Position numbers and translations under genes: made by a program. 64,000 nucleotides of DNA from Hymenobacter caeli (GTDB lineage: Bacteria; Bacteroidota; Bacteroidia; Cytophagales; Hymenobacteraceae), in NCBI RefSeq assembly GCF_013294115.1, contig NZ_JABSNP010000018.1:1-64000 (forward strand). The letters run 5' to 3'. The notes below the pieces were generated by a model. It was not told the origin of the DNA, ran no database searches, and saw only the letters and a program-made list of their open reading frames with translations. Within the stretch, counting starts at the first letter, position 1. Each line of letters begins with the position of its first letter. Below, piece after piece: positions 1 through 64,000 of the stretch.

Positions 1-8
1 TTGCTTCA

Positions 9-65
9 CGGGGCGGAACGAGTTTGGCTGTGTAGGAACTCCAAAGGTCGGGCCGCCCCGTTTTT
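9..65 (+). terminator. Possible rho-independent terminator of an upstream gene outside the window
   Basis: Eight bases at 9-16 (CGGGGCGG) are perfectly complementary to 53-60 (CCGCCCCG), and the second arm is followed by five T at 61-65. The loop is long (36 bases), which weakens the call. The gene it would end lies left of the window. Between here and the first gene at 278 I see no convincing coding region. Confidence 0.35.
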
Positions 66-277
66 ATGCCTCAAATTTTAGTAGGGTAGAGTAGAGATAT
101 AGGATATTTCTGCGCAACGGATTATTCATTGCATAATGGCCGGCGCTGGCACGATTCAGGGCCGCCGGCTGAGTGCCCTCGTTAGCCGGGGATTTCAATC
201 AATTGGCCGAAAAGTGCAACCAGCATTCCAGGGACCCGCTAGTTTTGAATTATTCAATCAAAAAGTTAAGCCCTCCC

Positions 278-772
278 ATGAAACACCTTATTCCCCACGG
301 CTGCTTTATGTTACTAACCGCCCTTGCACTGGCCGGCCCCGCCCTAGGTCAATCCAAAGCCCTCCGCACCAACGCCTTGGCCCTCAACGAGCCCCGGGGC
401 AGCGCTGGCCCGGCGGCCCCGGCTTCCGCGGCCCCGGTGGCCGCTACCAAGGAGCTAACCGGCCGGGTCGAAACCGCGCACGGGGCCCTGCCCGGGGCCG
501 TGGTGCGCCTGGCGTCGTCCGGCCAATCGTGCGTGACCGATGCGCAGGGCAACTTCCACTTCGCGGTGCCCGCCAACGCGGGGCCCCTGGGGGCCGTGGC
601 CACCTACGCCGGCTTTGCCGACGTGAGCACGACCCTGGCCCCCGGCGGGGCCCCGGCCGTGGTGCAGCTGCTCACGCCCATTGCCATCAAGATGGGCCGC
701 AAGCAGCAGCTCAAAACCTACCTCAAAACGGCCCGCCGCGAGGTGCGGCACGACCTGCGCCAAATCAAGTAG
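278..772 (+). CDS. Small secreted protein with a carboxypeptidase-regulatory-like domain
   Basis: The product is 164 residues. Residues 1 to about 24 form a signal peptide (start MKHLIPHG, hydrophobic core LLTALALAGPALG, ending GQ). Residues about 60-135 look like a CarboxypepD_reg-like beta-sandwich, with a TGRV.. strand, a GAVVRLASSG turn and DAQGNFHFAVP; this fold is common in Bacteroidota exported proteins and at the front of TonB receptors. The tail is basic (KMGRKQQLKTYLKTARREVRHDLRQIK). An in-frame start at 173 exists, but the ATG at 278 places the signal peptide at the N-terminus and is preferred. It is transcribed toward the receptor gene on the other strand. Function unknown; a free-standing regulatory-like domain may act in binding at the envelope. 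Confidence 0.7.
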   Translation: MKHLIPHGCFMLLTALALAGPALGQSKALRTNALALNEPRGSAGPAAPASAAPVAATKELTGRVETAHGALPGAVVRLASSGQSCVTDAQGNFHFAVPANAGPLGAVATYAGFADVSTTLAPGGAPAVVQLLTPIAIKMGRKQQLKTYLKTARREVRHDLRQIK

Positions 773-874
773 CGCGGGGCCCGGGCCGCCCCCAGGCACC
801 GGGGCCCTGGTTTTCGTTGCGGCCGCGCGGGGCCCGGGCCGGCTGGCGCGGGCCCCGCGCTTTTCAGCCGTTGC

Positions 875-3397
875 CTAGCCGCCGCCCTGCTTGCTGGCCC
901 CGCCCTTGGTGTCGTCGTTGTTCACCTGCTTGCGCTGGCGGCCCTGCTGCTCCTGGCCGAAGCGGTAGCTGAAACTCAGGCGGAAGGAGCGCTGGTAGGC
1001 CCGGAATTCGCTGTGCTCGTTGAAGTACGCCGTGGTGGTGGTGGAGCGGTAAGGCCAGTAGGCGTTAAAGGGGCTGCCCAAGTTGAGCACCAGGTCGGCT
1101 TTTTCCTTGAACAGCGTTTTTTTCGCCCCTAGCTGGTAGTACAGGTTGGCCGCGCCCCGGCCCTGGATTTCGGGGGTGGGCAGCGAGGCGTACACGAACG
1201 ACTGCAACGTGACGCCTTTGTCGAGCTTGTACGAGGTGTTCACGTTCAGGCCCGCCGTGAAGCCCTGGCGCTCGGCGTTTAGGGCCGGGCTGCGGCGCAC
1301 GATGTACTGCACGTCGGGGCCGGCGCTGAGGTCCCACTTGGGCAGGGGCTTGGCCGCGAAATACACGTTGAACTGGTAGAACGTGTTGGCGGCCACGTTG
1401 GCGAAGGTTTGGGCCGTCACGCTGGGGTCGGTGGGCACGTCGGGCGGCAGCGGGGCGGCGGGGTTCACCGTCGAAAAGCGCACCTGCTCAATGGCGTTGC
1501 CGGTGTGGCGCACCGACAGCGAGGCGTTGACCGTGGTGGTTTTGAAGGTGGTGTTGTAACTCAGCTCGTAGGAATCGGTCAGCTCGGGGGCCAGGTTCGG
1601 GTTGCCGTAGGAAATATTTTTGGCGTCGGAGCGGTCCACGTAGGGGTTGAGGTAGTCGATGAACGGCCGGGTGATGCGCCGGCTGTAGGCCAGGCGCAGG
1701 CTGGTGGCGTCGCTGAAGGCGTAGCGGGCGTTGCCGTTGGGCAGCAGCGACAGGTAGCTGCGGTCGAAGCCCGTGCCGCTGGTCCGGAAGTCAGCGTTCA
1801 GCGCGGTGCGCTCCAGGCGGCTGCCCAGGCTGCTGGTCAGCTTCTTGCCCACGCCGAATGAGTAGGTGGCGTAGGCGGCCTGCACGTTCTGGGCGTAGCT
1901 GAAGTCGGTGGCGCGGCGCGGCGCCCGGGCAAAGTCGGCGGCCCGCGCGGGGTAGAGCGTGTCCACGGCGGCCACCGAGCCGGTGCGCCGGAAAATAGCT
2001 TTCAGGCCCAGCTCCAGGGTTTTCTTGTCGCCGAAGGGCTGGGTAAAATCCGTTTGAAACGTGTACTCGTGGCCCGGCGTGCGGCCCCGGCTGTGCTCGC
2101 GGTAGTCGGCCCGCGTTTGCTCCAGCGCCACCGGCGAATTGTTGAATTGGTCGAAGTCGTAGCCGGCCGTGCCGTTGTTGAGGGCGTACTGGGCCAGCGT
2201 GCTCCACTCGCGGCGGGCCTGCGCGAAGGTGCGGGTGTAGGTGCCGGTGGCTTCCACGTTCAGCCCGCCAAACACGGTGGTGGTGGCGCGGGTATAGAGC
2301 GGATTTGGTACGGGAAACGACGCAATGTCTTGGCTGAACTGGCTTTGCGTGCTGTTGCCGTTGTAGCCATTCACGGAGGTGGCCAGCGAGAGGCTGTGGT
2401 GCTCGGCGGGGTCGAAATCGAGGCCCAGGGTGCCGTAGTACCAGCGGCCGTTGTTGCGGCTGCTGCCCATCTGGCGCAGCGTGTCGGTGCCCAGGCTCGA
2501 AAACCCGACCCGTTCGAGGCTCGACTCGCCGCGGTTATTCCACGTGCCCGTGTTGGCCGAGGAAGTAAAGCCCACCTTGCCTTTTTTAAAGTTCAGGGCC
2601 GTGTTCAGGGCCGTGTTGCGGTTGCCGCCGCTGGCCCCCACCCGGCCGTTGAGGCCCTGGTCCACGCCCTTCTTCAGCACGATGTTGATGATGCCGGCCG
2701 TGCCTTCGCCGTCGTACTTGGCCGGCGGGGTCGTGATAATCTCCACGCTCTTAATCTGGTCGGCGGGAATGCTTTTGAGCGCCTCGGCCAGGTTGCGGGC
2801 CAGCGAGGGCGAGGGCTTGTTGTTGACCAAGACCTTAAAATTGCCCGAGCCACGCATTTTCACGTTGCCGTCGCCGTCCACGGCCAGCAGCGGGGCCTTA
2901 CTCAGCACGTCGGCCGCCGTGCCGCCGGCGTTGCTCACGTCCTGGTCGGCGTTATATACGAGGCGGTCGGCACGCACTTCCACCACCGGCTTCGAGCCGA
3001 TGACCACGGCTTCGCCCAGCAGCTGGGCCGCCGCCGGCAGCCGAAGGGGCCCCACGGCGGTGGCCCCGGCCGTCACCGTCACGGCCCGGGTGCGGGTGGC
3101 GTAGCCCACAAAGCTCACTTGCAGCCGAAAGGCCCCGGCGGCCAGCTTGGTCAAGGCGAAACGGCCCTGGTCGTCGGCCGCCACGCCGGTGATGGGTTTG
3201 TCGGCCGGGGCGGCGGGCAGCAACACCACCGTGGCGTAGGCCACCGGCTGGCGGCTGGCCGAGTCGAGCACCGTGCCCGTGAGCGAGCCCGTGGCGGCCG
3301 GCGCGGGGGCCTGGGCGGCGGCGGGCGCGGCGGCCCGCAGGCACAGCAGGGCCAGCAGCCCGCCTGCCCGGCAGAAGGTAGAAAGCAGCATATACAA
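875..3397 (-). CDS. Outer membrane beta-barrel receptor (TonB-dependent receptor type, OMP_b-brl_3 family)
   Basis: The 840-residue protein has a signal peptide (to about residue 29, AAAPAAAQ), a CarboxypepD_reg-like domain (about 35-115, TGTVLDSASRQPVAYATV), a plug-like domain (about 125-240, with the conserved VVEVRADRLVYN and PPAKYDGEGTAGIINI stretches) and a long beta-barrel rich in aromatic-polar alternation. This order is that of Bacteroidota outer membrane beta-barrel proteins related to TonB-dependent receptors. The last barrel strand (SFRLSFSYRFG) is followed by a polar tail of about 25 residues (EQQGRQRKQ...), so the usual C-terminal aromatic residue is not terminal. No SusD partner is adjacent, so it is not a classical Sus-type pair; the substrate is unknown. 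A second ATG two codons in (3391) is an alternative start. Confidence 0.9.
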   Translation of the reverse strand: MYMLLSTFCRAGGLLALLCLRAAAPAAAQAPAPAATGSLTGTVLDSASRQPVAYATVVLLPAAPADKPITGVAADDQGRFALTKLAAGAFRLQVSFVGYATRTRAVTVTAGATAVGPLRLPAAAQLLGEAVVIGSKPVVEVRADRLVYNADQDVSNAGGTAADVLSKAPLLAVDGDGNVKMRGSGNFKVLVNNKPSPSLARNLAEALKSIPADQIKSVEIITTPPAKYDGEGTAGIINIVLKKGVDQGLNGRVGASGGNRNTALNTALNFKKGKVGFTSSANTGTWNNRGESSLERVGFSSLGTDTLRQMGSSRNNGRWYYGTLGLDFDPAEHHSLSLATSVNGYNGNSTQSQFSQDIASFPVPNPLYTRATTTVFGGLNVEATGTYTRTFAQARREWSTLAQYALNNGTAGYDFDQFNNSPVALEQTRADYREHSRGRTPGHEYTFQTDFTQPFGDKKTLELGLKAIFRRTGSVAAVDTLYPARAADFARAPRRATDFSYAQNVQAAYATYSFGVGKKLTSSLGSRLERTALNADFRTSGTGFDRSYLSLLPNGNARYAFSDATSLRLAYSRRITRPFIDYLNPYVDRSDAKNISYGNPNLAPELTDSYELSYNTTFKTTTVNASLSVRHTGNAIEQVRFSTVNPAAPLPPDVPTDPSVTAQTFANVAANTFYQFNVYFAAKPLPKWDLSAGPDVQYIVRRSPALNAERQGFTAGLNVNTSYKLDKGVTLQSFVYASLPTPEIQGRGAANLYYQLGAKKTLFKEKADLVLNLGSPFNAYWPYRSTTTTAYFNEHSEFRAYQRSFRLSFSYRFGQEQQGRQRKQVNNDDTKGGASKQGGG

Positions 3398-3557
3398 ACG
3401 GTTGGAAAGGAAAGGCTCGCGGGAGAGATGCCGGCGGCCACCGGCAGGTTGCGTGGCCTCGGATTAAGTTTTGGTGGCCCCGCCCCGGCTACCGGCGCGG
3501 GGGCCCAAACGTTACACGGAGCCCGCACTTTGGCACCAGCCCCCGGCGAAGGGCGCT

Positions 3558-3926
3558 CTATTTCTGGAGCACCTCGTAGCCCATGCCCATGCTGAAAGAA
3601 GTGTCGCCGGTAATCCGGAAGCCCAGCACGGCCTGGCGCTCGCCCAGGTTGCGCACGAGCGCCGCGGAGCCCGCGCCGAAGGCCAGCTCCACGCGCTGGC
3701 CCTGGTCGAGGCGGCCCCGCTCCTGCACCGTGCCGTCGGCCCGGCGCTCGGCCACGCTCACCGGCACGGGCCCCACGTTGTGGGCCGCCACCCGGAAGGC
3801 CCCGCGCTGCCGGCCGCCCAGCACGAACTGCTTGCCCGCGTCGATGAACGTGGTGGAGGTGATGCCGCCGCAGACCGCGAGCAACGCGGAGCCGGCCAGC
3901 AAGGCGGCCAGAAATAAGGTGCGCAT
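3558..3926 (-). CDS. Small exported protein of unknown function
   Basis: The product is 122 residues, starting MRTLFLAALLAGSALLAVCGG. The N-terminus is a signal peptide; LLAVC resembles a lipobox but has V instead of a small residue before the cysteine, so lipidation is uncertain. The rest is a predicted beta-rich domain (QFVLGGRQRGAFRVAAHNVGP, VELAFGAGSAALVRNLGERQAVLGFRI). No family recognised. The frame is open upstream to 4022, but the ATG at 3926 gives the signal peptide. It lies between the receptor gene and the AraC-type regulator on the same strand. Confidence 0.6.
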   Translation of the reverse strand: MRTLFLAALLAGSALLAVCGGITSTTFIDAGKQFVLGGRQRGAFRVAAHNVGPVPVSVAERRADGTVQERGRLDQGQRVELAFGAGSAALVRNLGERQAVLGFRITGDTSFSMGMGYEVLQK

Positions 3927-4023
3927 GGCGGTTGGAGGGGATTGACGGGGGTGAAACGATGGCCCAAAGGTCCCCATCCGCCCCGCGGCCGGCGCTCCAA
4001 GCCATCGTTTGGCCCGTCCCAAC

Positions 4024-5328
4024 TTATGCTTTGGGCCGCATTACCTCGCTGGGGGCCTGGCCCAGCAGCTTTTTGAACACGCGGTTAAACGTTGATTTTG
4101 AGTTGAAGCCGCTCTCCAGCGCTACGCCCACCAGCGAATAGTGCCCAAAGCGCGGGTCGGCCAGCTTGCGGCGGGCCTCGGCTACCCGGTACGTATTCAC
4201 GAAGTCGTTGAAGTTCTGCCCGCAGCCCGCGTTGATGACCTTGGAGAGCAGCGCCGGGTGGGTGCGCAGGCGGTGGGCCAGCTCGGCCAGGGTCAATTCG
4301 GGCTCCAGCCAGGGCTGCTCGCGGGCCATCAGGGCCAGCAGCTTGTCGCGCCAGGGGCGCAGCTCGGGGGCCAGCTCCACGGGCGGGTGGGCCGCGCGGA
4401 CGGCCGCCTCCACTCCGCGTTCCGACAGCGGGTTGGTGGCCAGCGCGACTTCTACTGCCGCTTCCAGCGCTTGTTCCGCCGCCGTGGGCCGCAGCAGGTC
4501 CTGGGTGGTGGCGTCGGGCGGGGCGGGCGTGGCCCCGAAGCGCAGCGGGCTGGTGGCCGCCGCGTAATTGGCCTGGATGCCCACCACGATGAGGCCAAAC
4601 ATCAGCACCCCGAGCAGGGCGTAAAAATACCAGGCCGCGTCGTAGCTAAAACTAAACACTTCATTCAGAGCCGTGTATAGCAGGCTGAGGCCCAGGGCCA
4701 GCAGCTGGAGCACCAGCAGCTGCCGCAACCCGGCAAAGCGCAGGCGCTCGGGGTCGGAGAAATTGTCGTCGAGGTAGCGGCGGTAGCGGCGGTAGTCCAC
4801 CAGCACCCGCCAGCCGTAGGCGGGCAGCAGCACGTACACCAAACAGGCCACCGGCTTGTCCAGGGCCTCCAGCCACCCCGCGGCGGGGCCCTTGGTGCCA
4901 AAGTGCGCGGACAGCGGCTGCCCGCGCAGGCCGTGCCACCAAAGCAGGTCGTAGGCCGCCGCTGCCGCGAACAAGCCGATTTCGAGCAGCCCCGGCCCAA
5001 AATGCCACCAGGCCCGGGGAAACAGCTGAAACTCCTGGTTGGTGAGGCTGCGGAAGTACAGGTAATAGCCCGGCCCCAGCAGCAGGTTCAGCTGCCACGG
5101 CACGTAGAACATGGCCGTCGAGTAGCCGTCGTGGCTGTCGTACCAGCCGGCGTAGCCCAGCATCCACTGCGCGATGCCCAGCGTGGGCACCGCGACGAGC
5201 AGGGCCAGCAGGGCGTCGGCCGGGGCCCCGCGCCGCAGGGCCCGCCCCAGCAGCCACAGCGCCGCCGCGGCCCCCGGCACCACGAAGGGCAATAGCAACG
5301 CGCTGCGGGCACCGAACTGGAACAACAT
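4024..5328 (-). CDS. Membrane-bound AraC-family transcriptional regulator
   Basis: The 434-residue protein has two parts. Residues 1 to about 245 hold roughly six or seven hydrophobic helices (for example LLLPFVVPGAAAALWLLG and AWYFYALLGVLMFGLIVVGI), with an extracytoplasmic or ligand-sensing appearance. The C-terminal about 100 residues form an AraC-type double helix-turn-helix: LTLAELAHRLRTHPALLSKVIN, then the family signature GVALESGFNSKSTFNRVFKK. Such 7TM-type AraC regulators are common in Bacteroidota and are thought to sense envelope signals directly. The ATG at 5328 is chosen over a GTG at 5355. The target is unknown; the adjacent small exported gene and the receptor are candidates. 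Confidence 0.85.
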   Translation of the reverse strand: MLFQFGARSALLLPFVVPGAAAALWLLGRALRRGAPADALLALLVAVPTLGIAQWMLGYAGWYDSHDGYSTAMFYVPWQLNLLLGPGYYLYFRSLTNQEFQLFPRAWWHFGPGLLEIGLFAAAAAYDLLWWHGLRGQPLSAHFGTKGPAAGWLEALDKPVACLVYVLLPAYGWRVLVDYRRYRRYLDDNFSDPERLRFAGLRQLLVLQLLALGLSLLYTALNEVFSFSYDAAWYFYALLGVLMFGLIVVGIQANYAAATSPLRFGATPAPPDATTQDLLRPTAAEQALEAAVEVALATNPLSERGVEAAVRAAHPPVELAPELRPWRDKLLALMAREQPWLEPELTLAELAHRLRTHPALLSKVINAGCGQNFNDFVNTYRVAEARRKLADPRFGHYSLVGVALESGFNSKSTFNRVFKKLLGQAPSEVMRPKA

Positions 5329-5429
5329 GCCGTGAAAATACGCCGCGGGCCCCACCGGGGCCCGGCTGGCAATTTGGGTTAGCTTTGGGTTGTTCCTAAA
5401 TTATACAGCGCTTGCCCGCCCCGGCCGCC

Positions 5430-6257
5430 ATGCACCTCCTCCGCCACGTCGACCTCGCCCGCATTTTCTTTGTCGACATCGAAACCGTGCCCGGCCACGC
5501 CAGCCACGCCGAACTGCCCGGGCCCCACCACGCGCTGTGGGAGCAGTTCTGCACGCAGCGCCACGCCAAAGAGCTGGCCGAGGGCCAAACCCACGCCGAG
5601 CTGTTCGCCCGCGGCGGCCTCTACGCCGAGTTCGGCAAGGTGGTCTGCATCTCGGTGGGCTTCTTCCGGCCCTTGAAAGACGACACCCTGGAGTTCCGCA
5701 CCAAGTCGTTTGCCGGCCACGACGAGCCCGCGGTGCTGCGCGGCTTCGGCCAGTTTTTGCAGCGCTACGCCCCCTACGGCCCCGCCCGCTACGCCAAGCT
5801 CGAAACCGCGGGCCCCGACGGCTACTTCCTCTGCGCCCACAACGGCCGCGAGTTCGACTACGGCTACCTGGGCCGGCGCCTGCTCATCGGCGGGCTGGGC
5901 CTGCCGCCCATGCTCGACGTGGCCGGCCACCGGCCCTGGGACCTGCCCCACCTGCTGGACACGATGGATTTCTGGAAATTCGGCGACAGCAAGGGCCACA
6001 TCACGCTGCCGCTGCTGGCGGGCGTGTTCGGCATCCCCTCGCCCAAAACCGACCTCGACGGCGCGCGGGTCGGGCACACCTACTGGGTCGAAAAGGACCT
6101 GGCCCGCATCGTGGCCTACTGCGAGCAGGACGTGGTGGCCACGGCCCGCGTGTACCTGCACTACGCCGGGCAGCAGGCCCTGTGGCCGGCCGTGCAGCTC
6201 ACCCACACGCCGTGGCCCGGCGCGGCCCCCGGCCCGGCGGTACTGCGCATAGCGTAG
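5430..6257 (+). CDS. DEDDy 3'-5' exonuclease domain protein (DNA_pol_B_exo2-like)
   Basis: The product is 275 residues. The DEDDy metal-binding set is visible: D16 and E18 in FFVDIET, D143 in HNGREFDYGYL, and Y230-x3-D234 in AYCEQD. This is the arrangement of family B polymerase-like proofreading exonucleases, in the free-standing family often labelled predicted 3'-5' exonuclease related to polysaccharide biosynthesis. It probably removes nucleotides from DNA or RNA 3' ends in the cytoplasm; the physiological substrate is unknown. The start is the ATG at 5430 (MHLLRHVDLARIFFVDIET), not the TTG six codons upstream. It is divergent from the AraC gene and ends before a strong terminator, so it is probably monocistronic. 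Confidence 0.85.
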   Translation: MHLLRHVDLARIFFVDIETVPGHASHAELPGPHHALWEQFCTQRHAKELAEGQTHAELFARGGLYAEFGKVVCISVGFFRPLKDDTLEFRTKSFAGHDEPAVLRGFGQFLQRYAPYGPARYAKLETAGPDGYFLCAHNGREFDYGYLGRRLLIGGLGLPPMLDVAGHRPWDLPHLLDTMDFWKFGDSKGHITLPLLAGVFGIPSPKTDLDGARVGHTYWVEKDLARIVAYCEQDVVATARVYLHYAGQQALWPAVQLTHTPWPGAAPGPAVLRIA

Positions 6258-6295
6258 CCCACGGCTCCGGCCCGTTTATACTATCCAAAGATGCA

Positions 6296-6320
6296 GGGCA
6301 GCCCCACGGCTGCCCTTTTT
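6296..6320 (+). terminator. Rho-independent terminator after the exonuclease gene
   Basis: A perfect eight-base stem (GGGCAGCC 6296-6303 with GGCTGCCC 6308-6315), a four-base loop CCAC and a run of five T follow the stop codon by about 40 bases. Confidence 0.85.
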
Positions 6321-6672
6321 CGTGCCCTTTCCCCAGGCCCCCCATTGTGGGGTTCAAATACCCGACTAAGGTTAATACTATTTGCATATTTATTATTTTT
6401 TATAGCAACTTCATTTTCATTTATAATTTCTCAATTATTTTTATCAGATTAGTGCAAATAAAATTTATTATTTTCTTCAAAAAACGAGAAATAAGACTAT
6501 GATTTAATTTTTAGTCCTATATTTGTCCAGGCCAAAACAACAACCCCGGGGGTTGTACACAAATTATAAGCTTTTGTTTTTTATTAGAATAGTTATAAAT
6601 TATTTTTACCCTTACGCCTGGTTTCATTAGCTCAACCTATTCTATCTGGCCCCACCCTCTACTCGTCCTTTT
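6321..6672. other. AT-rich intergenic spacer with a probable promoter
   Basis: About 350 bases without a gene, strikingly AT-rich from 6350 to 6640 compared with its surroundings. It contains TATATTTG at 6518-6525, which fits the Bacteroidota -7 box TAnnTTTG, but no good -33 TTTG at the right distance was found. It probably carries the promoter of the secreted protein gene that begins at 6673. No coding region is apparent. Confidence 0.5.
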
Positions 6673-7695
6673 ATGCACTTACGCTTTCTATCGCTGCTGG
6701 TGGGGCTGGCGGCAGCCCTGCCGGGCCGGGCCGCGCTGGCCCAAGTAGTGGCCCCTGGCCAGGGCGGCGAAGTCAACCCGGTCCGCGTCACGGCCACCAC
6801 CATGGAGCTGAGCTTCGGCACCATGGGCCAGGGCCAGGGCCGGGTAATCGCGGTGGCCCTGTCCAACAACGGCATGCCCGAGCCGCTGGCCGCCGTCGAC
6901 AACCAGTTTTATAAAGCCGCCACCGTTTTCGGCCAGGGCGACCCGCTCGGCAAAGGCTACGTTATCTACGCCGGCCCGGGCCACTCGGTCACCATCACGG
7001 GGTTGCAGCCCGACACTTATTATTATTTTACCGACGCCGAATACAACGCCGACGGCACGAGCATCATTTACAACACCCGCGGCAGCAGCATGTCGACGCG
7101 CACCCGCAGCGCCCCGGTAGCCCCCGCCCCACTGCCCGTCGAGTTGACGGCCTTCACCGGCACCGTGGACGCCCGCGGCACGGCCTTGCTGCGCTGGACC
7201 ACGGCCTCGGAGCGCAACACCGCCTTTTTTGCCGTCGAACGCTCGGCCGACGGCGCGGCCTTTGCGGAGGCGGGCCGGGTGGCCGCGGCCGGCGCCAGCA
7301 GCCAGCCGCTGGCCTACCAGTGGCCCGACCCCCAGCGCCTGACTGGTCCCACGTACTACCGCCTGCGCCAGGCCGACCGCGACGGGGCCGTGCACTACAG
7401 CGGCGTGGTGACGCTGTCGCCCCCGGCCCCCGTGGCCCGGCAGGTGGACGTGTACCCCAACCCCAGCGCCGGCCGGGCCGTGCAGCTCCACTTGCAGGGC
7501 TACGGCGGCGAAAGCCTCACCCTGCGCCTGGCCGATGCCCTGGGCCGCCCCGTGCTGGCGCAAGCCCTCGCCCCGGCCAACGCCCAGTACCTCGCCCCCC
7601 TGGCGTTGCCGCAGGGCCTGCCCGCCGGCACCTACTTCCTCACCTTGGCCAGTACCAGCGGCCCCATTCGCAAGCGTATCGTCGTGTCTGATTAA
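6673..7695 (+). CDS. T9SS-exported protein with fibronectin-like and C-terminal sorting domains
   Basis: The 340-residue protein has a signal peptide (MHLRFLSLLVGLAAALPGRAALAQ). The middle domain (about 25-145) ends in a fibronectin III-like stretch (VTITGLQPDTYYYFTDAEYN). From about 150 comes the LPVELTAFTG-type module seen ahead of sorting domains in Hymenobacter (LRWTTASERNTAFFAVERS.DG, YYRLRQAD.DG). The last about 80 residues are a type A T9SS sorting domain (VDVYPNPSAG, then LPAGTYFLTLAS and a basic end RKRIVVSD). It should cross the outer membrane through the T9SS and be processed by PorU, which is encoded later in this window. The passenger has no recognised enzymatic motif. Confidence 0.85.
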   Translation: MHLRFLSLLVGLAAALPGRAALAQVVAPGQGGEVNPVRVTATTMELSFGTMGQGQGRVIAVALSNNGMPEPLAAVDNQFYKAATVFGQGDPLGKGYVIYAGPGHSVTITGLQPDTYYYFTDAEYNADGTSIIYNTRGSSMSTRTRSAPVAPAPLPVELTAFTGTVDARGTALLRWTTASERNTAFFAVERSADGAAFAEAGRVAAAGASSQPLAYQWPDPQRLTGPTYYRLRQADRDGAVHYSGVVTLSPPAPVARQVDVYPNPSAGRAVQLHLQGYGGESLTLRLADALGRPVLAQALAPANAQYLAPLALPQGLPAGTYFLTLASTSGPIRKRIVVSD

Positions 7696-7903
7696 AGTGA
7701 CTCACTACTATAATATTATTTGTCAATTAGTTAGGTTTTCATTAGTTATATTATCAACATATTAACATTATCCCATTACCAGGTTGCTATGGCGGGCCCC
7801 GCCGATATTTTATCCCCGTTCACCCATTCCTATTCGGTTTACTTAGTGTCTTATCCTGCGCCGTTCGCTTCCGCTATCTAGAACGGTTATTCTTTATGCT
7901 AGC

Positions 7904-7934
7904 AAAGGCCCCTCCCACCAGGAGGGGCCTTTTT
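7904..7934 (+). terminator. Strong rho-independent terminator
   Basis: A perfect 12-base stem (7904-7915 with 7921-7932), a five-base loop and continuing T run. It ends the transcript of the 6673-7695 gene, about 200 bases downstream of its stop. Confidence 0.88.
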
Positions 7935-7940
7935 ATGCAT

Positions 7941-7975
7941 AGGCCAAACCGTCAAACGGTTGGCCTTGCTTTTTC
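7941..7975 (+). terminator. Second, tandem terminator-like hairpin
   Basis: AGGCCAAACCGT (7941-7952) pairs with ACGGTTGGCCT (about 7956-7966) with one bulged base, followed by a T-rich stretch to 7975. It directly follows the first terminator and precedes the promoter of the next gene, so the two units are well insulated. Confidence 0.55.
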
Positions 7976-8077
7976 TAACAAGCCTCGGGCTCAATAACCG
8001 GTGGTTCGAGTCGAGTATAGTATTCGCCGCCGGCCAGAAGCAGTGAATAGAAGACAGGCAACATTTTTTTGCATTAA

Positions 8078-8108
8078 ACAATTTCCCCCGGGGTTCATCG
8101 TATATTTG
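8078..8108 (+). promoter_or_regulatory. Bacteroidota-type sigma promoter of the mosaic T9SS gene
   Basis: TTTG at 8078-8081 and TATATTTG at 8101-8108 are separated by exactly 19 bases. This matches the known Bacteroidota housekeeping consensus TTTG-N19-21-TAnnTTTG. Transcription would begin near 8113, giving a leader of about 30 bases, which supports the ATG at 8142 as the start of the gene. Confidence 0.7.
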
Positions 8109-8141
8109 ATTGTGTCTTTCCACACATTTATTATTGAACCC

Positions 8142-10232
8142 ATGCAAAAACATCTAAACGCTCACCGATTTTCATCTTTAGCAGAGTATATACTACCAGG
8201 CAGCAAAAGCAGCCTGCTGGTTAGCTTGCTGCTGCTGTTCGTTGGCTTTGCCAACCAAGCTCGAGCCACTGGATTCTACAAAGAATTTATCGTCATTAAT
8301 GGCGCGTATTATTACGCAAACAGTAATGTTGGGGGCGTTCAAGCATTTCAGAACAGAGATTTAGGGTCTTTTGACCGTAATTCTGGCAGCTTACAGCTAG
8401 GAGGTGAAGCAAATACATTTAGCGATAATGGCGATGATGTGCAACCTCCCCAGATGTACTACCGGGTTTACGCCCAAGGTTCTCCTGGTGGCTCCTTTGT
8501 TCCGCTGAATTTGAGCTTTGTGCGTTCGGGCGATGACGGAAAGTCCACGAATAAAACATGGGCTAATACTTCTACTTTACCCAACCTATTGGCTGCCACT
8601 AGCACTAACGGTACCGGCAATTATGTTATAGAAATCTATTTTCAAGGTCGCGCAGTTTATAATAACTCTGGCGGCAGCGGAAGCTTTGATTTTTATGATA
8701 ATAATAACGGTCCCAACTACACAGCTACGTTTAGGGTAACAAACAGTATAGCGCAGTGGACGGGCACCAGTGACAATAACTGGTTCAACCCTTCTAACTG
8801 GAGTACTAACAAAGTTCCTGACCCAACCATTGATGCTAACATTCCTTATAATGGTAGTGGCCAATCTAGTTATCCAACCATTAGTGGCGGCGTGGCGCAG
8901 GTACGCACACTGACCTTGGCAGGCAACAACGGAGCTGTAGGAGCCCGTAACTTTCTAAAAGGTGGCGAACTACAGATATTCGGCAATTTTCAGGATCCCA
9001 ACGGTGGCTTTGGGCAAACGGGGGGGGTATTCACTCTAGCCGGTACAACAGCACAAACATTTGACGGATCAACTTTTTTCGATTTTCGAATTCAAGGAGG
9101 TGGTACCAAGACACTCTCTAACCGCATGGACATTCTCAATAGTTTGCAATTCATAAGCGGCCAAGTTGTTACCCGTTCCGATAACGCTACTACTTACAAC
9201 ATTGATCTGGGTGTTAATGCGCAAATTATAGGGGAATCAGAAAGTAACTATGTTCTCGGTATTTTGCGCAGTCGTGGCCGAATAGTTACTCAGAATCAGC
9301 CCAGCTCTTTCGGCAATATTGGGGTAGAATTGACGGCAATGGATGGTTCGCCTGGAACTACACAGGTTACGCGAATTACTAGCTATACCTACACTGGAGT
9401 AGGAACGAGTAAAAGCATTCGGCGTGGTTTCATCTTTCAACCTGACAATCCGGATAATTTAAACTTCAATCTCGTTTTTCACTATCTAGACGCAGAATTA
9501 AACGGAATTTTCGAGGGTGACTTACGTCTTTTTCGTTCACTGAGCGGCGGCATTCCTTTCCAACCCCTAGGCGTATCGAGCGCTGATCCCAGCGCCAATA
9601 CGCTGACTCGTAACAGTATTTCGGGTACTCTCGCAGCTACTTTCACCCTCGGTGACCAGACCAACCCCCTGCCCGTGACGCTGACCAGCTTCACGGCCGT
9701 AGCTCAGGGTGCGGATGCCGTGCTGACCTGGGCCACCGCCCAGGAGCTGAACAGCAAAGGCTTTGAGGCGCAGGTGTCGGGCGATGGGACGACGTTCCGC
9801 ACGCTGGGCTTCGTGGCTTCGGTGACGCCCAACAGCAGCGAGGCCCGCACCTACCAGTACCGCGACGCGGAAGCTGGCAAGCAGGGCACCCGCTACTACC
9901 GCCTGCGCCAGCTCGACGTGGACGGCAAGGAGAGCTTCTTCGGGCCGCGGGCCGTGGCGTTTGGCGCGTCGGCGCTGGCCGCGGTGCAGGGCTTTCCCAA
10001 CCCGTTCGGCTCGGAAATCAACCTGGCCCTGCAAACCGCCGCGGCCGGCCCGGCGGCGGTGAGCGTGTTCGACGGCGTGGGCCGCCTGGTGCGCACGTGG
10101 CAGCCCACGCTGGCCGCCGGGGCCTCCAGCCTGCGCCTGGGCGACTTGCAGGACCTGCCCCACGGCCTGTACGTGGTGCAGGTGCGCTACAGCGACGGCC
10201 AGGCCCAGCGCCTCAAACTAGTGAAGGAGTAA
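8142..10232 (+). CDS. Large T9SS-exported surface protein, compositional mosaic
   Basis: The product is 696 residues. The N-terminus (MQKHLNAHRFSSLAEYILPG...) is followed by a hydrophobic segment LLVSLLLLFVGFANQARA that serves as signal peptide. Residues about 45-500 are a low-complexity, Asn/Ser/Thr/Gly-rich beta-type passenger containing WTGTSDNNWFNPSNWSTNKVP, a motif seen in many Bacteroidota surface proteins. Residues about 505-610 are the LPVTLTSFTA module and the last about 80 a T9SS sorting domain (VQGFPNPFGSEINLAL, LPHGLYVVQVRYSDG). The passenger DNA is about 40% GC (60 bases at 8281: 24 G/C), while the tail is about 73% (60 bases at 9901: 44 G/C), with the change near 9660. This suggests an acquired or fast-evolving passenger on a resident sorting cassette. 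Confidence 0.85.
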   Translation: MQKHLNAHRFSSLAEYILPGSKSSLLVSLLLLFVGFANQARATGFYKEFIVINGAYYYANSNVGGVQAFQNRDLGSFDRNSGSLQLGGEANTFSDNGDDVQPPQMYYRVYAQGSPGGSFVPLNLSFVRSGDDGKSTNKTWANTSTLPNLLAATSTNGTGNYVIEIYFQGRAVYNNSGGSGSFDFYDNNNGPNYTATFRVTNSIAQWTGTSDNNWFNPSNWSTNKVPDPTIDANIPYNGSGQSSYPTISGGVAQVRTLTLAGNNGAVGARNFLKGGELQIFGNFQDPNGGFGQTGGVFTLAGTTAQTFDGSTFFDFRIQGGGTKTLSNRMDILNSLQFISGQVVTRSDNATTYNIDLGVNAQIIGESESNYVLGILRSRGRIVTQNQPSSFGNIGVELTAMDGSPGTTQVTRITSYTYTGVGTSKSIRRGFIFQPDNPDNLNFNLVFHYLDAELNGIFEGDLRLFRSLSGGIPFQPLGVSSADPSANTLTRNSISGTLAATFTLGDQTNPLPVTLTSFTAVAQGADAVLTWATAQELNSKGFEAQVSGDGTTFRTLGFVASVTPNSSEARTYQYRDAEAGKQGTRYYRLRQLDVDGKESFFGPRAVAFGASALAAVQGFPNPFGSEINLALQTAAAGPAAVSVFDGVGRLVRTWQPTLAAGASSLRLGDLQDLPHGLYVVQVRYSDGQAQRLKLVKE

Positions 10233-10245
10233 CCGCTCCGCTCAC

Positions 10246-10280
10246 AAAAAAAGCCCTGCGCCGTGCGCAGGGCTTTTTTT
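10246..10280 (+). terminator. Rho-independent terminator
   Basis: Stem AGCCCTGCGC (10252-10261) with GCGCAGGGCT (10265-10274), three-base loop, a run of A before and seven T after. It ends the mosaic T9SS gene just 13 bases after its stop. Confidence 0.9.
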
Positions 10281-10413
10281 GTGGGGTTATGGCCGGGCTT
10301 TTGGCCCGCTGGGGCAGCGTAGCTAACTTCCCGGGCCGGGTTGGCAACAATTTGCCGCCCTTTGCGCGAAACGTGCTTATTTTTCGCTTCCCATCCGGCA
10401 TTTTTGGTCTTTC

Positions 10414-11970
10414 ATGCTCGTCCGATTTATGTTTTGCCGCGGCCGGCTGGCTAGCTTGGTGGCGTTGCTGCTGCTGGCCCAGCCGGTGGCGGCCCAGCAG
10501 TACCAGCCGCCGGGGGCCCGCTTCGTGCGCGACAGCCTGACGGCCTACGTGCGGCGGGGCCTGCGCCTGTGGAACATTCCGGGCCTGGCCGTGGTGGTGG
10601 TGAAGAACGGGCAGGTGGTGGCCAGCCAGGGCTTTGGGGTGCGGGCCGTGGACCAGCCCGAGCCCGTGGACGCCAACACCCTGTTCATGATTGCTTCGAA
10701 CACGAAGCTGTTCACGGGCACGGCCCTGGCCCAGCTAGAGGAAGAAAGGCGGCTGAACCTGAACGACCCGGTGCGCAAGTACCTGCCCAGCTACCGCCTC
10801 TACGACTCGGTGAGCACGCGCCTGGTGAGCGTGCGCGACCTGCTGGGCCACCACCTGGGCACCCGCACGTTCCAGGGCGACTTTACGTTTTGGAACTCCG
10901 ACCTGAGCCGGGCCGAGGTGGTGGCCAAGATGCGCACGCTCAAGCCCGTCAACCCGTTTCGCCAAACCTACGGCTACTGCAACTCGAGCTTCCTGGCGGC
11001 CGGCGAAATCATTCCGGCGGTGCTGGGCGGCAAAAAGTGGGAGGACTGGGTGCAGCAGCGCCTGCTCACGCCCCTGGGCATGGCCAACACCTACCCACTC
11101 ACGGCCGGCTACGCCCAGCGGCCCAACATTGCCCGGCCCTACTCCAACGCCTACGGGCCCCTCACGCCCCTGCCCTTCGACGCCCTCGACAACCTGGCCC
11201 CGGCCGCGGGCCTTGTCTCGTGCGCCAACGACCTAGCGCACTGGCTGCGGTTCCAGCTCGACAGCGGCCGCTACAACGGGCAACGGGTGCTGCCCTGGGC
11301 CACGCTGCAACGCACCCGCCAGCCCAACACGGCCATCTCCGACGCGAAATCGTCCGTCCTGCCCAGCCACTTTTCGGTGTACGGCCTGGGCATTTACACC
11401 GGCGACTACAACGGCCGGCAAATCTTCTGGCACACCGGCGGGGCCTACGGCTTCGTCACCAACGTGTGCTTCGTGCCCGAAGAAGGCCTGGGGCTGGCCG
11501 TGCTCACCAACCAGGACAACCAGAGTTTTTTTGAGGCCCTGCGCTACCAGCTGCTCGACGCCTACCTGGGCGTGCCCTACGTGGACCGCAGCCGGCAGCT
11601 GTACAACCTGGCCCGGGCCGGCCGCGAAGAAACCCGCCACGGCCTGGCCGACATGGCCGCCCGCGTGCAACACAAAGACCGCCCCGCCCACCGCCTGAGT
11701 ACCTACGCCGGCACGTACCGCAACCCGGTGTACGGCACCGTCACGGTGGAGGTGCAGGGCAAGCAGCTGCTGGTGCATTTCTCCCACCACCCCAACCTGC
11801 TGGCTACCCTCGACTACATGGACGACGACCAGTTCCGCACCACGTACTCCAACCCGGCCTACGGCATCCTGCCGGCCGCGTTCGGGGCCCAGGCGGGGGG
11901 CGTGCGCACCCTGGAGCTGCGCGTGAACCCCTTTCTGGAGCCGGAACCCTATTTGTTCACTAAAGAATAG
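10414..11970 (+). CDS. Serine hydrolase, class C beta-lactamase / PBP fold
   Basis: The 518-residue exported enzyme has a signal peptide ending VAAQQ near residue 29. The three active-site motifs of the beta-lactamase-related family are present: S95-N-T-K98, Y188-C-N190 and H340-T-G-G343. The C-terminal about 90 residues (YAGTYRNPVYGTVTVEVQGKQ...) resemble the DUF3471 beta domain often fused to this family. It probably acts in the periplasm as an esterase, D-aminopeptidase or carboxypeptidase-like hydrolase; the sequence does not say which, and beta-lactam resistance should not be assumed. A terminator upstream and a hairpin downstream suggest a single-gene unit. Confidence 0.85.
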   Translation: MLVRFMFCRGRLASLVALLLLAQPVAAQQYQPPGARFVRDSLTAYVRRGLRLWNIPGLAVVVVKNGQVVASQGFGVRAVDQPEPVDANTLFMIASNTKLFTGTALAQLEEERRLNLNDPVRKYLPSYRLYDSVSTRLVSVRDLLGHHLGTRTFQGDFTFWNSDLSRAEVVAKMRTLKPVNPFRQTYGYCNSSFLAAGEIIPAVLGGKKWEDWVQQRLLTPLGMANTYPLTAGYAQRPNIARPYSNAYGPLTPLPFDALDNLAPAAGLVSCANDLAHWLRFQLDSGRYNGQRVLPWATLQRTRQPNTAISDAKSSVLPSHFSVYGLGIYTGDYNGRQIFWHTGGAYGFVTNVCFVPEEGLGLAVLTNQDNQSFFEALRYQLLDAYLGVPYVDRSRQLYNLARAGREETRHGLADMAARVQHKDRPAHRLSTYAGTYRNPVYGTVTVEVQGKQLLVHFSHHPNLLATLDYMDDDQFRTTYSNPAYGILPAAFGAQAGGVRTLELRVNPFLEPEPYLFTKE

Positions 11971-11990
11971 CGCGGCGCAGCGCACACCAA

Positions 11991-12024
11991 AACGGCCGGC
12001 CCTCCGCGTGGAGAGCCGGCCGTT
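11991..12024. terminator. Strong hairpin after the serine hydrolase gene, weak terminator
   Basis: AACGGCCGGC (11991-12000) pairs perfectly with GCCGGCCGTT (12015-12024), with an inner CTCC/GGAG helix. There is no T run beyond TT, so termination is inferred from stem strength alone. Confidence 0.5.
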
Positions 12025-12103
12025 GGCCTAGGGGCTGGCTTAGGTTGTCAAGCAAAAATAAACGCGCGTTGACTTCTTTGTAATTTCCTGCCTGCCAGAA
12101 CGA

Positions 12104-12138
12104 AAGCTAATAGCTAGCAGCCAATAGCTAACGGCTCA
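12104..12138. repeat. Short A/T-rich repeat of the AGCTAA(T/C)AGC type
   Basis: Several imperfect copies of GCTAATAGCTA / CCAATAGCTAACGGC sit just downstream of the alcohol dehydrogenase stop. Related arrays occur at 24028-24201 and 34119-34155, always between genes. Confidence 0.5.
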
Positions 12139-12142
12139 TTAC

Positions 12143-13192
12143 TTAGTTTAGCGAGGCCACGTCGATGACGAAGCGGTACTTCACGTCGCCCTTCAGCATG
12201 CGCTCGTAGGCTTCGTTGATGTGCTGGATGTCAATCATCTCGATGTCGGACATGATGTTGTGCTCGGCGCAGAAGTCCAGCATTTCCTGGGTTTCGGCGA
12301 TGCCGCCGATGAGCGAGCCGGCGATGCGGCGGCGCTTGGCAATCAGGTTGAAGGCGTGGATGTGCGGGGCCTCGGAGGGCACGCCCAGCAGAATCATGGT
12401 GCCGTCGCGGCGCAGCAGGTTCACGTAGGTGGCGAGGTCGAGCTGGGCCGACACGGTGTTGATGATGAAGTCGAAGTAGTTGCCCACCGCTTTCAGCTGC
12501 GCTTCGTCTTTGGTAACCACGAACTTGTGGGCCCCCAGGGCTTTGGCATCGGCCTCTTTGCCGGCCGAGGTGCTGAGCACCGTGACCTCCGCGCCCAGGG
12601 CGGCGGCGAACTTGACGGCCATGTGGCCCAGGCCGCCCAGGCCCATCACGGCCACGCGGTGGCCCGCACCCACTTTCCACTGGCGCAGGGGCGAGTAGGT
12701 GGTGATGCCGGCGCACAGCAGCGGGGCCACGCGGGCCAGGTCGAGCTTGTCGCTCACCTTCAGGGTGTATTTTTCGTCCACCACAATCTGCTGCGAGTAG
12801 CCGCCGTAGGTGGGGGCCCCGGTGCCGATTTCGCGGGCGTTGTAGGTGCCCACCATGCCGGTGGTTTCGCAGTACTGCTCCAGGCCGTCCTGGCAGCTGG
12901 GGCAGGTGCGGCACGAGTCGACCATGCAGCCCACGCCGGCGATGTCGCCCACTTTAAAATTCTTCACGTGGTCGCCCACGGCCGACACGCGGCCCACGAT
13001 TTCGTGGCCCGGCACCATCGGGAAGATGGAGCCGCCCCACTCGTCGCGGATTTGGTGCAGGTCGGAGTGGCACACGCCACAAAACAGGATGTCAATCTGG
13101 ACGTCGTGGGCCCCGGGGGCGCGGCGCTCCAGCGAAAAGGGTTCGAGGGGGATGTTGGCGGCGGGGGCCGCGTAAGCCTTGGTGGTACTCAT
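12143..13192 (-). CDS. Zinc-dependent NAD(P)-alcohol dehydrogenase (YahK/CAD-like)
   Basis: The 349-residue protein is a medium-chain dehydrogenase. The catalytic zinc ligands C41 (FCGVCHSDLH) and H63-E64 (VPGHE) are present, and a third cysteine lies in PLLCAGITTYSPL. The structural zinc set is C94, C97, C100 and C108. The Rossmann dinucleotide site is VMGLGGLGHMAVKFA. The whole resembles the cinnamyl-alcohol-dehydrogenase/YahK aldehyde reductases, which reduce a broad range of aldehydes with NADPH in the cytoplasm. The start is the ATG at 13192; a TTG immediately upstream is ignored. No operon partner is evident. Confidence 0.9.
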   Translation of the reverse strand: MSTTKAYAAPAANIPLEPFSLERRAPGAHDVQIDILFCGVCHSDLHQIRDEWGGSIFPMVPGHEIVGRVSAVGDHVKNFKVGDIAGVGCMVDSCRTCPSCQDGLEQYCETTGMVGTYNAREIGTGAPTYGGYSQQIVVDEKYTLKVSDKLDLARVAPLLCAGITTYSPLRQWKVGAGHRVAVMGLGGLGHMAVKFAAALGAEVTVLSTSAGKEADAKALGAHKFVVTKDEAQLKAVGNYFDFIINTVSAQLDLATYVNLLRRDGTMILLGVPSEAPHIHAFNLIAKRRRIAGSLIGGIAETQEMLDFCAEHNIMSDIEMIDIQHINEAYERMLKGDVKYRFVIDVASLN

Positions 13193-13230
13193 CAAGTGTG
13201 GTTTTGGAGAAATAATTGGTTTTGCACAAC

Positions 13231-13238
13231 CAAATGTA
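13231..13238 (-). promoter_or_regulatory. Candidate -7 box for the alcohol dehydrogenase
   Basis: Read on the minus strand this is TACATTTG, a match to TAnnTTTG, about 39 bases before the start codon. No TTTG is found at the expected -33 distance, so the call is weak. Confidence 0.35.
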
Positions 13239-13255
13239 GCTGTGTACTGCCTGCC

Positions 13256-13927
13256 CTAACCGGCCGGCGCGGCCAAAAGTTGCGGGTGGGCTAGCGCGTC
13301 GGCCACCAAGCGCCGCATCCGGGCCAGCGACTGGTGCGCGAACCGGCGCTGTAAGGTCCGGCCAAATACCTTAAAGCCAACCCAGTAGAACGGGTTGCGG
13401 ATGTGCCCGGACTGCGACACGGCGTGGATGCGAAATTGCACGGCCCCGGTCGCCAGGTTTTTGTGGACGCTGAAATTAATCTGGCCGCGCTCGAAGTGGC
13501 CTTCGAGGGTGCGGTAGCCGTAGCCCCAGACCCGCTCGGGGCCATCGGGGCCGGGCTGGCTTTCGGCATCTACCACGTCGGCCACCTGCACCCCAAAGTA
13601 GAAATTGAACACCAAAAAATGCGCCCGCAGCACCATGATGCGCTTTTCCAGCGGTTGGCTGGGGTCGAAGTAGCCCGTGATGAGGTCGGGCGGCGGGAAG
13701 GCGTAGCGCCGCAGCACGTCCTGGGCGGCGGCAAACGCGCCGGCCGGCGCGGGGGGCCCGGGGGCCTCGGCGGGCAGGTCGGTGGCGTAGTCGTCGAGCC
13801 GCCAGCCGGTGGCCGGCGTGTACGCTTGCCGGGGCTCGTAGTCGTAGTTGACCCGGGCGTTGGCGTAGGTTTCAAGGCGGGCGCGTTGCTGCTCCCAGGC
13901 CGGGGCAGCGGCGGGGCTAATCGACAT
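13256..13927 (-). CDS. DUF1990 family protein
   Basis: The 223-residue protein matches the DUF1990 pattern: FPPPDLITGYFDPSQPLEKR, MVLRAHFLVFNFYFGVQVADVVD, the GYGYRTLEGHFERGQINF block, and the terminal FGRTLQRRFAHQSLARMRRLV helix. No signal peptide is seen. DUF1990 proteins have a START/SRPBCC-like fold expected to bind a small hydrophobic ligand, but no reaction is established. The ATG at 13927 overlaps the end of the upstream gene by 11 bases, pointing to translational coupling. The upstream gene shares the EGH.E.G..(N/R)F block, so the pair appears to be related by duplication. Confidence 0.8.
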   Translation of the reverse strand: MSISPAAAPAWEQQRARLETYANARVNYDYEPRQAYTPATGWRLDDYATDLPAEAPGPPAPAGAFAAAQDVLRRYAFPPPDLITGYFDPSQPLEKRIMVLRAHFLVFNFYFGVQVADVVDAESQPGPDGPERVWGYGYRTLEGHFERGQINFSVHKNLATGAVQFRIHAVSQSGHIRNPFYWVGFKVFGRTLQRRFAHQSLARMRRLVADALAHPQLLAAPAG

Positions 13928-14495
13928 GAGAGACCTGCTGCTGGGTGGTGCCGTCTTCGGCGCGGCGGGTGGTTTCGACCGTGACCGGGCCCAGGGCCTG
14001 GCCGCCGCTGGCCTCGGCCACACGCTGGCAAAACTCCACCCAGGTGGCTTCCTGCATCAGCTTGCCGCCGCCAATGGTATCGTAGGCAAAGGCCACGAGC
14101 CCGTCGCGCGAGCGGGCCAGCGAATGAATCTCGAACCGCAGCGCGTCGGGCCGCGCGTCGAGGGCGTGGGTTTCGAAGCGGATGCGCCCGGCCTCGGGGT
14201 GACCCTCGAGCGTTACCAGTTCAAAAAACGTGGCCCCCACGTCGGTCACGCGCACGCTGCCGTTCCAGGGCCCCAGGATTTTGATGTGGAACTCGTCGCC
14301 GACGCGCAGGGCCCCGGCTTCGCCGCGCGTCTGCTCAAAATCGGCCAGCAGCCCGGGCGAAAACCGGGGCACGTCGGCTTGTACGGCGGCCATAAGCTGC
14401 GGGGGCGTCAGGCGGGGCCGCGCCACGTCGAGGTAGTAGCGGCGCTCCAGCTCGGGGCCGGTGCCCTGGGCGGCGGGTTGTTCGGGGTGGGCCAC
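13917..14495 (-). CDS. DUF1990-like partner protein
   Basis: The 192-residue product begins at a GTG (MAHPEQPAAQ). It contains YYLDVARPRLTPPQLMAAVQ at the N-terminus and a SRPBCC/DUF1990-type centre (VRVTDVGATFFELVTLEGHPEAGRIRFET, DALRFEIHSLARS). It ends with a helix beginning near KLMQEATWVEFCQRVAE. It overlaps the start of the DUF1990 gene at 13927 by 11 bases. The two are probably co-translated and may form a heteromeric ligand-binding unit; that is inference. The function is not known. Confidence 0.7.
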   Translation of the reverse strand: MAHPEQPAAQGTGPELERRYYLDVARPRLTPPQLMAAVQADVPRFSPGLLADFEQTRGEAGALRVGDEFHIKILGPWNGSVRVTDVGATFFELVTLEGHPEAGRIRFETHALDARPDALRFEIHSLARSRDGLVAFAYDTIGGGKLMQEATWVEFCQRVAEASGGQALGPVTVETTRRAEDGTTQQQVSHVD

Positions 14496-14504
14496 TTCCT
14501 TTAT

Positions 14505-14644
14505 AGTTATGGGTTAGGAGTTATGAGTTATGAATTTTAAAAACCGCTTCTTTAAAAACCACTCCTACGTATACGCCAAGCAGCCCGCCAGGGTAGCGCT
14601 TCGTGCCTCGCAACTTCCAAACCCATAACTTCTAACTCATAATT
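14505..14644. repeat. Inverted arrays of a TAACTCATAAC-type repeat
   Basis: AGTTATGGGTTAGGAGTTATGAG... at 14505-14538 is answered by the inverted CCCATAACTTCTAACTCATAATT at 14622-14644, separated by about 80 bases. It lies in the divergent gap between the DUF1990 pair and endonuclease V and could fold into a long hairpin. A closely similar arrangement occurs at 42087-42193. Confidence 0.7.
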
Positions 14645-14651
14645 AAAAGCA

Positions 14652-15341
14652 GTGGCCTACTACCGCCCCCCCGGCCCGCCGCCCGACCCCGCCCTGGTGC
14701 GCCGCCTCACCCAGCAGCAAGAGGAGATGCGCCAGCGCGTGCGGGCCGAGCCCCTGGCCCGCGAGCCGCGCCTGATTGGCGGCTGCGACTCGTCGTTCCC
14801 CACGCCCGAAACCATTCTGTCGGTGTTCGTGGTGCTGAAATTCCCGTCGCTGGAGCTGGTGGAGAAAGTGTACAGCTACGGGCCCGTAACCATGCCCTAC
14901 GTGCCGGGCTTCCTCTCCTTCCGCGAGGCCGACAACGTGGTGCAGGCCTTCGCCAAGCTGGCGAACAAGCCCGACGTGGTGATGGTGGACGGCCACGGCA
15001 TTGCCCACCCGCGCCGCATGGGCATCGGGGCCCACCTGGGCGTGCTGCTCGACGTGCCCACCTTCGGCGTAGCCAAGCAGCGGCTGACCGGCACGTTCAC
15101 CGAGCCGGGGCCCGAAAAAGGCAGCATCGCGCCGCTCACCGACGCCAAAACCGGCGAGCTGATTGGCGAGGTCGTTCGCAGCAAAGACAAGGTGCTGCCG
15201 CTGTTCGTGAGCCCCGGCCACCGCTGCGACCAGGCCACCGCCACGCGGCTGACGCTGGCCTGCCTGCGCGGCTACAAGCTGCCCGAGCCCACCCGCCTGG
15301 CCGACCACTGGGCCGAGGAATTCAAAAAAGAAGTGCGGTAG
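14652..15341 (+). CDS. nfi: Endonuclease V (deoxyinosine 3' endonuclease)
   Basis: The 229-residue protein carries the endonuclease V signature. D46 (IGGCDSSF), E92 (YVPGFLSFRE, with the wedge tyrosine Y83) and D113 (VDGHGIAHPRRMG) form the metal site, and GIGAHLGVLLDVPTFGVAK and SPGHRCD are the other conserved blocks. The enzyme cuts DNA or RNA one nucleotide 3' of inosine and starts repair of deaminated adenine. The start is a GTG at 14652 (MAYYRPPGPP), directly after an inverted repeat array. No repair genes adjoin it. Confidence 0.93.
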   Translation: MAYYRPPGPPPDPALVRRLTQQQEEMRQRVRAEPLAREPRLIGGCDSSFPTPETILSVFVVLKFPSLELVEKVYSYGPVTMPYVPGFLSFREADNVVQAFAKLANKPDVVMVDGHGIAHPRRMGIGAHLGVLLDVPTFGVAKQRLTGTFTEPGPEKGSIAPLTDAKTGELIGEVVRSKDKVLPLFVSPGHRCDQATATRLTLACLRGYKLPEPTRLADHWAEEFKKEVR

Positions 15342-15404
15342 CGGGGCCCGAAGCAGTCGTGTTCCGCTCTGAACAGTAGGTTTACGAACGAAGGCCAATA
15401 ATAT

Positions 15405-15932
15405 ATGCGATACCTATTGCCTCTGCTATTATTCACTGCTAGCGGGAATATTTCTCCTGCTCTACCTGCTCATCCAAACTGCCAGCTTCAAGCGTTTGCA
15501 ACACCAATAGAGCCGGATTTTGACGATACCCGACTAGCTGTGCGGGACTTTACGCGTCAGGCCGGTGCCGCATATACCGTGCTTTACATCCGTAAAGCAG
15601 CTGGCAGCCCCGATAAGGCGAAGTGCATACTTTTGGTCCAACGGTCTGCCACGCACTTCGTACGCTATACTTATTACGCCCAGCAGGTTGACAGCACCCA
15701 ATTAGAAAACACCCGATGGCAGCAGCCCCTAGCACGCATAGGAGAGGGACATTACATGGCACTTTGCGAAAGTATTTCTACGGAACCAGTCTACTGGATA
15801 TTGCTCGTAAAGCAGGGCCCCAAGGTAAAGTTTAGCTTGGGTTTTTCTGACAATCCCATACAGGATTTTACGCCCTCGGACCAAGTACAACTCACGCCTG
15901 CTTTCAATTTAGTGCGACTTCTTTCTGAATAG
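15405..15932 (+). CDS. Hypothetical exported protein
   Basis: The 175-residue product starts MRYLLPLLLFTASGNISPA, a probable signal peptide, followed by a mixed alpha/beta domain without recognised motifs (for example YTVLYIRKAAG, KCILLVQRSATHFVRYTYYAQQV, VYWILLVKQGPKVKFSLGF). Base composition is visibly lower in GC than the neighbouring endonuclease V gene, suggesting later acquisition. It stands alone between convergent genes. Function unknown. Confidence 0.6.
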   Translation: MRYLLPLLLFTASGNISPALPAHPNCQLQAFATPIEPDFDDTRLAVRDFTRQAGAAYTVLYIRKAAGSPDKAKCILLVQRSATHFVRYTYYAQQVDSTQLENTRWQQPLARIGEGHYMALCESISTEPVYWILLVKQGPKVKFSLGFSDNPIQDFTPSDQVQLTPAFNLVRLLSE

Positions 15933-16040
15933 GCACGCCTAATGACTAGTAGCGATTTGGCATATGGTGCTGAAACGAATATTTAAAAAGGCATTCAATT
16001 CCTTGGAATCGCAGTCTAAAAAGAATTCGGCAGCAAGAGC

Positions 16041-16931
16041 CTAAAAAATCGTTTCAAACGCGGCCCGCAGCGTCGCCAGGGATTCGCCGGCTTCGGCGGG
16101 CAGCTTCAGCAGCTGCGCCACGGCAGTGAAAACGGTGCTCCGCTCCTGCCCCAGCACGCCCGTGGCCAGGGCCCCCTGCTGCGACTTGGAGAGCTTCTGC
16201 CCCGTTGCGTCCATCAGCAAACTATGGTGGCAGAACCGGATGCGAGTGGCGTTGAAAGCCGCCGTTTCGGAGAGCTGGGCGGCCAGCCACAGCTGGGCGG
16301 CGGTGCTGGCTTGCAGGTCCAGACCGCGCACGATTAGGTTGGTACCGAGCCGCAAATCGTCCACCACCGAAGCCACCTGGTAGGCGGCCACGCCGTCTTT
16401 TTTGCGGATAATGAAGTCGGGCATTGCCTGGGCCAGGGGCACTTGCGTGGGGCCCTGGCCCGCATCGTGCCAGCCCACCAGCACCTGCGGCGGCACCCGG
16501 GCCCGCCACGCCGCGCCGGGCGCATCCAAAGCGGCGGCAGTCTCTTGCGAAGACCCGGCGCGGCTGCGGTGGCTGGCCTGCACCAGCCCGGGCCGCTGGG
16601 CCAGGCGGCGCAGCACGGCGTTGTATTCGGGCAGGTGCAGCAGCTGCGAGTGGTGGCGCAGGAAGTCGTCAGGGCCCCGGGGGCCCTGGTCGTAGTCGAT
16701 GCCCAGCCAGTCGATTACCCAAAAAATATTGTCCAGGTACGGCCGCCGCAGGCGGGCCCGGTCGAGGTCGTCGATGCGCAGGTGCAGCGTGCCGCCGGCC
16801 CGCCGCGTGAGCAGCCAGGTGAGCACGAAATTCACCGCGTTGCCCAGGTGCAGGCAGCCGCTGGGCGTGGGGGCCAGGCGGGCTACCGTAGGTAGTTGAT
16901 GCGTTTCGATTGATGCGAAGAATGGATTCAC
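16041..16931 (-). CDS. gluQ: Glutamyl-queuosine tRNA(Asp) synthetase-like protein (GluQ-RS type)
   Basis: The 296-residue protein is the catalytic core of a class I glutamyl-tRNA synthetase without the anticodon-binding half, which is the GluQ-RS architecture. The HIGH-like motif is HLGN (residues 28-31, in APTPSGCLHLGN), the RIDDLD acid block follows, and the KMSKS-like motif is KLSKS near residue 250. GluQ-RS glutamylates queuosine at position 34 of tRNA(Asp). The zinc-binding cysteines expected around residues 117-125 are missing: the stretch reads LVQASHRSR where family members have CxC. A GTG at 16931 is the only plausible start. The exact role is therefore probable, not certain. Confidence 0.75.
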   Translation of the reverse strand: MNPFFASIETHQLPTVARLAPTPSGCLHLGNAVNFVLTWLLTRRAGGTLHLRIDDLDRARLRRPYLDNIFWVIDWLGIDYDQGPRGPDDFLRHHSQLLHLPEYNAVLRRLAQRPGLVQASHRSRAGSSQETAAALDAPGAAWRARVPPQVLVGWHDAGQGPTQVPLAQAMPDFIIRKKDGVAAYQVASVVDDLRLGTNLIVRGLDLQASTAAQLWLAAQLSETAAFNATRIRFCHHSLLMDATGQKLSKSQQGALATGVLGQERSTVFTAVAQLLKLPAEAGESLATLRAAFETIF

Positions 16932-16952
16932 TGGACGTGAAGGCCACAGTAT

Positions 16953-18431
16953 TTATTGCACGCTCAGGCGCTGCACGGGAAGCAGCGCGCTTCCAGCTGA
17001 TGTTTGCTGCGTCGAATGCACCGTCAGGCGCAGCAAGTAGAGGCCGGAGGAGAGTCCAACAGTGGGTATATTAGCCTGAACCTCGCCCTGTACCACGGGC
17101 AGCGTTGTACTGCTCACCGCTTGACCTACAGCATCACAGAGCGTTGCGTCCAAGGTGTGTACGCTGGCCGGTAATTGGTTTACGGTAAAGTGCACGGCCT
17201 GCGCCCGGGCACCAGGGTTAGGGAACAGGCGAACCTGGGGGGCGGACAACTGTGCGCCGGGTTGGGCAGCTAGGACGACCGTGGTGTTGAGCAGTACGCT
17301 AATCGTACTGGTATTAATGTTGGTGGTGATAAGGTCGGGCTTTCCATCCTTGTTCATATCGCCCGCTGCCACATGATGAAAGCTAACGTCGGCGCTTACC
17401 AAGTAGGGCACGAGCGGAGCAAAAGTGCCGTCTTTGTGGTTAAGCAGCACCCCACCAACCGTGGTGGTGAAGCCATTGGCCGTAACAATATCCAAGTAGC
17501 CGTCGCCATTTAAATCGCTCAGCGTCCCGCTCAAAGGTTCGCCGCTGTCGCCCGCAGCATAGGCCACGACAGGGGCAAAAGTACCGCCACGCCGATTCAA
17601 CAATACCCCGGCAGTGTGCGCGATGTGATTGAACGCTACGATGTCTAAAGCGCCATCGTTGTTCACGTCGCCTACCGCTGCATCAAAGGGATAACTGCCG
17701 CTGCCCGTGGAATACTGTGCGGCCGGCGCGAAGGTGCCATCTTGCCGATTGAGCAGCACCCCAACCGTGCTGGTTGTGTGGCTGGATATCACCAGGTCCG
17801 GGTACCCGTCGCCGTTCATGTCTCCTATCGCCAACCCCTGGCTATTGCTGGTACTGCCAATCGCGTAAACCACAGCCGGGGCAAAGGTGCCGTCTTTCTT
17901 GTTTAATGACACGTTGACCGTGTTGTTATAAACGTCGCCCATAACCAAGTCAGGATACCCGTCCTTGTTAACGTCGCTCACCGCCACCCCACCTAAACTG
18001 GCACCCATCGGGTGTACCACGATGGACGCGAAGGTGCCGTCTTGCCTGGCCAGTAACACCCCGGCACCGGCATCAACGGCCGTTACTATGTCCAAGTAAC
18101 CGTCTTTGTTCAAGTCGCCCACAGCCACGGCCCCAGGGTAACTATTGCTACCCGTAAAATACGCCACGGCGGGGGCTAGGGTGCCGTCTTTCCTGTTGGT
18201 TAGCAGTTTGACCTGACTTTCTCCATCACTTACAACGACGTCCGGGTAGCCGTCCCCGTTCATGTCGGCTACTTCCATACCAGCAGGCTGGCCCCCCGCC
18301 CCCGCTGAATAGTTTGCCACCGGGGCAAAAGTCTGGGCGTGGGCCGCGCCGGCCGTACCTGTTAGTAGCGCCAGCCCCATTGCAAAACCGCCCAGGTGGA
18401 AGTGCGAATAGCGGGTAATTAGGTTTGCCAT
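16953..18431 (-). CDS. FG-GAP/VCBS repeat protein with T9SS sorting domain
   Basis: The 492-residue protein has a signal peptide (MANLITRYSHFHLGG..LTGTAGAAHAQ). From about residue 45 to 390 there are about seven repeats of the form D(M/L)N.DG.PD(V/I)V...., the calcium-binding FG-GAP/VCBS blade motif that builds an integrin-like beta-propeller. The last about 90 residues form a T9SS sorting domain (VRLFPNPGARAQAVHFTV, LSSGLYLLRLTVHS). It is probably a secreted or surface-attached adhesin-like propeller. The repeats are alike at DNA level and lower in GC than neighbours, consistent with internal duplication. The ATG at 18431 is chosen over open frame upstream because of the signal peptide. Confidence 0.85.
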   Translation of the reverse strand: MANLITRYSHFHLGGFAMGLALLTGTAGAAHAQTFAPVANYSAGAGGQPAGMEVADMNGDGYPDVVVSDGESQVKLLTNRKDGTLAPAVAYFTGSNSYPGAVAVGDLNKDGYLDIVTAVDAGAGVLLARQDGTFASIVVHPMGASLGGVAVSDVNKDGYPDLVMGDVYNNTVNVSLNKKDGTFAPAVVYAIGSTSNSQGLAIGDMNGDGYPDLVISSHTTSTVGVLLNRQDGTFAPAAQYSTGSGSYPFDAAVGDVNNDGALDIVAFNHIAHTAGVLLNRRGGTFAPVVAYAAGDSGEPLSGTLSDLNGDGYLDIVTANGFTTTVGGVLLNHKDGTFAPLVPYLVSADVSFHHVAAGDMNKDGKPDLITTNINTSTISVLLNTTVVLAAQPGAQLSAPQVRLFPNPGARAQAVHFTVNQLPASVHTLDATLCDAVGQAVSSTTLPVVQGEVQANIPTVGLSSGLYLLRLTVHSTQQTSAGSALLPVQRLSVQ

Positions 18432-18496
18432 GAAAGAAGCAAAAAAATTAAAAACTAAACTTACCGCCGCCACGCGACTGTCTCGCAAACTGATTC

Positions 18497-19561
18497 TCAA
18501 TCGACCACGATCCACGGTTCGCCAGCGCGGTGCGCTACCAGCTCGCCGAAGCTTTCCAGGGCCAGGCCGTACTGCTGGAAGATGGCCTGGGCGGCGGCTT
18601 CGCCGGCGGGCGCGACGCACACGAGCAGGCCGCCCGAGGTTTGCGGGTCGCAGAGCCACTGCTGCTGCTCGGCGGTGAGGGGGCCTATTTTGTGGCCGTA
18701 GCTAGCGTAGTTGCGGGCGGTGCCGCCGGGCACGGCTCCCTGTAGTCGGTAGGCTTCGGCGGCGGCCAGGCGAGGCACTTTGGCGAAGTCGAGCACGGCT
18801 TGCACGCCGCTGCCCTCGCACACTTCGGCCAGGTGGCCCAGCAGGCCGAAGCCCGTGACGTCGGTGAGGGCCTGCACCTGGGGCAGGGGGCTGAGGGCGG
18901 CCCCGATTTTGTTGAGCTGGCGCATCTGGGCGGGGGCCACGTCGGCGTCTTCGGGGCGCAGGAGGCCTTGCTTCTGAGCCGTCGTCAGCATGCCCACGCC
19001 CAGGGGCTTGGTGAGGTAGAGGCGGCAGCCGGGCTGGGCAGTGTCGTTGCGCTTGAGGTCTTTTTCGGCCACCAAGCCCGTCACAGCCAGCCCAAAAATC
19101 GGTTCCGGCGCATCAATGCTGTGGCCCCCGGCCAGCGGGATGCCCGCCTCGGCACAAATGGCCCGGGCCCCCTCGGTTACCCGCGCGGCCACTTCGGGCG
19201 CGAGCTTGCCGATGGGCCAGCCCAGCACGGCAATGGCCAGGATGGGCCGCCCGCCCATGGCGTACACGTCGGAAATGGCGTTGGCCGAGGCGATGCGCCC
19301 GAAGTCGTAGGCATCGTCGACGATGGGCATGAAGAAGTCGGTGGTGCTGATGACGCACTGGCCCTCCTGGCCCGGCAGGCGGAACACGGCGGCATCGTCG
19401 CGCGAGCCGTTGCCCACCAGCAGGTCGGGGTAGTTGGGCTGGGGCAGGCTGCTGTGCAGGATTTTATCGAGCACGGCGGGCGCAATTTTGCAGCCGCAGC
19501 CCGCCCCGTGGCTGTACTGGGTGAGGCGGATGGGCTCGGTTTCGGGTTGGGAGGAAGTCAC
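18497..19561 (-). CDS. selD: Selenide, water dikinase (selenophosphate synthetase)
   Basis: The 354-residue enzyme makes selenophosphate from selenide and ATP. The N-terminal catalytic motif is intact: [10 protein letters not shown], with C22 and K25 in the places of the E. coli catalytic Cys17 and Lys20, so it is a cysteine, not selenocysteine, form. The aspartates and glycine-rich ATP region ([32 protein letters not shown]) and the C-terminal [10 protein letters not shown] block are conserved. It lies just downstream of mnmH and a small lipoprotein gene on the same strand. The selenophosphate is presumably used by MnmH for tRNA selenation. Confidence 0.96.
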
Positions 19562-19565
19562 GTTA

Positions 19566-19916
19566 TTATTTTTTTATTTCCCTGTAAAACCGCTGGGTAC
19601 CGCGCAGTGCCCAAAGGTGATTAAATACTAAACTGTCGTCACTCAGCTTCACAATTTTCGTCGCGTCTTTCTTGTTGAAAGGGTCAGTTAGGTACAACGT
19701 GTGCGTCACCCGGTTGATGCGGTAATTAAACCGGTTGACGGTATCGGCGCGGTTGTCAAACACAGCAGTGGAATCCTGAAAAACCAATGTGATGTAAGCC
19801 GAGCTTATTTTATTCGCATTTATCCACCGGCCCTGTATTATCAGCGGTTTTTGCTCGATAGGGGACGAGCAACTCACAACCAACAAGCCACTTAAATAAA
19901 GCCATGTCCGGTTCAT
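19566..19916 (-). CDS. Small lipoprotein of unknown function
   Basis: The 116-residue product starts [16 protein letters not shown], with a lipobox VVSC, so it should be a lipid-anchored envelope protein. The mature part is a small beta-rich domain ([49 protein letters not shown]) with the look of a lipocalin-like DUF. It sits 4 bases upstream of selD and between the two selenium genes, on the same strand, but is lower in GC than both. The frame stays open upstream to 19967, but that extension encodes a dispersed repeat, so the ATG at 19916 is preferred. Confidence 0.65.
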
Positions 19917-19936
19917 TATCTGGCGATAGTATAAAG

Positions 19937-19958
19937 CGGGGTGGCCCGGCGACTTTTT
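19937..19958. repeat. Copy of the CGGGGTGG(Y)CCGGCGACTTTTT repeat
   Basis: These 22 bases differ at one position from both arms of the inverted repeat at 43568-43711. The copy lies between mnmH and the lipoprotein gene. Confidence 0.65.
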
Positions 19959-19972
19959 GATGCTCACGGCTC

Positions 19973-21004
19973 TTAGACAGCAATATCTTTAGCCGCGGCC
20001 AGCACCAGCGCCGCATTCGCGGGCCCGTCGGTGTCGGCGGCGGACACGGGTATGGTTTGGCGGCCGGCGGGGACGCTGGCCATGGTGTGGGCGTAGGTTT
20101 TGTCGTAATACGTCAGCACGAGGTCCACCATGGTGGCCATGTCGTTGTCGGCGATGGCGGCCAGGGCTTCCTTGGTTACGAGGCCGCCGAGGCGCTTGCG
20201 CAGGCGCAGGATGGCGCTGGCCAGGGCCCCGGCGTCGTGGCGGCCGTACTCCAGGGCCAGCTTGGGCACGCGGGCGGCGCGGGGCACGTCGAGGGCCAGC
20301 AGCGGGGCGGCCTGCATCTGGTCGAAGAACGGCGTGGGGATGTGCCGGCTGCCGATGGAGCGGCTTTCGTCCTCCACCCACACCGGCCGGCCCGGGGGCA
20401 GGGCGGCCAGCGCCGCGGCCAGGTCGTTCTCGAACTGCTCCTGGGTGGGCTGGGCCGGCTGCCCCAGGCTGCCGAACGACGAGCCCTTGTGGTGGGCCAG
20501 GCCTTCCAAATCGAGCACCGGCTCGCCCCGGGCAGCTAACTCGTGCAGCACCACGGTTTTGCCGCTGCCGGTGTACCCCCCCAGGATGCGCAGCTCCCGG
20601 GGCCGGGCAAACTCGGCGGCGGCCCAGCGGCGGTAGTCCTTGTAGCCGTGGTCGAGCAGCGTCACCCGGAAGCCGGCCAGCTCCAGCAGCCACTGCACGG
20701 CCCCGCTGCGCATGCCGCCGCGCCAGCAGTGCAGGCGCACTTCCTGGCCGGGGGCCAGCTGCCGGGCCTGCTCCACCATGGCCCGCATTTTCGGCCCAAA
20801 GAAATCGAGGCCCACCAGCACGGCTTTCTCGGGGCTCATCTGCTTATACGTGGTGCCGACGCGGGCCCGCTCGTCGTCGCTGAACAGCGGCAGGCTCAGG
20901 GCCCCGGGGATGTGGCCCTGGGCGTACTCGGCCGGGGCCCGCACGTCGAGGATGGGCCCGGCGGCGGGGGCGGCCAGGAAATCGGCAATCGGGCTTCGGG
21001 GCAT
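19973..21004 (-). CDS. mnmH: tRNA 2-selenouridine synthase
   Basis: The 343-residue enzyme (also called SelU/YbbB) replaces sulfur by selenium in 2-thiouridine at the wobble position of certain tRNAs, through a geranylated intermediate. It has an N-terminal rhodanese domain with the catalytic loop LHCWRGGMRS (C93) and a P-loop domain (GYTGSGKT, 143-150). The typical WVEDESRSIG-type block follows. ATG 21004 is used; a TTG at 21028 is not. With selD downstream this makes a selenium tRNA-modification locus; selA and selB are not in the window. Confidence 0.94.
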   Translation of the reverse strand: MPRSPIADFLAAPAAGPILDVRAPAEYAQGHIPGALSLPLFSDDERARVGTTYKQMSPEKAVLVGLDFFGPKMRAMVEQARQLAPGQEVRLHCWRGGMRSGAVQWLLELAGFRVTLLDHGYKDYRRWAAAEFARPRELRILGGYTGSGKTVVLHELAARGEPVLDLEGLAHHKGSSFGSLGQPAQPTQEQFENDLAAALAALPPGRPVWVEDESRSIGSRHIPTPFFDQMQAAPLLALDVPRAARVPKLALEYGRHDAGALASAILRLRKRLGGLVTKEALAAIADNDMATMVDLVLTYYDKTYAHTMASVPAGRQTIPVSAADTDGPANAALVLAAAKDIAV

Positions 21005-21143
21005 GGACGGGGAACTGGGGCGGGCCAAATTTACGCGCTGGCGGGCCCCCGGCCGGCCGGAGCCGCGCGGGCATTAAACCCCCGCGCCCCGCGGCAGTCT
21101 GTTGCCCAGGGGCATTCTTCATTCACCACTCACCCACCCGCTT

Positions 21144-22463
21144 ATGCGTCGCCTGCTACTCTTACTGCTGATTGGTTGCGGCCTGGGGCTGCCGGGACGG
21201 GCCCAGCCGGCCCTGTACTTCCCGCCGGCCACGGGCACGGCCTGGGCCACTACCACTCCCGCCAGCCTGGGCTGGTGCCCGGCCCCGCTCGACTCGCTGC
21301 TGGCCTTCGCGGGCCGCAAGGGCTCCAAGTCGCTGCTGATGCTGAAGGACGGCCGGCTGGTGGTGGAGAAGTACTACGGCACCTACACCGTCGATTCGGT
21401 GCATTACTGGGCCTCGGCGGGCAAGTCGCTGACGGCCGTGCTCGTGGGCCTGGCCCAGCAGGACGGGATTCTGAGCATCGGCGACAGCACGTCCAAGTAC
21501 CTCGGCCGCTGGACCAGCGCCACGCCCGCCCAGCAGCGGCAAATCACCCTCCGCCACCAGCTCACCATGACCACCGGGCTCGACGACGCCCCGGTCGCGC
21601 CCTGCACCAACGAGAGCACCACGCCCGGCTGCCTCCGCTACCTGGTGCCGCCCGCCACCCGCTGGGCCTACCACACCGGGGCCTACCGCACCTTGCAGGA
21701 CGTGCTGGTGCAGGCCAGTGGGGCCCCCAGCATGAGCCAGTACACCGCCCAGCGCCTGGGCACCCGCATCGGCATGACGGGCCTGTGGTCCGACGACGTG
21801 TTTTACAGCCGGGCCCGCTCCATGGCCCGCTTCGGCCTGTTTATTCTGGCCAAGGGCAGCTGGGACGGCACCCCCGTCCTCACCGACGCGGCCTATTTCC
21901 GGGCCATGACCACGCCCAGCCAGGCCATCAACCCCAGCTACGGCTACCTCTGGTGGCTCAACGGCCAGACCAGCTACAAGCTGCCCACGGTGCAGGCCTC
22001 GTTTCCGGGCGCGGTCATCCCCACGGCCCCGGCCGACCTGATTGCCGCGCTGGGCAAAGACGACCAGAAGATTTACGTCGTGCCCAGCCTGGGCCTGGTG
22101 GTGGTGCGCCAGGGCGCTTCGGCCGGGGCCAGCCGGCTCGCCGCCTCGTCGTTCGACGCCGAGCTGTGGTCGAAAATAATGGCCGTGTTTTGCCTGCCCA
22201 CGGCCCGCGCCGCCGCCGCCGAAGCCGCCGGCTTCCTGGCGTACCCCAACCCGGCGGCCGAAACCCTCACCTTGCGGCAGCCGGCCCGCGCGGCCGCTTT
22301 CGTGCGCCTACTCGACGCCCTGGGCCGCGAAGTGGTGCGCCAGCCCGCCCCGGGCCCCGAAGCCACGGTGTCGGTCGCGGCGCTGGCCCCCGGCCTCTAC
22401 GCCGCCCAGTGGCTGGCCGCCGACGGGCGCGTGCTGATGAGCCGTCCGGTGGCGCGTCCCTAG
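21144..22463 (+). CDS. Beta-lactamase-fold serine hydrolase with T9SS-like sorting domain
   Basis: The product is 439 residues. A signal peptide (MRRLLLLLLIGCGLGLPGRAQ) precedes a class C beta-lactamase-related domain with the nucleophile motif S91-A-G-K94 (YWASAGKS) and a tyrosine motif near YHTGAYRT. The third motif is not clearly HTG. The last about 80 residues (FLAYPNPAAETLTL, LAPGLYAAQWLAADG) form a T9SS sorting domain, so the enzyme should be secreted or displayed on the cell surface. This differs from the paralogue at 10414, which lacks the tail and should remain periplasmic. Confidence 0.82.
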   Translation: MRRLLLLLLIGCGLGLPGRAQPALYFPPATGTAWATTTPASLGWCPAPLDSLLAFAGRKGSKSLLMLKDGRLVVEKYYGTYTVDSVHYWASAGKSLTAVLVGLAQQDGILSIGDSTSKYLGRWTSATPAQQRQITLRHQLTMTTGLDDAPVAPCTNESTTPGCLRYLVPPATRWAYHTGAYRTLQDVLVQASGAPSMSQYTAQRLGTRIGMTGLWSDDVFYSRARSMARFGLFILAKGSWDGTPVLTDAAYFRAMTTPSQAINPSYGYLWWLNGQTSYKLPTVQASFPGAVIPTAPADLIAALGKDDQKIYVVPSLGLVVVRQGASAGASRLAASSFDAELWSKIMAVFCLPTARAAAAEAAGFLAYPNPAAETLTLRQPARAAAFVRLLDALGREVVRQPAPGPEATVSVAALAPGLYAAQWLAADGRVLMSRPVARP

Positions 22464-22563
22464 AACTTCCGCGGCCACCGCGCGGCCTTGCCGGGGAGTG
22501 CGTAAGTTTGCGGTCAATTTGCGGGTGTACCCCCACGCCGCGACGCGCCCAACCCGCTTGCCG

Positions 22564-24030
22564 ATGCTGACTGCTGTACTGCTTTTTCTCCCCCTGGCGG
22601 CCGCGCTGCTGCTGCATTTCACCAAGGGCGGCACCGCCCGCACCCTGGCCCTGGGGGCCTCCCTGGTCGAATTCGCGCTGGCCGCCTTCGTGGCCTTCGA
22701 CTTCACCCGCCACGGCTCGGGGGCCTACAACCTCGACTACGCCTGGATTTCGTCGGCCGGCATCAACTTTCACCTCGGGCTCGACGGCCTCAGCCTGCTG
22801 CTGGTGCTGCTCACCACCTTCCTGGTGCCGCTGATTCTGCTGGCCGCCTTCCGGCACGACTACGACAACCCCTCGGCCTTCTACGCCCTGGTGCTGGCCA
22901 TGCAAACCGGCCTGCTCGGCGTGTTCATGTCGCTCGATGCCTTCCTGTTCTACTTCTTCTGGGAAGTGGCCCTCATCCCGATTTACTTCCTGGCCGGGGC
23001 CTGGGGCGGCGAGCGGCGCATCGCCGTCACCCTCAAGTTCTTCCTCTTCACCGTGGTGGGCTCGCTGCTGATGCTGGCCGGCTTCGTGTACCTGTACCTG
23101 CAAACCGGCCCGGCCGCCAGCGGCCTCGCCGCCCACTCGTCCGAGCTGTCGGCTTTCTACAAGCTGCGGCTGAGCGCCGGCGAGCAGTCGTGGCTGTTCT
23201 GGCTGATTTTCGCGGCCTTCGCCGTGAAGATGCCCGTCTTCCCCTTCCACACCTGGCAGCCCGACACCTACACCGAGGCCCCCGCGCCGGCCACCATGCT
23301 GCTCGCGGGCATCATGCTGAAAATGGGCATCTACGGCACGCTGCGCTGGCTGCTGCCCATCGTGCCGCTCGGCGTCAGCCAGTGGCAGCGGCCGGTCATC
23401 ATCCTGGCCGTTATCGGGGTTATCTACGGGGCCCTCATCGCCATCCGGCAGCGCGACATGAAGCGGCTCATCGCCTACTCGTCGCTTTCGCACGTGGGGC
23501 TGATGGCGGCCGGCGTGTTCTCGCTCACCCAAATCGGCCTGCAAGGCGCGGTCATCCAGATGCTGGCCCACGGCGTGAACGTGGTGGGCATGTTCTTCGT
23601 GGCCGACGCCATCGAGCGCCGCACCGGCACCCGCCTGCTGCCCGACCTCGGGGGCCTCACCCGCCGCACGCCCCTGCTCAGCGTGTGCTTTCTGGTGCTG
23701 TTGCTCAGCACCGTGGCCCTGCCCCTCACGGGCGGCTTTGTGGGCGAGTTCCTGCTGCTGGCCGGCATCTACCAGTACTCGGCCTGGGTGGGCGCGGTGG
23801 CCGGCCTTACCATCATCTTCTCGGCGGTGTACCTGCTGCGCCTGTTCCAGCGCACCATGCTGGGCCCCGACTCGTCCTTCTCCGCCACCATCACCGACCT
23901 CACCGGCGCCGAGCTGGCCGTGTTCGTGCCCCTCATCGTGCTGGTGTTCTGGCTGGGCCTGTTCCCGGGCACTTTCCTGCACATCTCCGAGCCCGCCGTG
24001 AGCAGCATTTTGACGGCCGTGGGCCGGTAG
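22564..24030 (+). CDS. nuoM: NADH-quinone oxidoreductase subunit M
   Basis: The 488-residue protein has about 14 transmembrane helices and is the antiporter-like membrane subunit M of complex I, one of the proton-pumping channels. Conserved stretches include LDGLSLLLVLLTTFLVPL, WEVALIPIYFLAGAWGG (with the essential glutamate), FAVKMPVFPFHTWQPD (with the key lysine) and SSLSHVGLMAAGVF. It is followed 177 bases downstream by nuoN. The preceding nuo genes are not in this window; a serine hydrolase lies upstream. ATG 22564 starts the first membrane helix directly. Confidence 0.95.
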   Translation: MLTAVLLFLPLAAALLLHFTKGGTARTLALGASLVEFALAAFVAFDFTRHGSGAYNLDYAWISSAGINFHLGLDGLSLLLVLLTTFLVPLILLAAFRHDYDNPSAFYALVLAMQTGLLGVFMSLDAFLFYFFWEVALIPIYFLAGAWGGERRIAVTLKFFLFTVVGSLLMLAGFVYLYLQTGPAASGLAAHSSELSAFYKLRLSAGEQSWLFWLIFAAFAVKMPVFPFHTWQPDTYTEAPAPATMLLAGIMLKMGIYGTLRWLLPIVPLGVSQWQRPVIILAVIGVIYGALIAIRQRDMKRLIAYSSLSHVGLMAAGVFSLTQIGLQGAVIQMLAHGVNVVGMFFVADAIERRTGTRLLPDLGGLTRRTPLLSVCFLVLLLSTVALPLTGGFVGEFLLLAGIYQYSAWVGAVAGLTIIFSAVYLLRLFQRTMLGPDSSFSATITDLTGAELAVFVPLIVLVFWLGLFPGTFLHISEPAVSSILTAVGR

Positions 24031-24201
24031 CTTTAGCTGTTAGCTGATGGCGGGGGCCTTTAAGCGGCCCTTAGCTGTTAGCTTTTGCTCTAGGCAATCA
24101 GCCCGCTCTTGTTTGGCCGCTCACTCCACCCCTGCTGAATAGCCGAATCTCAACGCCTTCAGCAAAAAAGCTAACAGCTAACAGCTAGTGGCTAACAGCT
24201 C
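24028..24201. repeat. Inverted arrays of TAGCTGTTAGC between nuoM and nuoN
   Basis: TAGCTTTAGCTGTTAGCTGA (24028-24047) and TTAGCTGTTAGC (24071-24082) are answered in inverted orientation by AGCTAACAGCTAACAGC and GGCTAACAGCT (about 24169-24201). The array occupies nearly the whole nuoM-nuoN gap and reaches to within a few bases of the nuoN start. Confidence 0.75.
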
Positions 24202-24207
24202 AAAATT

Positions 24208-25611
24208 ATGATTTCCATTATCCTTCTTTCCGTCTTCGGCATCGTTCAGCTGTTCCTGGGCTTTTTGCGCTCGAACAAGGTGCTGCTGCCCGCCGCGCTG
24301 CTGGTGCTGGCGGTGGTGTTCGGCGTCAACCTGGCCGACTGGAACCACGCGCCGCAGTCGTTCTTCAACCACATGCTGACGGTGGATAACTACACGGTGG
24401 CCTTCACCGGCATCGTGGTGCTCACCGCCCTGCTGCTGCTGCCCTTCTCGCGCAGCTACGTGGTGGCCCACGAGCCCAACCTGGCCGAGTACTACGCGCT
24501 GCTGCTGTTCTCGCTGGTAGGGGCCATCATGATGATTGGCTACGACCACTTGCTGATGCTGTTTGTGGGCATTGAAATCCTGAGCATCAGCATGTACGTG
24601 CTGGCCGGGGCCAGCAAGCGCGACTCCCGCTCGAACGAGGCGGCCCTGAAATACTTCCTGATGGGGGCCTTCGCCACGGGCATCCTGCTCTTCGGCATCG
24701 CGCTGCTCTACGGGGCCACCGGCACCTTCGCCCTCTCGCAGATTGCCGCCGCCGTGGCCGCCCCCGCCAACGCCAGCCTGCTGCCCATGCTCCACATCGG
24801 CATCCTGCTGATGATTATCGGCATCGGCTTCAAGGTGTCGGCCGCGCCCTTCCACTTCTGGACGCCCGACGTGTACGAGGGCACGCCCACGTTCTTCACC
24901 GCCTTCATGAGCACGGTGGTGAAAACGGCGGGCTTCGCCGCGTTTCTCAAGCTGCTGGCCGTGGCCCTGCCGGCGGCCCAGGGCTTCTGGGCCCCCACCA
25001 TCCAGGCCATGTGCGCCCTCACCCTGCTGCTGGGCAACGTGGGGGCCGCCGTGCAAACCACGCCCAAGCGCATGCTGGCCTACTCCAGCGTGAGCCACGC
25101 CGGCTACCTGCTCATCGGCCTCGTGGCCGGCAGCGGCACCCTGGTGGGGCCAGCGGCCAGCGGCATCTTCTTCTACTCGCTGGCGTATTCCATCGCCACC
25201 GTGGCCGCGTTCGGCGTGCTGAAGCTGGTGGCGGCCCACCGCCAGCGCAGCGACTACACCGCCCTCAACGGCCTGGGCAAAACCAACCCGCTGCTGGCCG
25301 CGGTGATGACGGTGGCCATGCTCTCGCTGGCCGGCATTCCACTCACGGGCGGCTTCTTCGGCAAGTTTTTCCTGCTCACCGCCGCCGCGGGTCAGGGCCA
25401 CATCGGCCTCGTGGTGTTCGCCGTCATTATGAGCATGGTAGGCATATATTACTACCTGCGCCCCATCATCGCCATGTACCTGCGCCCCGCCGAGGGCCCC
25501 ACCGCCGAGGCCGTGCCCGTCGATGGCTTGCAATCTTTTACGCTGGCCCTGCTGGCGCTGCTCACCATTGCCCTGGGCATTGTGCCGGGCTTTCTGAGCG
25601 GGATATTGTAG
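24208..25611 (+). CDS. nuoN: NADH-quinone oxidoreductase subunit N
   Basis: The 467-residue protein has about 14 transmembrane helices and is the N subunit of complex I. Diagnostic blocks are GIEILSISMYVLAGASKRDSRS.EAALKYFLMG, SAAPFHFWTPDVYEG.P (with the conserved lysine just before it) and RMLAYSSVSHAGYLLIG. It ends with a very strong bidirectional terminator, so it is the last gene of the nuo transcript. The start at ATG 24208 is well defined by the hydrophobic N-terminus. Confidence 0.95.
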   Translation: MISIILLSVFGIVQLFLGFLRSNKVLLPAALLVLAVVFGVNLADWNHAPQSFFNHMLTVDNYTVAFTGIVVLTALLLLPFSRSYVVAHEPNLAEYYALLLFSLVGAIMMIGYDHLLMLFVGIEILSISMYVLAGASKRDSRSNEAALKYFLMGAFATGILLFGIALLYGATGTFALSQIAAAVAAPANASLLPMLHIGILLMIIGIGFKVSAAPFHFWTPDVYEGTPTFFTAFMSTVVKTAGFAAFLKLLAVALPAAQGFWAPTIQAMCALTLLLGNVGAAVQTTPKRMLAYSSVSHAGYLLIGLVAGSGTLVGPAASGIFFYSLAYSIATVAAFGVLKLVAAHRQRSDYTALNGLGKTNPLLAAVMTVAMLSLAGIPLTGGFFGKFFLLTAAAGQGHIGLVVFAVIMSMVGIYYYLRPIIAMYLRPAEGPTAEAVPVDGLQSFTLALLALLTIALGIVPGFLSGIL

Positions 25612-25627
25612 CACGTCATTTTCTTTT

Positions 25628-25671
25628 AAAAGAAAAGGCCACCCGAATTGGGTGGCCTTTTCTTTTGTTTT
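25628..25671. terminator. Bidirectional terminator between nuoN and yoeB
   Basis: A perfect 17-base stem (25628-25644 with 25650-25666) with a five-base loop GAATT; A runs on the left and T runs on the right, so it can act on both strands. Confidence 0.92.
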
Positions 25672-25708
25672 TGTCATAGTGGCAGCGGTTCATCAAGCCC
25701 TCGGGGCA

Positions 25709-25972
25709 CTATTTGGCTGCGTAGTGAAAGCGGCATTGCAGCACGTGAATCAGGTCAGCCTCGAAACGATAAACCAGCCGGTGCTCCCCACTGATGCGGC
25801 GCGACCAGAACCCGGTAAAGTCGTGTTTGAGAGGTTCCGGCTTGCCCGTGCCCGTGGCGGGGGGGTGCATGCATTCTTTGAGCAACGCCCGGATTTTGCG
25901 AGCCGTGGCTTTATCAGTATCAAGCCAGTATTGAAAATCCTCCCAGGCGGCGGCGTCCCAGCTCAGCGTCAC
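25709..25972 (-). CDS. yoeB: YoeB/Txe-family toxin (ribosome-dependent mRNA endonuclease)
   Basis: The 87-residue protein matches YoeB over its whole length (84 residues in E. coli). The catalytic residues fall at identical numbers: E46 (TGKPEPLK), R65 (GEHRLVY) and H83-Y84 at the C-terminus; WSRRI is also present. YoeB cuts mRNA in the ribosomal A site when its antitoxin is degraded. It starts with GTG at 25972, sharing GTGA with the antitoxin stop, the normal coupling in such operons. The toxin appears intact. Confidence 0.93.
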   Translation of the reverse strand: MTLSWDAAAWEDFQYWLDTDKATARKIRALLKECMHPPATGTGKPEPLKHDFTGFWSRRISGEHRLVYRFEADLIHVLQCRFHYAAK

Positions 25973-26193
25973 AGCTTTGTCGGTAGCTCGTGGGCTTCGC
26001 GCTCGCCGCGTTTGTCGCGCTCCAGGGCCGCGTACAGCCGGGCCGCGTTGGCAGGGGAAGAAAGCAGATAATCCGTTTCGTCCGGGGCCGGGGCTTTAGC
26101 AGCCTGGCCGCGCAGCTTGACAAAGGGCAGATTTCGCAGCAGCTCCAGCAGGAAATCGGCGCGGCTTTCGGGCACTTCTAACGTGATTTTCAT
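25969..26193 (-). CDS. Antitoxin of the YoeB pair
   Basis: The 74-residue product precedes yoeB and overlaps it by four bases. It starts MKITLEVPESRADFLLELLRNLPFVKL and ends in a charged, probably flexible tail (ALERDKRGEREAHELPTKL), which is the usual layout of a DNA-binding or dimerising front and a toxin-wrapping tail. It is not an obvious YefM by sequence; it resembles small Bacteroidota antitoxins of the same opening motif. Pairing is called from gene order and overlap. Confidence 0.8.
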   Translation of the reverse strand: MKITLEVPESRADFLLELLRNLPFVKLRGQAAKAPAPDETDYLLSSPANAARLYAALERDKRGEREAHELPTKL

Positions 26194-26211
26194 GGATAGT
26201 AAATTTACGCC

Positions 26212-28047
26212 TCAGTGCAGGTGCACCGTCAAATTCCCGTACTTAATCCAGTCCTCCATGCGCTTGTGGTAGCTCACCACGTGGCCGCGCAGGTACTTTT
26301 CGATCATCAGGCCGGCGGCGGGGGCGGCGCTGCTGCCCCCGAAGCCGCTGTTTTCGATGAACACGGCGATGGCGATTTTCGGGTCGTTGGCCGGGGCGAA
26401 GGCGGCGAAGGTGGCGTGGTCGTAGCCGTGGGGGTTTTGCACGGTGCCGGTTTTGCCGGCCACCGAGATGCCGAACTCGCGCAGCGAGGCCAGGTTGCCG
26501 GTGCCGCCGCGGCCGTCCACTACTTCCTGCATGCCGGGGATGATGTACTTGAACAAGGCCGTGTCCACGGCCGTGTAGTGCCGCTCGCGGTACTGCGGCA
26601 GGGCCCCCGCGCTGCCAATGCCCCGCACGAAATGCGGCGTGTAGTAGTAGCCGCGGTTGGCAATGGTGGCCATCACGTTGGCCATTTGCAGGCCGGTGAT
26701 GCCGATTTCGCCCTGCCCGATGGCCAGCGAGTACACGGTTTTGAAGTTCCAGTGGTGGTAGCCGCGCAGCTTGTCGTAGAACGCGGCCGAGGGGATGAAG
26801 CCGCGCTTCTCCTGGCTCATGTCCACGCCCAGTTTTTCGCCCAGGCCGAACGACTTCACCATTTTCTGCCACTGCACCAGGCCCAGGCGGGCGTCCTCGA
26901 ACTTGTTGCTGGATTGCCCGCGCACCACCGCCGCCCGCATCACCTGGTAGAAGTAGGGGTTGCAGCTGTTTTTGATGGCGATGCTCACGTTGGCCGGGTA
27001 CTCGTGCTGGTGGGTGCAGTGCACCAGCCGCTGGTCGCAGGCGAAGCCCGTGCCGGGCGCAACGACCCCCAGCTGCAAGGCCACCAGCTCGTTCACCAGC
27101 TTAAACACCGAGCCGGGCGGGTACGTGGCCATCAGCGGGCGGTCGAACAGGGGCCGGTCGGGGTTGCGCAGCAGGTCCATGTAGCGGTTGCCCATGCCCT
27201 TGCCGGTCAGGATCTGGGGGTCGTAGTGGGGGGCCGACACGAAGGCCAGGATTTCGCCCGTTTTGGGGTCGATGGCCACGATGGAGCCGCGCCGGCCGGC
27301 CAGCAGCTCCTCGCCGTAGGCCTGCAGCTCGGCGTCGATGCTGAGGTGCAGGTCCTGCCCGGCCACCGAGAGCGTGTCGTACCGGCCGTCCCGGAACGCG
27401 CCTTTTTCGACGCCGCGCACGTTCACCATCTTGAACTGCACGCCGCGGCGGCCCATCAGCGTGGGCTCGTAGTACGACTCGAGGCCCGCGATGCCCACGT
27501 TTTCGCCCGGCACGTAACGGGCGTACTTGGGCAGCTCCAGCAGCTTGGGCGTGATGGGCCCCACGTAGCCCAGGGCGTGGGCCAGGTTGGGCGTGCGGTA
27601 GGCCCGCGCCATGCGCACCTGGGTGCGGAAGCCCGGAAAGTCAATCAGGTTGTCTTCGATGGCCGCCCGCTCGGCCAGGCTCAGGTTTTGCACCAGCGGC
27701 GAGGGCTTGGTGCGGGAATATTTTTTGGCCACCCGCAGCCCCTCCCGCAGGCTGGCCAGCGGGATTTGCAGCAGCTGGCAGAAGCGGGCCGAGTCGAGCT
27801 GCCGCACCTCACGGGGCACCACCATCAGGTCGTACACGGGCGTGTTGGTGACGAGCAGCTGGTTTTTGCGGTCGTAAATCGAGCCCCGGTAGGGCACCCG
27901 CACCAGGCGCTGCAAGGTGTTTTTATCGGCCGCCAGCTTGTAGGTAGGGTCGAGCACCTGCATGAAAAACAGCCGCGTGGCAAACACCACCGCCACCAGC
28001 AAAAAAATGCCTTGCACCACGTAGCGCCGGCCTTCCAGGTATTGCAT
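26212..28047 (-). CDS. mrdA: Penicillin-binding protein 2 (peptidoglycan transpeptidase of the elongasome)
   Basis: The 611-residue class B PBP has one N-terminal membrane helix (about 10-30), a dimerisation/pedestal domain (RGSIYDRKNQLLVTN) and a transpeptidase domain with the active-site motifs S313-V-F-K316 (YPPGSVFK), S361-C-N363 and K532-T-G534 (VAGKTGTVQNP). It crosslinks glycan strands during cylindrical wall growth. It is the last gene of a minus-strand mreB-mreC-mreD-mrdA group and is followed 18 bases later by the YoeB antitoxin gene. Confidence 0.95.
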   Translation of the reverse strand: MQYLEGRRYVVQGIFLLVAVVFATRLFFMQVLDPTYKLAADKNTLQRLVRVPYRGSIYDRKNQLLVTNTPVYDLMVVPREVRQLDSARFCQLLQIPLASLREGLRVAKKYSRTKPSPLVQNLSLAERAAIEDNLIDFPGFRTQVRMARAYRTPNLAHALGYVGPITPKLLELPKYARYVPGENVGIAGLESYYEPTLMGRRGVQFKMVNVRGVEKGAFRDGRYDTLSVAGQDLHLSIDAELQAYGEELLAGRRGSIVAIDPKTGEILAFVSAPHYDPQILTGKGMGNRYMDLLRNPDRPLFDRPLMATYPPGSVFKLVNELVALQLGVVAPGTGFACDQRLVHCTHQHEYPANVSIAIKNSCNPYFYQVMRAAVVRGQSSNKFEDARLGLVQWQKMVKSFGLGEKLGVDMSQEKRGFIPSAAFYDKLRGYHHWNFKTVYSLAIGQGEIGITGLQMANVMATIANRGYYYTPHFVRGIGSAGALPQYRERHYTAVDTALFKYIIPGMQEVVDGRGGTGNLASLREFGISVAGKTGTVQNPHGYDHATFAAFAPANDPKIAIAVFIENSGFGGSSAAPAAGLMIEKYLRGHVVSYHKRMEDWIKYGNLTVHLH

Positions 28048-28101
28048 ACTATAAAGTTACAACCGAACCAGGGCCCCGGTGCAGCTTATCGGCCCCCGGC
28101 C

Positions 28102-28629
28102 CTACTGCCGGCTGCGCCGCACCGGCGAAAACAGCAGCTGCACAATTAGTAGCGCCACGCACGTAAACGCCCAACTTACGCCCACTTTTTCCAGCGTGAA
28201 CCCGAAGTGCCGGAAGCTGCCCAGCTCCAGCAGGAAAAACGCCAGGTGGTGCACCAGCACCAGCACCCCCAGGTAGGTGAGGAACCACGCGGGGCCCATG
28301 TAGTGCACGTTCGCGGCATCGGCGGCGTCGTAGCCGTCGCGCGGGCGCAGCAGGCGCAGCACCGCCGGCCGCACGGCGGCCAGCAGCACCGCCGCCGCCG
28401 CGTGCAGGCCCCCGGTGTCGTAAAAGATGTCCATCGTCAGGCCCGTGCCGAAGGCCAGCAGCAATTGCACCACCACGGGCGTGCCGAGGGGCAGGAACAG
28501 CAAAAACCCTAAGTAAAAAAAGCACCAGCCCGCCTCGAACAGCACCAACCGACTGATAATGAACACGTGCACCAGCGTGTAGAGCGCGTAGCGCAGCGCC
28601 TGCCCCAGCAATAAGCCCAGCTCTTTCAC
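28102..28629 (-). CDS. mreD: Rod shape-determining protein MreD-like
   Basis: The 175-residue protein is a small integral membrane protein with about five helices (for example LGFLLFLPLGTPVVVQLLLAFGTGLTMDIFYDTGGLH). Its sequence is divergent, as usual for MreD, so the call rests on topology and position between mreC and mrdA. Its ATG shares ATGA with the mreC stop (four-base overlap), which indicates coupled translation. It links MreC and PBP2/RodA in the elongasome. Confidence 0.85.
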   Translation of the reverse strand: MKELGLLLGQALRYALYTLVHVFIISRLVLFEAGWCFFYLGFLLFLPLGTPVVVQLLLAFGTGLTMDIFYDTGGLHAAAAVLLAAVRPAVLRLLRPRDGYDAADAANVHYMGPAWFLTYLGVLVLVHHLAFFLLELGSFRHFGFTLEKVGVSWAFTCVALLIVQLLFSPVRRSRQ

Positions 28630-29564
28630 CGGCGGCCCTCCTTTCCGGCCGGCGGCAGGGCGCGGGCCTCCACGGTGTCGCGCTCGGGCCGCGAGCGGCT
28701 CGTGACCACGTACACGTAGGTCAGGTTGCTGAAATCGACGCCCAGCCGCAGGTGCACCGTCCAGAAGTTTTTGTCCGGCTCCTTCACGAACGAGGCGACG
28801 GTGCCGATGAACACGCCCTCCGGGAAAATGGCGTTGTAGCCCGACGTCACCACGGTGTCGCCCACCACCAGCTTGTTTTGGCGCGGGATGTCGTCGAGCA
28901 GGCCCTGCGTGGGGTCGTCGCCGGGCCAGCGCACGCTGCCAAACGTGCCGTCGCGCTTGATTTTGGCCGACACGCTGGTTTTGGAGTGCAGCAGGCTGGT
29001 GGCGGTGGCGTAGTGGGCCGTGGCGGCCTTGATGCGGCCCACCACGCCGGCGGCGGCCAGCACGCCCAGGCCGGGGCGCACGCCGTCGGCCAGGCCCACG
29101 TTCAGGGTGAAGTAGTTATCGACGGCCCGCAGCGAGTTGTTAATCACGCGGGCCGCCACGAGCGGGTAGGCGGGGTCGTGGGCGGCCAGGCGGCGCTGGG
29201 CCAGCAGCAGGGTGTCGGGGCGGGCGGCCGGCCGCCCGTAGCGCACGCGGCGCAGCGAGTCGCCGGGGGCCGGGGGCACGGCCACCGAGTCGGCTTCGCG
29301 GCGGCCCAGGTCGGGCGGGTACAGCTGCTGGCGGAGGCGGGCGTTTTCGGCCAGCAGCTGCTGGTTCAGGGCCCCCAGGTGGAAATAATCGAGCACTTCG
29401 GTGCGGCGGGCCAGCACCGTGCCGGTGTAGGCGTTGGCCGAATTGAAAAACGCGGCCCGCTGGTACGAGCTGCTGGTGACGAACAAGTACAGGCTGATGC
29501 CCTCCAGGAGGCCGAACGCCAGCAACCCCTGAAACCGCACCAGCAACCGCAGCAGATTCTTCAT
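28626..29564 (-). CDS. mreC: Rod shape-determining protein MreC
   Basis: The 312-residue protein has a short cytoplasmic start, one membrane helix (FQGLLAFGLLEGISLYLFV), a coiled-coil (about 65-95, LNQQLLAENARLRQQL) and the periplasmic beta-domain (AARVINNSLRAVDNYFTLNVGLADGV, GVVGRI, VVGDTVVTSGYNAIFPEGVFIGTV). It scaffolds PBP2. It is separated from mreB by an inverted repeat array of about 100 bases and overlaps mreD. Confidence 0.93.
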   Translation of the reverse strand: MKNLLRLLVRFQGLLAFGLLEGISLYLFVTSSSYQRAAFFNSANAYTGTVLARRTEVLDYFHLGALNQQLLAENARLRQQLYPPDLGRREADSVAVPPAPGDSLRRVRYGRPAARPDTLLLAQRRLAAHDPAYPLVAARVINNSLRAVDNYFTLNVGLADGVRPGLGVLAAAGVVGRIKAATAHYATATSLLHSKTSVSAKIKRDGTFGSVRWPGDDPTQGLLDDIPRQNKLVVGDTVVTSGYNAIFPEGVFIGTVASFVKEPDKNFWTVHLRLGVDFSNLTYVYVVTSRSRPERDTVEARALPPAGKEGRR

Positions 29565-29565
29565 T

Positions 29566-29665
29566 CATTTAACAATTATCATTTATCATTTAACACCCAC
29601 ATTATTACCAGGCAGTCAAGTGGTGGGGGCCGCCTGTTAAATGTTAATTGATAAATGTTAAATGC
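29566..29665. repeat. Inverted arrays of a TTAAATGATAAATG-type repeat between mreB and mreC
   Basis: CATTTAACAATTATCATTTATCATTTAAC (about 29567-29595) faces GTTAAATGTTAATTGATAAATGTTAAATG (about 29636-29664) in inverted orientation, with about 40 GC-rich bases between. It fills the mreB-mreC gap and is the third intergenic array of this architecture in the window. Confidence 0.7.
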
Positions 29666-29666
29666 C

Positions 29667-30692
29667 CTACGTCATCAGCACGCCCCGGTAGGCCTGGATG
29701 TCTTTGATGGCCTTGCCGGTGCCGAGCACCACGGCCCGCAGCGGGTCTTCGGCGATGTGGATGGGCAGCTTGGTTTTGGCGGCCAGGCGCTTGTCGAGCC
29801 CGCGCAGCAGGGCCCCGCCGCCGGTGAGGTGGATGCCGTGCTCGTAGATGTCGGCCGACAGCTCGGGGGGCGAAATTTCCAGGGCTTTCAGCACGGCCTC
29901 CTCGATTTTGGCCACCGACTTGTCCAGCGCAATGGCGATTTCCGAAAACGTGACTTTAATCACCTTCGGGATGCCCGTCATCAGGTCGCGGCCGCGCACC
30001 TCGTGGTCGGGCGGCGGGTTGTCCAGCTCGGTAAGGGCGGCCCCCACCTCAATTTTGATGCGCTCGGCCGAACGCTCGCCGATGAGCAGGTTGTGCTGGC
30101 GGCGCATGTAGTCCAGGATGTCCTGGTTGAAGACGTCGCCGGCCGTTTTGATGCTTTGGTCGCACACGATGCCCGAGAGGGCAATCACGGCAATCTCGGT
30201 GGTGCCGCCCCCGATGTCGATGATCATCGAGCCCACCGGCTGCTGCACGTCGATGCCGATGCCGATGGCGGCGGCCATCGGCTCCTGAATCATCCATACT
30301 TCCTTGGCCCCGGCGTGCTCGGCGGAGTCGCGCACGGCGCGTTTTTCCACTTCCGTGATGCCCGACGGGATGCAGATGACCATGCGGTGCGAGGGCTGGA
30401 ACAGCCGCTTGCGCGTGTCAATCATCTTAATCATGCCCTTGATCATCTCCTCCGCCGCGTGGAAGTCGGCGATGACGCCGTCCTTGAGCGGGCGAATGGT
30501 TTTGATGTTGTCGTGGGTTTTCTCGTGCATCTGCTGGGCCTGGCGGCCCACGGCGATGATCTTGTTGGTGGTGCGGTCTTTAGCAATGATGCTCGGCTCG
30601 TCCACCACAATCTTGTCGTTGTGGATAATGAGCGTGTTGGCCGTGCCCAGGTCGATGGCAATGTCGCTGGTCAGGAAGTTAAAGAAACCCAT
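29667..30692 (-). CDS. mreB: Rod shape-determining protein MreB (bacterial actin)
   Basis: The 341-residue protein has all actin-fold nucleotide motifs: IAIDLGTANTLI (phosphate 1), IIDIGGGTTEIAVIA (phosphate 2), the VVCIPSGIT-like block (MVICIPSGITEVEKRAVRDSAEHAGA) and LTGGGALLRGLD (adenosine). It forms membrane-bound filaments that orient wall synthesis by the MreCD-PBP2 complex encoded next. It is the first gene of the group on the minus strand. Length is usual for the family (about 340). Confidence 0.97.
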   Translation of the reverse strand: MGFFNFLTSDIAIDLGTANTLIIHNDKIVVDEPSIIAKDRTTNKIIAVGRQAQQMHEKTHDNIKTIRPLKDGVIADFHAAEEMIKGMIKMIDTRKRLFQPSHRMVICIPSGITEVEKRAVRDSAEHAGAKEVWMIQEPMAAAIGIGIDVQQPVGSMIIDIGGGTTEIAVIALSGIVCDQSIKTAGDVFNQDILDYMRRQHNLLIGERSAERIKIEVGAALTELDNPPPDHEVRGRDLMTGIPKVIKVTFSEIAIALDKSVAKIEEAVLKALEISPPELSADIYEHGIHLTGGGALLRGLDKRLAAKTKLPIHIAEDPLRAVVLGTGKAIKDIQAYRGVLMT

Positions 30693-30820
30693 TGAGTTAT
30701 AGTCGGAAAAGCCGCACTACCACTGAGGTTGCGCGCAAATAATGGGCAAAGATACGGAAGTAATGCCCGGATGCGGGGGCTTGCTTTCGTCCTGCCCGGC
30801 CTTCGCTCAGTGCCGGAAAC

Positions 30821-30896
30821 GCCGGCTAGGCGGCGGGGCCCCGCGCTTCGGCGGGGCCCCGCCGCCTAGCCGGCTGCCGCGCCGAAGCGCGGGGCC
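30821..30896. other. Overlapping, mutually exclusive GC-rich hairpins
   Basis: A perfect 24-base stem joins 30821-30844 to 30851-30874 around the loop GCTTCG. A competing 15-base stem joins 30837-30851 to 30882-30896. Both cannot form together. There is no T run. It lies between the small membrane protein gene and mreB, upstream of mreB on its strand, so it could be a terminator for the small gene or a leader element of the mre transcript. Confidence 0.7.
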
Positions 30897-30906
30897 GGCG
30901 GGCCGC

Positions 30907-31071
30907 CTACCGCTTGTTGCGCCGGCCCGCGAGCGATACCGTGGCGACTGCCGCCGTCAGGCCGCCCGCCGCGGCGAAGACGACGCCCAGCACGCCCAGC
31001 CCGGGTGCGAACACCCGGATCAGAATCCCAATAATTAAAAAGACGTACCCGACGGCCAGGGCAATTTTCAT
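30907..31071 (-). CDS. Small two-helix membrane protein
   Basis: The 54-residue product (start MKIALAVGYVF) consists of two hydrophobic segments, VGYVFLIIGILIRVFAPGLGVLGVVFAAAGGLTAAVATVSLA, and a basic end GRRNKR. No family recognised. The frame is open seven codons further upstream (31092), but the ATG at 31071 begins the helix. It is 45 bases downstream of the purH stop on the same strand. Coding is supported by the clean membrane pattern but not by homology. Confidence 0.5.
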   Translation of the reverse strand: MKIALAVGYVFLIIGILIRVFAPGLGVLGVVFAAAGGLTAAVATVSLAGRRNKR

Positions 31072-31116
31072 GAGTAGGTGGTCAAAGTACAAGGCCGCTT
31101 TCCGGCCGGCCGACGG

Positions 31117-32658
31117 TTAGTGCTTGAAGTGGCGCACGCCGGTGAGCACCATCGCCATGCCGCGCGCGTCGCAGGCCGCCACGCTGTCGGCGTCTTTGAT
31201 GGAGCCGCCGGGCTGCACCACGGCGCGGATGCCGGCGGCCCCGGCAATTTCGACGCAATCGGGGAAGGGGAAGAACGCGTCCGAGGCCATCACCGCGCCT
31301 TGCAGGCCGAAGCCGAAGGCGTGGGCCTTCTCGATGGCCTGGCGCAGGGCGTCCACGCGCGAGGTTTGGCCCACGCCGGAGGCCAGCAGCTGGCCGGCGC
31401 GGGCCAGCACGATGGTGTTGCTCTTGGTGTGCTTGCAGATTTTGCCGGCGAACACCAGGGCCTCCGTTTCCTCGGCCGTGGGGGCCGACTGGGTCACTAC
31501 TTTGAAATCGGCGGCAGTTTCGCTCCGGTGGTCGGCGTCCTGCTCGATGAGGCCGTTGAGCAGGGTTTTCACCTGCTTGGCGGGGAACTCGACGGGCTTC
31601 TGGCGCAGCAGGATGCGGTTTTTCTTGCTTTGCAGGGCCGGCAGCGCGTCGGGGGCGAAGCCGGGGGCAATCAACACCTCAAAAAACAGCTGGCTCAGCT
31701 CGGCGGCGGTGGCCGCGTCCACTTCCTGGTTCACGACGATGACCCCGCCAAAGGCCGACACCGGGTCGCAGGCCAGGGCGTTCACGTAGGCCTCGTGCAG
31801 GGTGGCGGCCTGGGCCACGCCGCAGGCGTTGGTATGCTTGAGGATGGCGCAGGCGGGGGGGCCGTCGGCAAACTCGCGCATGAGCTGCACGGCGGCGTCC
31901 ACGTCCACCAGGTTGTTGTAGCTCAGCTGCTTGCCGTGCAGCTGCTCGAACAGGGCCCCCAGGTCGCCGTAGAACGTGCCGGCCTGGTGGGGGTTCTCGC
32001 CGTAGCGCAGGGGGGTGGCTTCGCCCCGGGGCCCCGCGCCGGGGCCGGCGGCCGGGGCCAGGTCCGTGCCCTGGCGCACGTACCGGAAAATCTCGGTGTC
32101 GTAGTGGCTGGTGGTGGCGAAGGCGGCGGCGGCGTAGTGGCGGCGGTCCTCCAGGTCGGTGGCGCCGTTTTTGGCGGCCAGCAGCTCGGCCACGGCGGCG
32201 TACTGGTCGCGGCTGCTCACCACCAGCACGTCGCGGTAGTTTTTGGCGGCAGCGCGGAGCAGGGCAATGCCGCCGATGTCGATTTTCTCGATGACCTCGG
32301 CTTCGGCCGCGCCGCTGGCCACGGTTTCCTCAAACGGGTATAAATCGACGACCACCAAATCGATGGGCGGGATGCCGTGCTGCTGGGCCTGGGCCAGGTC
32401 GCCGGGCTCGTGGCGGCGGTGCAGGATGCCGCCAAACACCTTGGGGTGCAGCGTTTTCACGCGGCCCCCGAACACTTCGGGGAAGCCGGTGAGGTCCTCG
32501 ACGGCCACTACGGTGGCCCCCTCGCTTTCGAGGAACTGCTGGGTGCCGCCGGTCGAATAGAGCGTTACGCCGTGCTGGCGCAGCACCTGCACCAGCGGCC
32601 CCAGCCGGTCTTTGTGGTAGACGGACAACAGGGCGGCGCGAACGGGACGGGACGACAT
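31117..32658 (-). CDS. purH: Bifunctional AICAR formyltransferase / IMP cyclohydrolase
   Basis: The 513-residue enzyme does the last two steps of IMP synthesis. The N-terminal cyclohydrolase (MGS-like) domain shows ALLSVYHKD, LYSTGGTQQFLE and GGRVKTLHPKVFGGIL; the C-terminal formyltransferase domain shows LRYGENPHQ, the catalytic AILKHTNACGVA (K-H pair) and ASDAFFPFPD. Length is normal. ATG 32658 (MSSRPVRAALLSVY) is used; the open frame upstream to 32787 is not needed. It stands divergent from the acyl-CoA dehydrogenase gene. Confidence 0.96.
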   Translation of the reverse strand: MSSRPVRAALLSVYHKDRLGPLVQVLRQHGVTLYSTGGTQQFLESEGATVVAVEDLTGFPEVFGGRVKTLHPKVFGGILHRRHEPGDLAQAQQHGIPPIDLVVVDLYPFEETVASGAAEAEVIEKIDIGGIALLRAAAKNYRDVLVVSSRDQYAAVAELLAAKNGATDLEDRRHYAAAAFATTSHYDTEIFRYVRQGTDLAPAAGPGAGPRGEATPLRYGENPHQAGTFYGDLGALFEQLHGKQLSYNNLVDVDAAVQLMREFADGPPACAILKHTNACGVAQAATLHEAYVNALACDPVSAFGGVIVVNQEVDAATAAELSQLFFEVLIAPGFAPDALPALQSKKNRILLRQKPVEFPAKQVKTLLNGLIEQDADHRSETAADFKVVTQSAPTAEETEALVFAGKICKHTKSNTIVLARAGQLLASGVGQTSRVDALRQAIEKAHAFGFGLQGAVMASDAFFPFPDCVEIAGAAGIRAVVQPGGSIKDADSVAACDARGMAMVLTGVRHFKH

Positions 32659-32843
32659 AACGGCGGAAGAAGCCAGGGCACTATTGCCGCCGCAAAGGTA
32701 CGCCGGGCCGTTGCCGGGGCCCAACGCCCGCGCTAAAATCGCTGGCCAGCGGCACTTTTTCGGCGGCGGGCCCCGCCCCACGAACACGGCCGCGCGTTTT
32801 GGAGTATAGTTGGTACCCTCACATATATTTCACGTTCGTGCCG

Positions 32844-34031
32844 ATGCTATTCGACGCCGCCAGCCCCGACCTTTCCATTAGCACTCCTTCGCTTGCCCCG
32901 GGCCCCGCCCCCCTTTCCCCGCCGGCCGAGGCCGTGCGGGCCGCCCGGGCCCTGGCCCCGCGCCTGTTTGCCCAAGCCGCCGCCACCGATGCCGAGGCCA
33001 CGTTCCCGGGGCAGGAGTTCGCCTGGCTGCGGGCCGCCGGGCTGCTCACCGCCCCCCTGGCCCCGGCCCTGGGCGGGGCCGGCCTGGGGGCCCCCGCCGC
33101 CACCGAGGCGCTGCTGGACGTGCTGCGCCACGTGGGCCGGGGCAACCTGGCGGTGGGTCGGCTCTACGAAGGCCACGTCAACGCCCTTCTGCTAATACAG
33201 TTGTACGGGCACGCGGCGCAGTTGCAGGGCTGGGCCGCCGATGCGGCCGCTGGCCGGTTGTTTGGGGTGTGGAACACCGAAGACCCCGCCCAGGGCGTGC
33301 GGCTCGAGCCCTTGCCCGGGGGCCGCTACCGGCTGTTTGGGGCCAAAACGTTCGCCTCCGGGGCCGGGTACGTGCACCGGCCGCTCGTCACCGGGGCCCT
33401 GGCGGAGGGGCACGGCTGGCAGATGTTCGTGCTGCCCGCCGACGCGCAGGCCCCCGCGCTGGACCGCAGCTTCTGGCGGCCGCTGGGGATGCGGGCCACC
33501 GCCAGCTACCGGGCCGACCTGACCGGCCTCGAAATCGGGCCCGCCGACTTGCTCGGCCCGCCCAACGCCTACTACCGCCAGCCGTGGTTCGGGGGCGGGG
33601 CCAGCCGGTTTGCGGCCGTGCAAATGGGCGGGGCCGAAGCGGTGTTCGACGAGACGCGGCGCTTTTTGCAGCGCCTGGGCCGCACCGACGACCCCTACCA
33701 GCGCCAGCGCCTGGGCCAGATGGCCCTGCTGCGCGAAAGCGGCCGGCAGTGGCTGCGCGGGGCCGCCGCCCGCGCGGCCCTGCCCGCCGACGCCGCGGCG
33801 GGCCCCCAGCCGGCCGCCGCGGCCTACGCCGGCCTGGTGCGCACCGCCATCGAGCAAATTGGCCTGGCCATGCTGCCCCTGGCCGAGCGTTGCGTGGGGG
33901 CCCGCGGCCTGCTCCAGCCCGAGCCCTTCGAGCGCCTGCACCGCGACCTGACCCACTACCTGCGCCAGCCCGCCCCCGACGCCGTGCTGGCCGACGTGGG
34001 CCGCTTCGTGCTGGACGGCCACGATTTTTAG
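32844..34031 (+). CDS. Acyl-CoA dehydrogenase family protein (divergent)
   Basis: The 395-residue protein has the acyl-CoA dehydrogenase layout: N-terminal helices with LLTAPLAPALGGAGLGAPAA, a central beta domain (LFGVWNTEDPAQGVRLE, YRLFGAKTFASGAGYV, FWRPLGMRATASYRADL) and C-terminal helices (GLAMLPLAERCVGARGLL). The usual catalytic glutamate signature is not evident, so the chemistry may differ. It is followed by a PIG-L deacetylase and a NodS-like methyltransferase on the same strand; divergent members of this family are found in such sets. FAD-dependent oxidation of an acyl or amino-sugar-linked substrate is plausible but not shown. ATG 32844 is preferred over 32799. Confidence 0.8.
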   Translation: MLFDAASPDLSISTPSLAPGPAPLSPPAEAVRAARALAPRLFAQAAATDAEATFPGQEFAWLRAAGLLTAPLAPALGGAGLGAPAATEALLDVLRHVGRGNLAVGRLYEGHVNALLLIQLYGHAAQLQGWAADAAAGRLFGVWNTEDPAQGVRLEPLPGGRYRLFGAKTFASGAGYVHRPLVTGALAEGHGWQMFVLPADAQAPALDRSFWRPLGMRATASYRADLTGLEIGPADLLGPPNAYYRQPWFGGGASRFAAVQMGGAEAVFDETRRFLQRLGRTDDPYQRQRLGQMALLRESGRQWLRGAAARAALPADAAAGPQPAAAAYAGLVRTAIEQIGLAMLPLAERCVGARGLLQPEPFERLHRDLTHYLRQPAPDAVLADVGRFVLDGHDF

Positions 34032-34118
34032 GACGGCCGCGTCCCGTTTTTATATTCCCAAGCAGTCGACTGAACGTAAACGCTTGTCGGCTTTAAGTAA
34101 GCCTTTATTACCCAAAAC

Positions 34119-34155
34119 GGAAGCCAATGGCTAACAGCTGAAAGCCAGTAGCTGA
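34119..34155. repeat. Short repeat of the GGCTAACAGCTGAAAGCCAGTAGCT type
   Basis: Three imperfect units GCCAATGGCTAACAGCTG, AAAGCCAGTAGCTG lie directly upstream of the PIG-L start. They share the TAACAGC core with the nuoM-nuoN array. Confidence 0.55.
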
Positions 34156-34162
34156 ACACTTG

Positions 34163-34906
34163 ATGCGCATGCTGCCCTTTGCCGAATACCCGTTGCGCCC
34201 CGCCGAATTTGCCGCTACGCTGGGGCCCACGGTGGTGGTGGTGCCGCACCCCGACGACGAGGCCCTAGGCTGCGGAGGCCTGCTGGCGCTGCTGCGGCAA
34301 GCGGGCCAGCCGGTGCACGTCGTGCTGGTGAGCGACGGCTCGATGTCGCACCCGCAATCGGTCCTGTTTTCGGCCGAGGCCCGGCGGGCCGTGCGCGAAG
34401 GCGAGCTGCGCCACGCGCTGGCGCTGCTCGGCGTGCACACCGAGCCGCTGCCGCTGCGCCTGCCCGACGGCCGCGTGCCTTCCAGCCCCGGGCAGCCCGG
34501 CTTTGCCGAGGCCGCCGCGCGGCTGCGGGCACTTTTGCTGGCCGCCCGGCCCGCCACCGTGCTGCTGCCCTGGCGGCGCGACCCCCACCCCGACCACCGC
34601 GCCAGCTACCAGCTGGCCCAAGCCGCCCTGGCCGGGCTGCCCGGGGCCCCGCGCCCGCTCGAATACGTGGTGTGGGCCTGGCAGCGCGCCGCCCCTGCCG
34701 ACCTGCCCCAGCCCGCCGACCAGGTGGCGGGGTTCCGGCTGGCCATCGACGCCGTGCTGCCCCACAAGCTGCGGGCCATTGCCGCGCACCGCTCGCAGGT
34801 GGCCCCCGGCGTGTTCACCGACGACGCGGCGGGGTTTCTGCTGGCCGACGAGATGCTGGCGAAATTCGCCCAGCCCACCGAAGTATTTTTTGAAGCCGCC
34901 CCATGA
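34163..34906 (+). CDS. PIG-L family N-acetylglucosamine-type deacetylase
   Basis: The 247-residue enzyme has the family's zinc motif PHPDDEALGCGG (H29, D31-E33) and the second metal histidine motif HPDH (142-145). PIG-L/LmbE proteins remove N-acetyl groups from GlcNAc-containing lipids, thiols or antibiotics. No signal peptide, so it acts in the cytoplasm. It overlaps the next gene by four bases (ATGA), showing coupling to the NodS-like methyltransferase. ATG 34163 is used; a TTG one codon earlier is ignored. Confidence 0.9.
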   Translation: MRMLPFAEYPLRPAEFAATLGPTVVVVPHPDDEALGCGGLLALLRQAGQPVHVVLVSDGSMSHPQSVLFSAEARRAVREGELRHALALLGVHTEPLPLRLPDGRVPSSPGQPGFAEAAARLRALLLAARPATVLLPWRRDPHPDHRASYQLAQAALAGLPGAPRPLEYVVWAWQRAAPADLPQPADQVAGFRLAIDAVLPHKLRAIAAHRSQVAPGVFTDDAAGFLLADEMLAKFAQPTEVFFEAAP

Positions 34907-35499
34907 ACGAGAACCAGCCCAACACCCTCGGCGAACAATATTTTGACGCCGTGTACCGCGCCAACGACGACCCGTGGGGCTTCGAAACCAGCCCCTACGA
35001 GCACGCCAAGTACGCGGCGTCGCTGGCCGCCTTGCCCCGGTCGCACTACCCGCAGGCGTTCGAGATTGGGTGCTCGCTGGGCGTGTTCACGGCGCTGCTG
35101 GCCCCGCGCTGCGGGCGGCTATTGGGCGTCGATGTGAGCGAGCAGGCCCTGGCGCGGGCCCGCCAACGCTGCGCCGACCTGCCGCAGGTGGCGCTGGAGC
35201 GGCGGCGGCTGCCCGACGAGTTTCCCGAGGGACAATTCGACTTGGTTACCCTGTGCGAAGTGGGCTACTACTGGAACCCGGCCGATTTGGCCCGCGCCGC
35301 CGCTGGCATCGCGGCGGCCGTGCCCGCCGGGGGCCAGCTGCTGCTGGTGCACTGGACGGCCCCGGTCCACGATTACCCCCTCACGGGCGACGAGGTGCAC
35401 GAATTTTTTCTGCAACGGGCGGGGCCCGACGGCCCCTGGCGGCACCTTAGCGGCCAGCGCCAGCCCCAGTACCGGCTCGACGTGCTGGAAAAGCGTTAG
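34903..35499 (+). CDS. NodS-like SAM-dependent methyltransferase
   Basis: The 198-residue protein has the NodS-type front LGEQYFDAVYRANDDPWGFETSPYEHAKYAASLAALP, the SAM-binding loop FEIGCSLGVFT (motif I, about 53-63) and the acidic GVDVSE (D77). NodS N-methylates the deacetylated glucosamine end of lipochitooligosaccharides; here the preceding gene is a deacetylase, so an analogous deacetylate-then-methylate sequence on an amino sugar is a reasonable inference. It is translationally coupled to that deacetylase. Confidence 0.88.
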   Translation: MNENQPNTLGEQYFDAVYRANDDPWGFETSPYEHAKYAASLAALPRSHYPQAFEIGCSLGVFTALLAPRCGRLLGVDVSEQALARARQRCADLPQVALERRRLPDEFPEGQFDLVTLCEVGYYWNPADLARAAAGIAAAVPAGGQLLLVHWTAPVHDYPLTGDEVHEFFLQRAGPDGPWRHLSGQRQPQYRLDVLEKR

Positions 35500-35777
35500 C
35501 TGCGCGCTGCCGCCAGCTACCCCCAATGAGCAGCTACTTTAACTGGTATTCGCACGATGTAGAGACGCGTCCTCGCGTTTCAGGCTTGAACGAGGCCACT
35601 GGAGTGCCTGCCAGGATGGCGTGCAAATCTGCTGCCGGACCTGCTGTTCAAGCCTGAGTTGCAAGGGTGCGCCCTTAGCTCCGTTTCAGGAGCTGAGGCA
35701 TCCACACAAAACAGTTTTTTGGGGACGGGACAATAATCCAGCGAGGGCAAAACACAAAGTTTTCTGGTTTATATAAA
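35500..35777. other. Intergenic segment with repeat remnants
   Basis: No gene is seen in about 280 bases. It holds TAGAGACGCGTCCTCGCGTTTC (35560-35580 region), the inverted pair AGGCTTGAAC / GTTCAAGCCT (about 35582-35591 and 35648-35657) and a small hairpin AGCTCC...GGAGCT (about 35680-35695). These look like remains of a dispersed non-coding repeat. The promoter of the next gene should lie in its AT-rich right end. Confidence 0.45.
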
Positions 35778-35797
35778 TTTAATTGCAGGCAATTAAA
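35778..35797. promoter_or_regulatory. Perfect 20-base palindrome, probable OhrR/MarR operator
   Basis: TTTAATTGC (35778-35786) and GCAATTAAA (35789-35797) are exact complements around a two-base centre AG. It lies just ahead of the OhrR-type regulator gene and overlaps an AT-rich promoter-like stretch (TATAAATTTA). MarR/OhrR proteins bind AT-rich inverted repeats of this size, often repressing their own gene, so autoregulation is likely. Confidence 0.7.
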
Positions 35798-35834
35798 CTT
35801 TATGCGGCTAAATCCCGTTTTGAGTCCGACCGCC

Positions 35835-36287
35835 ATGAGCAAGCCAGCCGACATGCCTTCCGCCAACCCCTTGCAGCAGCTGGACAAGCAGCTGTGCTTC
35901 CCGCTGTACGCGGCTTCGCGGATGCTGACTAAAGCCTATCAGCCCCACTTGCAAGAGCTGGGCCTCACCTACCCCCAGTACCTCGTATTTTTACTGCTTT
36001 GGCAGTACCAGGAACTGACGGTGAAGCAATTGGGCGAACAACTGCTGCTCGATTCGGGCACACTCACCCCCTTGCTCAAGCGCATGGAGCAGAAGCTGTG
36101 GGTGAGCCGTCGCCGCGACCCGCGCGACGAGCGCTCGGTCATCGTCGGGCTGCTGCCCGCCGGGCGCGACTTGCAGCAGCGGGCCGGCCACGTGCCCGAA
36201 AAGCTGCTCGAAAAGTTGGCCCTGACGCCCGCCGCCTTCGAAGCCCTGCGCCAGCAGTTGCAAAACCTTCTAACCCAGCTGGCTTGA
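35835..36287 (+). CDS. OhrR-type MarR-family redox-sensing repressor
   Basis: The product is 150 residues from the chosen ATG. It matches OhrR: LDKQLCFPLYAASRMLTKAYQPHL, LTYPQYLVFLLLW, a winged helix (LTVKQLGEQLLLDSGTLTPLLKRMEQ) and RDPRDERSV. The peroxide-reactive cysteine C21 and the tyrosines Y35 and Y46 have the same spacing as C15, Y29 and Y40 of Bacillus OhrR. Starts at 35802, 35835 and 35853 are all possible; 35802 would leave almost no leader after the operator. No ohr gene is adjacent; the likely targets are the monooxygenase and DJ-1 genes downstream. Confidence 0.88.
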   Translation: MSKPADMPSANPLQQLDKQLCFPLYAASRMLTKAYQPHLQELGLTYPQYLVFLLLWQYQELTVKQLGEQLLLDSGTLTPLLKRMEQKLWVSRRRDPRDERSVIVGLLPAGRDLQQRAGHVPEKLLEKLALTPAAFEALRQQLQNLLTQLA

Positions 36288-36423
36288 TAGGCCCACCGTT
36301 TTTTAGGGCCTGTTTTAGGGCGTCAGCACCGGCTGGGCCCAAGGGTGCCGCGCACCCGGGCAGATAACCCAGGCTATTATCCACCCTCTGGCGCGGCCAC
36401 GCCCGCGTTCCCCTCCTTTTATC

Positions 36424-36732
36424 ATGAGCCCTTCCGCTGACATTATTTGCGTGGCCGCCGAATGGCGCACGCGGCCCGAACAAGCCGAAGCCGTGCGCCA
36501 GCTGATGCGGCAAGCCGCCGCGGCCGTGCGCGAAAATGAACCGGGCAACCTGCTTTACCTCGGCCACCAGGACCCGACCGACCCCGCGCACTTCCTGTTC
36601 TACGAGCAGTACGCCGACCAGGCCGCCCTGGAAGCCCACCGCGACTCGGCCCACTACCAGCAGCTGGTGCTGGGCCAGATTGTGCCCTTGCTGACGGAGC
36701 GCACGGTGACGTTTTATAAATTACTCGGATAG
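36424..36732 (+). CDS. Antibiotic biosynthesis monooxygenase-type (quinol monooxygenase-like) protein
   Basis: The 102-residue protein is a single ABM ferredoxin-like domain: IICVAAEWRTRPEQAEAVRQLM, ENEPGNLLYLGHQDPTDPAHFLFYEQYADQAALEAHRDSAHYQQL. YgiN-type members oxidise quinols or handle quinone stress without a cofactor. It is 136 bases downstream of the OhrR-type regulator and 45 bases upstream of the DJ-1 gene, all on the plus strand, which suggests a shared electrophile or peroxide response. Confidence 0.85.
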   Translation: MSPSADIICVAAEWRTRPEQAEAVRQLMRQAAAAVRENEPGNLLYLGHQDPTDPAHFLFYEQYADQAALEAHRDSAHYQQLVLGQIVPLLTERTVTFYKLLG

Positions 36733-36777
36733 TTTTTCGGGCCCCCAACCCGCGTTTTTCACTTTTTTTTGATTCCC

Positions 36778-37458
36778 ATGAAAATCCTGATGGTGCTGAC
36801 CTCGCACGACCAACTCGGCGACACCGGCAAAAAAACCGGCTTTTGGCTGGAAGAATTCGCTGCTCCCTACTACGTGTTTAAAGACGCCGGCGCGGCCCTG
36901 ACCCTGGCCTCGCCCAAAGGCGGCCAGCCGCCCCTCGACCCAAGCAGCGACAGCCCCAGCGCCCAAACCGAAGCCACCGAACGCTTCAAGAAAGACCCCG
37001 CCGCCCAGCAGGCCCTGGCCCACACCGCGACGCTCGCCAGCGTATCGGCCGCCGATTACGATGCCGTGTTTTACCCCGGCGGCCACGGCCCCCTTTGGGA
37101 TTTGGCCGAAGACAAAATCTCCATCGCGCTGATTGAGAACATGTACGCCGCCGGCAAGCCCGTGGCCGCCGTATGCCACGCCCCCGCCGTGCTGCGCCAC
37201 GCAAAAGCCGCCGATGGCTCGCCACTTGTGAAAGACAAAGCCGTAACCGGCTTCACCGACACCGAAGAAGTGGCCGTGCAGCTGACCGACGTGGTACCCT
37301 TCCTGGTAGAGGACATGCTGAAAGCCAACGGCGGCAACTACTCGAAAGGAGCCGACTGGGCCCCCTACGTAGTAAGCGCCGACCACCTCATCACCGGCCA
37401 GAACCCTGCCTCGTCGGGCCCCGCCGCCGAAGCCCTGCTGGCGATGCTGGCCAAGTAA
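36778..37458 (+). CDS. DJ-1/PfpI (type 1 glutamine amidotransferase-like) protein
   Basis: The 226-residue protein has the DJ-1 nucleophile elbow AAVCHAPAVL (C133-H134), a conserved glutamate near residue 25 (GFWLEEFAAPYYVF) and DYDAVFYPGGHGPLWDL. This is the larger Hsp31/GATase1-like subgroup (YhbO/HchA relatives), whose members convert methylglyoxal or protect proteins from glyoxals. The role here is inferred from the family and its place after an OhrR-type regulator and ABM gene. ATG 36778 (MKILMVLTSHD) is used. A strong terminator follows. Confidence 0.87.
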   Translation: MKILMVLTSHDQLGDTGKKTGFWLEEFAAPYYVFKDAGAALTLASPKGGQPPLDPSSDSPSAQTEATERFKKDPAAQQALAHTATLASVSAADYDAVFYPGGHGPLWDLAEDKISIALIENMYAAGKPVAAVCHAPAVLRHAKAADGSPLVKDKAVTGFTDTEEVAVQLTDVVPFLVEDMLKANGGNYSKGADWAPYVVSADHLITGQNPASSGPAAEALLAMLAK

Positions 37459-37477
37459 GCTCAACCAGCTACCCTTG

Positions 37478-37527
37478 AAAAGCCGCCCTGGCTGTCCCCG
37501 TTTCCGGGGCGGCTGGGGCGGCTTTTT
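37478..37527. terminator. Bidirectional terminator between convergent genes
   Basis: AAAAGCCGCCC (37478-37488) pairs with GGGCGGCTTTT (37516-37526), with a further internal stem around CCCCG/CGGGG. It serves the plus-strand DJ-1 gene and the minus-strand glycosyltransferase. Confidence 0.85.
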
Positions 37528-37541
37528 GCATTTACTGCTTG

Positions 37542-38759
37542 TTATTCGGCGCCGGTGGTCTGGGCCCGCAGCCAGGCCAGGGCCTCGCTCAGCGGCACTT
37601 GCGGCACGGCCACTCCGGCAGCGGCCCGGGCCTGCTCCACCCACTCCCAGAGCCGGCCAAACGTGCGGCTGCCCAGCACCTGCCGGGCCAGGGGCTTGCC
37701 GGCCAGGCCCAGGGCAGCGGCCACGCCCTGCCCGGGAGCCCCAAAAGGAACCGCGTGGGCCCACCAGGTGCGCAGCCGCCGCCGCGCTTGCCACAACGCC
37801 GCCAGGTGGCGCGGGCAGGGAACCTGGGGCTCCAGATTTTCCGCGGTTTGCGCGGCCCACTCGCGCAGCTGCCACGAAAGGCCCACCTCCACACGCCCGC
37901 AGCGGCGCGGCGAGGTGTGCACCACCACGCGGGGGCTGTGGCGCAGGCGCAGGTCGTGGCGGCGCAGCTGTTGGCACAGGGCTTCGTCTTCAAGGTAGCG
38001 GCGCACGGGCAGGCCCCCCACGCGGCGGTAGACGCGGGCCGTGAGGGCCAGACTAGCCCCGAAGTGCTGGTGGTGGCGCGGCCACGGGTCGGCGGCCTGG
38101 GGGTCGAGCCGCGCCTCGAGCCGGGCGCAGAGCAGGTGGTAGGCCGCGTCGCGCAGCTGAGTGCGGCGCACCGGACAGCGCCCGCTGGGCGCGGCGTCGG
38201 TGAGGATGCGGCCGCCCACGGCGTCGGCCCCGGCCGCAATTTCGGCCCGGGTGGCCGCCAGCCAGTCGGGCGCCACCCGGGTGTCGGCGTCGGTACTGGC
38301 AATGAGGCCGTTGAAGCGCCCCAGGCCCAGTAGGCGCTGGCAGGCTTCGTCCATCAGCAGGCGGCGGGCGCGGCCCACGTGGGCATCGGAGGCGGCCAGG
38401 CACAGGGTGGCCACGTGCAGCGCCAGGCCGGGACGCTGGCCGGCAAACCGCCGCACGGCAGCGGCCGTACCGTCGGTGCAGTTGTTGGCTAGCACGATTA
38501 CCTCGAAGGTGCCGGGCGGCAGGGGCTGCCCGGCCAGGTCGGTTTGCGCGGCCAGGGCGGCCAGTGTGGCGGGCAGCGCCGCGGCTTCGTTCTTGGCAGG
38601 TATGATGACGCAGGCCCGCAGCGCGGCGTGGGGCGGGGGCAGCTGCCGCCGCAGCTGAGCCGCGTAGTCGGGGGCATGGTCAGGGGCAGCGGGTACCGGG
38701 GTGGGAGCGGCGGCGGCTTCGCGGGCGGCTTGGAAGCGTAGCGGAGTGGCGGTGTTCAT
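37542..38759 (-). CDS. Glycosyltransferase family 2 (GT-A) protein
   Basis: The 405-residue protein shows the GT-A fold: ACVIIPAKNEAAALPATLAAL, VIVLANNCTDGTAA, and IASTDADTRVAPDWLAAT with the metal-binding DxD. A YLEDEALCQQLRRHDLRLRHSPRVVV block follows, with the acceptor acid ED. No membrane helix is obvious, so it is cytoplasmic or peripheral. It is transcribed toward the DJ-1 gene. Together with the acyl-CoA dehydrogenase, PIG-L deacetylase and NodS-like methyltransferase 2-5 kb away it resembles a set found clustered elsewhere; here the OhrR module separates it from them. Confidence 0.87.
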   Translation of the reverse strand: MNTATPLRFQAAREAAAAPTPVPAAPDHAPDYAAQLRRQLPPPHAALRACVIIPAKNEAAALPATLAALAAQTDLAGQPLPPGTFEVIVLANNCTDGTAAAVRRFAGQRPGLALHVATLCLAASDAHVGRARRLLMDEACQRLLGLGRFNGLIASTDADTRVAPDWLAATRAEIAAGADAVGGRILTDAAPSGRCPVRRTQLRDAAYHLLCARLEARLDPQAADPWPRHHQHFGASLALTARVYRRVGGLPVRRYLEDEALCQQLRRHDLRLRHSPRVVVHTSPRRCGRVEVGLSWQLREWAAQTAENLEPQVPCPRHLAALWQARRRLRTWWAHAVPFGAPGQGVAAALGLAGKPLARQVLGSRTFGRLWEWVEQARAAAGVAVPQVPLSEALAWLRAQTTGAE

Positions 38760-39084
38760 GGTACCGCGCTTTTACGCCCTAACCGGGGGCGCGGCTGAAA
38801 AAAAACGGCGTTTCCCCCGACAAAATGCCACCTTTTTTAGCCCTCGGCGAAAGCCCGGGCCCGGGGCAAAAATTTACTAAATTATTTCGGACATGAACAC
38901 TTTATCATCAAATACTTATAGCAGCTAATTGCTGCCTGTTTATTCGTCAAGCCGCCATTGGCACATCGAATGAGGAGCCGTAAAATAGGGTGGCAAAGCC
39001 TGCCTGCATCTTAATCGCTGCGCCGTTCTCCAGCAAGTCGGGCAAGCCTAAGCGCCGCTACCCCGTGCGGGAGCTGGCGCAAAC
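38760..39084. other. Intergenic region without a gene
   Basis: About 325 bases with an AT-rich section (38870-38945) that probably carries the glycosyltransferase promoter on the minus strand. A small hairpin GCAGCTAATTGCTGC lies at 38921-38935. No coding region is apparent. Confidence 0.5.
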
Positions 39085-39137
39085 GGCGCCTAAAAAAGCC
39101 CCGGCCCGCTGAGCGGGCCGGGGCTTTTTTAGGCGCC
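39085..39137. terminator. Very long palindromic terminator
   Basis: Twenty-six-base perfect arms (39085-39110 and 39112-39137) around a single G, with internal AAAAAA and TTTTTT tracts. It sits 29 bases after the stop of the minus-strand outer membrane protein gene and works in that direction. Confidence 0.9.
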
Positions 39138-39166
39138 AAGCCTTGGGGGCCCTGCGCCGGTTGGCG

Positions 39167-40366
39167 CTAAAAAGCCTCGCCGATGGCGAACAGGATGCCC
39201 GACTTCGAGCCCGCGCCCGCCGCGTAGTCCAGGCGCAGGTTCACCCGGTCGCGCCGGATGAAGTTGAACCGCAGGCCGGCCCCGCCCGAGCCCTTGATGC
39301 CGCTGGTGGAAAAGTCGCTGGCTCCGTTGGCCACCTCGCCTGCCCCGGCAAAGGCCGCTACGTCGATGCGCCAGAACACGTGCTGGCGCAGTTCAGCCTG
39401 CACCATCATCATCTGGCGGTCGCGGTAGCGCTGCTCGTAGATGCCGCGCAGCAGGTTGGCGTTGTCGTAAAGCGTGCCGCCGAGGTTGGCCCCGATGCCG
39501 GCCAGCTCACGAAAGGGCACGTCGCCACTGTGGAACTGCCCCAGAAACTGCACGGCAAAAATGGTATTGTCCGAAAAAACCGGCTGGTAGTGGCGCACGT
39601 CCAACTGGTAGCGCACGAATTTGTAATCCGAGCCCAAGGCCTTGCCGTTGAACATCACGGTGGCGTCCACCAGGTTGCCGTGCGTGGCCCCCAGCGCCAC
39701 GTCGCGCGTGTCGTAGGTGAGGACCGGGCCCAGGCCCGACACCGTGGTGCCCATCCGCTCCCGGTCGCTCAGGCGCGGGTCGCGGTAAAAATAGTTGGTT
39801 CCGCCATCTTCGGACCCGTCGCGGGCCTCAATCTGGCTCACGTCGGTGAGGCGGTACTGGGCCCCGAAAAATAGCTTCGGCGCAATGGCCTTTTGCACGC
39901 GCTGGTTCACGATGAACAGCTTGTAGGCCACGTTCGACTGGTTTCCGGTGGCGGTGTTGTTGCCCTTGCCGTAATAGTACAGCAGCTGGTCGTAGCCGCT
40001 AACTTCGCCGTTGAGGTAGTACTTCTCGCCCGGTGTGTAGATGGTGTGCACGAACTGGATGAGCGACTGCTTTTTTGCCGTCTGCCAGTACTGAATGCGG
40101 GCGTTGGACGAGCGCACGGTGGTGTCGGCCCCGAAGCGGCCGCTCAGCAGGCCACCGATGCCGTAGCCGATGCCGGTTTCGGCCTGGTAAAACAGCACCG
40201 GGATGGGCAGAATCGTGAGGTTTTTCTTGGGCTTGCCGAGGGCCGGGGCCGGTGGGGCGGGCTTCACGGCCAAGGGCACCACCGGGCCATCGGGCGAGGC
40301 CGCCGGCTGGGCCAACGCCGCGGAAGAGAGGCCGGCCAACAGCGCGGCAAAGGATAAAAAACGCAT
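39167..40366 (-). CDS. Omp85/BamA-TamA-like outer membrane barrel without POTRA domains
   Basis: The 399-residue protein has a signal peptide (MRFLSFAALLAGLSSAALAQ) and a beta-barrel resembling the bacterial surface antigen (Omp85) domain: VLFYQAETGIGYGIGGLLSGRF, GLGPVLTYDTRDVALGATHGNLVDATV and GSGGAGLRFNFIRRDRVNLRLDYAAG, ending in aromatic F. There is only about 30 residues of linker before the barrel, so no POTRA domains. The role is unknown; such short Omp85 proteins are common in Bacteroidota. It is followed by an exceptionally long terminator. Confidence 0.85.
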   Translation of the reverse strand: MRFLSFAALLAGLSSAALAQPAASPDGPVVPLAVKPAPPAPALGKPKKNLTILPIPVLFYQAETGIGYGIGGLLSGRFGADTTVRSSNARIQYWQTAKKQSLIQFVHTIYTPGEKYYLNGEVSGYDQLLYYYGKGNNTATGNQSNVAYKLFIVNQRVQKAIAPKLFFGAQYRLTDVSQIEARDGSEDGGTNYFYRDPRLSDRERMGTTVSGLGPVLTYDTRDVALGATHGNLVDATVMFNGKALGSDYKFVRYQLDVRHYQPVFSDNTIFAVQFLGQFHSGDVPFRELAGIGANLGGTLYDNANLLRGIYEQRYRDRQMMMVQAELRQHVFWRIDVAAFAGAGEVANGASDFSTSGIKGSGGAGLRFNFIRRDRVNLRLDYAAGAGSKSGILFAIGEAF

Positions 40367-40440
40367 TATCTGAATAAAAAATGAAAAGCTGCTTCACCTA
40401 ACGGATTTCCCGCGCCTACGGTTGAGGCCCCGCCGGGCCC

Positions 40441-41373
40441 CTACCCCACCCCGCCGGCCAGGGCCATGCTCAGCACCCCCGCCAGCATGATGCCTTTGCA
40501 CCAAGTGCTGAGCTGGCGGAAGTGGCGGCGGCGGTCGGCCAGCGCCAGCAGGCGGGCCAGCGCCGCCAGCGGCAGCAGCACCAAGGCCCCCAGCCACGCG
40601 GCCAGCGGCCAGGGCCCGTGCGCCGCCAACCAGGCCACCGCCCCGCCCGTGAGCACCGCCAGGCAAGCCAGGAAAAACCCCGCCACCCACTTGGTGCGGG
40701 CCACGCCCAGCACCAGCGGCAGGGTGTGGCAGTCGTGCTGGGCGTCGCCGCGCATGTCCTCCACGTCCTTCACGATTTCGCGCACCACCGTGAGCAGGAA
40801 CGCCGCCAGCGCGTAGCGCCACACCACCGGGTTGCCGGTGCGCAGCTGCAACTCTGGCAGCAGCACCAGCGCCGCCGTGAGGGCCCCGATGCTGACGTTG
40901 CCCACCAGCGCCACCCGCTTGAAGCGGGCCGAGTAGCCCCACAGCAGCAGCGCCGCCCCCAGCGTGACGCCCCCCAGCAGCGGCGACAGGTACGCGGCCA
41001 GCGCCACGCCCGCCCCGCTCAGCACCAGGTGGGCCAGCATGGCGCTGCGCCGCCGCACCACGCGCCCCACCACCAGCCGGTCGGGCCGGTTGATGGCGTC
41101 GATTTTCACGTCGTAGTAGTCGTTGATGATGTAGCCGGCCGCCGCCACCAGCAGGGCGCTGAGCACCAGCAGGCCGAAGCGGGGGGCCAGCAGGGCCCCC
41201 ACCTGCCCCGGCAGCAGCAGGCCCGCCCGCACCAGCGCCAGGCTCAGGAGCATGATGAGCAGGTTGGGCCAGCGCACCAGGCCGGCCAGCAAGCGGCCCC
41301 GCGCCGCGCCCGGGGCCCCGCAGGGGCCCGGGGGCCCGGTGGGCGGCAGCGCAGAAAACGGGGCGGCGGGCAT
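40441..41373 (-). CDS. UbiA-family prenyltransferase (geranylgeranylglycerol-phosphate geranylgeranyltransferase-like)
   Basis: The 310-residue membrane protein has about eight helices and the two aspartate motifs of the UbiA family: NDYYDVKIDAINRPDRLVVG and, later, REIVKDVEDMRGDAQHDC. These bind the prenyl diphosphate through magnesium. In Bacteroidota this subgroup is usually annotated as a GGGP-type geranylgeranyltransferase, but the true acceptor here is not known; menaquinone or other quinone/haem prenylation is an alternative. ATG 41373 (MPAAPFSALPP) is used. Confidence 0.88.
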   Translation of the reverse strand: MPAAPFSALPPTGPPGPCGAPGAARGRLLAGLVRWPNLLIMLLSLALVRAGLLLPGQVGALLAPRFGLLVLSALLVAAAGYIINDYYDVKIDAINRPDRLVVGRVVRRRSAMLAHLVLSGAGVALAAYLSPLLGGVTLGAALLLWGYSARFKRVALVGNVSIGALTAALVLLPELQLRTGNPVVWRYALAAFLLTVVREIVKDVEDMRGDAQHDCHTLPLVLGVARTKWVAGFFLACLAVLTGGAVAWLAAHGPWPLAAWLGALVLLPLAALARLLALADRRRHFRQLSTWCKGIMLAGVLSMALAGGVG

Positions 41374-41477
41374 GGCGGAGCGGCGTGTGCCGCAAAGGTG
41401 GGGCCCAGCCCCGGCCCCGGCCGCCAAACGCATCTAAACGCAGCAAAGGCTTCGCGGCGGTGCCGGGAAGCCTTTGC

Positions 41478-41503
41478 AAAAAAACGCCCCCGCAGGGCGG
41501 GGC
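41478..41503 (-). terminator. Terminator of the cold-shock gene
   Basis: On the minus strand CCCCGC-CCT-GCGGGG is followed by a short GCG and seven T (plus-strand A run at 41478-41484), directly after the cold-shock stop codon. Confidence 0.75.
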
Positions 41504-41510
41504 ACGAAAA

Positions 41511-41705
41511 TCAGATTTTGCGCACGTTCACGGCGTTCACGCCCTTGCGGCCCTCCTGGGTTTCGAACTCCACCCGGTCGTTTTGCTGAATCTGGCCCCC
41601 GTTGAGGCCGGTCACGTGCACGAAGAAATCTTCGCGGGTGGCTTCGTCGGTGATGAAACCGTACCCCTTTTCCTCGTTAAAAAACTTTACGGTCCCGGTG
41701 TGCAT
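41511..41705 (-). CDS. Cold-shock domain protein (CspA family)
   Basis: The 64-residue protein is a single OB-fold cold-shock domain with both nucleic-acid binding motifs intact: GTVKFFNEEKGYGFITDE (RNP1 KGYGFI) and DFFVHVTGL (RNP2). It binds single-stranded RNA or DNA, acting as an RNA chaperone. Length is normal for CspA. It is a single-gene unit with its own terminator. Several csp paralogues usually exist in these genomes, so no numbered symbol is given. Confidence 0.95.
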   Translation of the reverse strand: MHTGTVKFFNEEKGYGFITDEATREDFFVHVTGLNGGQIQQNDRVEFETQEGRKGVNAVNVRKI

Positions 41706-41844
41706 CGCAATAAAAGAAAATGTGGAAAGGGCCTAAACAGGCGGCCGGATTGCCTCGCCCCACCAACGCAGCCGGGCACCCCCGCACATACGGCGGGGCC
41801 GGGCGGCGGGTTGAGCCGCCCGGCCCCGGCCCGGCATTTTGCCT

Positions 41845-42081
41845 TTATTGGTTATCCCGCCACTCGTACACCCACTTGGCCTGGATTTGCTCGAGGTGGC
41901 CCTCGGTGGCCTGCTCGCGGGTGCCGGCGAAGTTGGGCAGCGTCAGCACCCAGTCAATCAGGTCGGTGAAGCGGATGCGGTAGATGCGGGCCTCTGGGAA
42001 GTCGTTGCCAAATTTCTCGTACAGCGCCATGGCCACGTCCTCGTGGTCGGCCCACTGGATGGGGGGTTCGAAGTGATTCAT
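41845..42081 (-). CDS. iscX: Fe-S cluster assembly regulator IscX
   Basis: The 78-residue protein has the family features: IQWADHEDVAMALYEKFG, a FTDLIDWVLTLPNFAG helix and the C-terminal EGHLEQIQAKWVYEW. IscX (YfhJ) binds IscS and iron and modulates cluster assembly. It lies about 120 bases downstream of a 2Fe-2S ferredoxin of the ISC type on the same strand, the usual fdx-iscX order, with an inverted repeat array between them. Confidence 0.9.
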   Translation of the reverse strand: MNHFEPPIQWADHEDVAMALYEKFGNDFPEARIYRIRFTDLIDWVLTLPNFAGTREQATEGHLEQIQAKWVYEWRDNQ

Positions 42082-42086
42082 CTTTT

Positions 42087-42193
42087 GTTAGTTACGAGTT
42101 AAAAGCTATGGGTTATGAGTTGGTGACTGGCGGAGAAGTACCGGGCTGGGGCCCGGCGAGCAACTCATAACCCATAACTTATAACCCATAACC
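42087..42193. repeat. Inverted arrays of CTCATAACCCATAAC between fdx and iscX
   Basis: TATGGGTTATGAGTTG (42107-42122) is an exact inverted copy of CAACTCATAACCCATA (42161-42176), with further half units on both sides. It occupies the whole gap and ends nine bases from the ferredoxin stop. Confidence 0.75.
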
Positions 42194-42201
42194 GGCGCGG
42201 C

Positions 42202-42531
42202 CTAGTGCCCCAGGAAGTGCTGCACGGGAATGGTGACGGTGAGCTGCGTGCCAGCCTCCACCACGCACTGGCAGGCCAGGCGCGAGGTAATGCGCGGGTT
42301 CTCGGCGCGGTCGATGAAGTCCTCTTCCTTGTCGCTGATTTCGGGCAGCGCGTCGCCGCCTTTGTCCACGTACACGTGGCAGGTGCTGCACCCGCACACC
42401 CCGCCGCAATTGTGCTGGAGCTGGATGGCGTTGTTCAGGGCCACGTCGAGCACCGATTCGCCGGCGGCCGCCACGTGGGTTTGGGCCGGCTGGCCGTCCT
42501 GAAACTGGAACGTAATGGTAGTGGCGGGCAC
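42202..42531 (-). CDS. fdx: 2Fe-2S ferredoxin of the ISC/adrenodoxin type
   Basis: The 109-residue protein has the adrenodoxin-like cluster pattern C42-x5-C48-x2-C51 and C87 (HNCGGVCGCSTC ... RLACQC), with an extra cysteine at 46 and 89. It transfers electrons for Fe-S cluster assembly by IscU. The gene pairs with iscX downstream. Its upstream neighbour is an unrelated Rossmann protein. The start at ATG 42531 follows a normal length for Fdx. Confidence 0.93.
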   Translation of the reverse strand: MPATTITFQFQDGQPAQTHVAAAGESVLDVALNNAIQLQHNCGGVCGCSTCHVYVDKGGDALPEISDKEEDFIDRAENPRITSRLACQCVVEAGTQLTVTIPVQHFLGH

Positions 42532-42696
42532 GAAGCTGGTTTCTTAGGTAAATGATGGCTGCCCGATGGGCAAGCGCCTAGGGCTCAACCACCCGACCCC
42601 CGCGAGGGTTGGCCGGCGGCCCCGAAATTTTGTGCGGGCCAGGGCCCCAACGCGGCCGCAAAGGTAGCCCCGCCCGCCCCGGCATCAAAGCCGCCG

Positions 42697-43542
42697 CTAG
42701 CCAGCGGCCGGGCCCGCTTCCGCCAGCAGCTCGGCCTGGATGCTGGCCGTGAGCGAGTTATACACCCCGAGCCAGGCCGAGTGCGCGGCCAGCGCGGCCC
42801 GGTGGGCAGCCAGCGTGGGCGCGTCGCGGCGGGCCGCGGGCCCCGTTTGCACCCCGAAGGGCGAGCCGGCGGCCAGGGCCTTGGCCACGGTTTCGCGCAC
42901 GAGCGGGGCCAGCAGCGCGGCGGGCAGGCCAGCTTCGGCCAGCAACGCGTCGGCAATGCCCAGCACGTGGTTGGTGAAGTTGTTGGCGAACACGGCCGCC
43001 ACGTGCAGCCGCAGCCGGTCGGCCGAGGCCAGGCGGCGCACGTCGGCGCTGAGGCTGCGGGCCAGGGCCAGCAGCAGGGTTTCGGTGGCAGCGTCGGCGG
43101 CTTCCACGCACAGCGGCACGGCGGCCCAGTCCACGGCCCGGCCCGGGCTGAAGGTCTGGAGCGGGTAGAGCACCCCGCCCCGCACGGCCGGCCGCGCCGC
43201 AAAAACCGCCAGCGGCAGGGCCCCGGCCAGGTGGGCCACCACGGCCCCGGCCGGCCAGGCCACGGCCGCCAGCAGCGGAGCCACGGCCGCGTCGGGCACG
43301 GCCAGCAGGTAGGCGTCGGCCGGGGGCAGAGCGGCCAGGTCCGTCAGCACGGGCGTGCCGGGCAGCTGGGCGGCCAGGGCGGCGGCCGTGGCCGGCTGGC
43401 GGCTCCACACGAACACCACCGCGTGGCCGGCCGCCACCAGCGCCGGGCCCAGCTGCCCGGCCACGCGCCCGGCCCCGAACAGGCCGATGCGCAGCGGAGC
43501 GGGTCGGGGCCGGGCGGGGTCGGTAACAAGTTCTGGGGCCAT
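42697..43542 (-). CDS. Rossmann-like and DUF2520 domain protein
   Basis: The 281-residue protein has an N-terminal dinucleotide-binding fold (RIGLFGAGRVAGQLG, with VVFVWSRQ next strand) and a C-terminal helical DUF2520 domain (LRLHVAAVFANNFTNHVLGIADALLAEAGLP). It resembles 6-phosphogluconate/pyrroline-5-carboxylate reductase relatives; the LHVAAVF.NNF motif is the conserved DUF2520 helix. The substrate is not known. It lies upstream of the ISC ferredoxin but 165 bases away, so operon membership is unclear. Confidence 0.85.
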   Translation of the reverse strand: MAPELVTDPARPRPAPLRIGLFGAGRVAGQLGPALVAAGHAVVFVWSRQPATAAALAAQLPGTPVLTDLAALPPADAYLLAVPDAAVAPLLAAVAWPAGAVVAHLAGALPLAVFAARPAVRGGVLYPLQTFSPGRAVDWAAVPLCVEAADAATETLLLALARSLSADVRRLASADRLRLHVAAVFANNFTNHVLGIADALLAEAGLPAALLAPLVRETVAKALAAGSPFGVQTGPAARRDAPTLAAHRAALAAHSAWLGVYNSLTASIQAELLAEAGPAAG

Positions 43543-43567
43543 GCGCTACTTAAATAAAAACGGTCAA

Positions 43568-43711
43568 ATACCGGGGTGGTCCGGCGACTTTTTCCGTCTC
43601 GGGCCACGCTTACTTTAAACGGAGCCGCTGCCCAGAGCTATCTGGCCAATGCCAACCGTTCAACGCCAGAGTGGCCCGACGACAAAAAAAGTCGCCGGAC
43701 CACCCCGGTAT
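43568..43711. repeat. 144-base inverted-repeat element
   Basis: Perfect 26-base arms (43568-43593 and 43686-43711; ATACCGGGGTGGTCCGGC... and its complement) enclose 92 non-coding bases. The arm core also occurs at 19937-19958 with one change. It lies between the DUF2520 gene and ccmF and could be a MITE-like or REP-like unit. Confidence 0.8.
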
Positions 43712-43730
43712 CTGTTACCAAAACCAACCT

Positions 43731-46319
43731 TTACGCTACTGGCTCCAGGCGGGCGCGGGGCTCAGCTACGGGGCCAACTTCTGGGCCCGCGTTGCGCCGG
43801 GTGTTGCGCTGGCGCAGGCTCAGGCCGAAGCCCAGGGCCATGAGCAGCGTGCCGCTCCAGAGCAGGTTGATGAACGGCTTCTGCATGGCCTTCAGGATAA
43901 TGTAGTCCTTCTGGGCGGTGCTCACGCCGAAGGTGAACTTGCCCTTTTGCGGGTCGATGGTGTTCAGGCTGAGGCGGATGCCGAGGTCGTCTACCTCGTC
44001 GGGCACGCGGCCCACCAGGCGGTTGCGCACCACAAACAGCGGGTGGACGTGGTACTGCCGCTGCTCGCCGTACACCACCATGTCGGCTTGCAAGGCCAGG
44101 TCGCCTTTTTGCAGGCCCAGGCCCACCGTTTCCTTGGCCGGCTCGATGGCACGGAACACGGCGAAGTAGTCGTTCAGGAAAATGGTGTCGCCCACGCTCA
44201 GCACGTGCTCCTTGGGCTCGCTCCACTGCTTGTCCTTGCGCGTGTCGGGGGCCCCGCTGATGTGGGTGTAGATGTCGTGGTCCCAGAAGTGCTTGATGTC
44301 GGGCGAGGCCAGGATGCCGCCCCCGCCCATCTGCTCGTTCACCTGGGCACGGGGGTAGAGCGTGAACCGCTCACCCGAGGCCTTGTTGGTGTAATCGACG
44401 CGGTAGTAGGTGTTTTCGGGTATAACCGTCACCGTGTCGCCCATCTTGTAGTACAGCTTGCCGCCCACCTTGATGTCGGCGCGGGCCAGGGTCTTGTAGT
44501 CGTCGTCGGTGCGGAAGAGCACTTGCTTGTTCACGTAGCCGGGCACGCCGGGCACCTCGAAGTACTGGCCGGCGTAGGTGAGCTGGTAGCCGTGCATGGG
44601 CGCGGCCTCGTTGCGGTACAGCAGCACGTTGTCGCGGTTGATGTCTTCCGAAAACTCGCGCGAGTAGAGCAGACCCGACACGTTGCGCGAGATGATGGCC
44701 GAGTAGCCCGACGAGGCCAGCACGCCCAGCAGCATCAGGGCCACGCCGAGGTGGGCCAGGGCCCCGCCCGAGAGCGTGATGCCGCGCCGCGCCAGCGTGA
44801 ACAGGGCCCCCAGGTTGGCCAGCACCCCGAAGAGCCCGGCCAGGAACAGCGCCACGAAGGGCGGCGAAATCGTGAGGCCGTTGTAGCGCACCAGCAGCAC
44901 CGCCAGGGCCGTGCCCAGCAGCGCCAGCAGCACGGACGGCGTGAGGGCGTTGAGCAGGGTTTCCTTGTCGTTGCGCTGCCACCACATCACCTGGCCCAGG
45001 CCCGAGAGCACCCCAATGCCCACGCCCATCCACAGTTGCAGCTTGGAGTAGTGGGCCACCTGGTCGGCGGGCAGGGCCACGTTGGTTTTGATGCCGACAA
45101 AGCCCATGAAGGCGTTGTACACCGGAATGCTGGTTGTGAACAGCACCTGGAACGCGCCCAGGCACAGCACCGTGGTGCCCACGAACACCCACAGCTCGGG
45201 GCTGTACATGGTCAGCTCTTTCTCCGACACCGGAATGTCCTTCCAGCGCCAGACCAGCAGGCCCACGGCCAGCACCGTGAAGAAACCCAGGTAGATGAGC
45301 AGCTGCCCCGAGAGGCCCAAATCAGTAAACGAGTGCACCGAGGCGTTGCCCAGCACCCCGCTCCGGGTGAGGAACGTGGCGTAGAGCACCAAAATAAACG
45401 TGGTGATGACCAGCGCGTAGGCCGTGCGCAGGCCGGTGCGGCGGCGCTGCCACAGCACCAGGCCGTGCAGGCCCGCCACCAGCACCAGCCACGGAATGTA
45501 CACGGCGTTTTCCACCGGGTCCCAGTTCCAGTAGCCGCCGAAGTTGAGGGTTTCGTAGGCCCAGTAGGCCCCCATCACCACGCCCACGCCCAGCACGCCG
45601 CCGCCCACCAGGGCCCACGGAATGGCGGGCTTCACCCAGGCCGTCAGCTCCTTTTTCCAGAGCGCGGCGATGGCGAAGGCGAACGGCACCAGCGTGAGGG
45701 CGAAGCCCAGGAACAGCGTGGGCGGGTGAATCACCATCCAGTAGTTCTGGAGCAGGGCGTTGAGGCCGGTGCCGTCCTTGGGCACGAAGTTGGGGTTGGT
45801 TTTCCACACCGGCAGGTCGGTGAGGAACTCGCGCAGCAGCATGAACGGCGAGGAGCCGATTTTCAGGCCCCCGGCCACCACGCCCACAATCATGCTCACC
45901 AGAAAGGCCTGCACCGCGCTGAACACGGCCAGCACCGGCGCTTCCCACCGCTTGTTGAACACCATCACGCCCACACCCAGCAGCACCTGCCAGAATATCC
46001 AGAGCAGGAAGCTGCCCTCCTGCCCGGCCCAGAAGCACGATATCATGTACTTGATGGGCAGGTGGTTGGAGCTGTGGCTCCAAGCGTAATAATACTCGTA
46101 GCGGTGGTGGTAGATGATGTCGAACAGGCAGCCCACCACGGCCAGCACGGCCGCGCCGTGCACGAAAAACGCGCCCCGGCCCAGCCGCTGCCAGCTGGCG
46201 TCCACGTCGCCCAGGGCCCGGCCCCGCGTCGCCTGGAAGTAGGCGTAGGCCGCCACAATTGCCGCCACAAACGCCACGATAACGCTCAGGTGGCCAATGT
46301 CTCCAACTAGTAAGTTCAT
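43731..46319 (-). CDS. ccmF: Cytochrome c maturation protein CcmF (haem lyase)
   Basis: The 862-residue membrane protein, about 15 helices, carries the WWD-type haem motif as GGYWNWDPVENAVYIPWL, and HPP in VIHPPTLFLGFAL, plus DLGLSGQ. It is the CcmF member of the CcmC/CcsA haem-handling family and attaches haem to apocytochrome CXXCH sites at the periplasmic face. The C-terminal about 250 residues form a large periplasmic domain (VTVIPENTYYRVDY.., VLSVGDTIFLNDYFAVFRAIEP) before a last helix. It ends the minus-strand ccm operon. ATG 46319 is used over a TTG seven codons upstream. Confidence 0.94.
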   Translation of the reverse strand: MNLLVGDIGHLSVIVAFVAAIVAAYAYFQATRGRALGDVDASWQRLGRGAFFVHGAAVLAVVGCLFDIIYHHRYEYYYAWSHSSNHLPIKYMISCFWAGQEGSFLLWIFWQVLLGVGVMVFNKRWEAPVLAVFSAVQAFLVSMIVGVVAGGLKIGSSPFMLLREFLTDLPVWKTNPNFVPKDGTGLNALLQNYWMVIHPPTLFLGFALTLVPFAFAIAALWKKELTAWVKPAIPWALVGGGVLGVGVVMGAYWAYETLNFGGYWNWDPVENAVYIPWLVLVAGLHGLVLWQRRRTGLRTAYALVITTFILVLYATFLTRSGVLGNASVHSFTDLGLSGQLLIYLGFFTVLAVGLLVWRWKDIPVSEKELTMYSPELWVFVGTTVLCLGAFQVLFTTSIPVYNAFMGFVGIKTNVALPADQVAHYSKLQLWMGVGIGVLSGLGQVMWWQRNDKETLLNALTPSVLLALLGTALAVLLVRYNGLTISPPFVALFLAGLFGVLANLGALFTLARRGITLSGGALAHLGVALMLLGVLASSGYSAIISRNVSGLLYSREFSEDINRDNVLLYRNEAAPMHGYQLTYAGQYFEVPGVPGYVNKQVLFRTDDDYKTLARADIKVGGKLYYKMGDTVTVIPENTYYRVDYTNKASGERFTLYPRAQVNEQMGGGGILASPDIKHFWDHDIYTHISGAPDTRKDKQWSEPKEHVLSVGDTIFLNDYFAVFRAIEPAKETVGLGLQKGDLALQADMVVYGEQRQYHVHPLFVVRNRLVGRVPDEVDDLGIRLSLNTIDPQKGKFTFGVSTAQKDYIILKAMQKPFINLLWSGTLLMALGFGLSLRQRNTRRNAGPEVGPVAEPRARLEPVA

Positions 46320-46342
46320 ATAAATCAGAATATCGGGCAAAT

Positions 46343-47518
46343 TTACGGCGCGGCCACCGGCGGCACATCAAACAGCAAACGGTCGGTAGAAAACCGGCCG
46401 CGCAGCGGGTGGCAGACAATTTCAACGGCCACCTTGCGGACGCCCGCCGCCTGCCACTGGGATATATCTACCCAACCCATTTTCGGGGCGTTTGGTTGGT
46501 TTACCAGCTGCTTATTTAGCAGCACCCGGCCACTCACCGCATCGGTTACCAGCACCGACAAACTGGCCCGGCGCGGGTACTTGCCCAAGGGCAGCTCCAG
46601 GTGCGGCTCGGTGGGCAGGGGCCCCAGCAGGGGGTTGAGCTGGCTGTAGGCCACCCAAAACTGCTTGAGCAAAACCGGGGTGGCCAGCCCGTTGGGCGCG
46701 GCATCGGCCACTACCTGGTATAAATAGTAGCCCGGCCGGGGCAGCGTATCGGCCACGGCGTAGGCGGCGGGGCGGCCGCCGTAGCTGTTGCGCGTCACCG
46801 GCACGCGGTGGCGCTCGGCGCTACGGAACTCGTGCTGCTCGCGGCGCAGCACCCGGCAGCGCGGGGCCCCGGCCAGCGAGTCGGGCAAGGCCCAGGCCAC
46901 CTGCACCACGCGGCTGGTGCCGGGCAGGGCCCCGGCCAGCGAGGCGGGCGGCGGCACGGCGGGCACGCCCACCGCCCGGCCGCTCACTTGCAAGGTAAAC
47001 TGGCAGAAATCTTTCAGGTAGCCGTCCACGTCCAGTAGGTAGGGCTGGCCGGCCTGCAGGTTTTCCAGGGCCACGAATACGTCGTCCTGGGTGCCGAGCG
47101 AGGTGCAGCTAAGCACCTGGTACGTAGCCGGCTGGCACGGCTGGCCGCTGAGCACCACCAGCTGCACCCCGCGCACGTCGCGGCACCGCTGCCCGCCGAT
47201 GTTCACGAAGTAGCGCCCCGCCGCGGCCGGCGTAAACTCAAACCACTGGTCGTTGTGGTACTGAATGCACTGTCCCGTTAGGCGCTCGTCCACGCAGCTG
47301 CGCTGCACGGTGCAGCCCGTGGTGTTGGAGGTGATGGTTTCATTCAGCTTCAGTACCCGGCGATTCTCGATGTTGTCGTTGGCCACCTGGGCCCAACCAT
47401 TCGAACTAGAACACAGCGCCGTGATGAGCAAAAAAACCAGCCGTTTCAGGGCCCGGTGCCGGTGGCAAGGGAGCCCGAAACGGCTGAACGATTTTCCCGG
47501 GCGGGGGCGCGTGCCCAC
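46343..47518 (-). CDS. Unknown secreted protein embedded in the ccm operon
   Basis: The 391-residue product begins at a GTG at 47518, three bases from the ccmE stop. A long basic n-region precedes the signal core RLVFLLITALCSSSNGWAQ. Residues about 50-180 form a beta domain with nine or so cysteines (TTGCTVQRSCVDE, GQCIQYHNDQWFEFTP, GQRCRDVRG, GQPCQPATYQVLSCTSLG, LKDFCQF) resembling a pre-peptidase-type beta sandwich. A fibronectin-like region and a last domain follow. No CXXCH haem site is seen. It has no assigned family that I recognise. Its place between ccmE and ccmF on the same strand suggests a role in cytochrome assembly, but that is inference. Confidence 0.7.
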   Translation of the reverse strand: MGTRPRPGKSFSRFGLPCHRHRALKRLVFLLITALCSSSNGWAQVANDNIENRRVLKLNETITSNTTGCTVQRSCVDERLTGQCIQYHNDQWFEFTPAAAGRYFVNIGGQRCRDVRGVQLVVLSGQPCQPATYQVLSCTSLGTQDDVFVALENLQAGQPYLLDVDGYLKDFCQFTLQVSGRAVGVPAVPPPASLAGALPGTSRVVQVAWALPDSLAGAPRCRVLRREQHEFRSAERHRVPVTRNSYGGRPAAYAVADTLPRPGYYLYQVVADAAPNGLATPVLLKQFWVAYSQLNPLLGPLPTEPHLELPLGKYPRRASLSVLVTDAVSGRVLLNKQLVNQPNAPKMGWVDISQWQAAGVRKVAVEIVCHPLRGRFSTDRLLFDVPPVAAP

Positions 47519-47520
47519 CG

Positions 47521-47949
47521 CTACTTGGCGGCTACCTCAGTGCCTTTCAGGTCTTTCTTCACGTATTTGCTCGGGCACTTCAGCAGGATGTTGTCGGCCA
47601 TGAACACGCCGCTGCGCATGGCCCCGGTGATGACGACCTGCTCGGAGGTTTCAAAATCCTGGGGCTTGGGGTTGTTGTACACCACGCGCTGGGCCACGTG
47701 TGTGGAGTCCACGAGGGTGAAGGCGAAGTAGTTGGGGTCCACCATCGGGTCGTATTGCAGGCCCACGGGGTGGTTCTGGGCGTCGCGGGGCAGGCGGCCC
47801 ACCACGTGCACCTTGGTGGCGTTGCCCTCGGCGGCCCGCTGCCGGGCTTCGCCAAACAGCACGTACACGCTGGCATCGGCCGTAGTGCTGAGGATGATGC
47901 CGGCCGCGACGGCGATGATGGCGATAACGAAAATATGAGTCCTCTTCAT
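47521..47949 (-). CDS. ccmE: Haem chaperone CcmE, CxxxY type
   Basis: The 142-residue protein has an N-terminal anchor (IFVIAIIAVAAGIILST) and the OB-fold: VHVVGRL, FAFTLVDSTHVAQRVVYNNPKPQDFE, VVITGAMRSGVFMADNILLKCPSKY. The haem-binding histidine of the classical HxxxY motif is replaced by C125 (C-P-S-K-Y129), the CxxxY form described in some archaea and sulfate reducers. It receives haem from CcmC and hands it to CcmF. ATG 47949 is used; it is adjacent to an inverted repeat that makes up its leader. Confidence 0.93.
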   Translation of the reverse strand: MKRTHIFVIAIIAVAAGIILSTTADASVYVLFGEARQRAAEGNATKVHVVGRLPRDAQNHPVGLQYDPMVDPNYFAFTLVDSTHVAQRVVYNNPKPQDFETSEQVVITGAMRSGVFMADNILLKCPSKYVKKDLKGTEVAAK

Positions 47950-47950
47950 G

Positions 47951-48197
47951 ACCACAGATTTAACGGATTTCTAACGGATTCAACAGGTTTTTTGGGGTTC
48001 CGCCGCTGGGTTATCGGGTCAGGCGGCGGGCCAAGGAAAAGGTAGCAAAATTAGCGGAGCGACGAATCATAACAGAAATAACCAGGAAAAGGTAACGGCC
48101 GGCAGGAGAAAAATCTACCCGACCTGCTTAATTCAAAAGCCGCGGCGGAACCCCAAAAAATCCGTTAAATCCGTTAGAAATCCGTTAAATCTGTGGT
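47951..48197. repeat. 247-base inverted-repeat element between ccmD and ccmE
   Basis: Fifty-six-base arms (47951-48006 and 48142-48197) are complementary with three mismatches. The arm end is ACCACAGATTTAACGG. The right arm encodes the last residues and stop of ccmD, and the left arm abuts the ccmE start codon. The interior (about 135 bases) is non-coding. Confidence 0.85.
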
Positions 48198-48434
48198 CCT
48201 TTTCTCCAGGCGGCCCACCTTGCGGTCGAGGGCGATGAGGTAAACCAGAAGGCCGGCGATGATGACGACGACGGCGGCCACCACCACGTAGATTTTGCCG
48301 CTGGCCCGCAGGTCGTCGGCCATCGCGGGGGCGTCGGGGCCGGGGGCCTGCGCCCAGGCGTGGGCGGCGGTGCCCAGCACGAGCTGCAACCCAAAGCAGG
48401 CCGCTAGGAAGTACCGAAAAAGCTTATTGGTCAT
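48174..48434 (-). CDS. ccmD: CcmD family protein
   Basis: The 86-residue protein has a cleavable-looking N-terminal segment (YFLAACFGLQLVLGTAAHAWAQ) then ADDLRASGKIYVVVAAVVVIIAGLLVYLIALDRKVGRLEK, the single helix and basic tail of Bacteroidota CcmD. CcmD assists release of haem-loaded CcmE from CcmABC. Its start overlaps the ccmC end by 11 bases. The last seven residues (TTDLTDF) and the stop are supplied by an inverted repeat, so the native C-terminus probably ended at or after RLEKR. Confidence 0.82.
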   Translation of the reverse strand: MTNKLFRYFLAACFGLQLVLGTAAHAWAQAPGPDAPAMADDLRASGKIYVVVAAVVVIIAGLLVYLIALDRKVGRLEKRTTDLTDF

Positions 48435-49182
48435 CGTGGTGGTGTTGAAGGAGCGTCAGCCGGCTGCTGACCTGGGTGAGCCAGAAAGCAAACAAAATCC
48501 AGCCAATGACGGCGGCGTAGAACACGGGCCGCATGGTGCTGTCGAGGTCGTACTTGTTGAAGCCGGGGTTGCCGGTCTGGCCCGGGTGCAGGCTGTTGCC
48601 CGAAATGCGGGGCAGGATGAACAGCAGCGGAATGGCCGCCGCAAACGCAAAAATATTGTAGATGGCCGAGACCCGCGCCCGCTGCTGGTCGTCGCGGAAC
48701 GAGCCGCGCAGCACCAGGTAGGCCCCATATATAAGGAGGGCCACGGCGGCGGCGTTCAGGCGGGGGTCGGGCGTCCACCAGGCCCCCCAGGTGTAGCGGG
48801 CCCACAGGCTGCCGGTGGCCAGGCCCAGCACGCCCAGCAAAATGCCGGTTTTAGCCGCTTCGTGGGCCAGGATGTCGAGCCGCGCCGAGGGCCGCCGCAG
48901 GTACTGCATCGAGTACACGATGGACACGAGCATCACCATAATCATCCCGAACCACATGGGCACGTGGAAAAACAGGTTGCGGATGCTCTCGTTCACGATG
49001 GGCAGGCGCGGCACCGGAATGAGCAGCCCCGCCACGGCCGAGCCCACGATGAGCACCACCGCCACCCACTTCCACGCGCCCCGGCCGCGCGACTCAATCA
49101 GCCGCTGCCCGCCCCACACCGCCCCCACCGTGACGACGAGACTGACGAGGGAGATGATAATTCCTAAGGTTGCTTTGCTCAT
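48424..49182 (-). CDS. ccmC: Haem exporter subunit CcmC
   Basis: The 252-residue membrane protein has six helices and the WWD haem motif as TWGAWWTPDPRLNA, with a conserved histidine in FFHVPMWFGM. It loads haem onto CcmE. ATG 49182 is used (MSKATLGIII); a GTG-type start three codons earlier is possible. The gene is followed by ccmD with an 11-base overlap and preceded by ccmB twelve bases away. Confidence 0.94.
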   Translation of the reverse strand: MSKATLGIIISLVSLVVTVGAVWGGQRLIESRGRGAWKWVAVVLIVGSAVAGLLIPVPRLPIVNESIRNLFFHVPMWFGMIMVMLVSIVYSMQYLRRPSARLDILAHEAAKTGILLGVLGLATGSLWARYTWGAWWTPDPRLNAAAVALLIYGAYLVLRGSFRDDQQRARVSAIYNIFAFAAAIPLLFILPRISGNSLHPGQTGNPGFNKYDLDSTMRPVFYAAVIGWILFAFWLTQVSSRLTLLQHHHDDQ

Positions 49183-49194
49183 GATAACCAAGGC

Positions 49195-49893
49195 TTAACC
49201 GCGCCACAAAAAAGGGTACAGCAGGTACGACGTCCCCGCCACAATTACGTTCAGGGCCAGCAGGGTGATGATGGATTGCTGGCTCAGGCCGCGGTCAAGG
49301 CCGTCGAGGGCGTTCTTGCTGACTTTGATTAACAACAAAAGCATCGGAATCATTACCGGAAAACCAAGCACAGCCATCAAAGTAGCGCCGTTGCCGCCGG
49401 CTTTGGCCGCAATGCCCGATACCAGCGTGAGCGTGGTGGCGAAGCCCAGGGCCCCCAGCACCAGGTTGGCCAGGAACAAGGACAGGTCCTGAATCGGGTT
49501 GCCCAAAAAGGTGGTGTAGAGAAACAAACCCAGCAGCCCCACGCCCAGCAGCAGCAGCGCGTTGTAGAGCATTTTGGCCAGGATGATGGCCTGGGGCCGC
49601 ACCAGCGTGTAGTAATAGAGGCGCTGGCCGGGGCTTTCCTGCATGAAGCCCTTGGCCACGGCGTTGACGGCCGCGAACAGTAGAATCACCCAGAACAAGG
49701 CGTTCCAGGCCGGGGCCGGGGGCTGCCCGCCGCGCAGGCTGAAGCTCAGAAAGCATACGAACACCGTGCTGCCCACGTACAGCACCAGCCCGCCCAGCGC
49801 CGCCCGCTGCCGCCACTCCAGGCGGAAGTCTTTGGCGAGCAGGGCATAAATTTCGCGGAGCAGCACGGGCAACGGGTGGGTTTCGGGCCGCAA
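49195..49893 (-). CDS. ccmB: Haem exporter subunit CcmB
   Basis: The 232-residue protein has six membrane helices and the CcmB features LLREIYALLAKDFRLEWRQR at the front and QESPGQRLYYYTLVRPQAIILAKMLYN. It pairs with the ATPase CcmA, which is not encoded in this window next to it. It is the first gene of the ccm unit seen here. Immediately upstream are a terminator and the large TolB-like gene. Confidence 0.93.
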   Translation of the reverse strand: MRPETHPLPVLLREIYALLAKDFRLEWRQRAALGGLVLYVGSTVFVCFLSFSLRGGQPPAPAWNALFWVILLFAAVNAVAKGFMQESPGQRLYYYTLVRPQAIILAKMLYNALLLLGVGLLGLFLYTTFLGNPIQDLSLFLANLVLGALGFATTLTLVSGIAAKAGGNGATLMAVLGFPVMIPMLLLLIKVSKNALDGLDRGLSQQSIITLLALNVIVAGTSYLLYPFLWRG

Positions 49894-49956
49894 AGATACG
49901 ACCCGCGCCCGGCGCGGGTGCCGAAACGCAGTTCCACAAATTCAGGCCCTACAGCC

Positions 49957-49992
49957 AAAAAAGAAGGGCCCCAGATAAAACCGGGGGCCCTT
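49957..49992 (-). terminator. Terminator of the TolB-like gene
   Basis: AAGGGCCCC (49964-49972) pairs with GGGGCCCTT (49984-49992), and on the minus strand is followed by a T run (plus A's at 49957-49962). A repeat-like sequence (AAATCAGCGAAATTC..., 50005-50042) lies between it and the gene's stop. Confidence 0.8.
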
Positions 49993-50042
49993 GCAAACCA
50001 TTAGAAATCAGCGAAATTCTTTTAAACCTGCAAAATCTGCGG

Positions 50043-53000
50043 CTAGAAGTCGTAGCCCAGCGTGAAGTAGAACTTGGGCGGATTGGTCACGTAGTTTTCG
50101 CGGCCCCAGGCCACGTCGGCCTTGCCGTAGAAACCGAACAGCGTGCTGCGGATGCCGCCCCCGTAGCCCACCAGCAGCGGGTTGCTGAAGTTGGTGACGG
50201 TGCCCGAGAACGGGTTGCCGTTGCCGCCGAAGGTGAGGGTGTTGTTCGAGTTGTCGACGCTGAGCGGGTTGCCGCCGTTGTAGGCCGTGCCCGCGTCGAC
50301 GAAGCCCGTGATTTGGAAGTTGCGCAGGAACGACGACGTGATGGGCCGCCGCGCGAAATACTGCACGATGGGGATGCGCAGCTCGCTGTTGAACAGCAAG
50401 TAGCGCGAGCCGTAGCGGGTGCTGTAGTCGAAGCCCCGCAGGTTGGTCACGAACTGCTGGTTGAACAGCTGGCTGGGGTCCAGTTCCGGCACGTTGGGCA
50501 GGAAATTCACCCGGTCGCCCTTGTAGTTGGCAAAGAAGGAGTTGTCCATGCCGCCCAGGCGGAAGTACTGGGTGTTGGGCCCAAAATACTGCCCGTAGCT
50601 GGCCCGGTTGGCCCAGATGATGGAGCGGTGGACCTTCTGGTAGTGGCGCAGGTCGATGGTGAGCTTGCCGAAGTTGAGCGGCGCGTTGTTGATGCCGCGC
50701 AGCTGCTCCAGGGCTATTTTCATGCGGGTGCCGCGCAGCATGTTCACGCCGGTGGCAATGGAGTTGTCGAACACCATCTCGGCCTTGTAGCCCAGGTAGT
50801 TCTGGTTGGTGTCGAGGTTGTTGAGGAAGTTGTCGGTCCGGGTGCGGTTGAGGTTTTCGTAGCGGGGGCCCGCCCGCAGGCTCAGGTTGTGGGTGAGCGG
50901 GTAAGAGAAAGTAACGGCCGCCGCCTGCCGCCCGTAGCGGAACGTACCGTCTTGCAAATCAAAGAAGTAAGCCTGCTTCTGGTAGGCAATGGTGTAATCG
51001 ATGCGGCGGGTGAGGTTGGTGTACGAGGCGTTGATGTTGCTGGTGCGCAGGTCGAAGAGCCCGAACAGTCCCGCGTCGATGCGCTGGTTCTCCAGAATGT
51101 CGTTCAGGTGGGCCCGGAACTGCAGGCCGATGCCCAGCAGCGGGTCCGAGTAGAGCGAGGTGGTGATGTTGTCGGCCATGAAGCGCGTGTCGTAGCGGAA
51201 GGGGCCGGTCACCTTGGGCACGTCGGGCAGCACTTTGTTCACGGGGGCGCGCCGGGCCGCGCGCTTGGGCTGCACGGGCTCGTCTTCCTCAAACACGTAG
51301 TCGTTCGTGTTCACCGCCTCGTTGGCTTTGCGGCGGGCCCGGCGCGTGCCGGGGGCCCCCGTGCTGTCGGCCGTGGGCGTGGTCACGCTGGCCGCGGCCT
51401 TGGCGGCGGCCACCGGCGCGGCCGAGCGGTCTTCCAGGGTTTTCTGGCGGGTGGTTTTTATGCCGGGCAGCGCCGCGGGCAGCGCAAACGTGGGGTAGCT
51501 GTACAGCACGTCGCGGGCCTGCGCCGGGGCCACGAAGGCCAGGGCCGTGGTGGCGGGGCTGTAGTCGAAGTCGTTGACGTTGGGCAAAAAGCCCGTCAGC
51601 AAAGCCCGCTCCTTGGTTTTGAGCGAGTAGCGGTAGAGGCTGCGCACGCCGCTCTCCTCGCCCAGGTACAGGATTTCGTCGTCGGAGATGGCGCGGGGCC
51701 GGGTTTCGTTGGAGATGGTGCTGGCCAGGGCCTCCACCGGCAGGGCCCGCCCGTCGAGGTGGTAGAGGAACAGGTCGTAGTTGTTCACCACGTTGGGGAA
51801 GGTGGCCGGCCGGCTCCGCCCCAGCGAATCGAGGTAGCGGTTGGAGCTGAACACGATGCCCTGGCCGTTGGGCAGGAACACCGGCTGCACGTCGTCGAAC
51901 AAGTCGTTGGTGAGCTGCTCGGCCTGGCGGCTGCCGGCCCGCAGCACGAACAAGTCGTTCTGGCCGCCGCGCACGGCGCTGAACACCAGAGCCTTGCCGT
52001 CGGCCGAGTAGTTCATGGCCAGCACCTGGTCGTAGCTCTGGAGCACCGAGGCGGGCCGCCGGAACTGCACCACCGAGCGGAAGCGGTCGAGCAGGTTGCT
52101 GCCGCTGGCGCTGCGCAGGTGCAGCGTCATCACGCCCTGGTCGGTTTCGGCCACGGCCACCTGGGCGTTGCCGCGCCAGGCCAGCACGGGCAGGCGGCTT
52201 TCCACCTGCTGGTCGGGGGTTTTGTAGCCGCCGCGGCCCACGGTGCGGCGGTGGCTGCCGTCGCGGTTGGCCACCACCACGCGGTAGCGGCCCAGCTCGT
52301 TCACGGCGTAGGCCAGCTGCTGGCCGTTGGGGCTGAGCACGGGCTGCGAGTAAATGACGGCCCGGCGGTTGCGCCCGCCCACCTGGAACTTGGCGTCGGG
52401 CACGGCCAGCGCGGCCGTGGCCGCCGCGTTGTTGATGCCCCGGTAGTAGGCCAGCCAGTCGCGCAGAAACGTTTTGTACGGCACGTTCAGCGACGAGCTG
52501 ATGCCCACTTCCGCGTCGCGGGTGATGCGCGTCAGGTTCAGAATGTTTTGCACCGAGGTGTAGCCGTAGCGCTCGGCGATGTAGTTCCAGATGCTCTGGC
52601 CGGCCAGGCGCGGGTCGCGGATGAAAAACGGGGCCGTGCGGTTGCCGCTGGGGTAGAGGCGCGTCATGTCGCGCATGTAGCCGTCCATGTCCACGCTCCA
52701 GCCCTCGGCCCCGTAGGCCGCCGCCCCGCCGATGAACCAGTCGGGCAGTTGCAGCAGGTAGCTACTTTGCAGCACTTCGCGCAGCGAGCCGCCGTACATC
52801 ATGTCGTTCAGCAGCACCTGCGTGAGCTGGTAGCTGACCTCGCGCTTGAAGTCGGTTTGCAGGCCGGTGAAGGCAATCTGCACCTTGCTCATGCGGGCCA
52901 GGGGGGCGTCGCCGCCGGCCACGGTTTCGGGGTTGGGGTCGAGGCCGATGTTGCTCTGGCGCAGGTCGCCCACCGAGTTGTAGAGCATCAGGGTGGTTTT

Positions 53001-53276
53001 GGAGTACGGGTAGTACCCGATGAGCGCCGTGATGCGCTGCAGCTCCTTTTCGGCGTAATCGACGGCGCGGCGGGCGGCGGGCTCGTTGCCGTCGTAGTAC
53101 ATCACCGTGAAGTTGGAGGTGGCATACTGCTGCCAGTGCAGCGTTTTGTACTGGATGCGCACCCGCCCGAACTGCTCCTGGGCCGTTTGGGCCCGGGCCG
53201 GGCCCGCCGCGGCCACCAGCGCCGCCAGTGCGCACGCGCCCCGCACCGCCCTCATCACCGAAGAAATATCTCTCAT
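50043..53276 (-). CDS. Large outer membrane protein with TolB-type propeller and C-terminal barrel
   Basis: The product is 1,077 residues. A signal peptide (to about residue 30, AGPARAQ) precedes a peptidase MA-like region (about 35-290: YATSNFTVMYYDGNEPAARRAVDYAEKELQRITALIG and LPDWFIGGAAAYGAEGWSVDMDG). PD40/TolB-like beta-propeller blades follow (YSQPVLSPNGQQLAYAVNELGRYRVVV, DVQPVFLPNGQGIVFSSNRY). After a charged linker the C-terminal about 350 residues form an Omp85-like barrel ending GYDF. Bacteroidota annotate such proteins as TolB-like. The FIGGAAAYGAEG segment stands where gluzincins have HEXXH, so the metal site looks lost. Role unknown. ATG 53276 or 53255. Confidence 0.82.
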   Translation of the reverse strand: MRDISSVMRAVRGACALAALVAAAGPARAQTAQEQFGRVRIQYKTLHWQQYATSNFTVMYYDGNEPAARRAVDYAEKELQRITALIGYYPYSKTTLMLYNSVGDLRQSNIGLDPNPETVAGGDAPLARMSKVQIAFTGLQTDFKREVSYQLTQVLLNDMMYGGSLREVLQSSYLLQLPDWFIGGAAAYGAEGWSVDMDGYMRDMTRLYPSGNRTAPFFIRDPRLAGQSIWNYIAERYGYTSVQNILNLTRITRDAEVGISSSLNVPYKTFLRDWLAYYRGINNAAATAALAVPDAKFQVGGRNRRAVIYSQPVLSPNGQQLAYAVNELGRYRVVVANRDGSHRRTVGRGGYKTPDQQVESRLPVLAWRGNAQVAVAETDQGVMTLHLRSASGSNLLDRFRSVVQFRRPASVLQSYDQVLAMNYSADGKALVFSAVRGGQNDLFVLRAGSRQAEQLTNDLFDDVQPVFLPNGQGIVFSSNRYLDSLGRSRPATFPNVVNNYDLFLYHLDGRALPVEALASTISNETRPRAISDDEILYLGEESGVRSLYRYSLKTKERALLTGFLPNVNDFDYSPATTALAFVAPAQARDVLYSYPTFALPAALPGIKTTRQKTLEDRSAAPVAAAKAAASVTTPTADSTGAPGTRRARRKANEAVNTNDYVFEEDEPVQPKRAARRAPVNKVLPDVPKVTGPFRYDTRFMADNITTSLYSDPLLGIGLQFRAHLNDILENQRIDAGLFGLFDLRTSNINASYTNLTRRIDYTIAYQKQAYFFDLQDGTFRYGRQAAAVTFSYPLTHNLSLRAGPRYENLNRTRTDNFLNNLDTNQNYLGYKAEMVFDNSIATGVNMLRGTRMKIALEQLRGINNAPLNFGKLTIDLRHYQKVHRSIIWANRASYGQYFGPNTQYFRLGGMDNSFFANYKGDRVNFLPNVPELDPSQLFNQQFVTNLRGFDYSTRYGSRYLLFNSELRIPIVQYFARRPITSSFLRNFQITGFVDAGTAYNGGNPLSVDNSNNTLTFGGNGNPFSGTVTNFSNPLLVGYGGGIRSTLFGFYGKADVAWGRENYVTNPPKFYFTLGYDF

Positions 53277-53326
53277 AATCAGCCAACGAACAAAGGCGGA
53301 AATTAGTCCGCCGTACAACGTAAAAA

Positions 53327-54418
53327 TCAACCGGGCCCCGGCCCGGGCCCCAGGGCCGCGTACCGCGCCAGGCTCACCTCGGGCCAAAGGTCGGCCCGGC
53401 CGGCGAGCCAGTCGGCAAAAAGCACCGCCAGCCGGGGGGCCAGCACCACGCCCTTCGAGCCGTAGCCCCCGCAGAAGCTGAGGCCCGGCACCGCCGGGTG
53501 GGCCCCCAGCAGCGGCTTGCGGTCGCGCACGGCGGGCCGCACCCCCGCCCGCTGCCCCACCACCGCAAACGGCGCGTGGGTGAGGGCGGCCAGGCGGCCG
53601 GCCAGCTCGGCGCGGCCCTCGGCGGTGGGCCCGTCGGCAAACGGCGGCCAGCGGTAGGTGGCCCCCACGCGGAAGCGCCCCGCCCCCAGCGGTACCACGT
53701 AGGCGCTCCGGTTGAGCACCTGCCCGGCGGCCAGGCCGGCGCATTCCACGTCGAGCACCTCGCCCTGGTTGGGCGTAAGGGGCAACCAATTAAAGTACGG
53801 ATTGTTAACGGCTTCGGCCCCTTCGCAGCACACCACCTGGTGCGCGCGCACGGTGCCGTCGTACTCAAACGCCGGGGAGGCCCCGGCCGGGGCGCTAACG
53901 AGCTTGGCCCAGGCAAAAGTTTCGCGCCGCAGCCAGCCGCCGGCCGCGCCTTCGGCGGCCAGCGCGGCCAGCAGCTCGGCCACGGCCAGGTAGCCGCCGT
54001 GGCGCAGCCAGGCCCCGCCGTGGGGGGCCGCCACGCCGGGCAGGCCGGGGTCGTGGGCCAGGATTTCGCCCACGAAGTCGCCCCAGGGCTGGGCGGCGCT
54101 GCGGGCCAGGGTGTGCGCCAGCTCTTCGGCCGAGCCAAACACCTTGAAGATGGGTACGGCCGTGTAAAATGACTGGCCCAGCCGGGCTTCCAGGGCCCGG
54201 TAGTAGGCGGTGGCGCAGGGAATCAGCTCGGCGGCCCGCCAGGCCAGGGCAAAGCGCCGGCCCGCCACGGGGTTGACGAGGCCCGCCGCCACCCGCGAAG
54301 CGGAGTCGGGCCGGCCGGCGTCGTACACCAGCACCCGCTGGCCGCGCCGCCGCAGCTCGTCGGCCAGCGTAGCCCCCGCCAGGCCGTGGCCCACCACCAA
54401 AACGTCGCACTCCGTCAT
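53327..54418 (-). CDS. FAD-dependent oxidoreductase, DAO family
   Basis: The 363-residue protein opens with the FAD-binding motif DVLVVGHGLAGATLADELRRRG (GxGxxG at 10-15) and a conserved VYDAGRPDSASRVAAGLVNPVAGRRF block of glycine/D-amino-acid oxidase relatives. The C-terminus holds FRVGATYRWPPF and GVRPAVRDRKPLLG..PGLSFCGGYGSKGVVLAPRLA, the second FAD contact. It probably oxidises an amine; the substrate is not known. It is not homologous to MnmC by fusion, though MnmC's oxidase half is in the same family. Divergent from an MBL hydrolase. Confidence 0.88.
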   Translation of the reverse strand: MTECDVLVVGHGLAGATLADELRRRGQRVLVYDAGRPDSASRVAAGLVNPVAGRRFALAWRAAELIPCATAYYRALEARLGQSFYTAVPIFKVFGSAEELAHTLARSAAQPWGDFVGEILAHDPGLPGVAAPHGGAWLRHGGYLAVAELLAALAAEGAAGGWLRRETFAWAKLVSAPAGASPAFEYDGTVRAHQVVCCEGAEAVNNPYFNWLPLTPNQGEVLDVECAGLAAGQVLNRSAYVVPLGAGRFRVGATYRWPPFADGPTAEGRAELAGRLAALTHAPFAVVGQRAGVRPAVRDRKPLLGAHPAVPGLSFCGGYGSKGVVLAPRLAVLFADWLAGRADLWPEVSLARYAALGPGPGPG

Positions 54419-54557
54419 CGCGGCAAGGTAAGGCCAGCGGGCCCAAACGCCGGGCTGCTGCCGTACTTTGCCCCGGCTTCGCGGCGACTTTCGTCACCGG
54501 GCCCCGGGGCCCCGTTCCGGCTGCTGGAGCCAATCTTTTTCTTGCCTGCTTCTTACC

Positions 54558-55199
54558 ATGCTGATTAAAACTTTCACCTTCAACGCTTTTTCGGAAAACA
54601 CCTACGTGCTTAGCGACGAGGCCACCCGCGCCTGCGTCGTCGTGGACCCCGGCTGTTACACCGCCGCCGAGCAGGCCGAGCTGCGGCAGTACATCGACGA
54701 CAACCGGCTTCGGGTGAGTGCCGTGCTGCTCACCCACGCCCACATCGACCACGTGCTGGGCTGCGCCTTCGTGCTGCACACCTGGCCCGGCACGCCCCTG
54801 CTGGTGCACGACCTCGACCGGCCCACCCTGGCCGGCGTACCGACCTACGCCGGGCCCTATGGCTTCGGGGCCTACCAGCCCGCCGAGCCCACGGGGGCCC
54901 TGGCGGCCGGTGAGCCCGTGCGCTTCGGCGACACCGAGCTGGAGGTGCGCTTTGCCCCGGGCCACGCGCCCGGGCACGTCGTGTTCTACCACGCGCCCAG
55001 CGGGCAGCTCATCGGCGGCGACGTGCTGTTCCAGCGCAGCATCGGCCGCACCGATTTGCCCGGCGGCGACCTGGTGACGCTGCTGCGCAGCATCGACGCC
55101 CAGCTGATGACCCTGCCCGACAGCACCGTGGTGCACTCCGGGCACGGCCCCACCACCACCATCGGGGCCGAGCGGCGCGGCAACCCGTCTCTGAACTAA
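54558..55199 (+). CDS. MBL-fold metallo-hydrolase (glyoxalase II-like)
   Basis: The 213-residue protein has the metallo-beta-lactamase motif LLTHAHIDHVLG (H60, H62, D64, H65), later GHAPGHVVF (metal histidine), GGDVLFQRSIGRTDLPGGD and VVHSGHGPTTTIG. The short size and these blocks are those of the glyoxalase II-like thioesterase group. It probably hydrolyses a thioester in the cytoplasm. The start MLIKTFTFNAFSENTYVL is at 54558. The pssA gene follows on the same strand after 50 bases. Confidence 0.9.
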   Translation: MLIKTFTFNAFSENTYVLSDEATRACVVVDPGCYTAAEQAELRQYIDDNRLRVSAVLLTHAHIDHVLGCAFVLHTWPGTPLLVHDLDRPTLAGVPTYAGPYGFGAYQPAEPTGALAAGEPVRFGDTELEVRFAPGHAPGHVVFYHAPSGQLIGGDVLFQRSIGRTDLPGGDLVTLLRSIDAQLMTLPDSTVVHSGHGPTTTIGAERRGNPSLN

Positions 55200-55249
55200 C
55201 TGGTGCGCAGGCCATTGCCCTTTCTTCGTTTATCCGCCCACCGTTGCCC

Positions 55250-55996
55250 TTGAAAAAGCACCTTCCCAACGCCCTCACCTGCCTGAACCTGTTGTGTGGC
55301 TGCCTGGCGCTGACCTTTATATTCTCTACCCGCCCGCTCAACCTTGTGACGGGGGCCTACTTGGTGGGGCTGGCGGCGGTGGCCGATTTCCTCGACGGCC
55401 TGGTGGCCCGGGCCCTGCGCGTATCGTCGCCCATCGGCAAAGACCTGGACTCGCTGGCCGATATGGTGTCGTTCGGGGTGGTGCCGGGGGCCATTTTGTT
55501 CCAGCTTCTTCGGCTTGCCCCGGCCCAGTCGGCAGCGGCAGGTTACCCGTTGGCTTGGGGGGCTGATTATTTGCCCTACGCGGCGTTTCTAGTCACCATT
55601 TTTTCGGCCCTGCGGCTGGCCAAGTTCAACAATGACACCCGGCAGACCAACTCCTTCATCGGGCTGCCCACGCCGGCCTGCACGCTGGTGGTGGCCTCGT
55701 TGCCGCTCATCCTGGCGGCCGAATCCAAGCGCCCGGCGGCCTTCAGCACCCTCATTCCCTTAATTTTAAACCCCTGGGCCCTGCTGGGCCTCACCGTGCT
55801 GTTGTCGGGGCTGCTGGTGGCGGAGCTGCCGCTGTTTGCTTTGAAGTTCAAAGACTTCGGCTGGGTGGGTAATCGGCAGCGGTTCCTATTTTTGCTGCTG
55901 GCTGTGGCGCTGATGATATTTCTGCACGCCGCGGCGGTGCCGCTGGTGGTGCTGCTCTACGTGGGGCTGTCGGTGGCCGGGCCCCGCCGGGCCTGA
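55250..55996 (+). CDS. pssA: CDP-diacylglycerol-serine O-phosphatidyltransferase
   Basis: The 248-residue membrane enzyme makes phosphatidylserine, the precursor of phosphatidylethanolamine. The CDP-alcohol phosphotransferase signature is complete: DFLDGLVAR followed by GKDLDSLADMVSFG (D-G-x2-A-R-x8-G-x3-D-x3-D). About seven helices. No ATG is available: the start is a TTG, either 55244 or, more likely by comparison of the KKHLPNALTCLNLLCG front of relatives, 55250. The gene is 50 bases after the MBL gene. Confidence 0.9.
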   Translation: MKKHLPNALTCLNLLCGCLALTFIFSTRPLNLVTGAYLVGLAAVADFLDGLVARALRVSSPIGKDLDSLADMVSFGVVPGAILFQLLRLAPAQSAAAGYPLAWGADYLPYAAFLVTIFSALRLAKFNNDTRQTNSFIGLPTPACTLVVASLPLILAAESKRPAAFSTLIPLILNPWALLGLTVLLSGLLVAELPLFALKFKDFGWVGNRQRFLFLLLAVALMIFLHAAAVPLVVLLYVGLSVAGPRRA

Positions 55997-56035
55997 ATGG
56001 ACCGCTCCACAATAAAAACCTACCTCCTCAGTTAA

Positions 56036-56078
56036 GGCCCCGGCCACGGGCCGCCCCGTTGGGGCTGCCCCCGGGGCC
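56036..56078. other. GC-rich hairpin between pssA and porU
   Basis: GGCCCCGG (56036-56043) pairs with CCGGGGCC (56071-56078), with further inner pairing. There is no clear T run. It may end pssA transcription or fold in the porU leader, 15 bases before its ATG. Confidence 0.4.
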
Positions 56079-56093
56079 ATTTGTCGTTATTCT

Positions 56094-59000
56094 ATGCGTC
56101 GTCTTTTACTCTTGCTGGTGCTGGTCGGGTTAGGGTACGCGCCGGCGCGGGCGCAGGGCGGCGCGGCCACGGCCCACGCCGCCCTGCGCTGGGGCGGCTA
56201 CACCGAAGTGCCCAGCCGCACCGGCCGCACGCAGCGGGTGCCCACCTTCGCGGGGGCCTGGGCGGCGTTTGATGAGCAGGTGGGCACCTTCAGCCTGCGG
56301 CTGAGCGGCGACGTGCGCGAGGGCCAGCTGCTGAACCCGGTGTACGAGGCGTTTTCCGACGCCGACGCCAAGCTCTTCGACCTGAGCAAGCTGCCGGCCG
56401 GGCCGGTGGTGCAGCTCACGCCGGGCACCGAGACCAAGCTGCCCATCACGCGCCTGAGCCTGCGCCCGGTGCGCCGCAACCCCCAGACCGGCCAGGCCGA
56501 GCGCCTGGTCTCGTTCGATTTCAGCTACTCGCCCGAGTACGGCCGCGCCACGGGGGCCCGGGGCGGCAGCGGCGGCACCACCCGGGCCCACGCCCCCCAC
56601 TCGGTGCTGGCCAGCGGCGACTGGTACAAGCTGGGCGTGCCGGCCAACGGCATCTACAAGATTGACCAGGCCAAGCTCAAGGAAATCGGCTTTAACCCCG
56701 CCACCACCGACCCCAAAACCCTGCGCCTCTACGGCAACGCCGCGGGCCTGCTGCCCCAGGCCAACGCCGCCTACCGCCCCGACGACCTGGTGGAAAACGC
56801 GGTGCTCTTCAAGGGCAACGGCGACAACGCCTTCGACGCCGACGAGTACCTGCTCTTTTACGCGCCGGGGCCCAACACCTGGTACGCCGAAAACGGCCGC
56901 TTCCGGCACGTCAACAACATTTACGCCGACACGGCCTACTACTTTCTGACCACGCAGGCCGCCGCCGCCGCGCCCCGCCGCGTGGCCACGGCGGGGGCCC
57001 CCGGCGCGGCGGCCACGCGCACCGTCACGACGTTCGACGAGCGGGCTTTTTACGAGCACGACCTGGTGAACCTGCTGCACTCGGGCCGGCAGTGGCTGGG
57101 GGAAAGCTTCTCGGGTTCGGTGGCCCCGCCGGCTTTTGCCCTGGGCAACCTGCCCGACTTGGTGCCCGGCTCCACCGCCCAGCTGACGCTGGCGCTGGCC
57201 GCCAACGACCTGAACGGCAGCCAGTTTCAGGCGTCGCTGAACGGCACGGCGGTGGGCACCGTGCCGCTGGCCGCCACCACGGGCCAGCAGTTTTATGCGG
57301 TGGCCACCCTGAACACCGTGACGCTGCCGGTGGCGCTGCCCGCCGCCCCACCGACCGCCCCCAGCGTGGACCTGGCCTACACCACCAACAGCGGCCAGGG
57401 CGTAGGCTACCTCGACTACCTCGAACTCAACGCCCAGCGCCGCCTCACGCTGAGCGGGCCGGCGCTGGAGTTCCGCTCGCTGGCCAGCGTGGGGCCCCGG
57501 GCGGTGAGCCGCTTCGTGCTGGCCGGCACCACCGCCGCCACCGCCGTGTGGGACGTGACCAACCCGCGCCGCGCCGTGGCCCAGGCCCTCGACGGCAGCG
57601 GGGCCTTCGCGGCGGCCACCGACACGCTGCGCGAGTACGTGGCCTTTCAGCCCGACGGCGCGTTTGCCACGCCCCGGGCCTTCGGCAAGGTGCCCAACCA
57701 GGACCTGCACGCCCTCGACGGCAGCTACGACCTGGTGATTGTGACCTACCCGGCCTTCCGCGAGCAGGCCAACCGGCTGGCCGACCACCGCCGCACCCAC
57801 GACGGCCTGAAGGTGGCCGTGGCCACGACGAAGGAGGTGTACAACGAGTTCGGCTCGGGCGGGCAGGACGCCACGGCCATCCGCGACTTCATGAAACAGG
57901 TGTACGACCGGGCCCCGGCCGGCAAGGCCCAGTACCTGCTGCTGTTCGGCGATGCTTCGTTCGACTACAAGTCCAGCCCCTACAACGACAAGTCGCTGGA
58001 GGCGAAGTGGTGGCCCGGCCGGGCCCCGTTCAAAACCGGCTCCGACTTCGACGCCATCAACCAGAACTACGTGCCCACCTACGAGTCGCGCGAGTCGCTG
58101 ACGCAGTTTTACGGCAACACGGTCACGTACTCGTCGGAGGACTACTACGGGCTGCTCGACGACGACGAGGGCGACTGGAACGAGTACCCCACCGGCACCG
58201 AGGTGCAGGACGTGGCCGTGGGCCGCCTGCCCGTGCGCACCCCCAAGGGCCAGCCCGCCAACACCGACATGGCCCGCCGGATGGTGGACAAGCTCATTGC
58301 CTACGACGCGGCGGCCAGCTTCGGCAAGTGGCGCAACCGCCTCTCGCTGTGGGCCGACGACGGCAACAACGACCTGTTTGTAGGCCAGGGCTCGGAACCG
58401 CTGGCCGCCAGCATCCAGGCCACGGCCCCCAACTACAACGTGCACAAGGTGTACCTCGACCTATACCCCCAGGTGTCGGTGGCGGCCGGCCTGCGCTCGC
58501 CGGAGGCCAACAAGGCCGTGGACGAGTCGTTCGAGGGGGGGTCGCTGCTGATCAACTACCTCGGCCACGGGGGCCCCTCGGGCCTGTCGGACGAACAGAT
58601 TTTCACCAACGCCTCCGCCCTGGCCCTGCAAAACCACGACCGGCTGGCGTTTCTGGTGACGGGCACCTGCGACCTGAGCACCTACGACAACCCCGACTTT
58701 ACGTCGGCCGGCGAGCAGGTGCTCACCGACAACCTCAACGGCGGCGGAGCCGTGGGCCTGTTCACAACCACCCGCGTGGTGGAAGCATTCCAAAACGCCG
58801 GGCTTAACCAGGAGTTTTACAACAACGTGTTCCGGCCCTTATCGAATGGAAAGATGCCGGCCATTGGTACCGTGACCATGCTGGCCAAAAATGCCTACCC
58901 GGGCCCCGGCGCGGCCGGCATCCTCAACAACCGCAACTACACCCTGCTCGGCGACCCCAGCATGACGCTGGCCTACCCCCGGCAAACAGCGGAAATCGAC

Positions 59001-60080
59001 AGTTTGAACAAGAAATACCTGCCCGGCGGGGCCGCACCCGCCACGTTGCAGGCCCTGGCCGCCGTGCGCCTGCACGGCCGCGTGCTAAACGCCGGGGCCC
59101 TGAGCACGGCCTTCAACGGCACGGCCCAGGTGACGATTTACGACAAGCCCGCCACGGTGCAGACGCTGGGCAGCAAGTATTCGCCCGCCACCCCGGCCGA
59201 CGGCCCCCGGCCGGTGCAGGTGCAGGAGAGCGTGATTTACAGCGGCCAGGCCACCGTGACGGGCGGGCAGTTCAGCCTGCGCTTCGTGGTGCCCAAGGAC
59301 ATCAACTACAACGTGGGCATTGGCAAAATCAGCCTCTACGCGTTTTCGAGCACCACCGACGCCGGCGGGCGGCTGGCCGTGCCCGTGGGCGGCGCGGCCA
59401 CCGGCGCGGCCCGCGACACCATTCCGCCCGTGGTGGCCCTGTTCATGGACAGCGAAACCTTTGCCTTCGGGGGCCTCACGGGCCAGAACACCACCCTGCT
59501 GGCCGACCTCAGCGACAACTCGGGCATCAACACCACCGGCGCGGGCATCGGCCACGAAATCACGGCCGTGCTCGACAACGACCCCACCAAGCTCACGGTA
59601 CTCAACGACGCCTACGTGGGCAAGGTCGACAACTTCCGCGCCGGCCAGGCCAAGTACCTCTACAAAGACCTGACGGCCGGGCCTCACACCCTGAAAGTGA
59701 AGGCCTGGGACACGTACAACAACTCGGCGGAGCGGGAAATTGAGTTCGTGGTGGCCCACACCGAGCAGCTGGCCCTGAGCCACGTGCTCAACTACCCCAA
59801 TCCGTTTGCCAGCGCTACTACGTTTCACTTCGACCAAAACCGCGAAGGCGACGACCTCGACGTGCAGGTCCAGATTTTTACGGTGTCGGGCAAACTCGTG
59901 CGCACCCTCACGGCCTCCATCGTCAACAGCGAGCCCCACCAGAAAAGCATTACCTGGGACGGCCGCGACGAATACCACGACCAGCTGGCGCGGGGCGTGT
60001 ACGTGTACCGGGTGAGCGTGCGGGCGCAGAGCGACCGCGCCACCGCGTCCAAGTTTGAAAAACTCGTTATCCTCAATTAA
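56094..60080 (+). CDS. porU: Type IX secretion system sortase PorU
   Basis: The 1,328-residue protein has a signal peptide (MRRLLLLLVLVGLGYAPARAQ) and a C25 (gingipain-like) peptidase domain in the middle: YDLVIVTYPAFREQANRLADHRR, ATAIRDFMKQVYDR and the catalytic pair H825 (INYLGHGGPSG) and C859 (LVTGTCDLSTYD). The C-terminal part ends in a sorting-domain-like module (LNYPNPFASATTFHFDQN, GVYVYRVSVRAQSDR). PorU sits at the outer membrane with PorV, removes the sorting domains of cargo and attaches them to A-LPS. It is followed 46 bases later by porV, its usual partner. Confidence 0.95.
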   Translation: MRRLLLLLVLVGLGYAPARAQGGAATAHAALRWGGYTEVPSRTGRTQRVPTFAGAWAAFDEQVGTFSLRLSGDVREGQLLNPVYEAFSDADAKLFDLSKLPAGPVVQLTPGTETKLPITRLSLRPVRRNPQTGQAERLVSFDFSYSPEYGRATGARGGSGGTTRAHAPHSVLASGDWYKLGVPANGIYKIDQAKLKEIGFNPATTDPKTLRLYGNAAGLLPQANAAYRPDDLVENAVLFKGNGDNAFDADEYLLFYAPGPNTWYAENGRFRHVNNIYADTAYYFLTTQAAAAAPRRVATAGAPGAAATRTVTTFDERAFYEHDLVNLLHSGRQWLGESFSGSVAPPAFALGNLPDLVPGSTAQLTLALAANDLNGSQFQASLNGTAVGTVPLAATTGQQFYAVATLNTVTLPVALPAAPPTAPSVDLAYTTNSGQGVGYLDYLELNAQRRLTLSGPALEFRSLASVGPRAVSRFVLAGTTAATAVWDVTNPRRAVAQALDGSGAFAAATDTLREYVAFQPDGAFATPRAFGKVPNQDLHALDGSYDLVIVTYPAFREQANRLADHRRTHDGLKVAVATTKEVYNEFGSGGQDATAIRDFMKQVYDRAPAGKAQYLLLFGDASFDYKSSPYNDKSLEAKWWPGRAPFKTGSDFDAINQNYVPTYESRESLTQFYGNTVTYSSEDYYGLLDDDEGDWNEYPTGTEVQDVAVGRLPVRTPKGQPANTDMARRMVDKLIAYDAAASFGKWRNRLSLWADDGNNDLFVGQGSEPLAASIQATAPNYNVHKVYLDLYPQVSVAAGLRSPEANKAVDESFEGGSLLINYLGHGGPSGLSDEQIFTNASALALQNHDRLAFLVTGTCDLSTYDNPDFTSAGEQVLTDNLNGGGAVGLFTTTRVVEAFQNAGLNQEFYNNVFRPLSNGKMPAIGTVTMLAKNAYPGPGAAGILNNRNYTLLGDPSMTLAYPRQTAEIDSLNKKYLPGGAAPATLQALAAVRLHGRVLNAGALSTAFNGTAQVTIYDKPATVQTLGSKYSPATPADGPRPVQVQESVIYSGQATVTGGQFSLRFVVPKDINYNVGIGKISLYAFSSTTDAGGRLAVPVGGAATGAARDTIPPVVALFMDSETFAFGGLTGQNTTLLADLSDNSGINTTGAGIGHEITAVLDNDPTKLTVLNDAYVGKVDNFRAGQAKYLYKDLTAGPHTLKVKAWDTYNNSAEREIEFVVAHTEQLALSHVLNYPNPFASATTFHFDQNREGDDLDVQVQIFTVSGKLVRTLTASIVNSEPHQKSITWDGRDEYHDQLARGVYVYRVSVRAQSDRATASKFEKLVILN

Positions 60081-60126
60081 TCCATTTTCTTTGTGGCCGG
60101 GCCCCGTGGCCCCCTCCTTTCATTTT

Positions 60127-61359
60127 ATGCAACTCGCTACACTAATTACTCTCCCGCGCCTGGCGCTCTTCGCGGCCCTGCTGGGCGGCGCGGCCACGGC
60201 CCAAGGCCAGAACTTCTCCAAAACCATCACCACGGCGGTGCCCATCCTCACCCTCAGCCCCGACTCGCGCTCAGCGGCGCTGGGCGAGGCCGGCGTGGCC
60301 CTCTCGCCCGATGCCAACGCGGCGTTTTACAACCCGGGCAAGCTGGGCTTCGTGCCCTACAAATACGCGGTGTCGCCGTCGTACACGCCGTGGCTGCGCA
60401 GCATCACCGACGACATGGGCCTGTCCTACCTGTCGGGCTACGCCAAGGTGAACCCCCGGGCGGCCATCTCGGCCTCGCTGCTGTACTTCGACCTGGGCCA
60501 GATTCAGTACCGCGACGCCAACAACATCGAAGGGGCCACCTTCAACCCCAAGGAATACGCCTTAACGGTGTCGTACGGCCAGAAGCTGAGCGAGAACTTC
60601 GGCCTGGGCGTGTCGGCCCGCTACATCCGCTCCAACCTCACCGGCGGCAGCATCCCCGACGCCCGGCCCGGCAACGCCGCCGCCGTGGACATCGGGGCCT
60701 ACTACACCAAGGACGCCAGCATCGGGACCGGCCTCTACAACCTGTCGTTCGGGGCCACCATCAGCAACATCGGCAATAAGATGACTTATACCGACCCACA
60801 AAACGCCAGCTTCCTGCCCACCACCCTGAAGCTGGGCACGGCCATCACCCGGGAAATCGACCAGTACAACAAGATTACGTTTGCCTTCGACGTCAGCAAG
60901 CTGCTGGTGCCCTCGCCCTACTACGAAGGCGATGGGACTTCTTCTACCGACCCCGCAGTGGTGGCCCGCGTAAAAGCCGAAAACTTAGCCCGGGCCCAGA
61001 AATCCATCATCAGCGCGGCGTTGGGCTCGTTTTCTGACGCGCCGGGTGGCTTCAAGGAAGAATTGCAGGAAATCAACTTGTCGGGGGGCCTGGAGTATTC
61101 CTACAACGACCTGCTGATGGCCCGCGTGGGCTACTTCTACGAGAACCCCGACAAGGGAGCCCGCCAGTACCTGAGCCTGGGCCTGGGCGTGCGCTACCAG
61201 GTGTTCGGCATCGACGGGGCCTACCTCGTGCCCAACTCGCAGGCCAACCCGCTGGCCCAAACCATCCGCGTGTCGCTGCACTTCAACTTCAACAAGCTGG
61301 CCGATGCCTTCAACGGCGACGCCGGCGGCACCAGCGGCGACGCCCCCAAGCAGAACTAA
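60127..61359 (+). CDS. porV: Type IX secretion system outer membrane protein PorV
   Basis: The 410-residue protein has a signal peptide (to about residue 28, ATAQGQ) and a FadL-like barrel: TAVPILTLSPDSRSAALGEAGVALSPDANAAFYNPGKLGFV, YGQKLSENFGLGVSARYIRSNLTGG, LSGGLEYSYNDLLMARVGYFYENPDKGARQYLSLGLGVRYQVFGID. PorV (LptO) shuttles cargo from the Sov translocon to PorU. The gene order porU-porV is the normal one in Bacteroidota. ATG 60127 is chosen over an earlier in-frame ATG overlapping porU. Confidence 0.95.
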   Translation: MQLATLITLPRLALFAALLGGAATAQGQNFSKTITTAVPILTLSPDSRSAALGEAGVALSPDANAAFYNPGKLGFVPYKYAVSPSYTPWLRSITDDMGLSYLSGYAKVNPRAAISASLLYFDLGQIQYRDANNIEGATFNPKEYALTVSYGQKLSENFGLGVSARYIRSNLTGGSIPDARPGNAAAVDIGAYYTKDASIGTGLYNLSFGATISNIGNKMTYTDPQNASFLPTTLKLGTAITREIDQYNKITFAFDVSKLLVPSPYYEGDGTSSTDPAVVARVKAENLARAQKSIISAALGSFSDAPGGFKEELQEINLSGGLEYSYNDLLMARVGYFYENPDKGARQYLSLGLGVRYQVFGIDGAYLVPNSQANPLAQTIRVSLHFNFNKLADAFNGDAGGTSGDAPKQN

Positions 61360-61415
61360 GGACGTTTTTTTCTGGTTAAAAGCAGCAGAAAAGCTGTTCG
61401 GAAATAAATCAGAAC

Positions 61416-61525
61416 GTCATGCCCATCTGGCGTCCGCGCAGCCGAAGCATCTCTACCGCAGCAGTAATTAGTGGTTAGTCAGCGGTAGAGATGCTTCGGC
61501 TGCGCGGACGCCAGATGGGCATGAC
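61416..61525. repeat. 110-base inverted repeat with 44-base perfect arms
   Basis: GTCATGCCCATCTGGCG... at 61416-61459 is the exact complement of 61482-61525, with a 22-base spacer. It fills the porV-M16 gap (312 bases), which has no gene. The core (CGAAGCATCTCTACCGC) is of a type that I recall as recurrent in Hymenobacter intergenic DNA. It can form a very strong hairpin and may act as porV terminator. Confidence 0.88.
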
Positions 61526-61671
61526 CGCCTAAAGAGCGTTTTGGTTAACTCAAACAGCTTCTAAGTGAAGGGTTGAGAGCAGGCCGTCCTGGCAGCTGCT
61601 TTCGACCCTTCTCTTTTCTACTTTTTACCTGCTTTTCATCAGCCGTTTTATCCCCGGTTTTTTACCCTGCT

Positions 61672-62943
61672 ATGCTCGACCGTACCGTTGCCCCTCCCGT
61701 TCAGCCGCTGGCCCGCGTGGCCCTGCCGGCCACGGAGGTGATGACCCTGCCCAACCACGCCCGCCTGCACACGCTGGCCAACGACGCCCAACCCGTGGTG
61801 CGCCTGCAAGTGGCCCTGCCCGCCGGCAAAATTGCCGAGCCCCGGCCCAGCCTGGCCCTGCTCACCGCCCGGGCGCTGCTCGAAGGCACGGCCACCCGCA
61901 CCGCCCGCCAGATTGCCGACGAAGTGGCTTTCTACGGGGCCTCGCTCGACTGCGATTCGGGGCCCGACCGGGCGCTGCTCACGCTGCACTGCCTCACGCG
62001 GCACCTGCCCACGCTGCTGCCACTGGTGCACGAGGTGCTCACCCAGCCCGCCTTCCCGGCCCCGGAGCTGGCCCAGCTGCAAACCCGCACCGTGCAAAAC
62101 GTGCAGGTAGAGCGCCGCAAGGCCGGTTACCGCGCCTCCGAGCGCTTCAACCAAAACCTGTTCGGGGCCGCCCACCCCTACGGCCAACTCTTCGACGAAG
62201 CCGCTTTCCAGGCCCTTACCCGGGCCGAGGTGCTGGCCTTCCACCGGGCCACGTACCCGCTGGGCGGGGCCGAGATATTCTTGTGCGGCGACGTGGCCGG
62301 CCACCAGCAGCTGGTGGCCGATACCCTGGGCGGGGGCCCGGCCGCGGGCCCCGCGCTGGTAGCCCCGGCCCCGCCGCTGGCCGCGTTCCAGCCCACCACC
62401 GACCACGTGGCCGTGTCCGGCAGCTTGCAGGCGTCGCTGCGCATCGGGCGGCCCTGGCCCGCGCCCCAGCACCCCGATACCCACCGCCTGAACTTGCTGA
62501 TCAAGGTGCTGGGCGGCTACTTCGGCTCGCGGCTGATGCGCAACATCCGCGAAGACAAGGGATTAACCTACGGCATCTCGGCCAGCGTCAGCAACCGCGA
62601 GCGGGCCGCGGCCCTCACCATCGGCACCGACGTGAAAGGCGACAGCGCCCCGCTGGCCGTGGCCGAAATCCAGCACGAGCTGCGCCGCCTGCAAGACGAA
62701 CTCATCCCGGCCGACGAGCTGGAGACGGTGAAAAACTACACCCTGGGCAAGTTCGCCAACGACCTGTCCACCGTGTTCGAGCAAGCCGACAAGTACCGCA
62801 ACATCGTGCTCATGGCGCTGCCCGCCGATTACTACGCCCAGTTCGTGCAGCAAATCGAAGCCGCCGACGCCCCCGCCCTGCAACGCCTGGCCCAGGAATA
62901 CCTGTCGCCAGCCGCCATGCAAGTGGTGGTGGCCGGGGCCTGA
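61672..62943 (+). CDS. M16 family peptidase-like protein, zinc motif absent
   Basis: The 423-residue protein has the M16 fold: VVRLQVALPAGKIAEPRPSLALLTARALLEGTATRTARQIADEVAFYGASLDCDSG, and the RLMRNIREDKGLTYGISASVSNRERAAAL block of the second half. The HxxEH zinc motif that should lie in the first of these is missing (ALLTARALLEGT), so it is probably the non-catalytic partner of a two-subunit M16 processing protease, whose active subunit is usually adjacent but is not in this window (upstream is porV). Cytoplasmic or periplasmic place is unclear; no signal peptide at ATG 61672. Confidence 0.85.
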   Translation: MLDRTVAPPVQPLARVALPATEVMTLPNHARLHTLANDAQPVVRLQVALPAGKIAEPRPSLALLTARALLEGTATRTARQIADEVAFYGASLDCDSGPDRALLTLHCLTRHLPTLLPLVHEVLTQPAFPAPELAQLQTRTVQNVQVERRKAGYRASERFNQNLFGAAHPYGQLFDEAAFQALTRAEVLAFHRATYPLGGAEIFLCGDVAGHQQLVADTLGGGPAAGPALVAPAPPLAAFQPTTDHVAVSGSLQASLRIGRPWPAPQHPDTHRLNLLIKVLGGYFGSRLMRNIREDKGLTYGISASVSNRERAAALTIGTDVKGDSAPLAVAEIQHELRRLQDELIPADELETVKNYTLGKFANDLSTVFEQADKYRNIVLMALPADYYAQFVQQIEAADAPALQRLAQEYLSPAAMQVVVAGA

Positions 62944-62983
62944 GGTGGAGTCAGGGAAGCTGCCTAACTCGGCAGTCTAAGAG

Positions 62984-63084
62984 GTTTTCACCGCAGAAGA
63001 CGCAGAAGGCTGCGCGGAGGAATCGCAGAAGAACGACCCCCGCGATTCCTCCGCGCAGCCTTCTGCGTCTTCTGCGGTGAAAAC
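62984..63084. repeat. 101-base inverted repeat with 43-base perfect arms
   Basis: GTTTTCACCGCAGAAGACGC... at 62984-63026 is complementary to 63042-63084; spacer 15 bases. It lies between the convergent M16 and NADH dehydrogenase genes. The arm sequence ACCGCAGAAGACGCAGAAGG is rich in imperfect GCAGAAG repeats. Confidence 0.88.
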
Positions 63085-63157
63085 ACCTGCTTTGAAAGCC
63101 GCTGCAAGCAGCTTTTCAACCCTTCTTTTTTGACGCGCTACCCTGTCATCTCCGCGC

Positions 63158-64000
63158 TCACGCCTTCACGTCCTGAATGGCCGGGGGCCCAGGGTTGTAA
63201 TCGGCCGTGGCCGTGAGCTGCTCGGCGGTGCGCTTGCCCTGGTCGTCGCGCAGGTCGCGGCGCTTGAACGGGCGGATGATGAGGCGCAGGGCCTGGTCGG
63301 AGCTGAAGTAGCTGAAGGCCCAGTCCACCAAAGCCACCACCTTGTTGCGGAAGCCCACCAGCGTCATCAGGTGGACGAACAGCCAGGTGGCCCAGCCAAA
63401 AATGCCGTTGAAGTGGATGCCCTTGGGCAGGTCCACCACGGCTTTGTTGCGGGCCACGATGGCCATCACGCCTTTGTTGAAGTACTCGAAGTCCTTGGGG
63501 GCCTCGCCTTTGGTGAGGCGCACTATGTTGGCGGCCAGCAGCGAAGCTTGCTGCTGGGCCACGGGGGCCAGCATGGGCAGGCCCTTGGGCATCTCGCCGG
63601 TCACGAGGTTGGCCACGTCGCCGATGGCGAACACGTTAGCCAGGCCCTGTACCTGGTTCCACTGGTTCACGGTGATGCGCTTGTTGCGCGTCAGCACGGC
63701 TTCGGGCAGGCCGGGCATGGCCGCCCCGTTCACGCCGGCCGCCCAAATCATGTTTTCGGTCGGAATAAACTCCGTGTCGGAATAGTACGCTTTGCAATCC
63801 TCGAATTTCTTCACCGACGTGTTGACGCGCACTATCACGCCCAGCTCCTTGAGGTAGCGGCTGGCATCGGCCTGCGACGCCTCCGACATGGGCCCCAGCA
63901 GCGCCGGGCCGGCCTCTACCAGAAAAATCTGCATCTGCTGGAGGTCCAGCTCGGGGTAGTCCTTGGGCAGCACGTGCTTGCGCATCTCGGCCAGCGAGCC
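63158..64000 (-). CDS. ndh: Type II NADH dehydrogenase (NAD(P)/FAD oxidoreductase), 5' end outside window
   Basis: This is the C-terminal 280 residues of an NDH-2-like flavoprotein; the N-terminus lies beyond base 64000. Visible are the second nucleotide/FAD domain (MQIFLVEAGPALLGPMSE, VNTSVKKFED), the conserved AAGV and NVFAIGDVANLV FAD motif, and the C-terminal amphipathic/membrane region GIFGWATWLFVHLMTLVGFRNKVVALVDWAFSYF. The enzyme passes electrons from NADH to quinone without pumping protons. It is convergent with the M16 gene across an inverted repeat. Confidence 0.9.
   Translation of the reverse strand, partial: GSLAEMRKHVLPKDYPELDLQQMQIFLVEAGPALLGPMSEASQADASRYLKELGVIVRVNTSVKKFEDCKAYYSDTEFIPTENMIWAAGVNGAAMPGLPEAVLTRNKRITVNQWNQVQGLANVFAIGDVANLVTGEMPKGLPMLAPVAQQQASLLAANIVRLTKGEAPKDFEYFNKGVMAIVARNKAVVDLPKGIHFNGIFGWATWLFVHLMTLVGFRNKVVALVDWAFSYFSSDQALRLIIRPFKRRDLRDDQGKRTAEQLTATADYNPGPPAIQDVKA

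Follow-up and report, generated by a model that had tools for sequence, protein, structure and literature searches.

A four-gene cassette in Hymenobacter caeli encodes an acyl-CoA-dehydrogenase (ACD)-like flavoprotein, a PIG-L deacetylase, a NodS-like methyltransferase and a family 2 glycosyltransferase (GT2), and in the genomes compared the four genes usually occur together or are missing together. We consider it fairly probable that they form one stress-linked, patchily spread cassette by which an N-acetyl amino sugar would be transferred, deacetylated, N-methylated and flavin-oxidized; we infer both the product and the order of steps.

Organization of the Cassette

The source DNA (Hymenobacter caeli, NCBI RefSeq GCF_013294115.1, contig NZ_JABSNP010000018.1, positions 1–64,000, forward strand), of which the whole 64,000-nucleotide stretch is here called the window, carries each of the four genes where a preliminary description had placed it. 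Gene 1 (32844–34031, + strand) encodes a flavoprotein with an ACD fold, on the DszC/SfnB-like side, in which the C-terminal dehydrogenase Glu is missing. It is followed by genes for a PIG-L (LmbE) family zinc de-N-acetylase (gene 2; 34160–34906, +) and a NodS-like SAM methyltransferase with predicted N-methylating activity (gene 3; 34903–35499, +). Gene 4 (37542–38759, −) encodes a GT-A fold GT2 with DxD and ED motifs. The 4-base overlap of the PIG-L and methyltransferase genes (34903–34906, ATGA) and the GT2 gene lying 2.0 kb beyond the methyltransferase gene on the opposite strand, both noted earlier, were confirmed.

The Flavoprotein Resembles Flavin Monooxygenases

The gene 1 product had been described as a divergent ACD. 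Its divergence was borne out, since it matches PF02771 at only 7.5e-6, lies just above or below the cut-offs of the Pfam ACD families, and scores far under the cut-off of its best NCBIfam model (SfnB). Its assigned function needs correction: in both fold and profile lists the nearest proteins are the FMN monooxygenases DszC, TdsC and MsuC, and Gln375 occupies the position of the C-terminal (MCAD-type) catalytic Glu in 51/51 aligned rows. On these sequence and fold comparisons, "acyl-CoA dehydrogenase" is a misleading label for gene 1, the product of which is probably not an ACD in function. At the Gln375 column, two dehydrogenases from the same genome have Glu; the alignment omits a single inserted residue immediately before this column. 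Residues 248–262, inspected for an alternative, IVD-type catalytic Glu, contain no Glu in the four cassette rows shown, in an alignment that has no IVD-type protein.

DszC, TdsC, MsuC and the sugar nitrososynthases use the ACD fold for flavin monooxygenation. Of the DszC residues that we take to be functional (Ser163, Trp205, His92, and His391), the first two have counterparts in Ser172 (45/51 rows) and Trp211 (43/51). In contrast, His92 is replaced by Arg106 and His391 by Gln375, and in the profile alignment the position of DszC Asn129 is a Trp. Dehydrogenases rank close after DszC in the fold and profile lists, and nitrososynthase and DnmZ stand lower in the profile list. Because both histidines are missing and dehydrogenases rank so close, we treat monooxygenation by the flavoprotein as putative.

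Two Unrelated Families Occupy the Deacetylase Slot

The PIG-L protein matches PF02585 (8e-27; 94.7 bits, cut-off 28.2) and contains the HPDDE and HPDH motifs reported earlier; residues His30, Asp32, Asp33, Glu34, Asp145, and His146 of the HPDDE and HxDH motifs, presumably the zinc ligands, are kept in 27/27 rows. BshB and MshB, which make bacillithiol- and mycothiol-like pathways worth considering, are PIG-L relatives, and the cassette could thus be supposed to make a low-molecular-weight thiol or cofactor. This is very improbable: the protein reaches none of the BshB/MshB model cut-offs (54.4, 54.1, and 26.6 bits versus 182.5, 195.25, and 224.35), and the cassette contains neither a GT4 nor a ligase. 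A tertiary-amide link built from an N-methylated amine would also be unlike bacillithiol or mycothiol, which counts further against a thiol.

The same slot is filled by a second, unrelated family in other loci. A NodB-type (PF01522) deacetylase stands in for PIG-L in 13 of the loci of the best 80 methyltransferase relatives, which are of Rubrobacter/Solirubrobacter type, plus L078. Three of these 14 polysaccharide deacetylase loci (L092, L093, and L097) lack an ACD gene; in the others the deacetylase gene is upstream of it. A Pyr_redox-type gene lies 3′ of the methyltransferase gene in 12 PIG-L-less actinobacterial loci.

The Methyltransferase and the Glycosyltransferase

The methyltransferase matches NodS models (PF05401, 2.7e-15; NF041650, 3.3e-20). 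By profile score it is NodS-like and not NodS, because its 72.6 bits against NF041650 miss the curated 300-bit cut-off. In a midpoint-rooted tree the four annotated NodS proteins form their own 100/100 clade on a long branch, with the window methyltransferase outside it. That NodS branched off from the cassette enzymes is a tentative reading of this tree, in which the relevant support is 84/89, the root is set at the midpoint and one row (L101) is short.

The GT2 matches PF00535 (5.2e-11), and Asp157, Asp159, Glu257, and Asp258, comprising the DxD motif and the catalytic acidic residue, are present in 36/36 rows. Fold comparison matched it to solved GT2 enzymes, the nearest PDB chains having a query TM of ~0.4, from which the donor cannot be read. 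An apparent GT2-ACD fusion in Methylobacterium (L080) was rejected: by eye, its middle portion reads out-of-frame, and it is probably a frameshifted GT2 gene beside the ACD gene.

Co-occurrence within and beyond Hymenobacter

Among 61 genomes of the genus (match E ≤ 1e-20), 52 matched all four genes, five matched none (G010, G015, G052, G054, and G059) and four were partial. G012 and G029 keep cassette remnants; G025 lacks the ACD gene and matches the methyltransferase and GT2 over short lengths only; in G028, which has no GT2 gene, the methyltransferase matches where a 3.5-kb contig ends. Complete cassette neighborhoods were found in 37/40 cases, usually beside purH, an outer-membrane protein gene, and ubiA. 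In a draw of 247 genomes from the phylum, the ACD profile matched five, three of them Hymenobacter; the methyltransferase profile matched the same five (E < 1e-70), in each ≤2 kb from the ACD gene, and two weaker methyltransferase matches occurred without ACD.

Our cross-phylum sample comprised the loci of the 80 best methyltransferase relatives, among which ACD was found in 74, any deacetylase in 71, GT2 in 68, and all three in 64 (PIG-L itself in 54 of these 64). No deacetylase was found in 9/80, three of these on short contigs, and the methyltransferase stands alone in L103 and L157. Complete cassettes span five phyla, with carriers including Deinococcus, Hymenobacter, Nostoc, Methylobacterium, and Acinetobacter, as well as Rubrobacter with the other deacetylase. 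The earlier statement that these protein kinds are often neighbors in other bacteria proved sound (64/80 loci, five phyla), and the set withstood the refuting comparison proposed for it, with all four genes matched in 52/61 genus genomes and recurring together in five phyla.

On the strength of linkage and shared presence or absence, we rejected chance neighbors. The broader proposal that the flavoprotein is an ordinary ACD, with the four genes adjacent by chance or sharing regulation only, could appeal to the borderline Pfam ACD matches. We give it the least credence of the explanations considered, given the conservation over several phyla, the way the genes come and go together in Hymenobacter, the two kinds of deacetylase in one slot, and the replacement of the catalytic Glu by Gln.

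Because the cassette is patchy and often on plasmids, its distribution suggests horizontal transfer. Among 15 plasmid loci, five have no PIG-L gene, or miss other cassette genes, close to the methyltransferase gene; in one of these five, from Deinococcus radiodurans, a helicase gene splits the set, with no GT2 gene nearby.

Relation to Known Systems

The closest known parallel is the nodC-nodB-nodS set for Nod factor, in which a GT2-type synthase, a deacetylase, and a NodS-family methyltransferase are likewise encoded in one cluster. The cassette differs in mostly having PIG-L for NodB, in its extra flavoprotein, and in its GT2, which is not NodC and lacks a strongly hydrophobic segment; no nodA is annotated among the cassette loci read. 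Trifunctional GT2-NodS-polysaccharide deacetylase proteins (L174 in Sulfitobacter indolifex, L175 in Mesorhizobium) join the three shared domain types in a single chain, although their deacetylase is of the NodB type (PF01522) and no ACD-like gene is annotated within ~5 kb. Family functions, the replacement of PIG-L by NodB-type enzymes, and these fusions are together consistent with an amino-sugar chemistry for the cassette.

In Acinetobacter baumannii, ACICU_02432–02435 carry the product names of the four cassette families and are marked as one operon (PMC5660220), and locus L170 of this species has matches to each of the four profiles, arranged in the same order. Unlike in H. caeli, the A. 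baumannii GT gene shares the strand of the other three, and its product is short (the A. ursingii counterpart, L171, has 214 aa). The RNA-seq data in Table 2 of that article list the four genes as down 31- to 62-fold alongside trehalose-synthesis and catalase genes (PMC5660220), a regulation that gives ground for interest in a protectant. The portions of PMC5660220 consulted contain no discussion of the function of ACICU_02432–02435, and a search of two desiccation papers (PMC6181384; PMC7142981) for the enzyme names alone gave no mention of the cassette enzymes. No description of the cassette turned up in our search of the open-access literature.

Proposed Pathway and Product

The enzymatic steps that we propose follow the chemistry of the families. 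An acceptor would receive one N-acetylated amino sugar, probably GlcNAc-like, from the soluble GT2; PIG-L or the NodB-type deacetylase would free the amine; the NodS-like enzyme would methylate the freed nitrogen using SAM; and the flavoprotein, with its reduced-flavin-monooxygenase-like build, may oxidize the methylated product, possibly at the amine. The product may belong to a general stress/desiccation response, beside trehalose and catalase, a role suggested by expression and neighbors in other bacteria rather than in Hymenobacter, and it may aid survival of drying and oxidative stress. Against such a role, large catalases are encoded nearby in only 5/95 loci (L075–L169).

Desiccation tolerance is usually credited to trehalose, hydrophilins, catalases, exopolysaccharide, and DNA repair. 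If our proposal is correct, the four-enzyme pathway would represent an overlooked protectant or envelope component, and Nod-factor chemistry (transfer, deacetylation, and N-methylation) would be widespread beyond symbiosis. A more specific proposal, which we regard as unlikely, is a new class of protectant: a small N-methylated amino-sugar glycoside with its nitrogen oxidized by the flavoprotein (N-hydroxyl, nitroso, or nitrone), radical-quenching or glass-forming, made on drying and horizontally shared among several phyla.

A less probable alternative to the proposed pathway is that the cassette makes an envelope glycolipid or oligosaccharide resembling Nod factor, with the flavoprotein desaturating or oxidizing the acyl part. 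It would share the GT2-deacetylase-NodS logic of nodC/nodB/nodS, and would accommodate the additional glycosyltransferases in Novosphingobium, Bosea, and Pedobacter loci and the group-1 GT, UDP-galactopyranose mutase, and GH1-like genes in Deinococcus, Acidobacteria, and Kaistella. These extra sugar genes, however, occur in a minority of loci. An ABC transporter cluster that recurs in 16 loci, several from the same few genera, could be a flippase (ABC_membrane and ABC_tran were Pfam-checked for one member, L148). Against an envelope product, a hydropathy scan found a strong membrane segment in none of the four cassette proteins, and the flavoprotein lacks the dehydrogenase Glu. Nor was a likely sugar acyltransferase found beside the cassette in the annotated plasmid loci or among the few of the 90 clusters that Pfam or annotation named, to which the analysis was confined; the cluster listing is rich in antisense frames from G+C-rich DNA, and there may be further recurrent partners.

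A Lineage-Specific Insertion within the Cassette

Three genes separate the methyltransferase and GT2 genes in the window, encoding a MarR/OhrR-type regulator (35802–36287, +), an ABM-domain monooxygenase-like protein (36424–36732, +), and a DJ-1/PfpI family protein (36769–37458, +). We rejected them as members of the system: across 40 genus neighborhoods, OhrR and DJ-1 matches above 50 bits occur only in L035 (G037) and ABM matches in none, the ABM relatives in the genus lying at other genomic places. As judged from this gene content, the three are a lineage-specific insertion and not cassette members, in agreement with the earlier suggestion of a later insertion or rearrangement.

The repeat remnants noted earlier at 35560–35700 are real. 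A dispersed palindromic (REP/MITE-like) element, to which no strand is assigned and which does not belong to the cassette, lies at 35547–35671, between the methyltransferase and OhrR genes. Its inverted repeat (35566–35591/35646–35671) is 77% complementary, with arms 54 nt apart, and parts of 35547–35602 match seven other sites in the genome (81–90% over 36–49 nt), four of which form two opposite-strand pairs.

Linkage of the Four Genes within and beyond the Genus

The window carries, in order, purH (−); genes for a flavoprotein of acyl-CoA-dehydrogenase fold (ACD; 32844–34031, +), a PIG-L deacetylase (34160–34906, +) and a NodS-like methyltransferase (34903–35499, +); an OhrR-type regulator (35802–36287, +), ABM (36424–36732, +) and DJ-1 (36769–37458, +); and a GT2 glycosyltransferase (37542–38759, −), an Omp85-domain protein and UbiA (both −). 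The names purH and mreB are presumptive, coming from direct reading of the sequences. The PIG-L and methyltransferase genes overlap by four bases (ATGA), as first described. It is nearly certain that the ACD, PIG-L, methyltransferase and GT2 genes form a real system; no description of it was found in the open-access literature, to which the search was confined.

The order ACD, PIG-L, methyltransferase and convergent GT2 recurs in 37 of 40 genus neighbourhoods, in most of the 37 with purH on one side and an outer-membrane protein gene on the other; the exceptions are L071 (neither flank), L062 (no outer-membrane protein match) and L050 (purH about 4 kb away). The outer-membrane protein gene beside GT2 comprises two or three tandem matches in L059, L060, L064 and L072. 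Locus L057 (genome G025) is missing the ACD, and L073 (G029) and L074 (G012) have partial ACD and PIG-L matches and neither methyltransferase nor GT2; these loci are decaying cassette copies in three genus members.

Whole-genome searches over the same 61 genus genomes (E ≤ 1e-20) matched the methyltransferase in 54, ACD in 54 and GT2 in 53, where a match does not equal an intact gene: six genomes have the ACD broken into two matches, the G029 ACD match is incomplete with an internal stop, and the G014 PIG-L match holds a stop. The PIG-L orthologue is absent from G010, G015, G052, G054 and G059, while G012 and G029 have it only in fragments, the raw tally of 59/61 counting weak paralogues too. 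All four genes were matched in 52/61 genomes, none in 5/61, and some in G012, G025, G028 and G029, counts that are uncorrected for genome relatedness; the cassette genes lie on different contigs in G004, G036, G043 and G046. Among 247 phylum-wide genomes, in some of which only part of the first-look candidates was scored, the methyltransferase profile (E ≤ 1e-22) matched seven and the ACD profile (E ≤ 1e-40) five. These five are exactly the five with a strong methyltransferase match, the two genes lie less than 2 kb apart in each, and three of the five belong to this genus. By the 61-genome and 247-genome counts, the cassette is thus close to universal within this genus and rare in the wider phylum.

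A six-sequence methyltransferase alignment, scanned against a public collection with one genome per species, yielded 478 confirmed relatives, and all of the best 80 were examined. Within 4.5 kb of the methyltransferase in these 80 loci were an ACD (74), PIG-L (57), a polysaccharide-deacetylase cluster member (13), a divergent PIG-L (1) and GT2 (68); nine loci had no deacetylase within that distance, and L103 and L157 had none of the other cassette genes. The recurrence proposed in the preliminary description is borne out by this neighbourhood comparison: ACD, a deacetylase and GT2 occur together in 64/80 loci, 54 of them with PIG-L itself. Complete sets are present in Bacteroidota, Cyanobacteriota, Actinomycetota, Pseudomonadota and Deinococcota. 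Acidobacteriota locus L152 has the set with a divergent PIG-L, and L137, a short Chloroflexota contig, has ACD, methyltransferase and GT2. Fifteen plasmid loci from the best matches include ten with all four genes, L078 with the other deacetylase, and four incomplete (L077 without GT2; L086 and L088 limited to methyltransferase and GT2; L087, a Deinococcus radiodurans plasmid, with the set split by a helicase gene and no GT2). Of four further loci, L170, L171 and L172 have all four genes and L173 has no PIG-L. Both the best-80 and plasmid samples were picked by likeness to cassette methyltransferases, and linkage is therefore shown for that subfamily, not for all NodS-like enzymes.

The Flavoprotein and the Glycosyltransferase

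The closest PDB folds to the AlphaFold2 model of the flavoprotein (pLDDT 92.4) are TdsC, DszC and 5gj7/5z8t (entry title ‘Flavin-containing monooxygenase’) at TM about 0.8, with acyl-CoA dehydrogenases just behind at similar TM. A 51-row profile gave DszC (1.9e-38), MsuC (4.2e-33), TdsC (1.1e-32) and acyl-CoA dehydrogenases (from 2.9e-31) and, lower down, 3m9v (1.6e-24; an FAD-dependent oxidoreductase by its listing, and presumably KijD3), nitrososynthase (1.9e-21) and DnmZ (4.2e-20). Arg106, His111, Lys168, Arg333, Asp368 and Gln375 are invariant in 51/51 rows. When L180 and L181, two acyl-CoA dehydrogenases from this genome, are aligned with it, the residue opposite Gln375 is the Glu of their GEGT/YEGT motif, a single inserted residue immediately ahead of it having been omitted from the alignment; Gln375 also shares a profile column with His391 of DszC. 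Because Gln375 replaces both residues, the flavoprotein is predicted to fit neither the standard dehydrogenase type nor the standard DszC type. The original label, a divergent acyl-CoA dehydrogenase, is probably misleading as to function, with DszC, TdsC and MsuC scoring nearer than dehydrogenases in the profile and Gln standing in place of the Glu.

In 12 strong Rubrobacter-type loci the gene after the methyltransferase is of pyridine-nucleotide reductase type (assigned by profile, with a Pfam check on L078), which suits a flavoprotein needing reducing power. On two Deinococcus plasmids the flavoprotein has an extra N-terminal domain of ~400 residues (L075, 4896–7244; L087, 1190–3529); that of L075 is 35–49% identical to standalone cassette-neighbour proteins in Acidobacteria, Kaistella and Spirosoma loci, one of which (L152) is a marginal GH1 match. 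A second trio, comprising a group-1 glycosyltransferase, a UDP-galactopyranose mutase and a GH1-like protein, adjoins the cassette, whole or in part, in L075, L088, L116, L132, L150, L152 and L164, across three phyla.

The GT2 model (pLDDT 91.3) has a GT-A fold, its closest solved relatives being PcManGT, WrtF and K4 chondroitin polymerase (query TM about 0.4). The DxD and ED motifs are invariant in 36/36 rows, and no strongly hydrophobic segment was found in the GT2 sequence.

Deacetylase Exchange and a Predicted Amino-Sugar Product

The 13 polysaccharide-deacetylase loci among the best 80 of 478 are all actinobacterial according to their record titles (Rubrobacter, Solirubrobacter and their relatives), and plasmid locus L078 is actinobacterial too; PF01522 was confirmed by Pfam on L078 and L096, the other loci being assigned by a purpose-built profile. 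In these 14 loci the polysaccharide deacetylase lies immediately upstream of the ACD in 11/11 that have one, and PIG-L was found in none. That either of two deacetylase families occupies the same gene set argues for deacetylation as one step of the cassette pathway. Single proteins combining GT2, NodS and PF01522 are encoded on Sulfitobacter (L174, 4402–7482) and Mesorhizobium (L175, 4486–7398) plasmids, and Nod-factor clusters group nodC, nodB and nodS much as the cassette groups its GT2, deacetylase and NodS-like genes. Given the deacetylase swap, these fusions and the nod clustering, the simplest reading of the gene arrangements would be that a single sugar is transferred, deacetylated and N-methylated. 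On balance, the cassette likely makes an N-methylated amino-sugar glycoside.

A Possible Link to Stress

Table 2 of PMC5660220 marks A. baumannii ACICU_02432–02435, four genes with cassette product names, as one operon. Their expression drops 31- to 62-fold in two mutants that depend on colistin, and the same 33-gene down-regulated list includes the trehalose-6-phosphate synthase and phosphatase genes, together with a catalase gene that forms a two-gene operon with one for a hypothetical protein. We equate ACICU_02432–02435 with the cassette from these tabulated product names and from L170, where the genes lie in matching order and match all four profiles. A 2026 paper (PMC13232832) reports dtpC and katE to be an operon with an important role in the survival of desiccation by A. 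baumannii; we infer that this operon is ACICU_01425–01426.

On an A. ursingii plasmid (L171, 1–13145) the cassette is flanked on one side by a catalase and a PF14518 iron-containing redox enzyme and on the other by trehalose-synthesis genes. A large catalase is near 5/95 loci and Ku near 3/95 (L075–L169), and a Paraburkholderia locus has a small catalase and, of the cassette, only methyltransferase and GT2. Because these are uncontrolled counts, the catalase, Ku and trehalose neighbours are suggestive of a stress link; the tabulated expression evidence is stronger, although it comes from a single study of mutants with broad changes. The cassette product may protect dried cells.

The Intervening OhrR/ABM/DJ-1 Genes

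The genome is Hymenobacter-like; among the loci compared, the nearest one with a species name is that of Hymenobacter nivis (L151), whose ACD and GT2 are each 84% identical to the window proteins. Among the 40 genus neighbourhoods, OhrR and DJ-1 matches above 50 bits occur besides the window only in L035 (G037); in L036 (G053), which is just as closely related, 4 bases separate the ends of the methyltransferase and GT2 matches, and L041 and L042 have methyltransferase–GT2 gaps of 2.8–2.9 kb without OhrR, ABM or DJ-1 genes. The OhrR/ABM/DJ-1 genes are thus a later insertion splitting the methyltransferase from GT2, as had been proposed, and because of this distribution we regard the insertion as lineage-specific and unrelated to the cassette. 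A copy of a dispersed palindromic element occupies 35547–35671 of the window; seven further matching stretches occur genome-wide, four of them forming two opposite-strand pairs.
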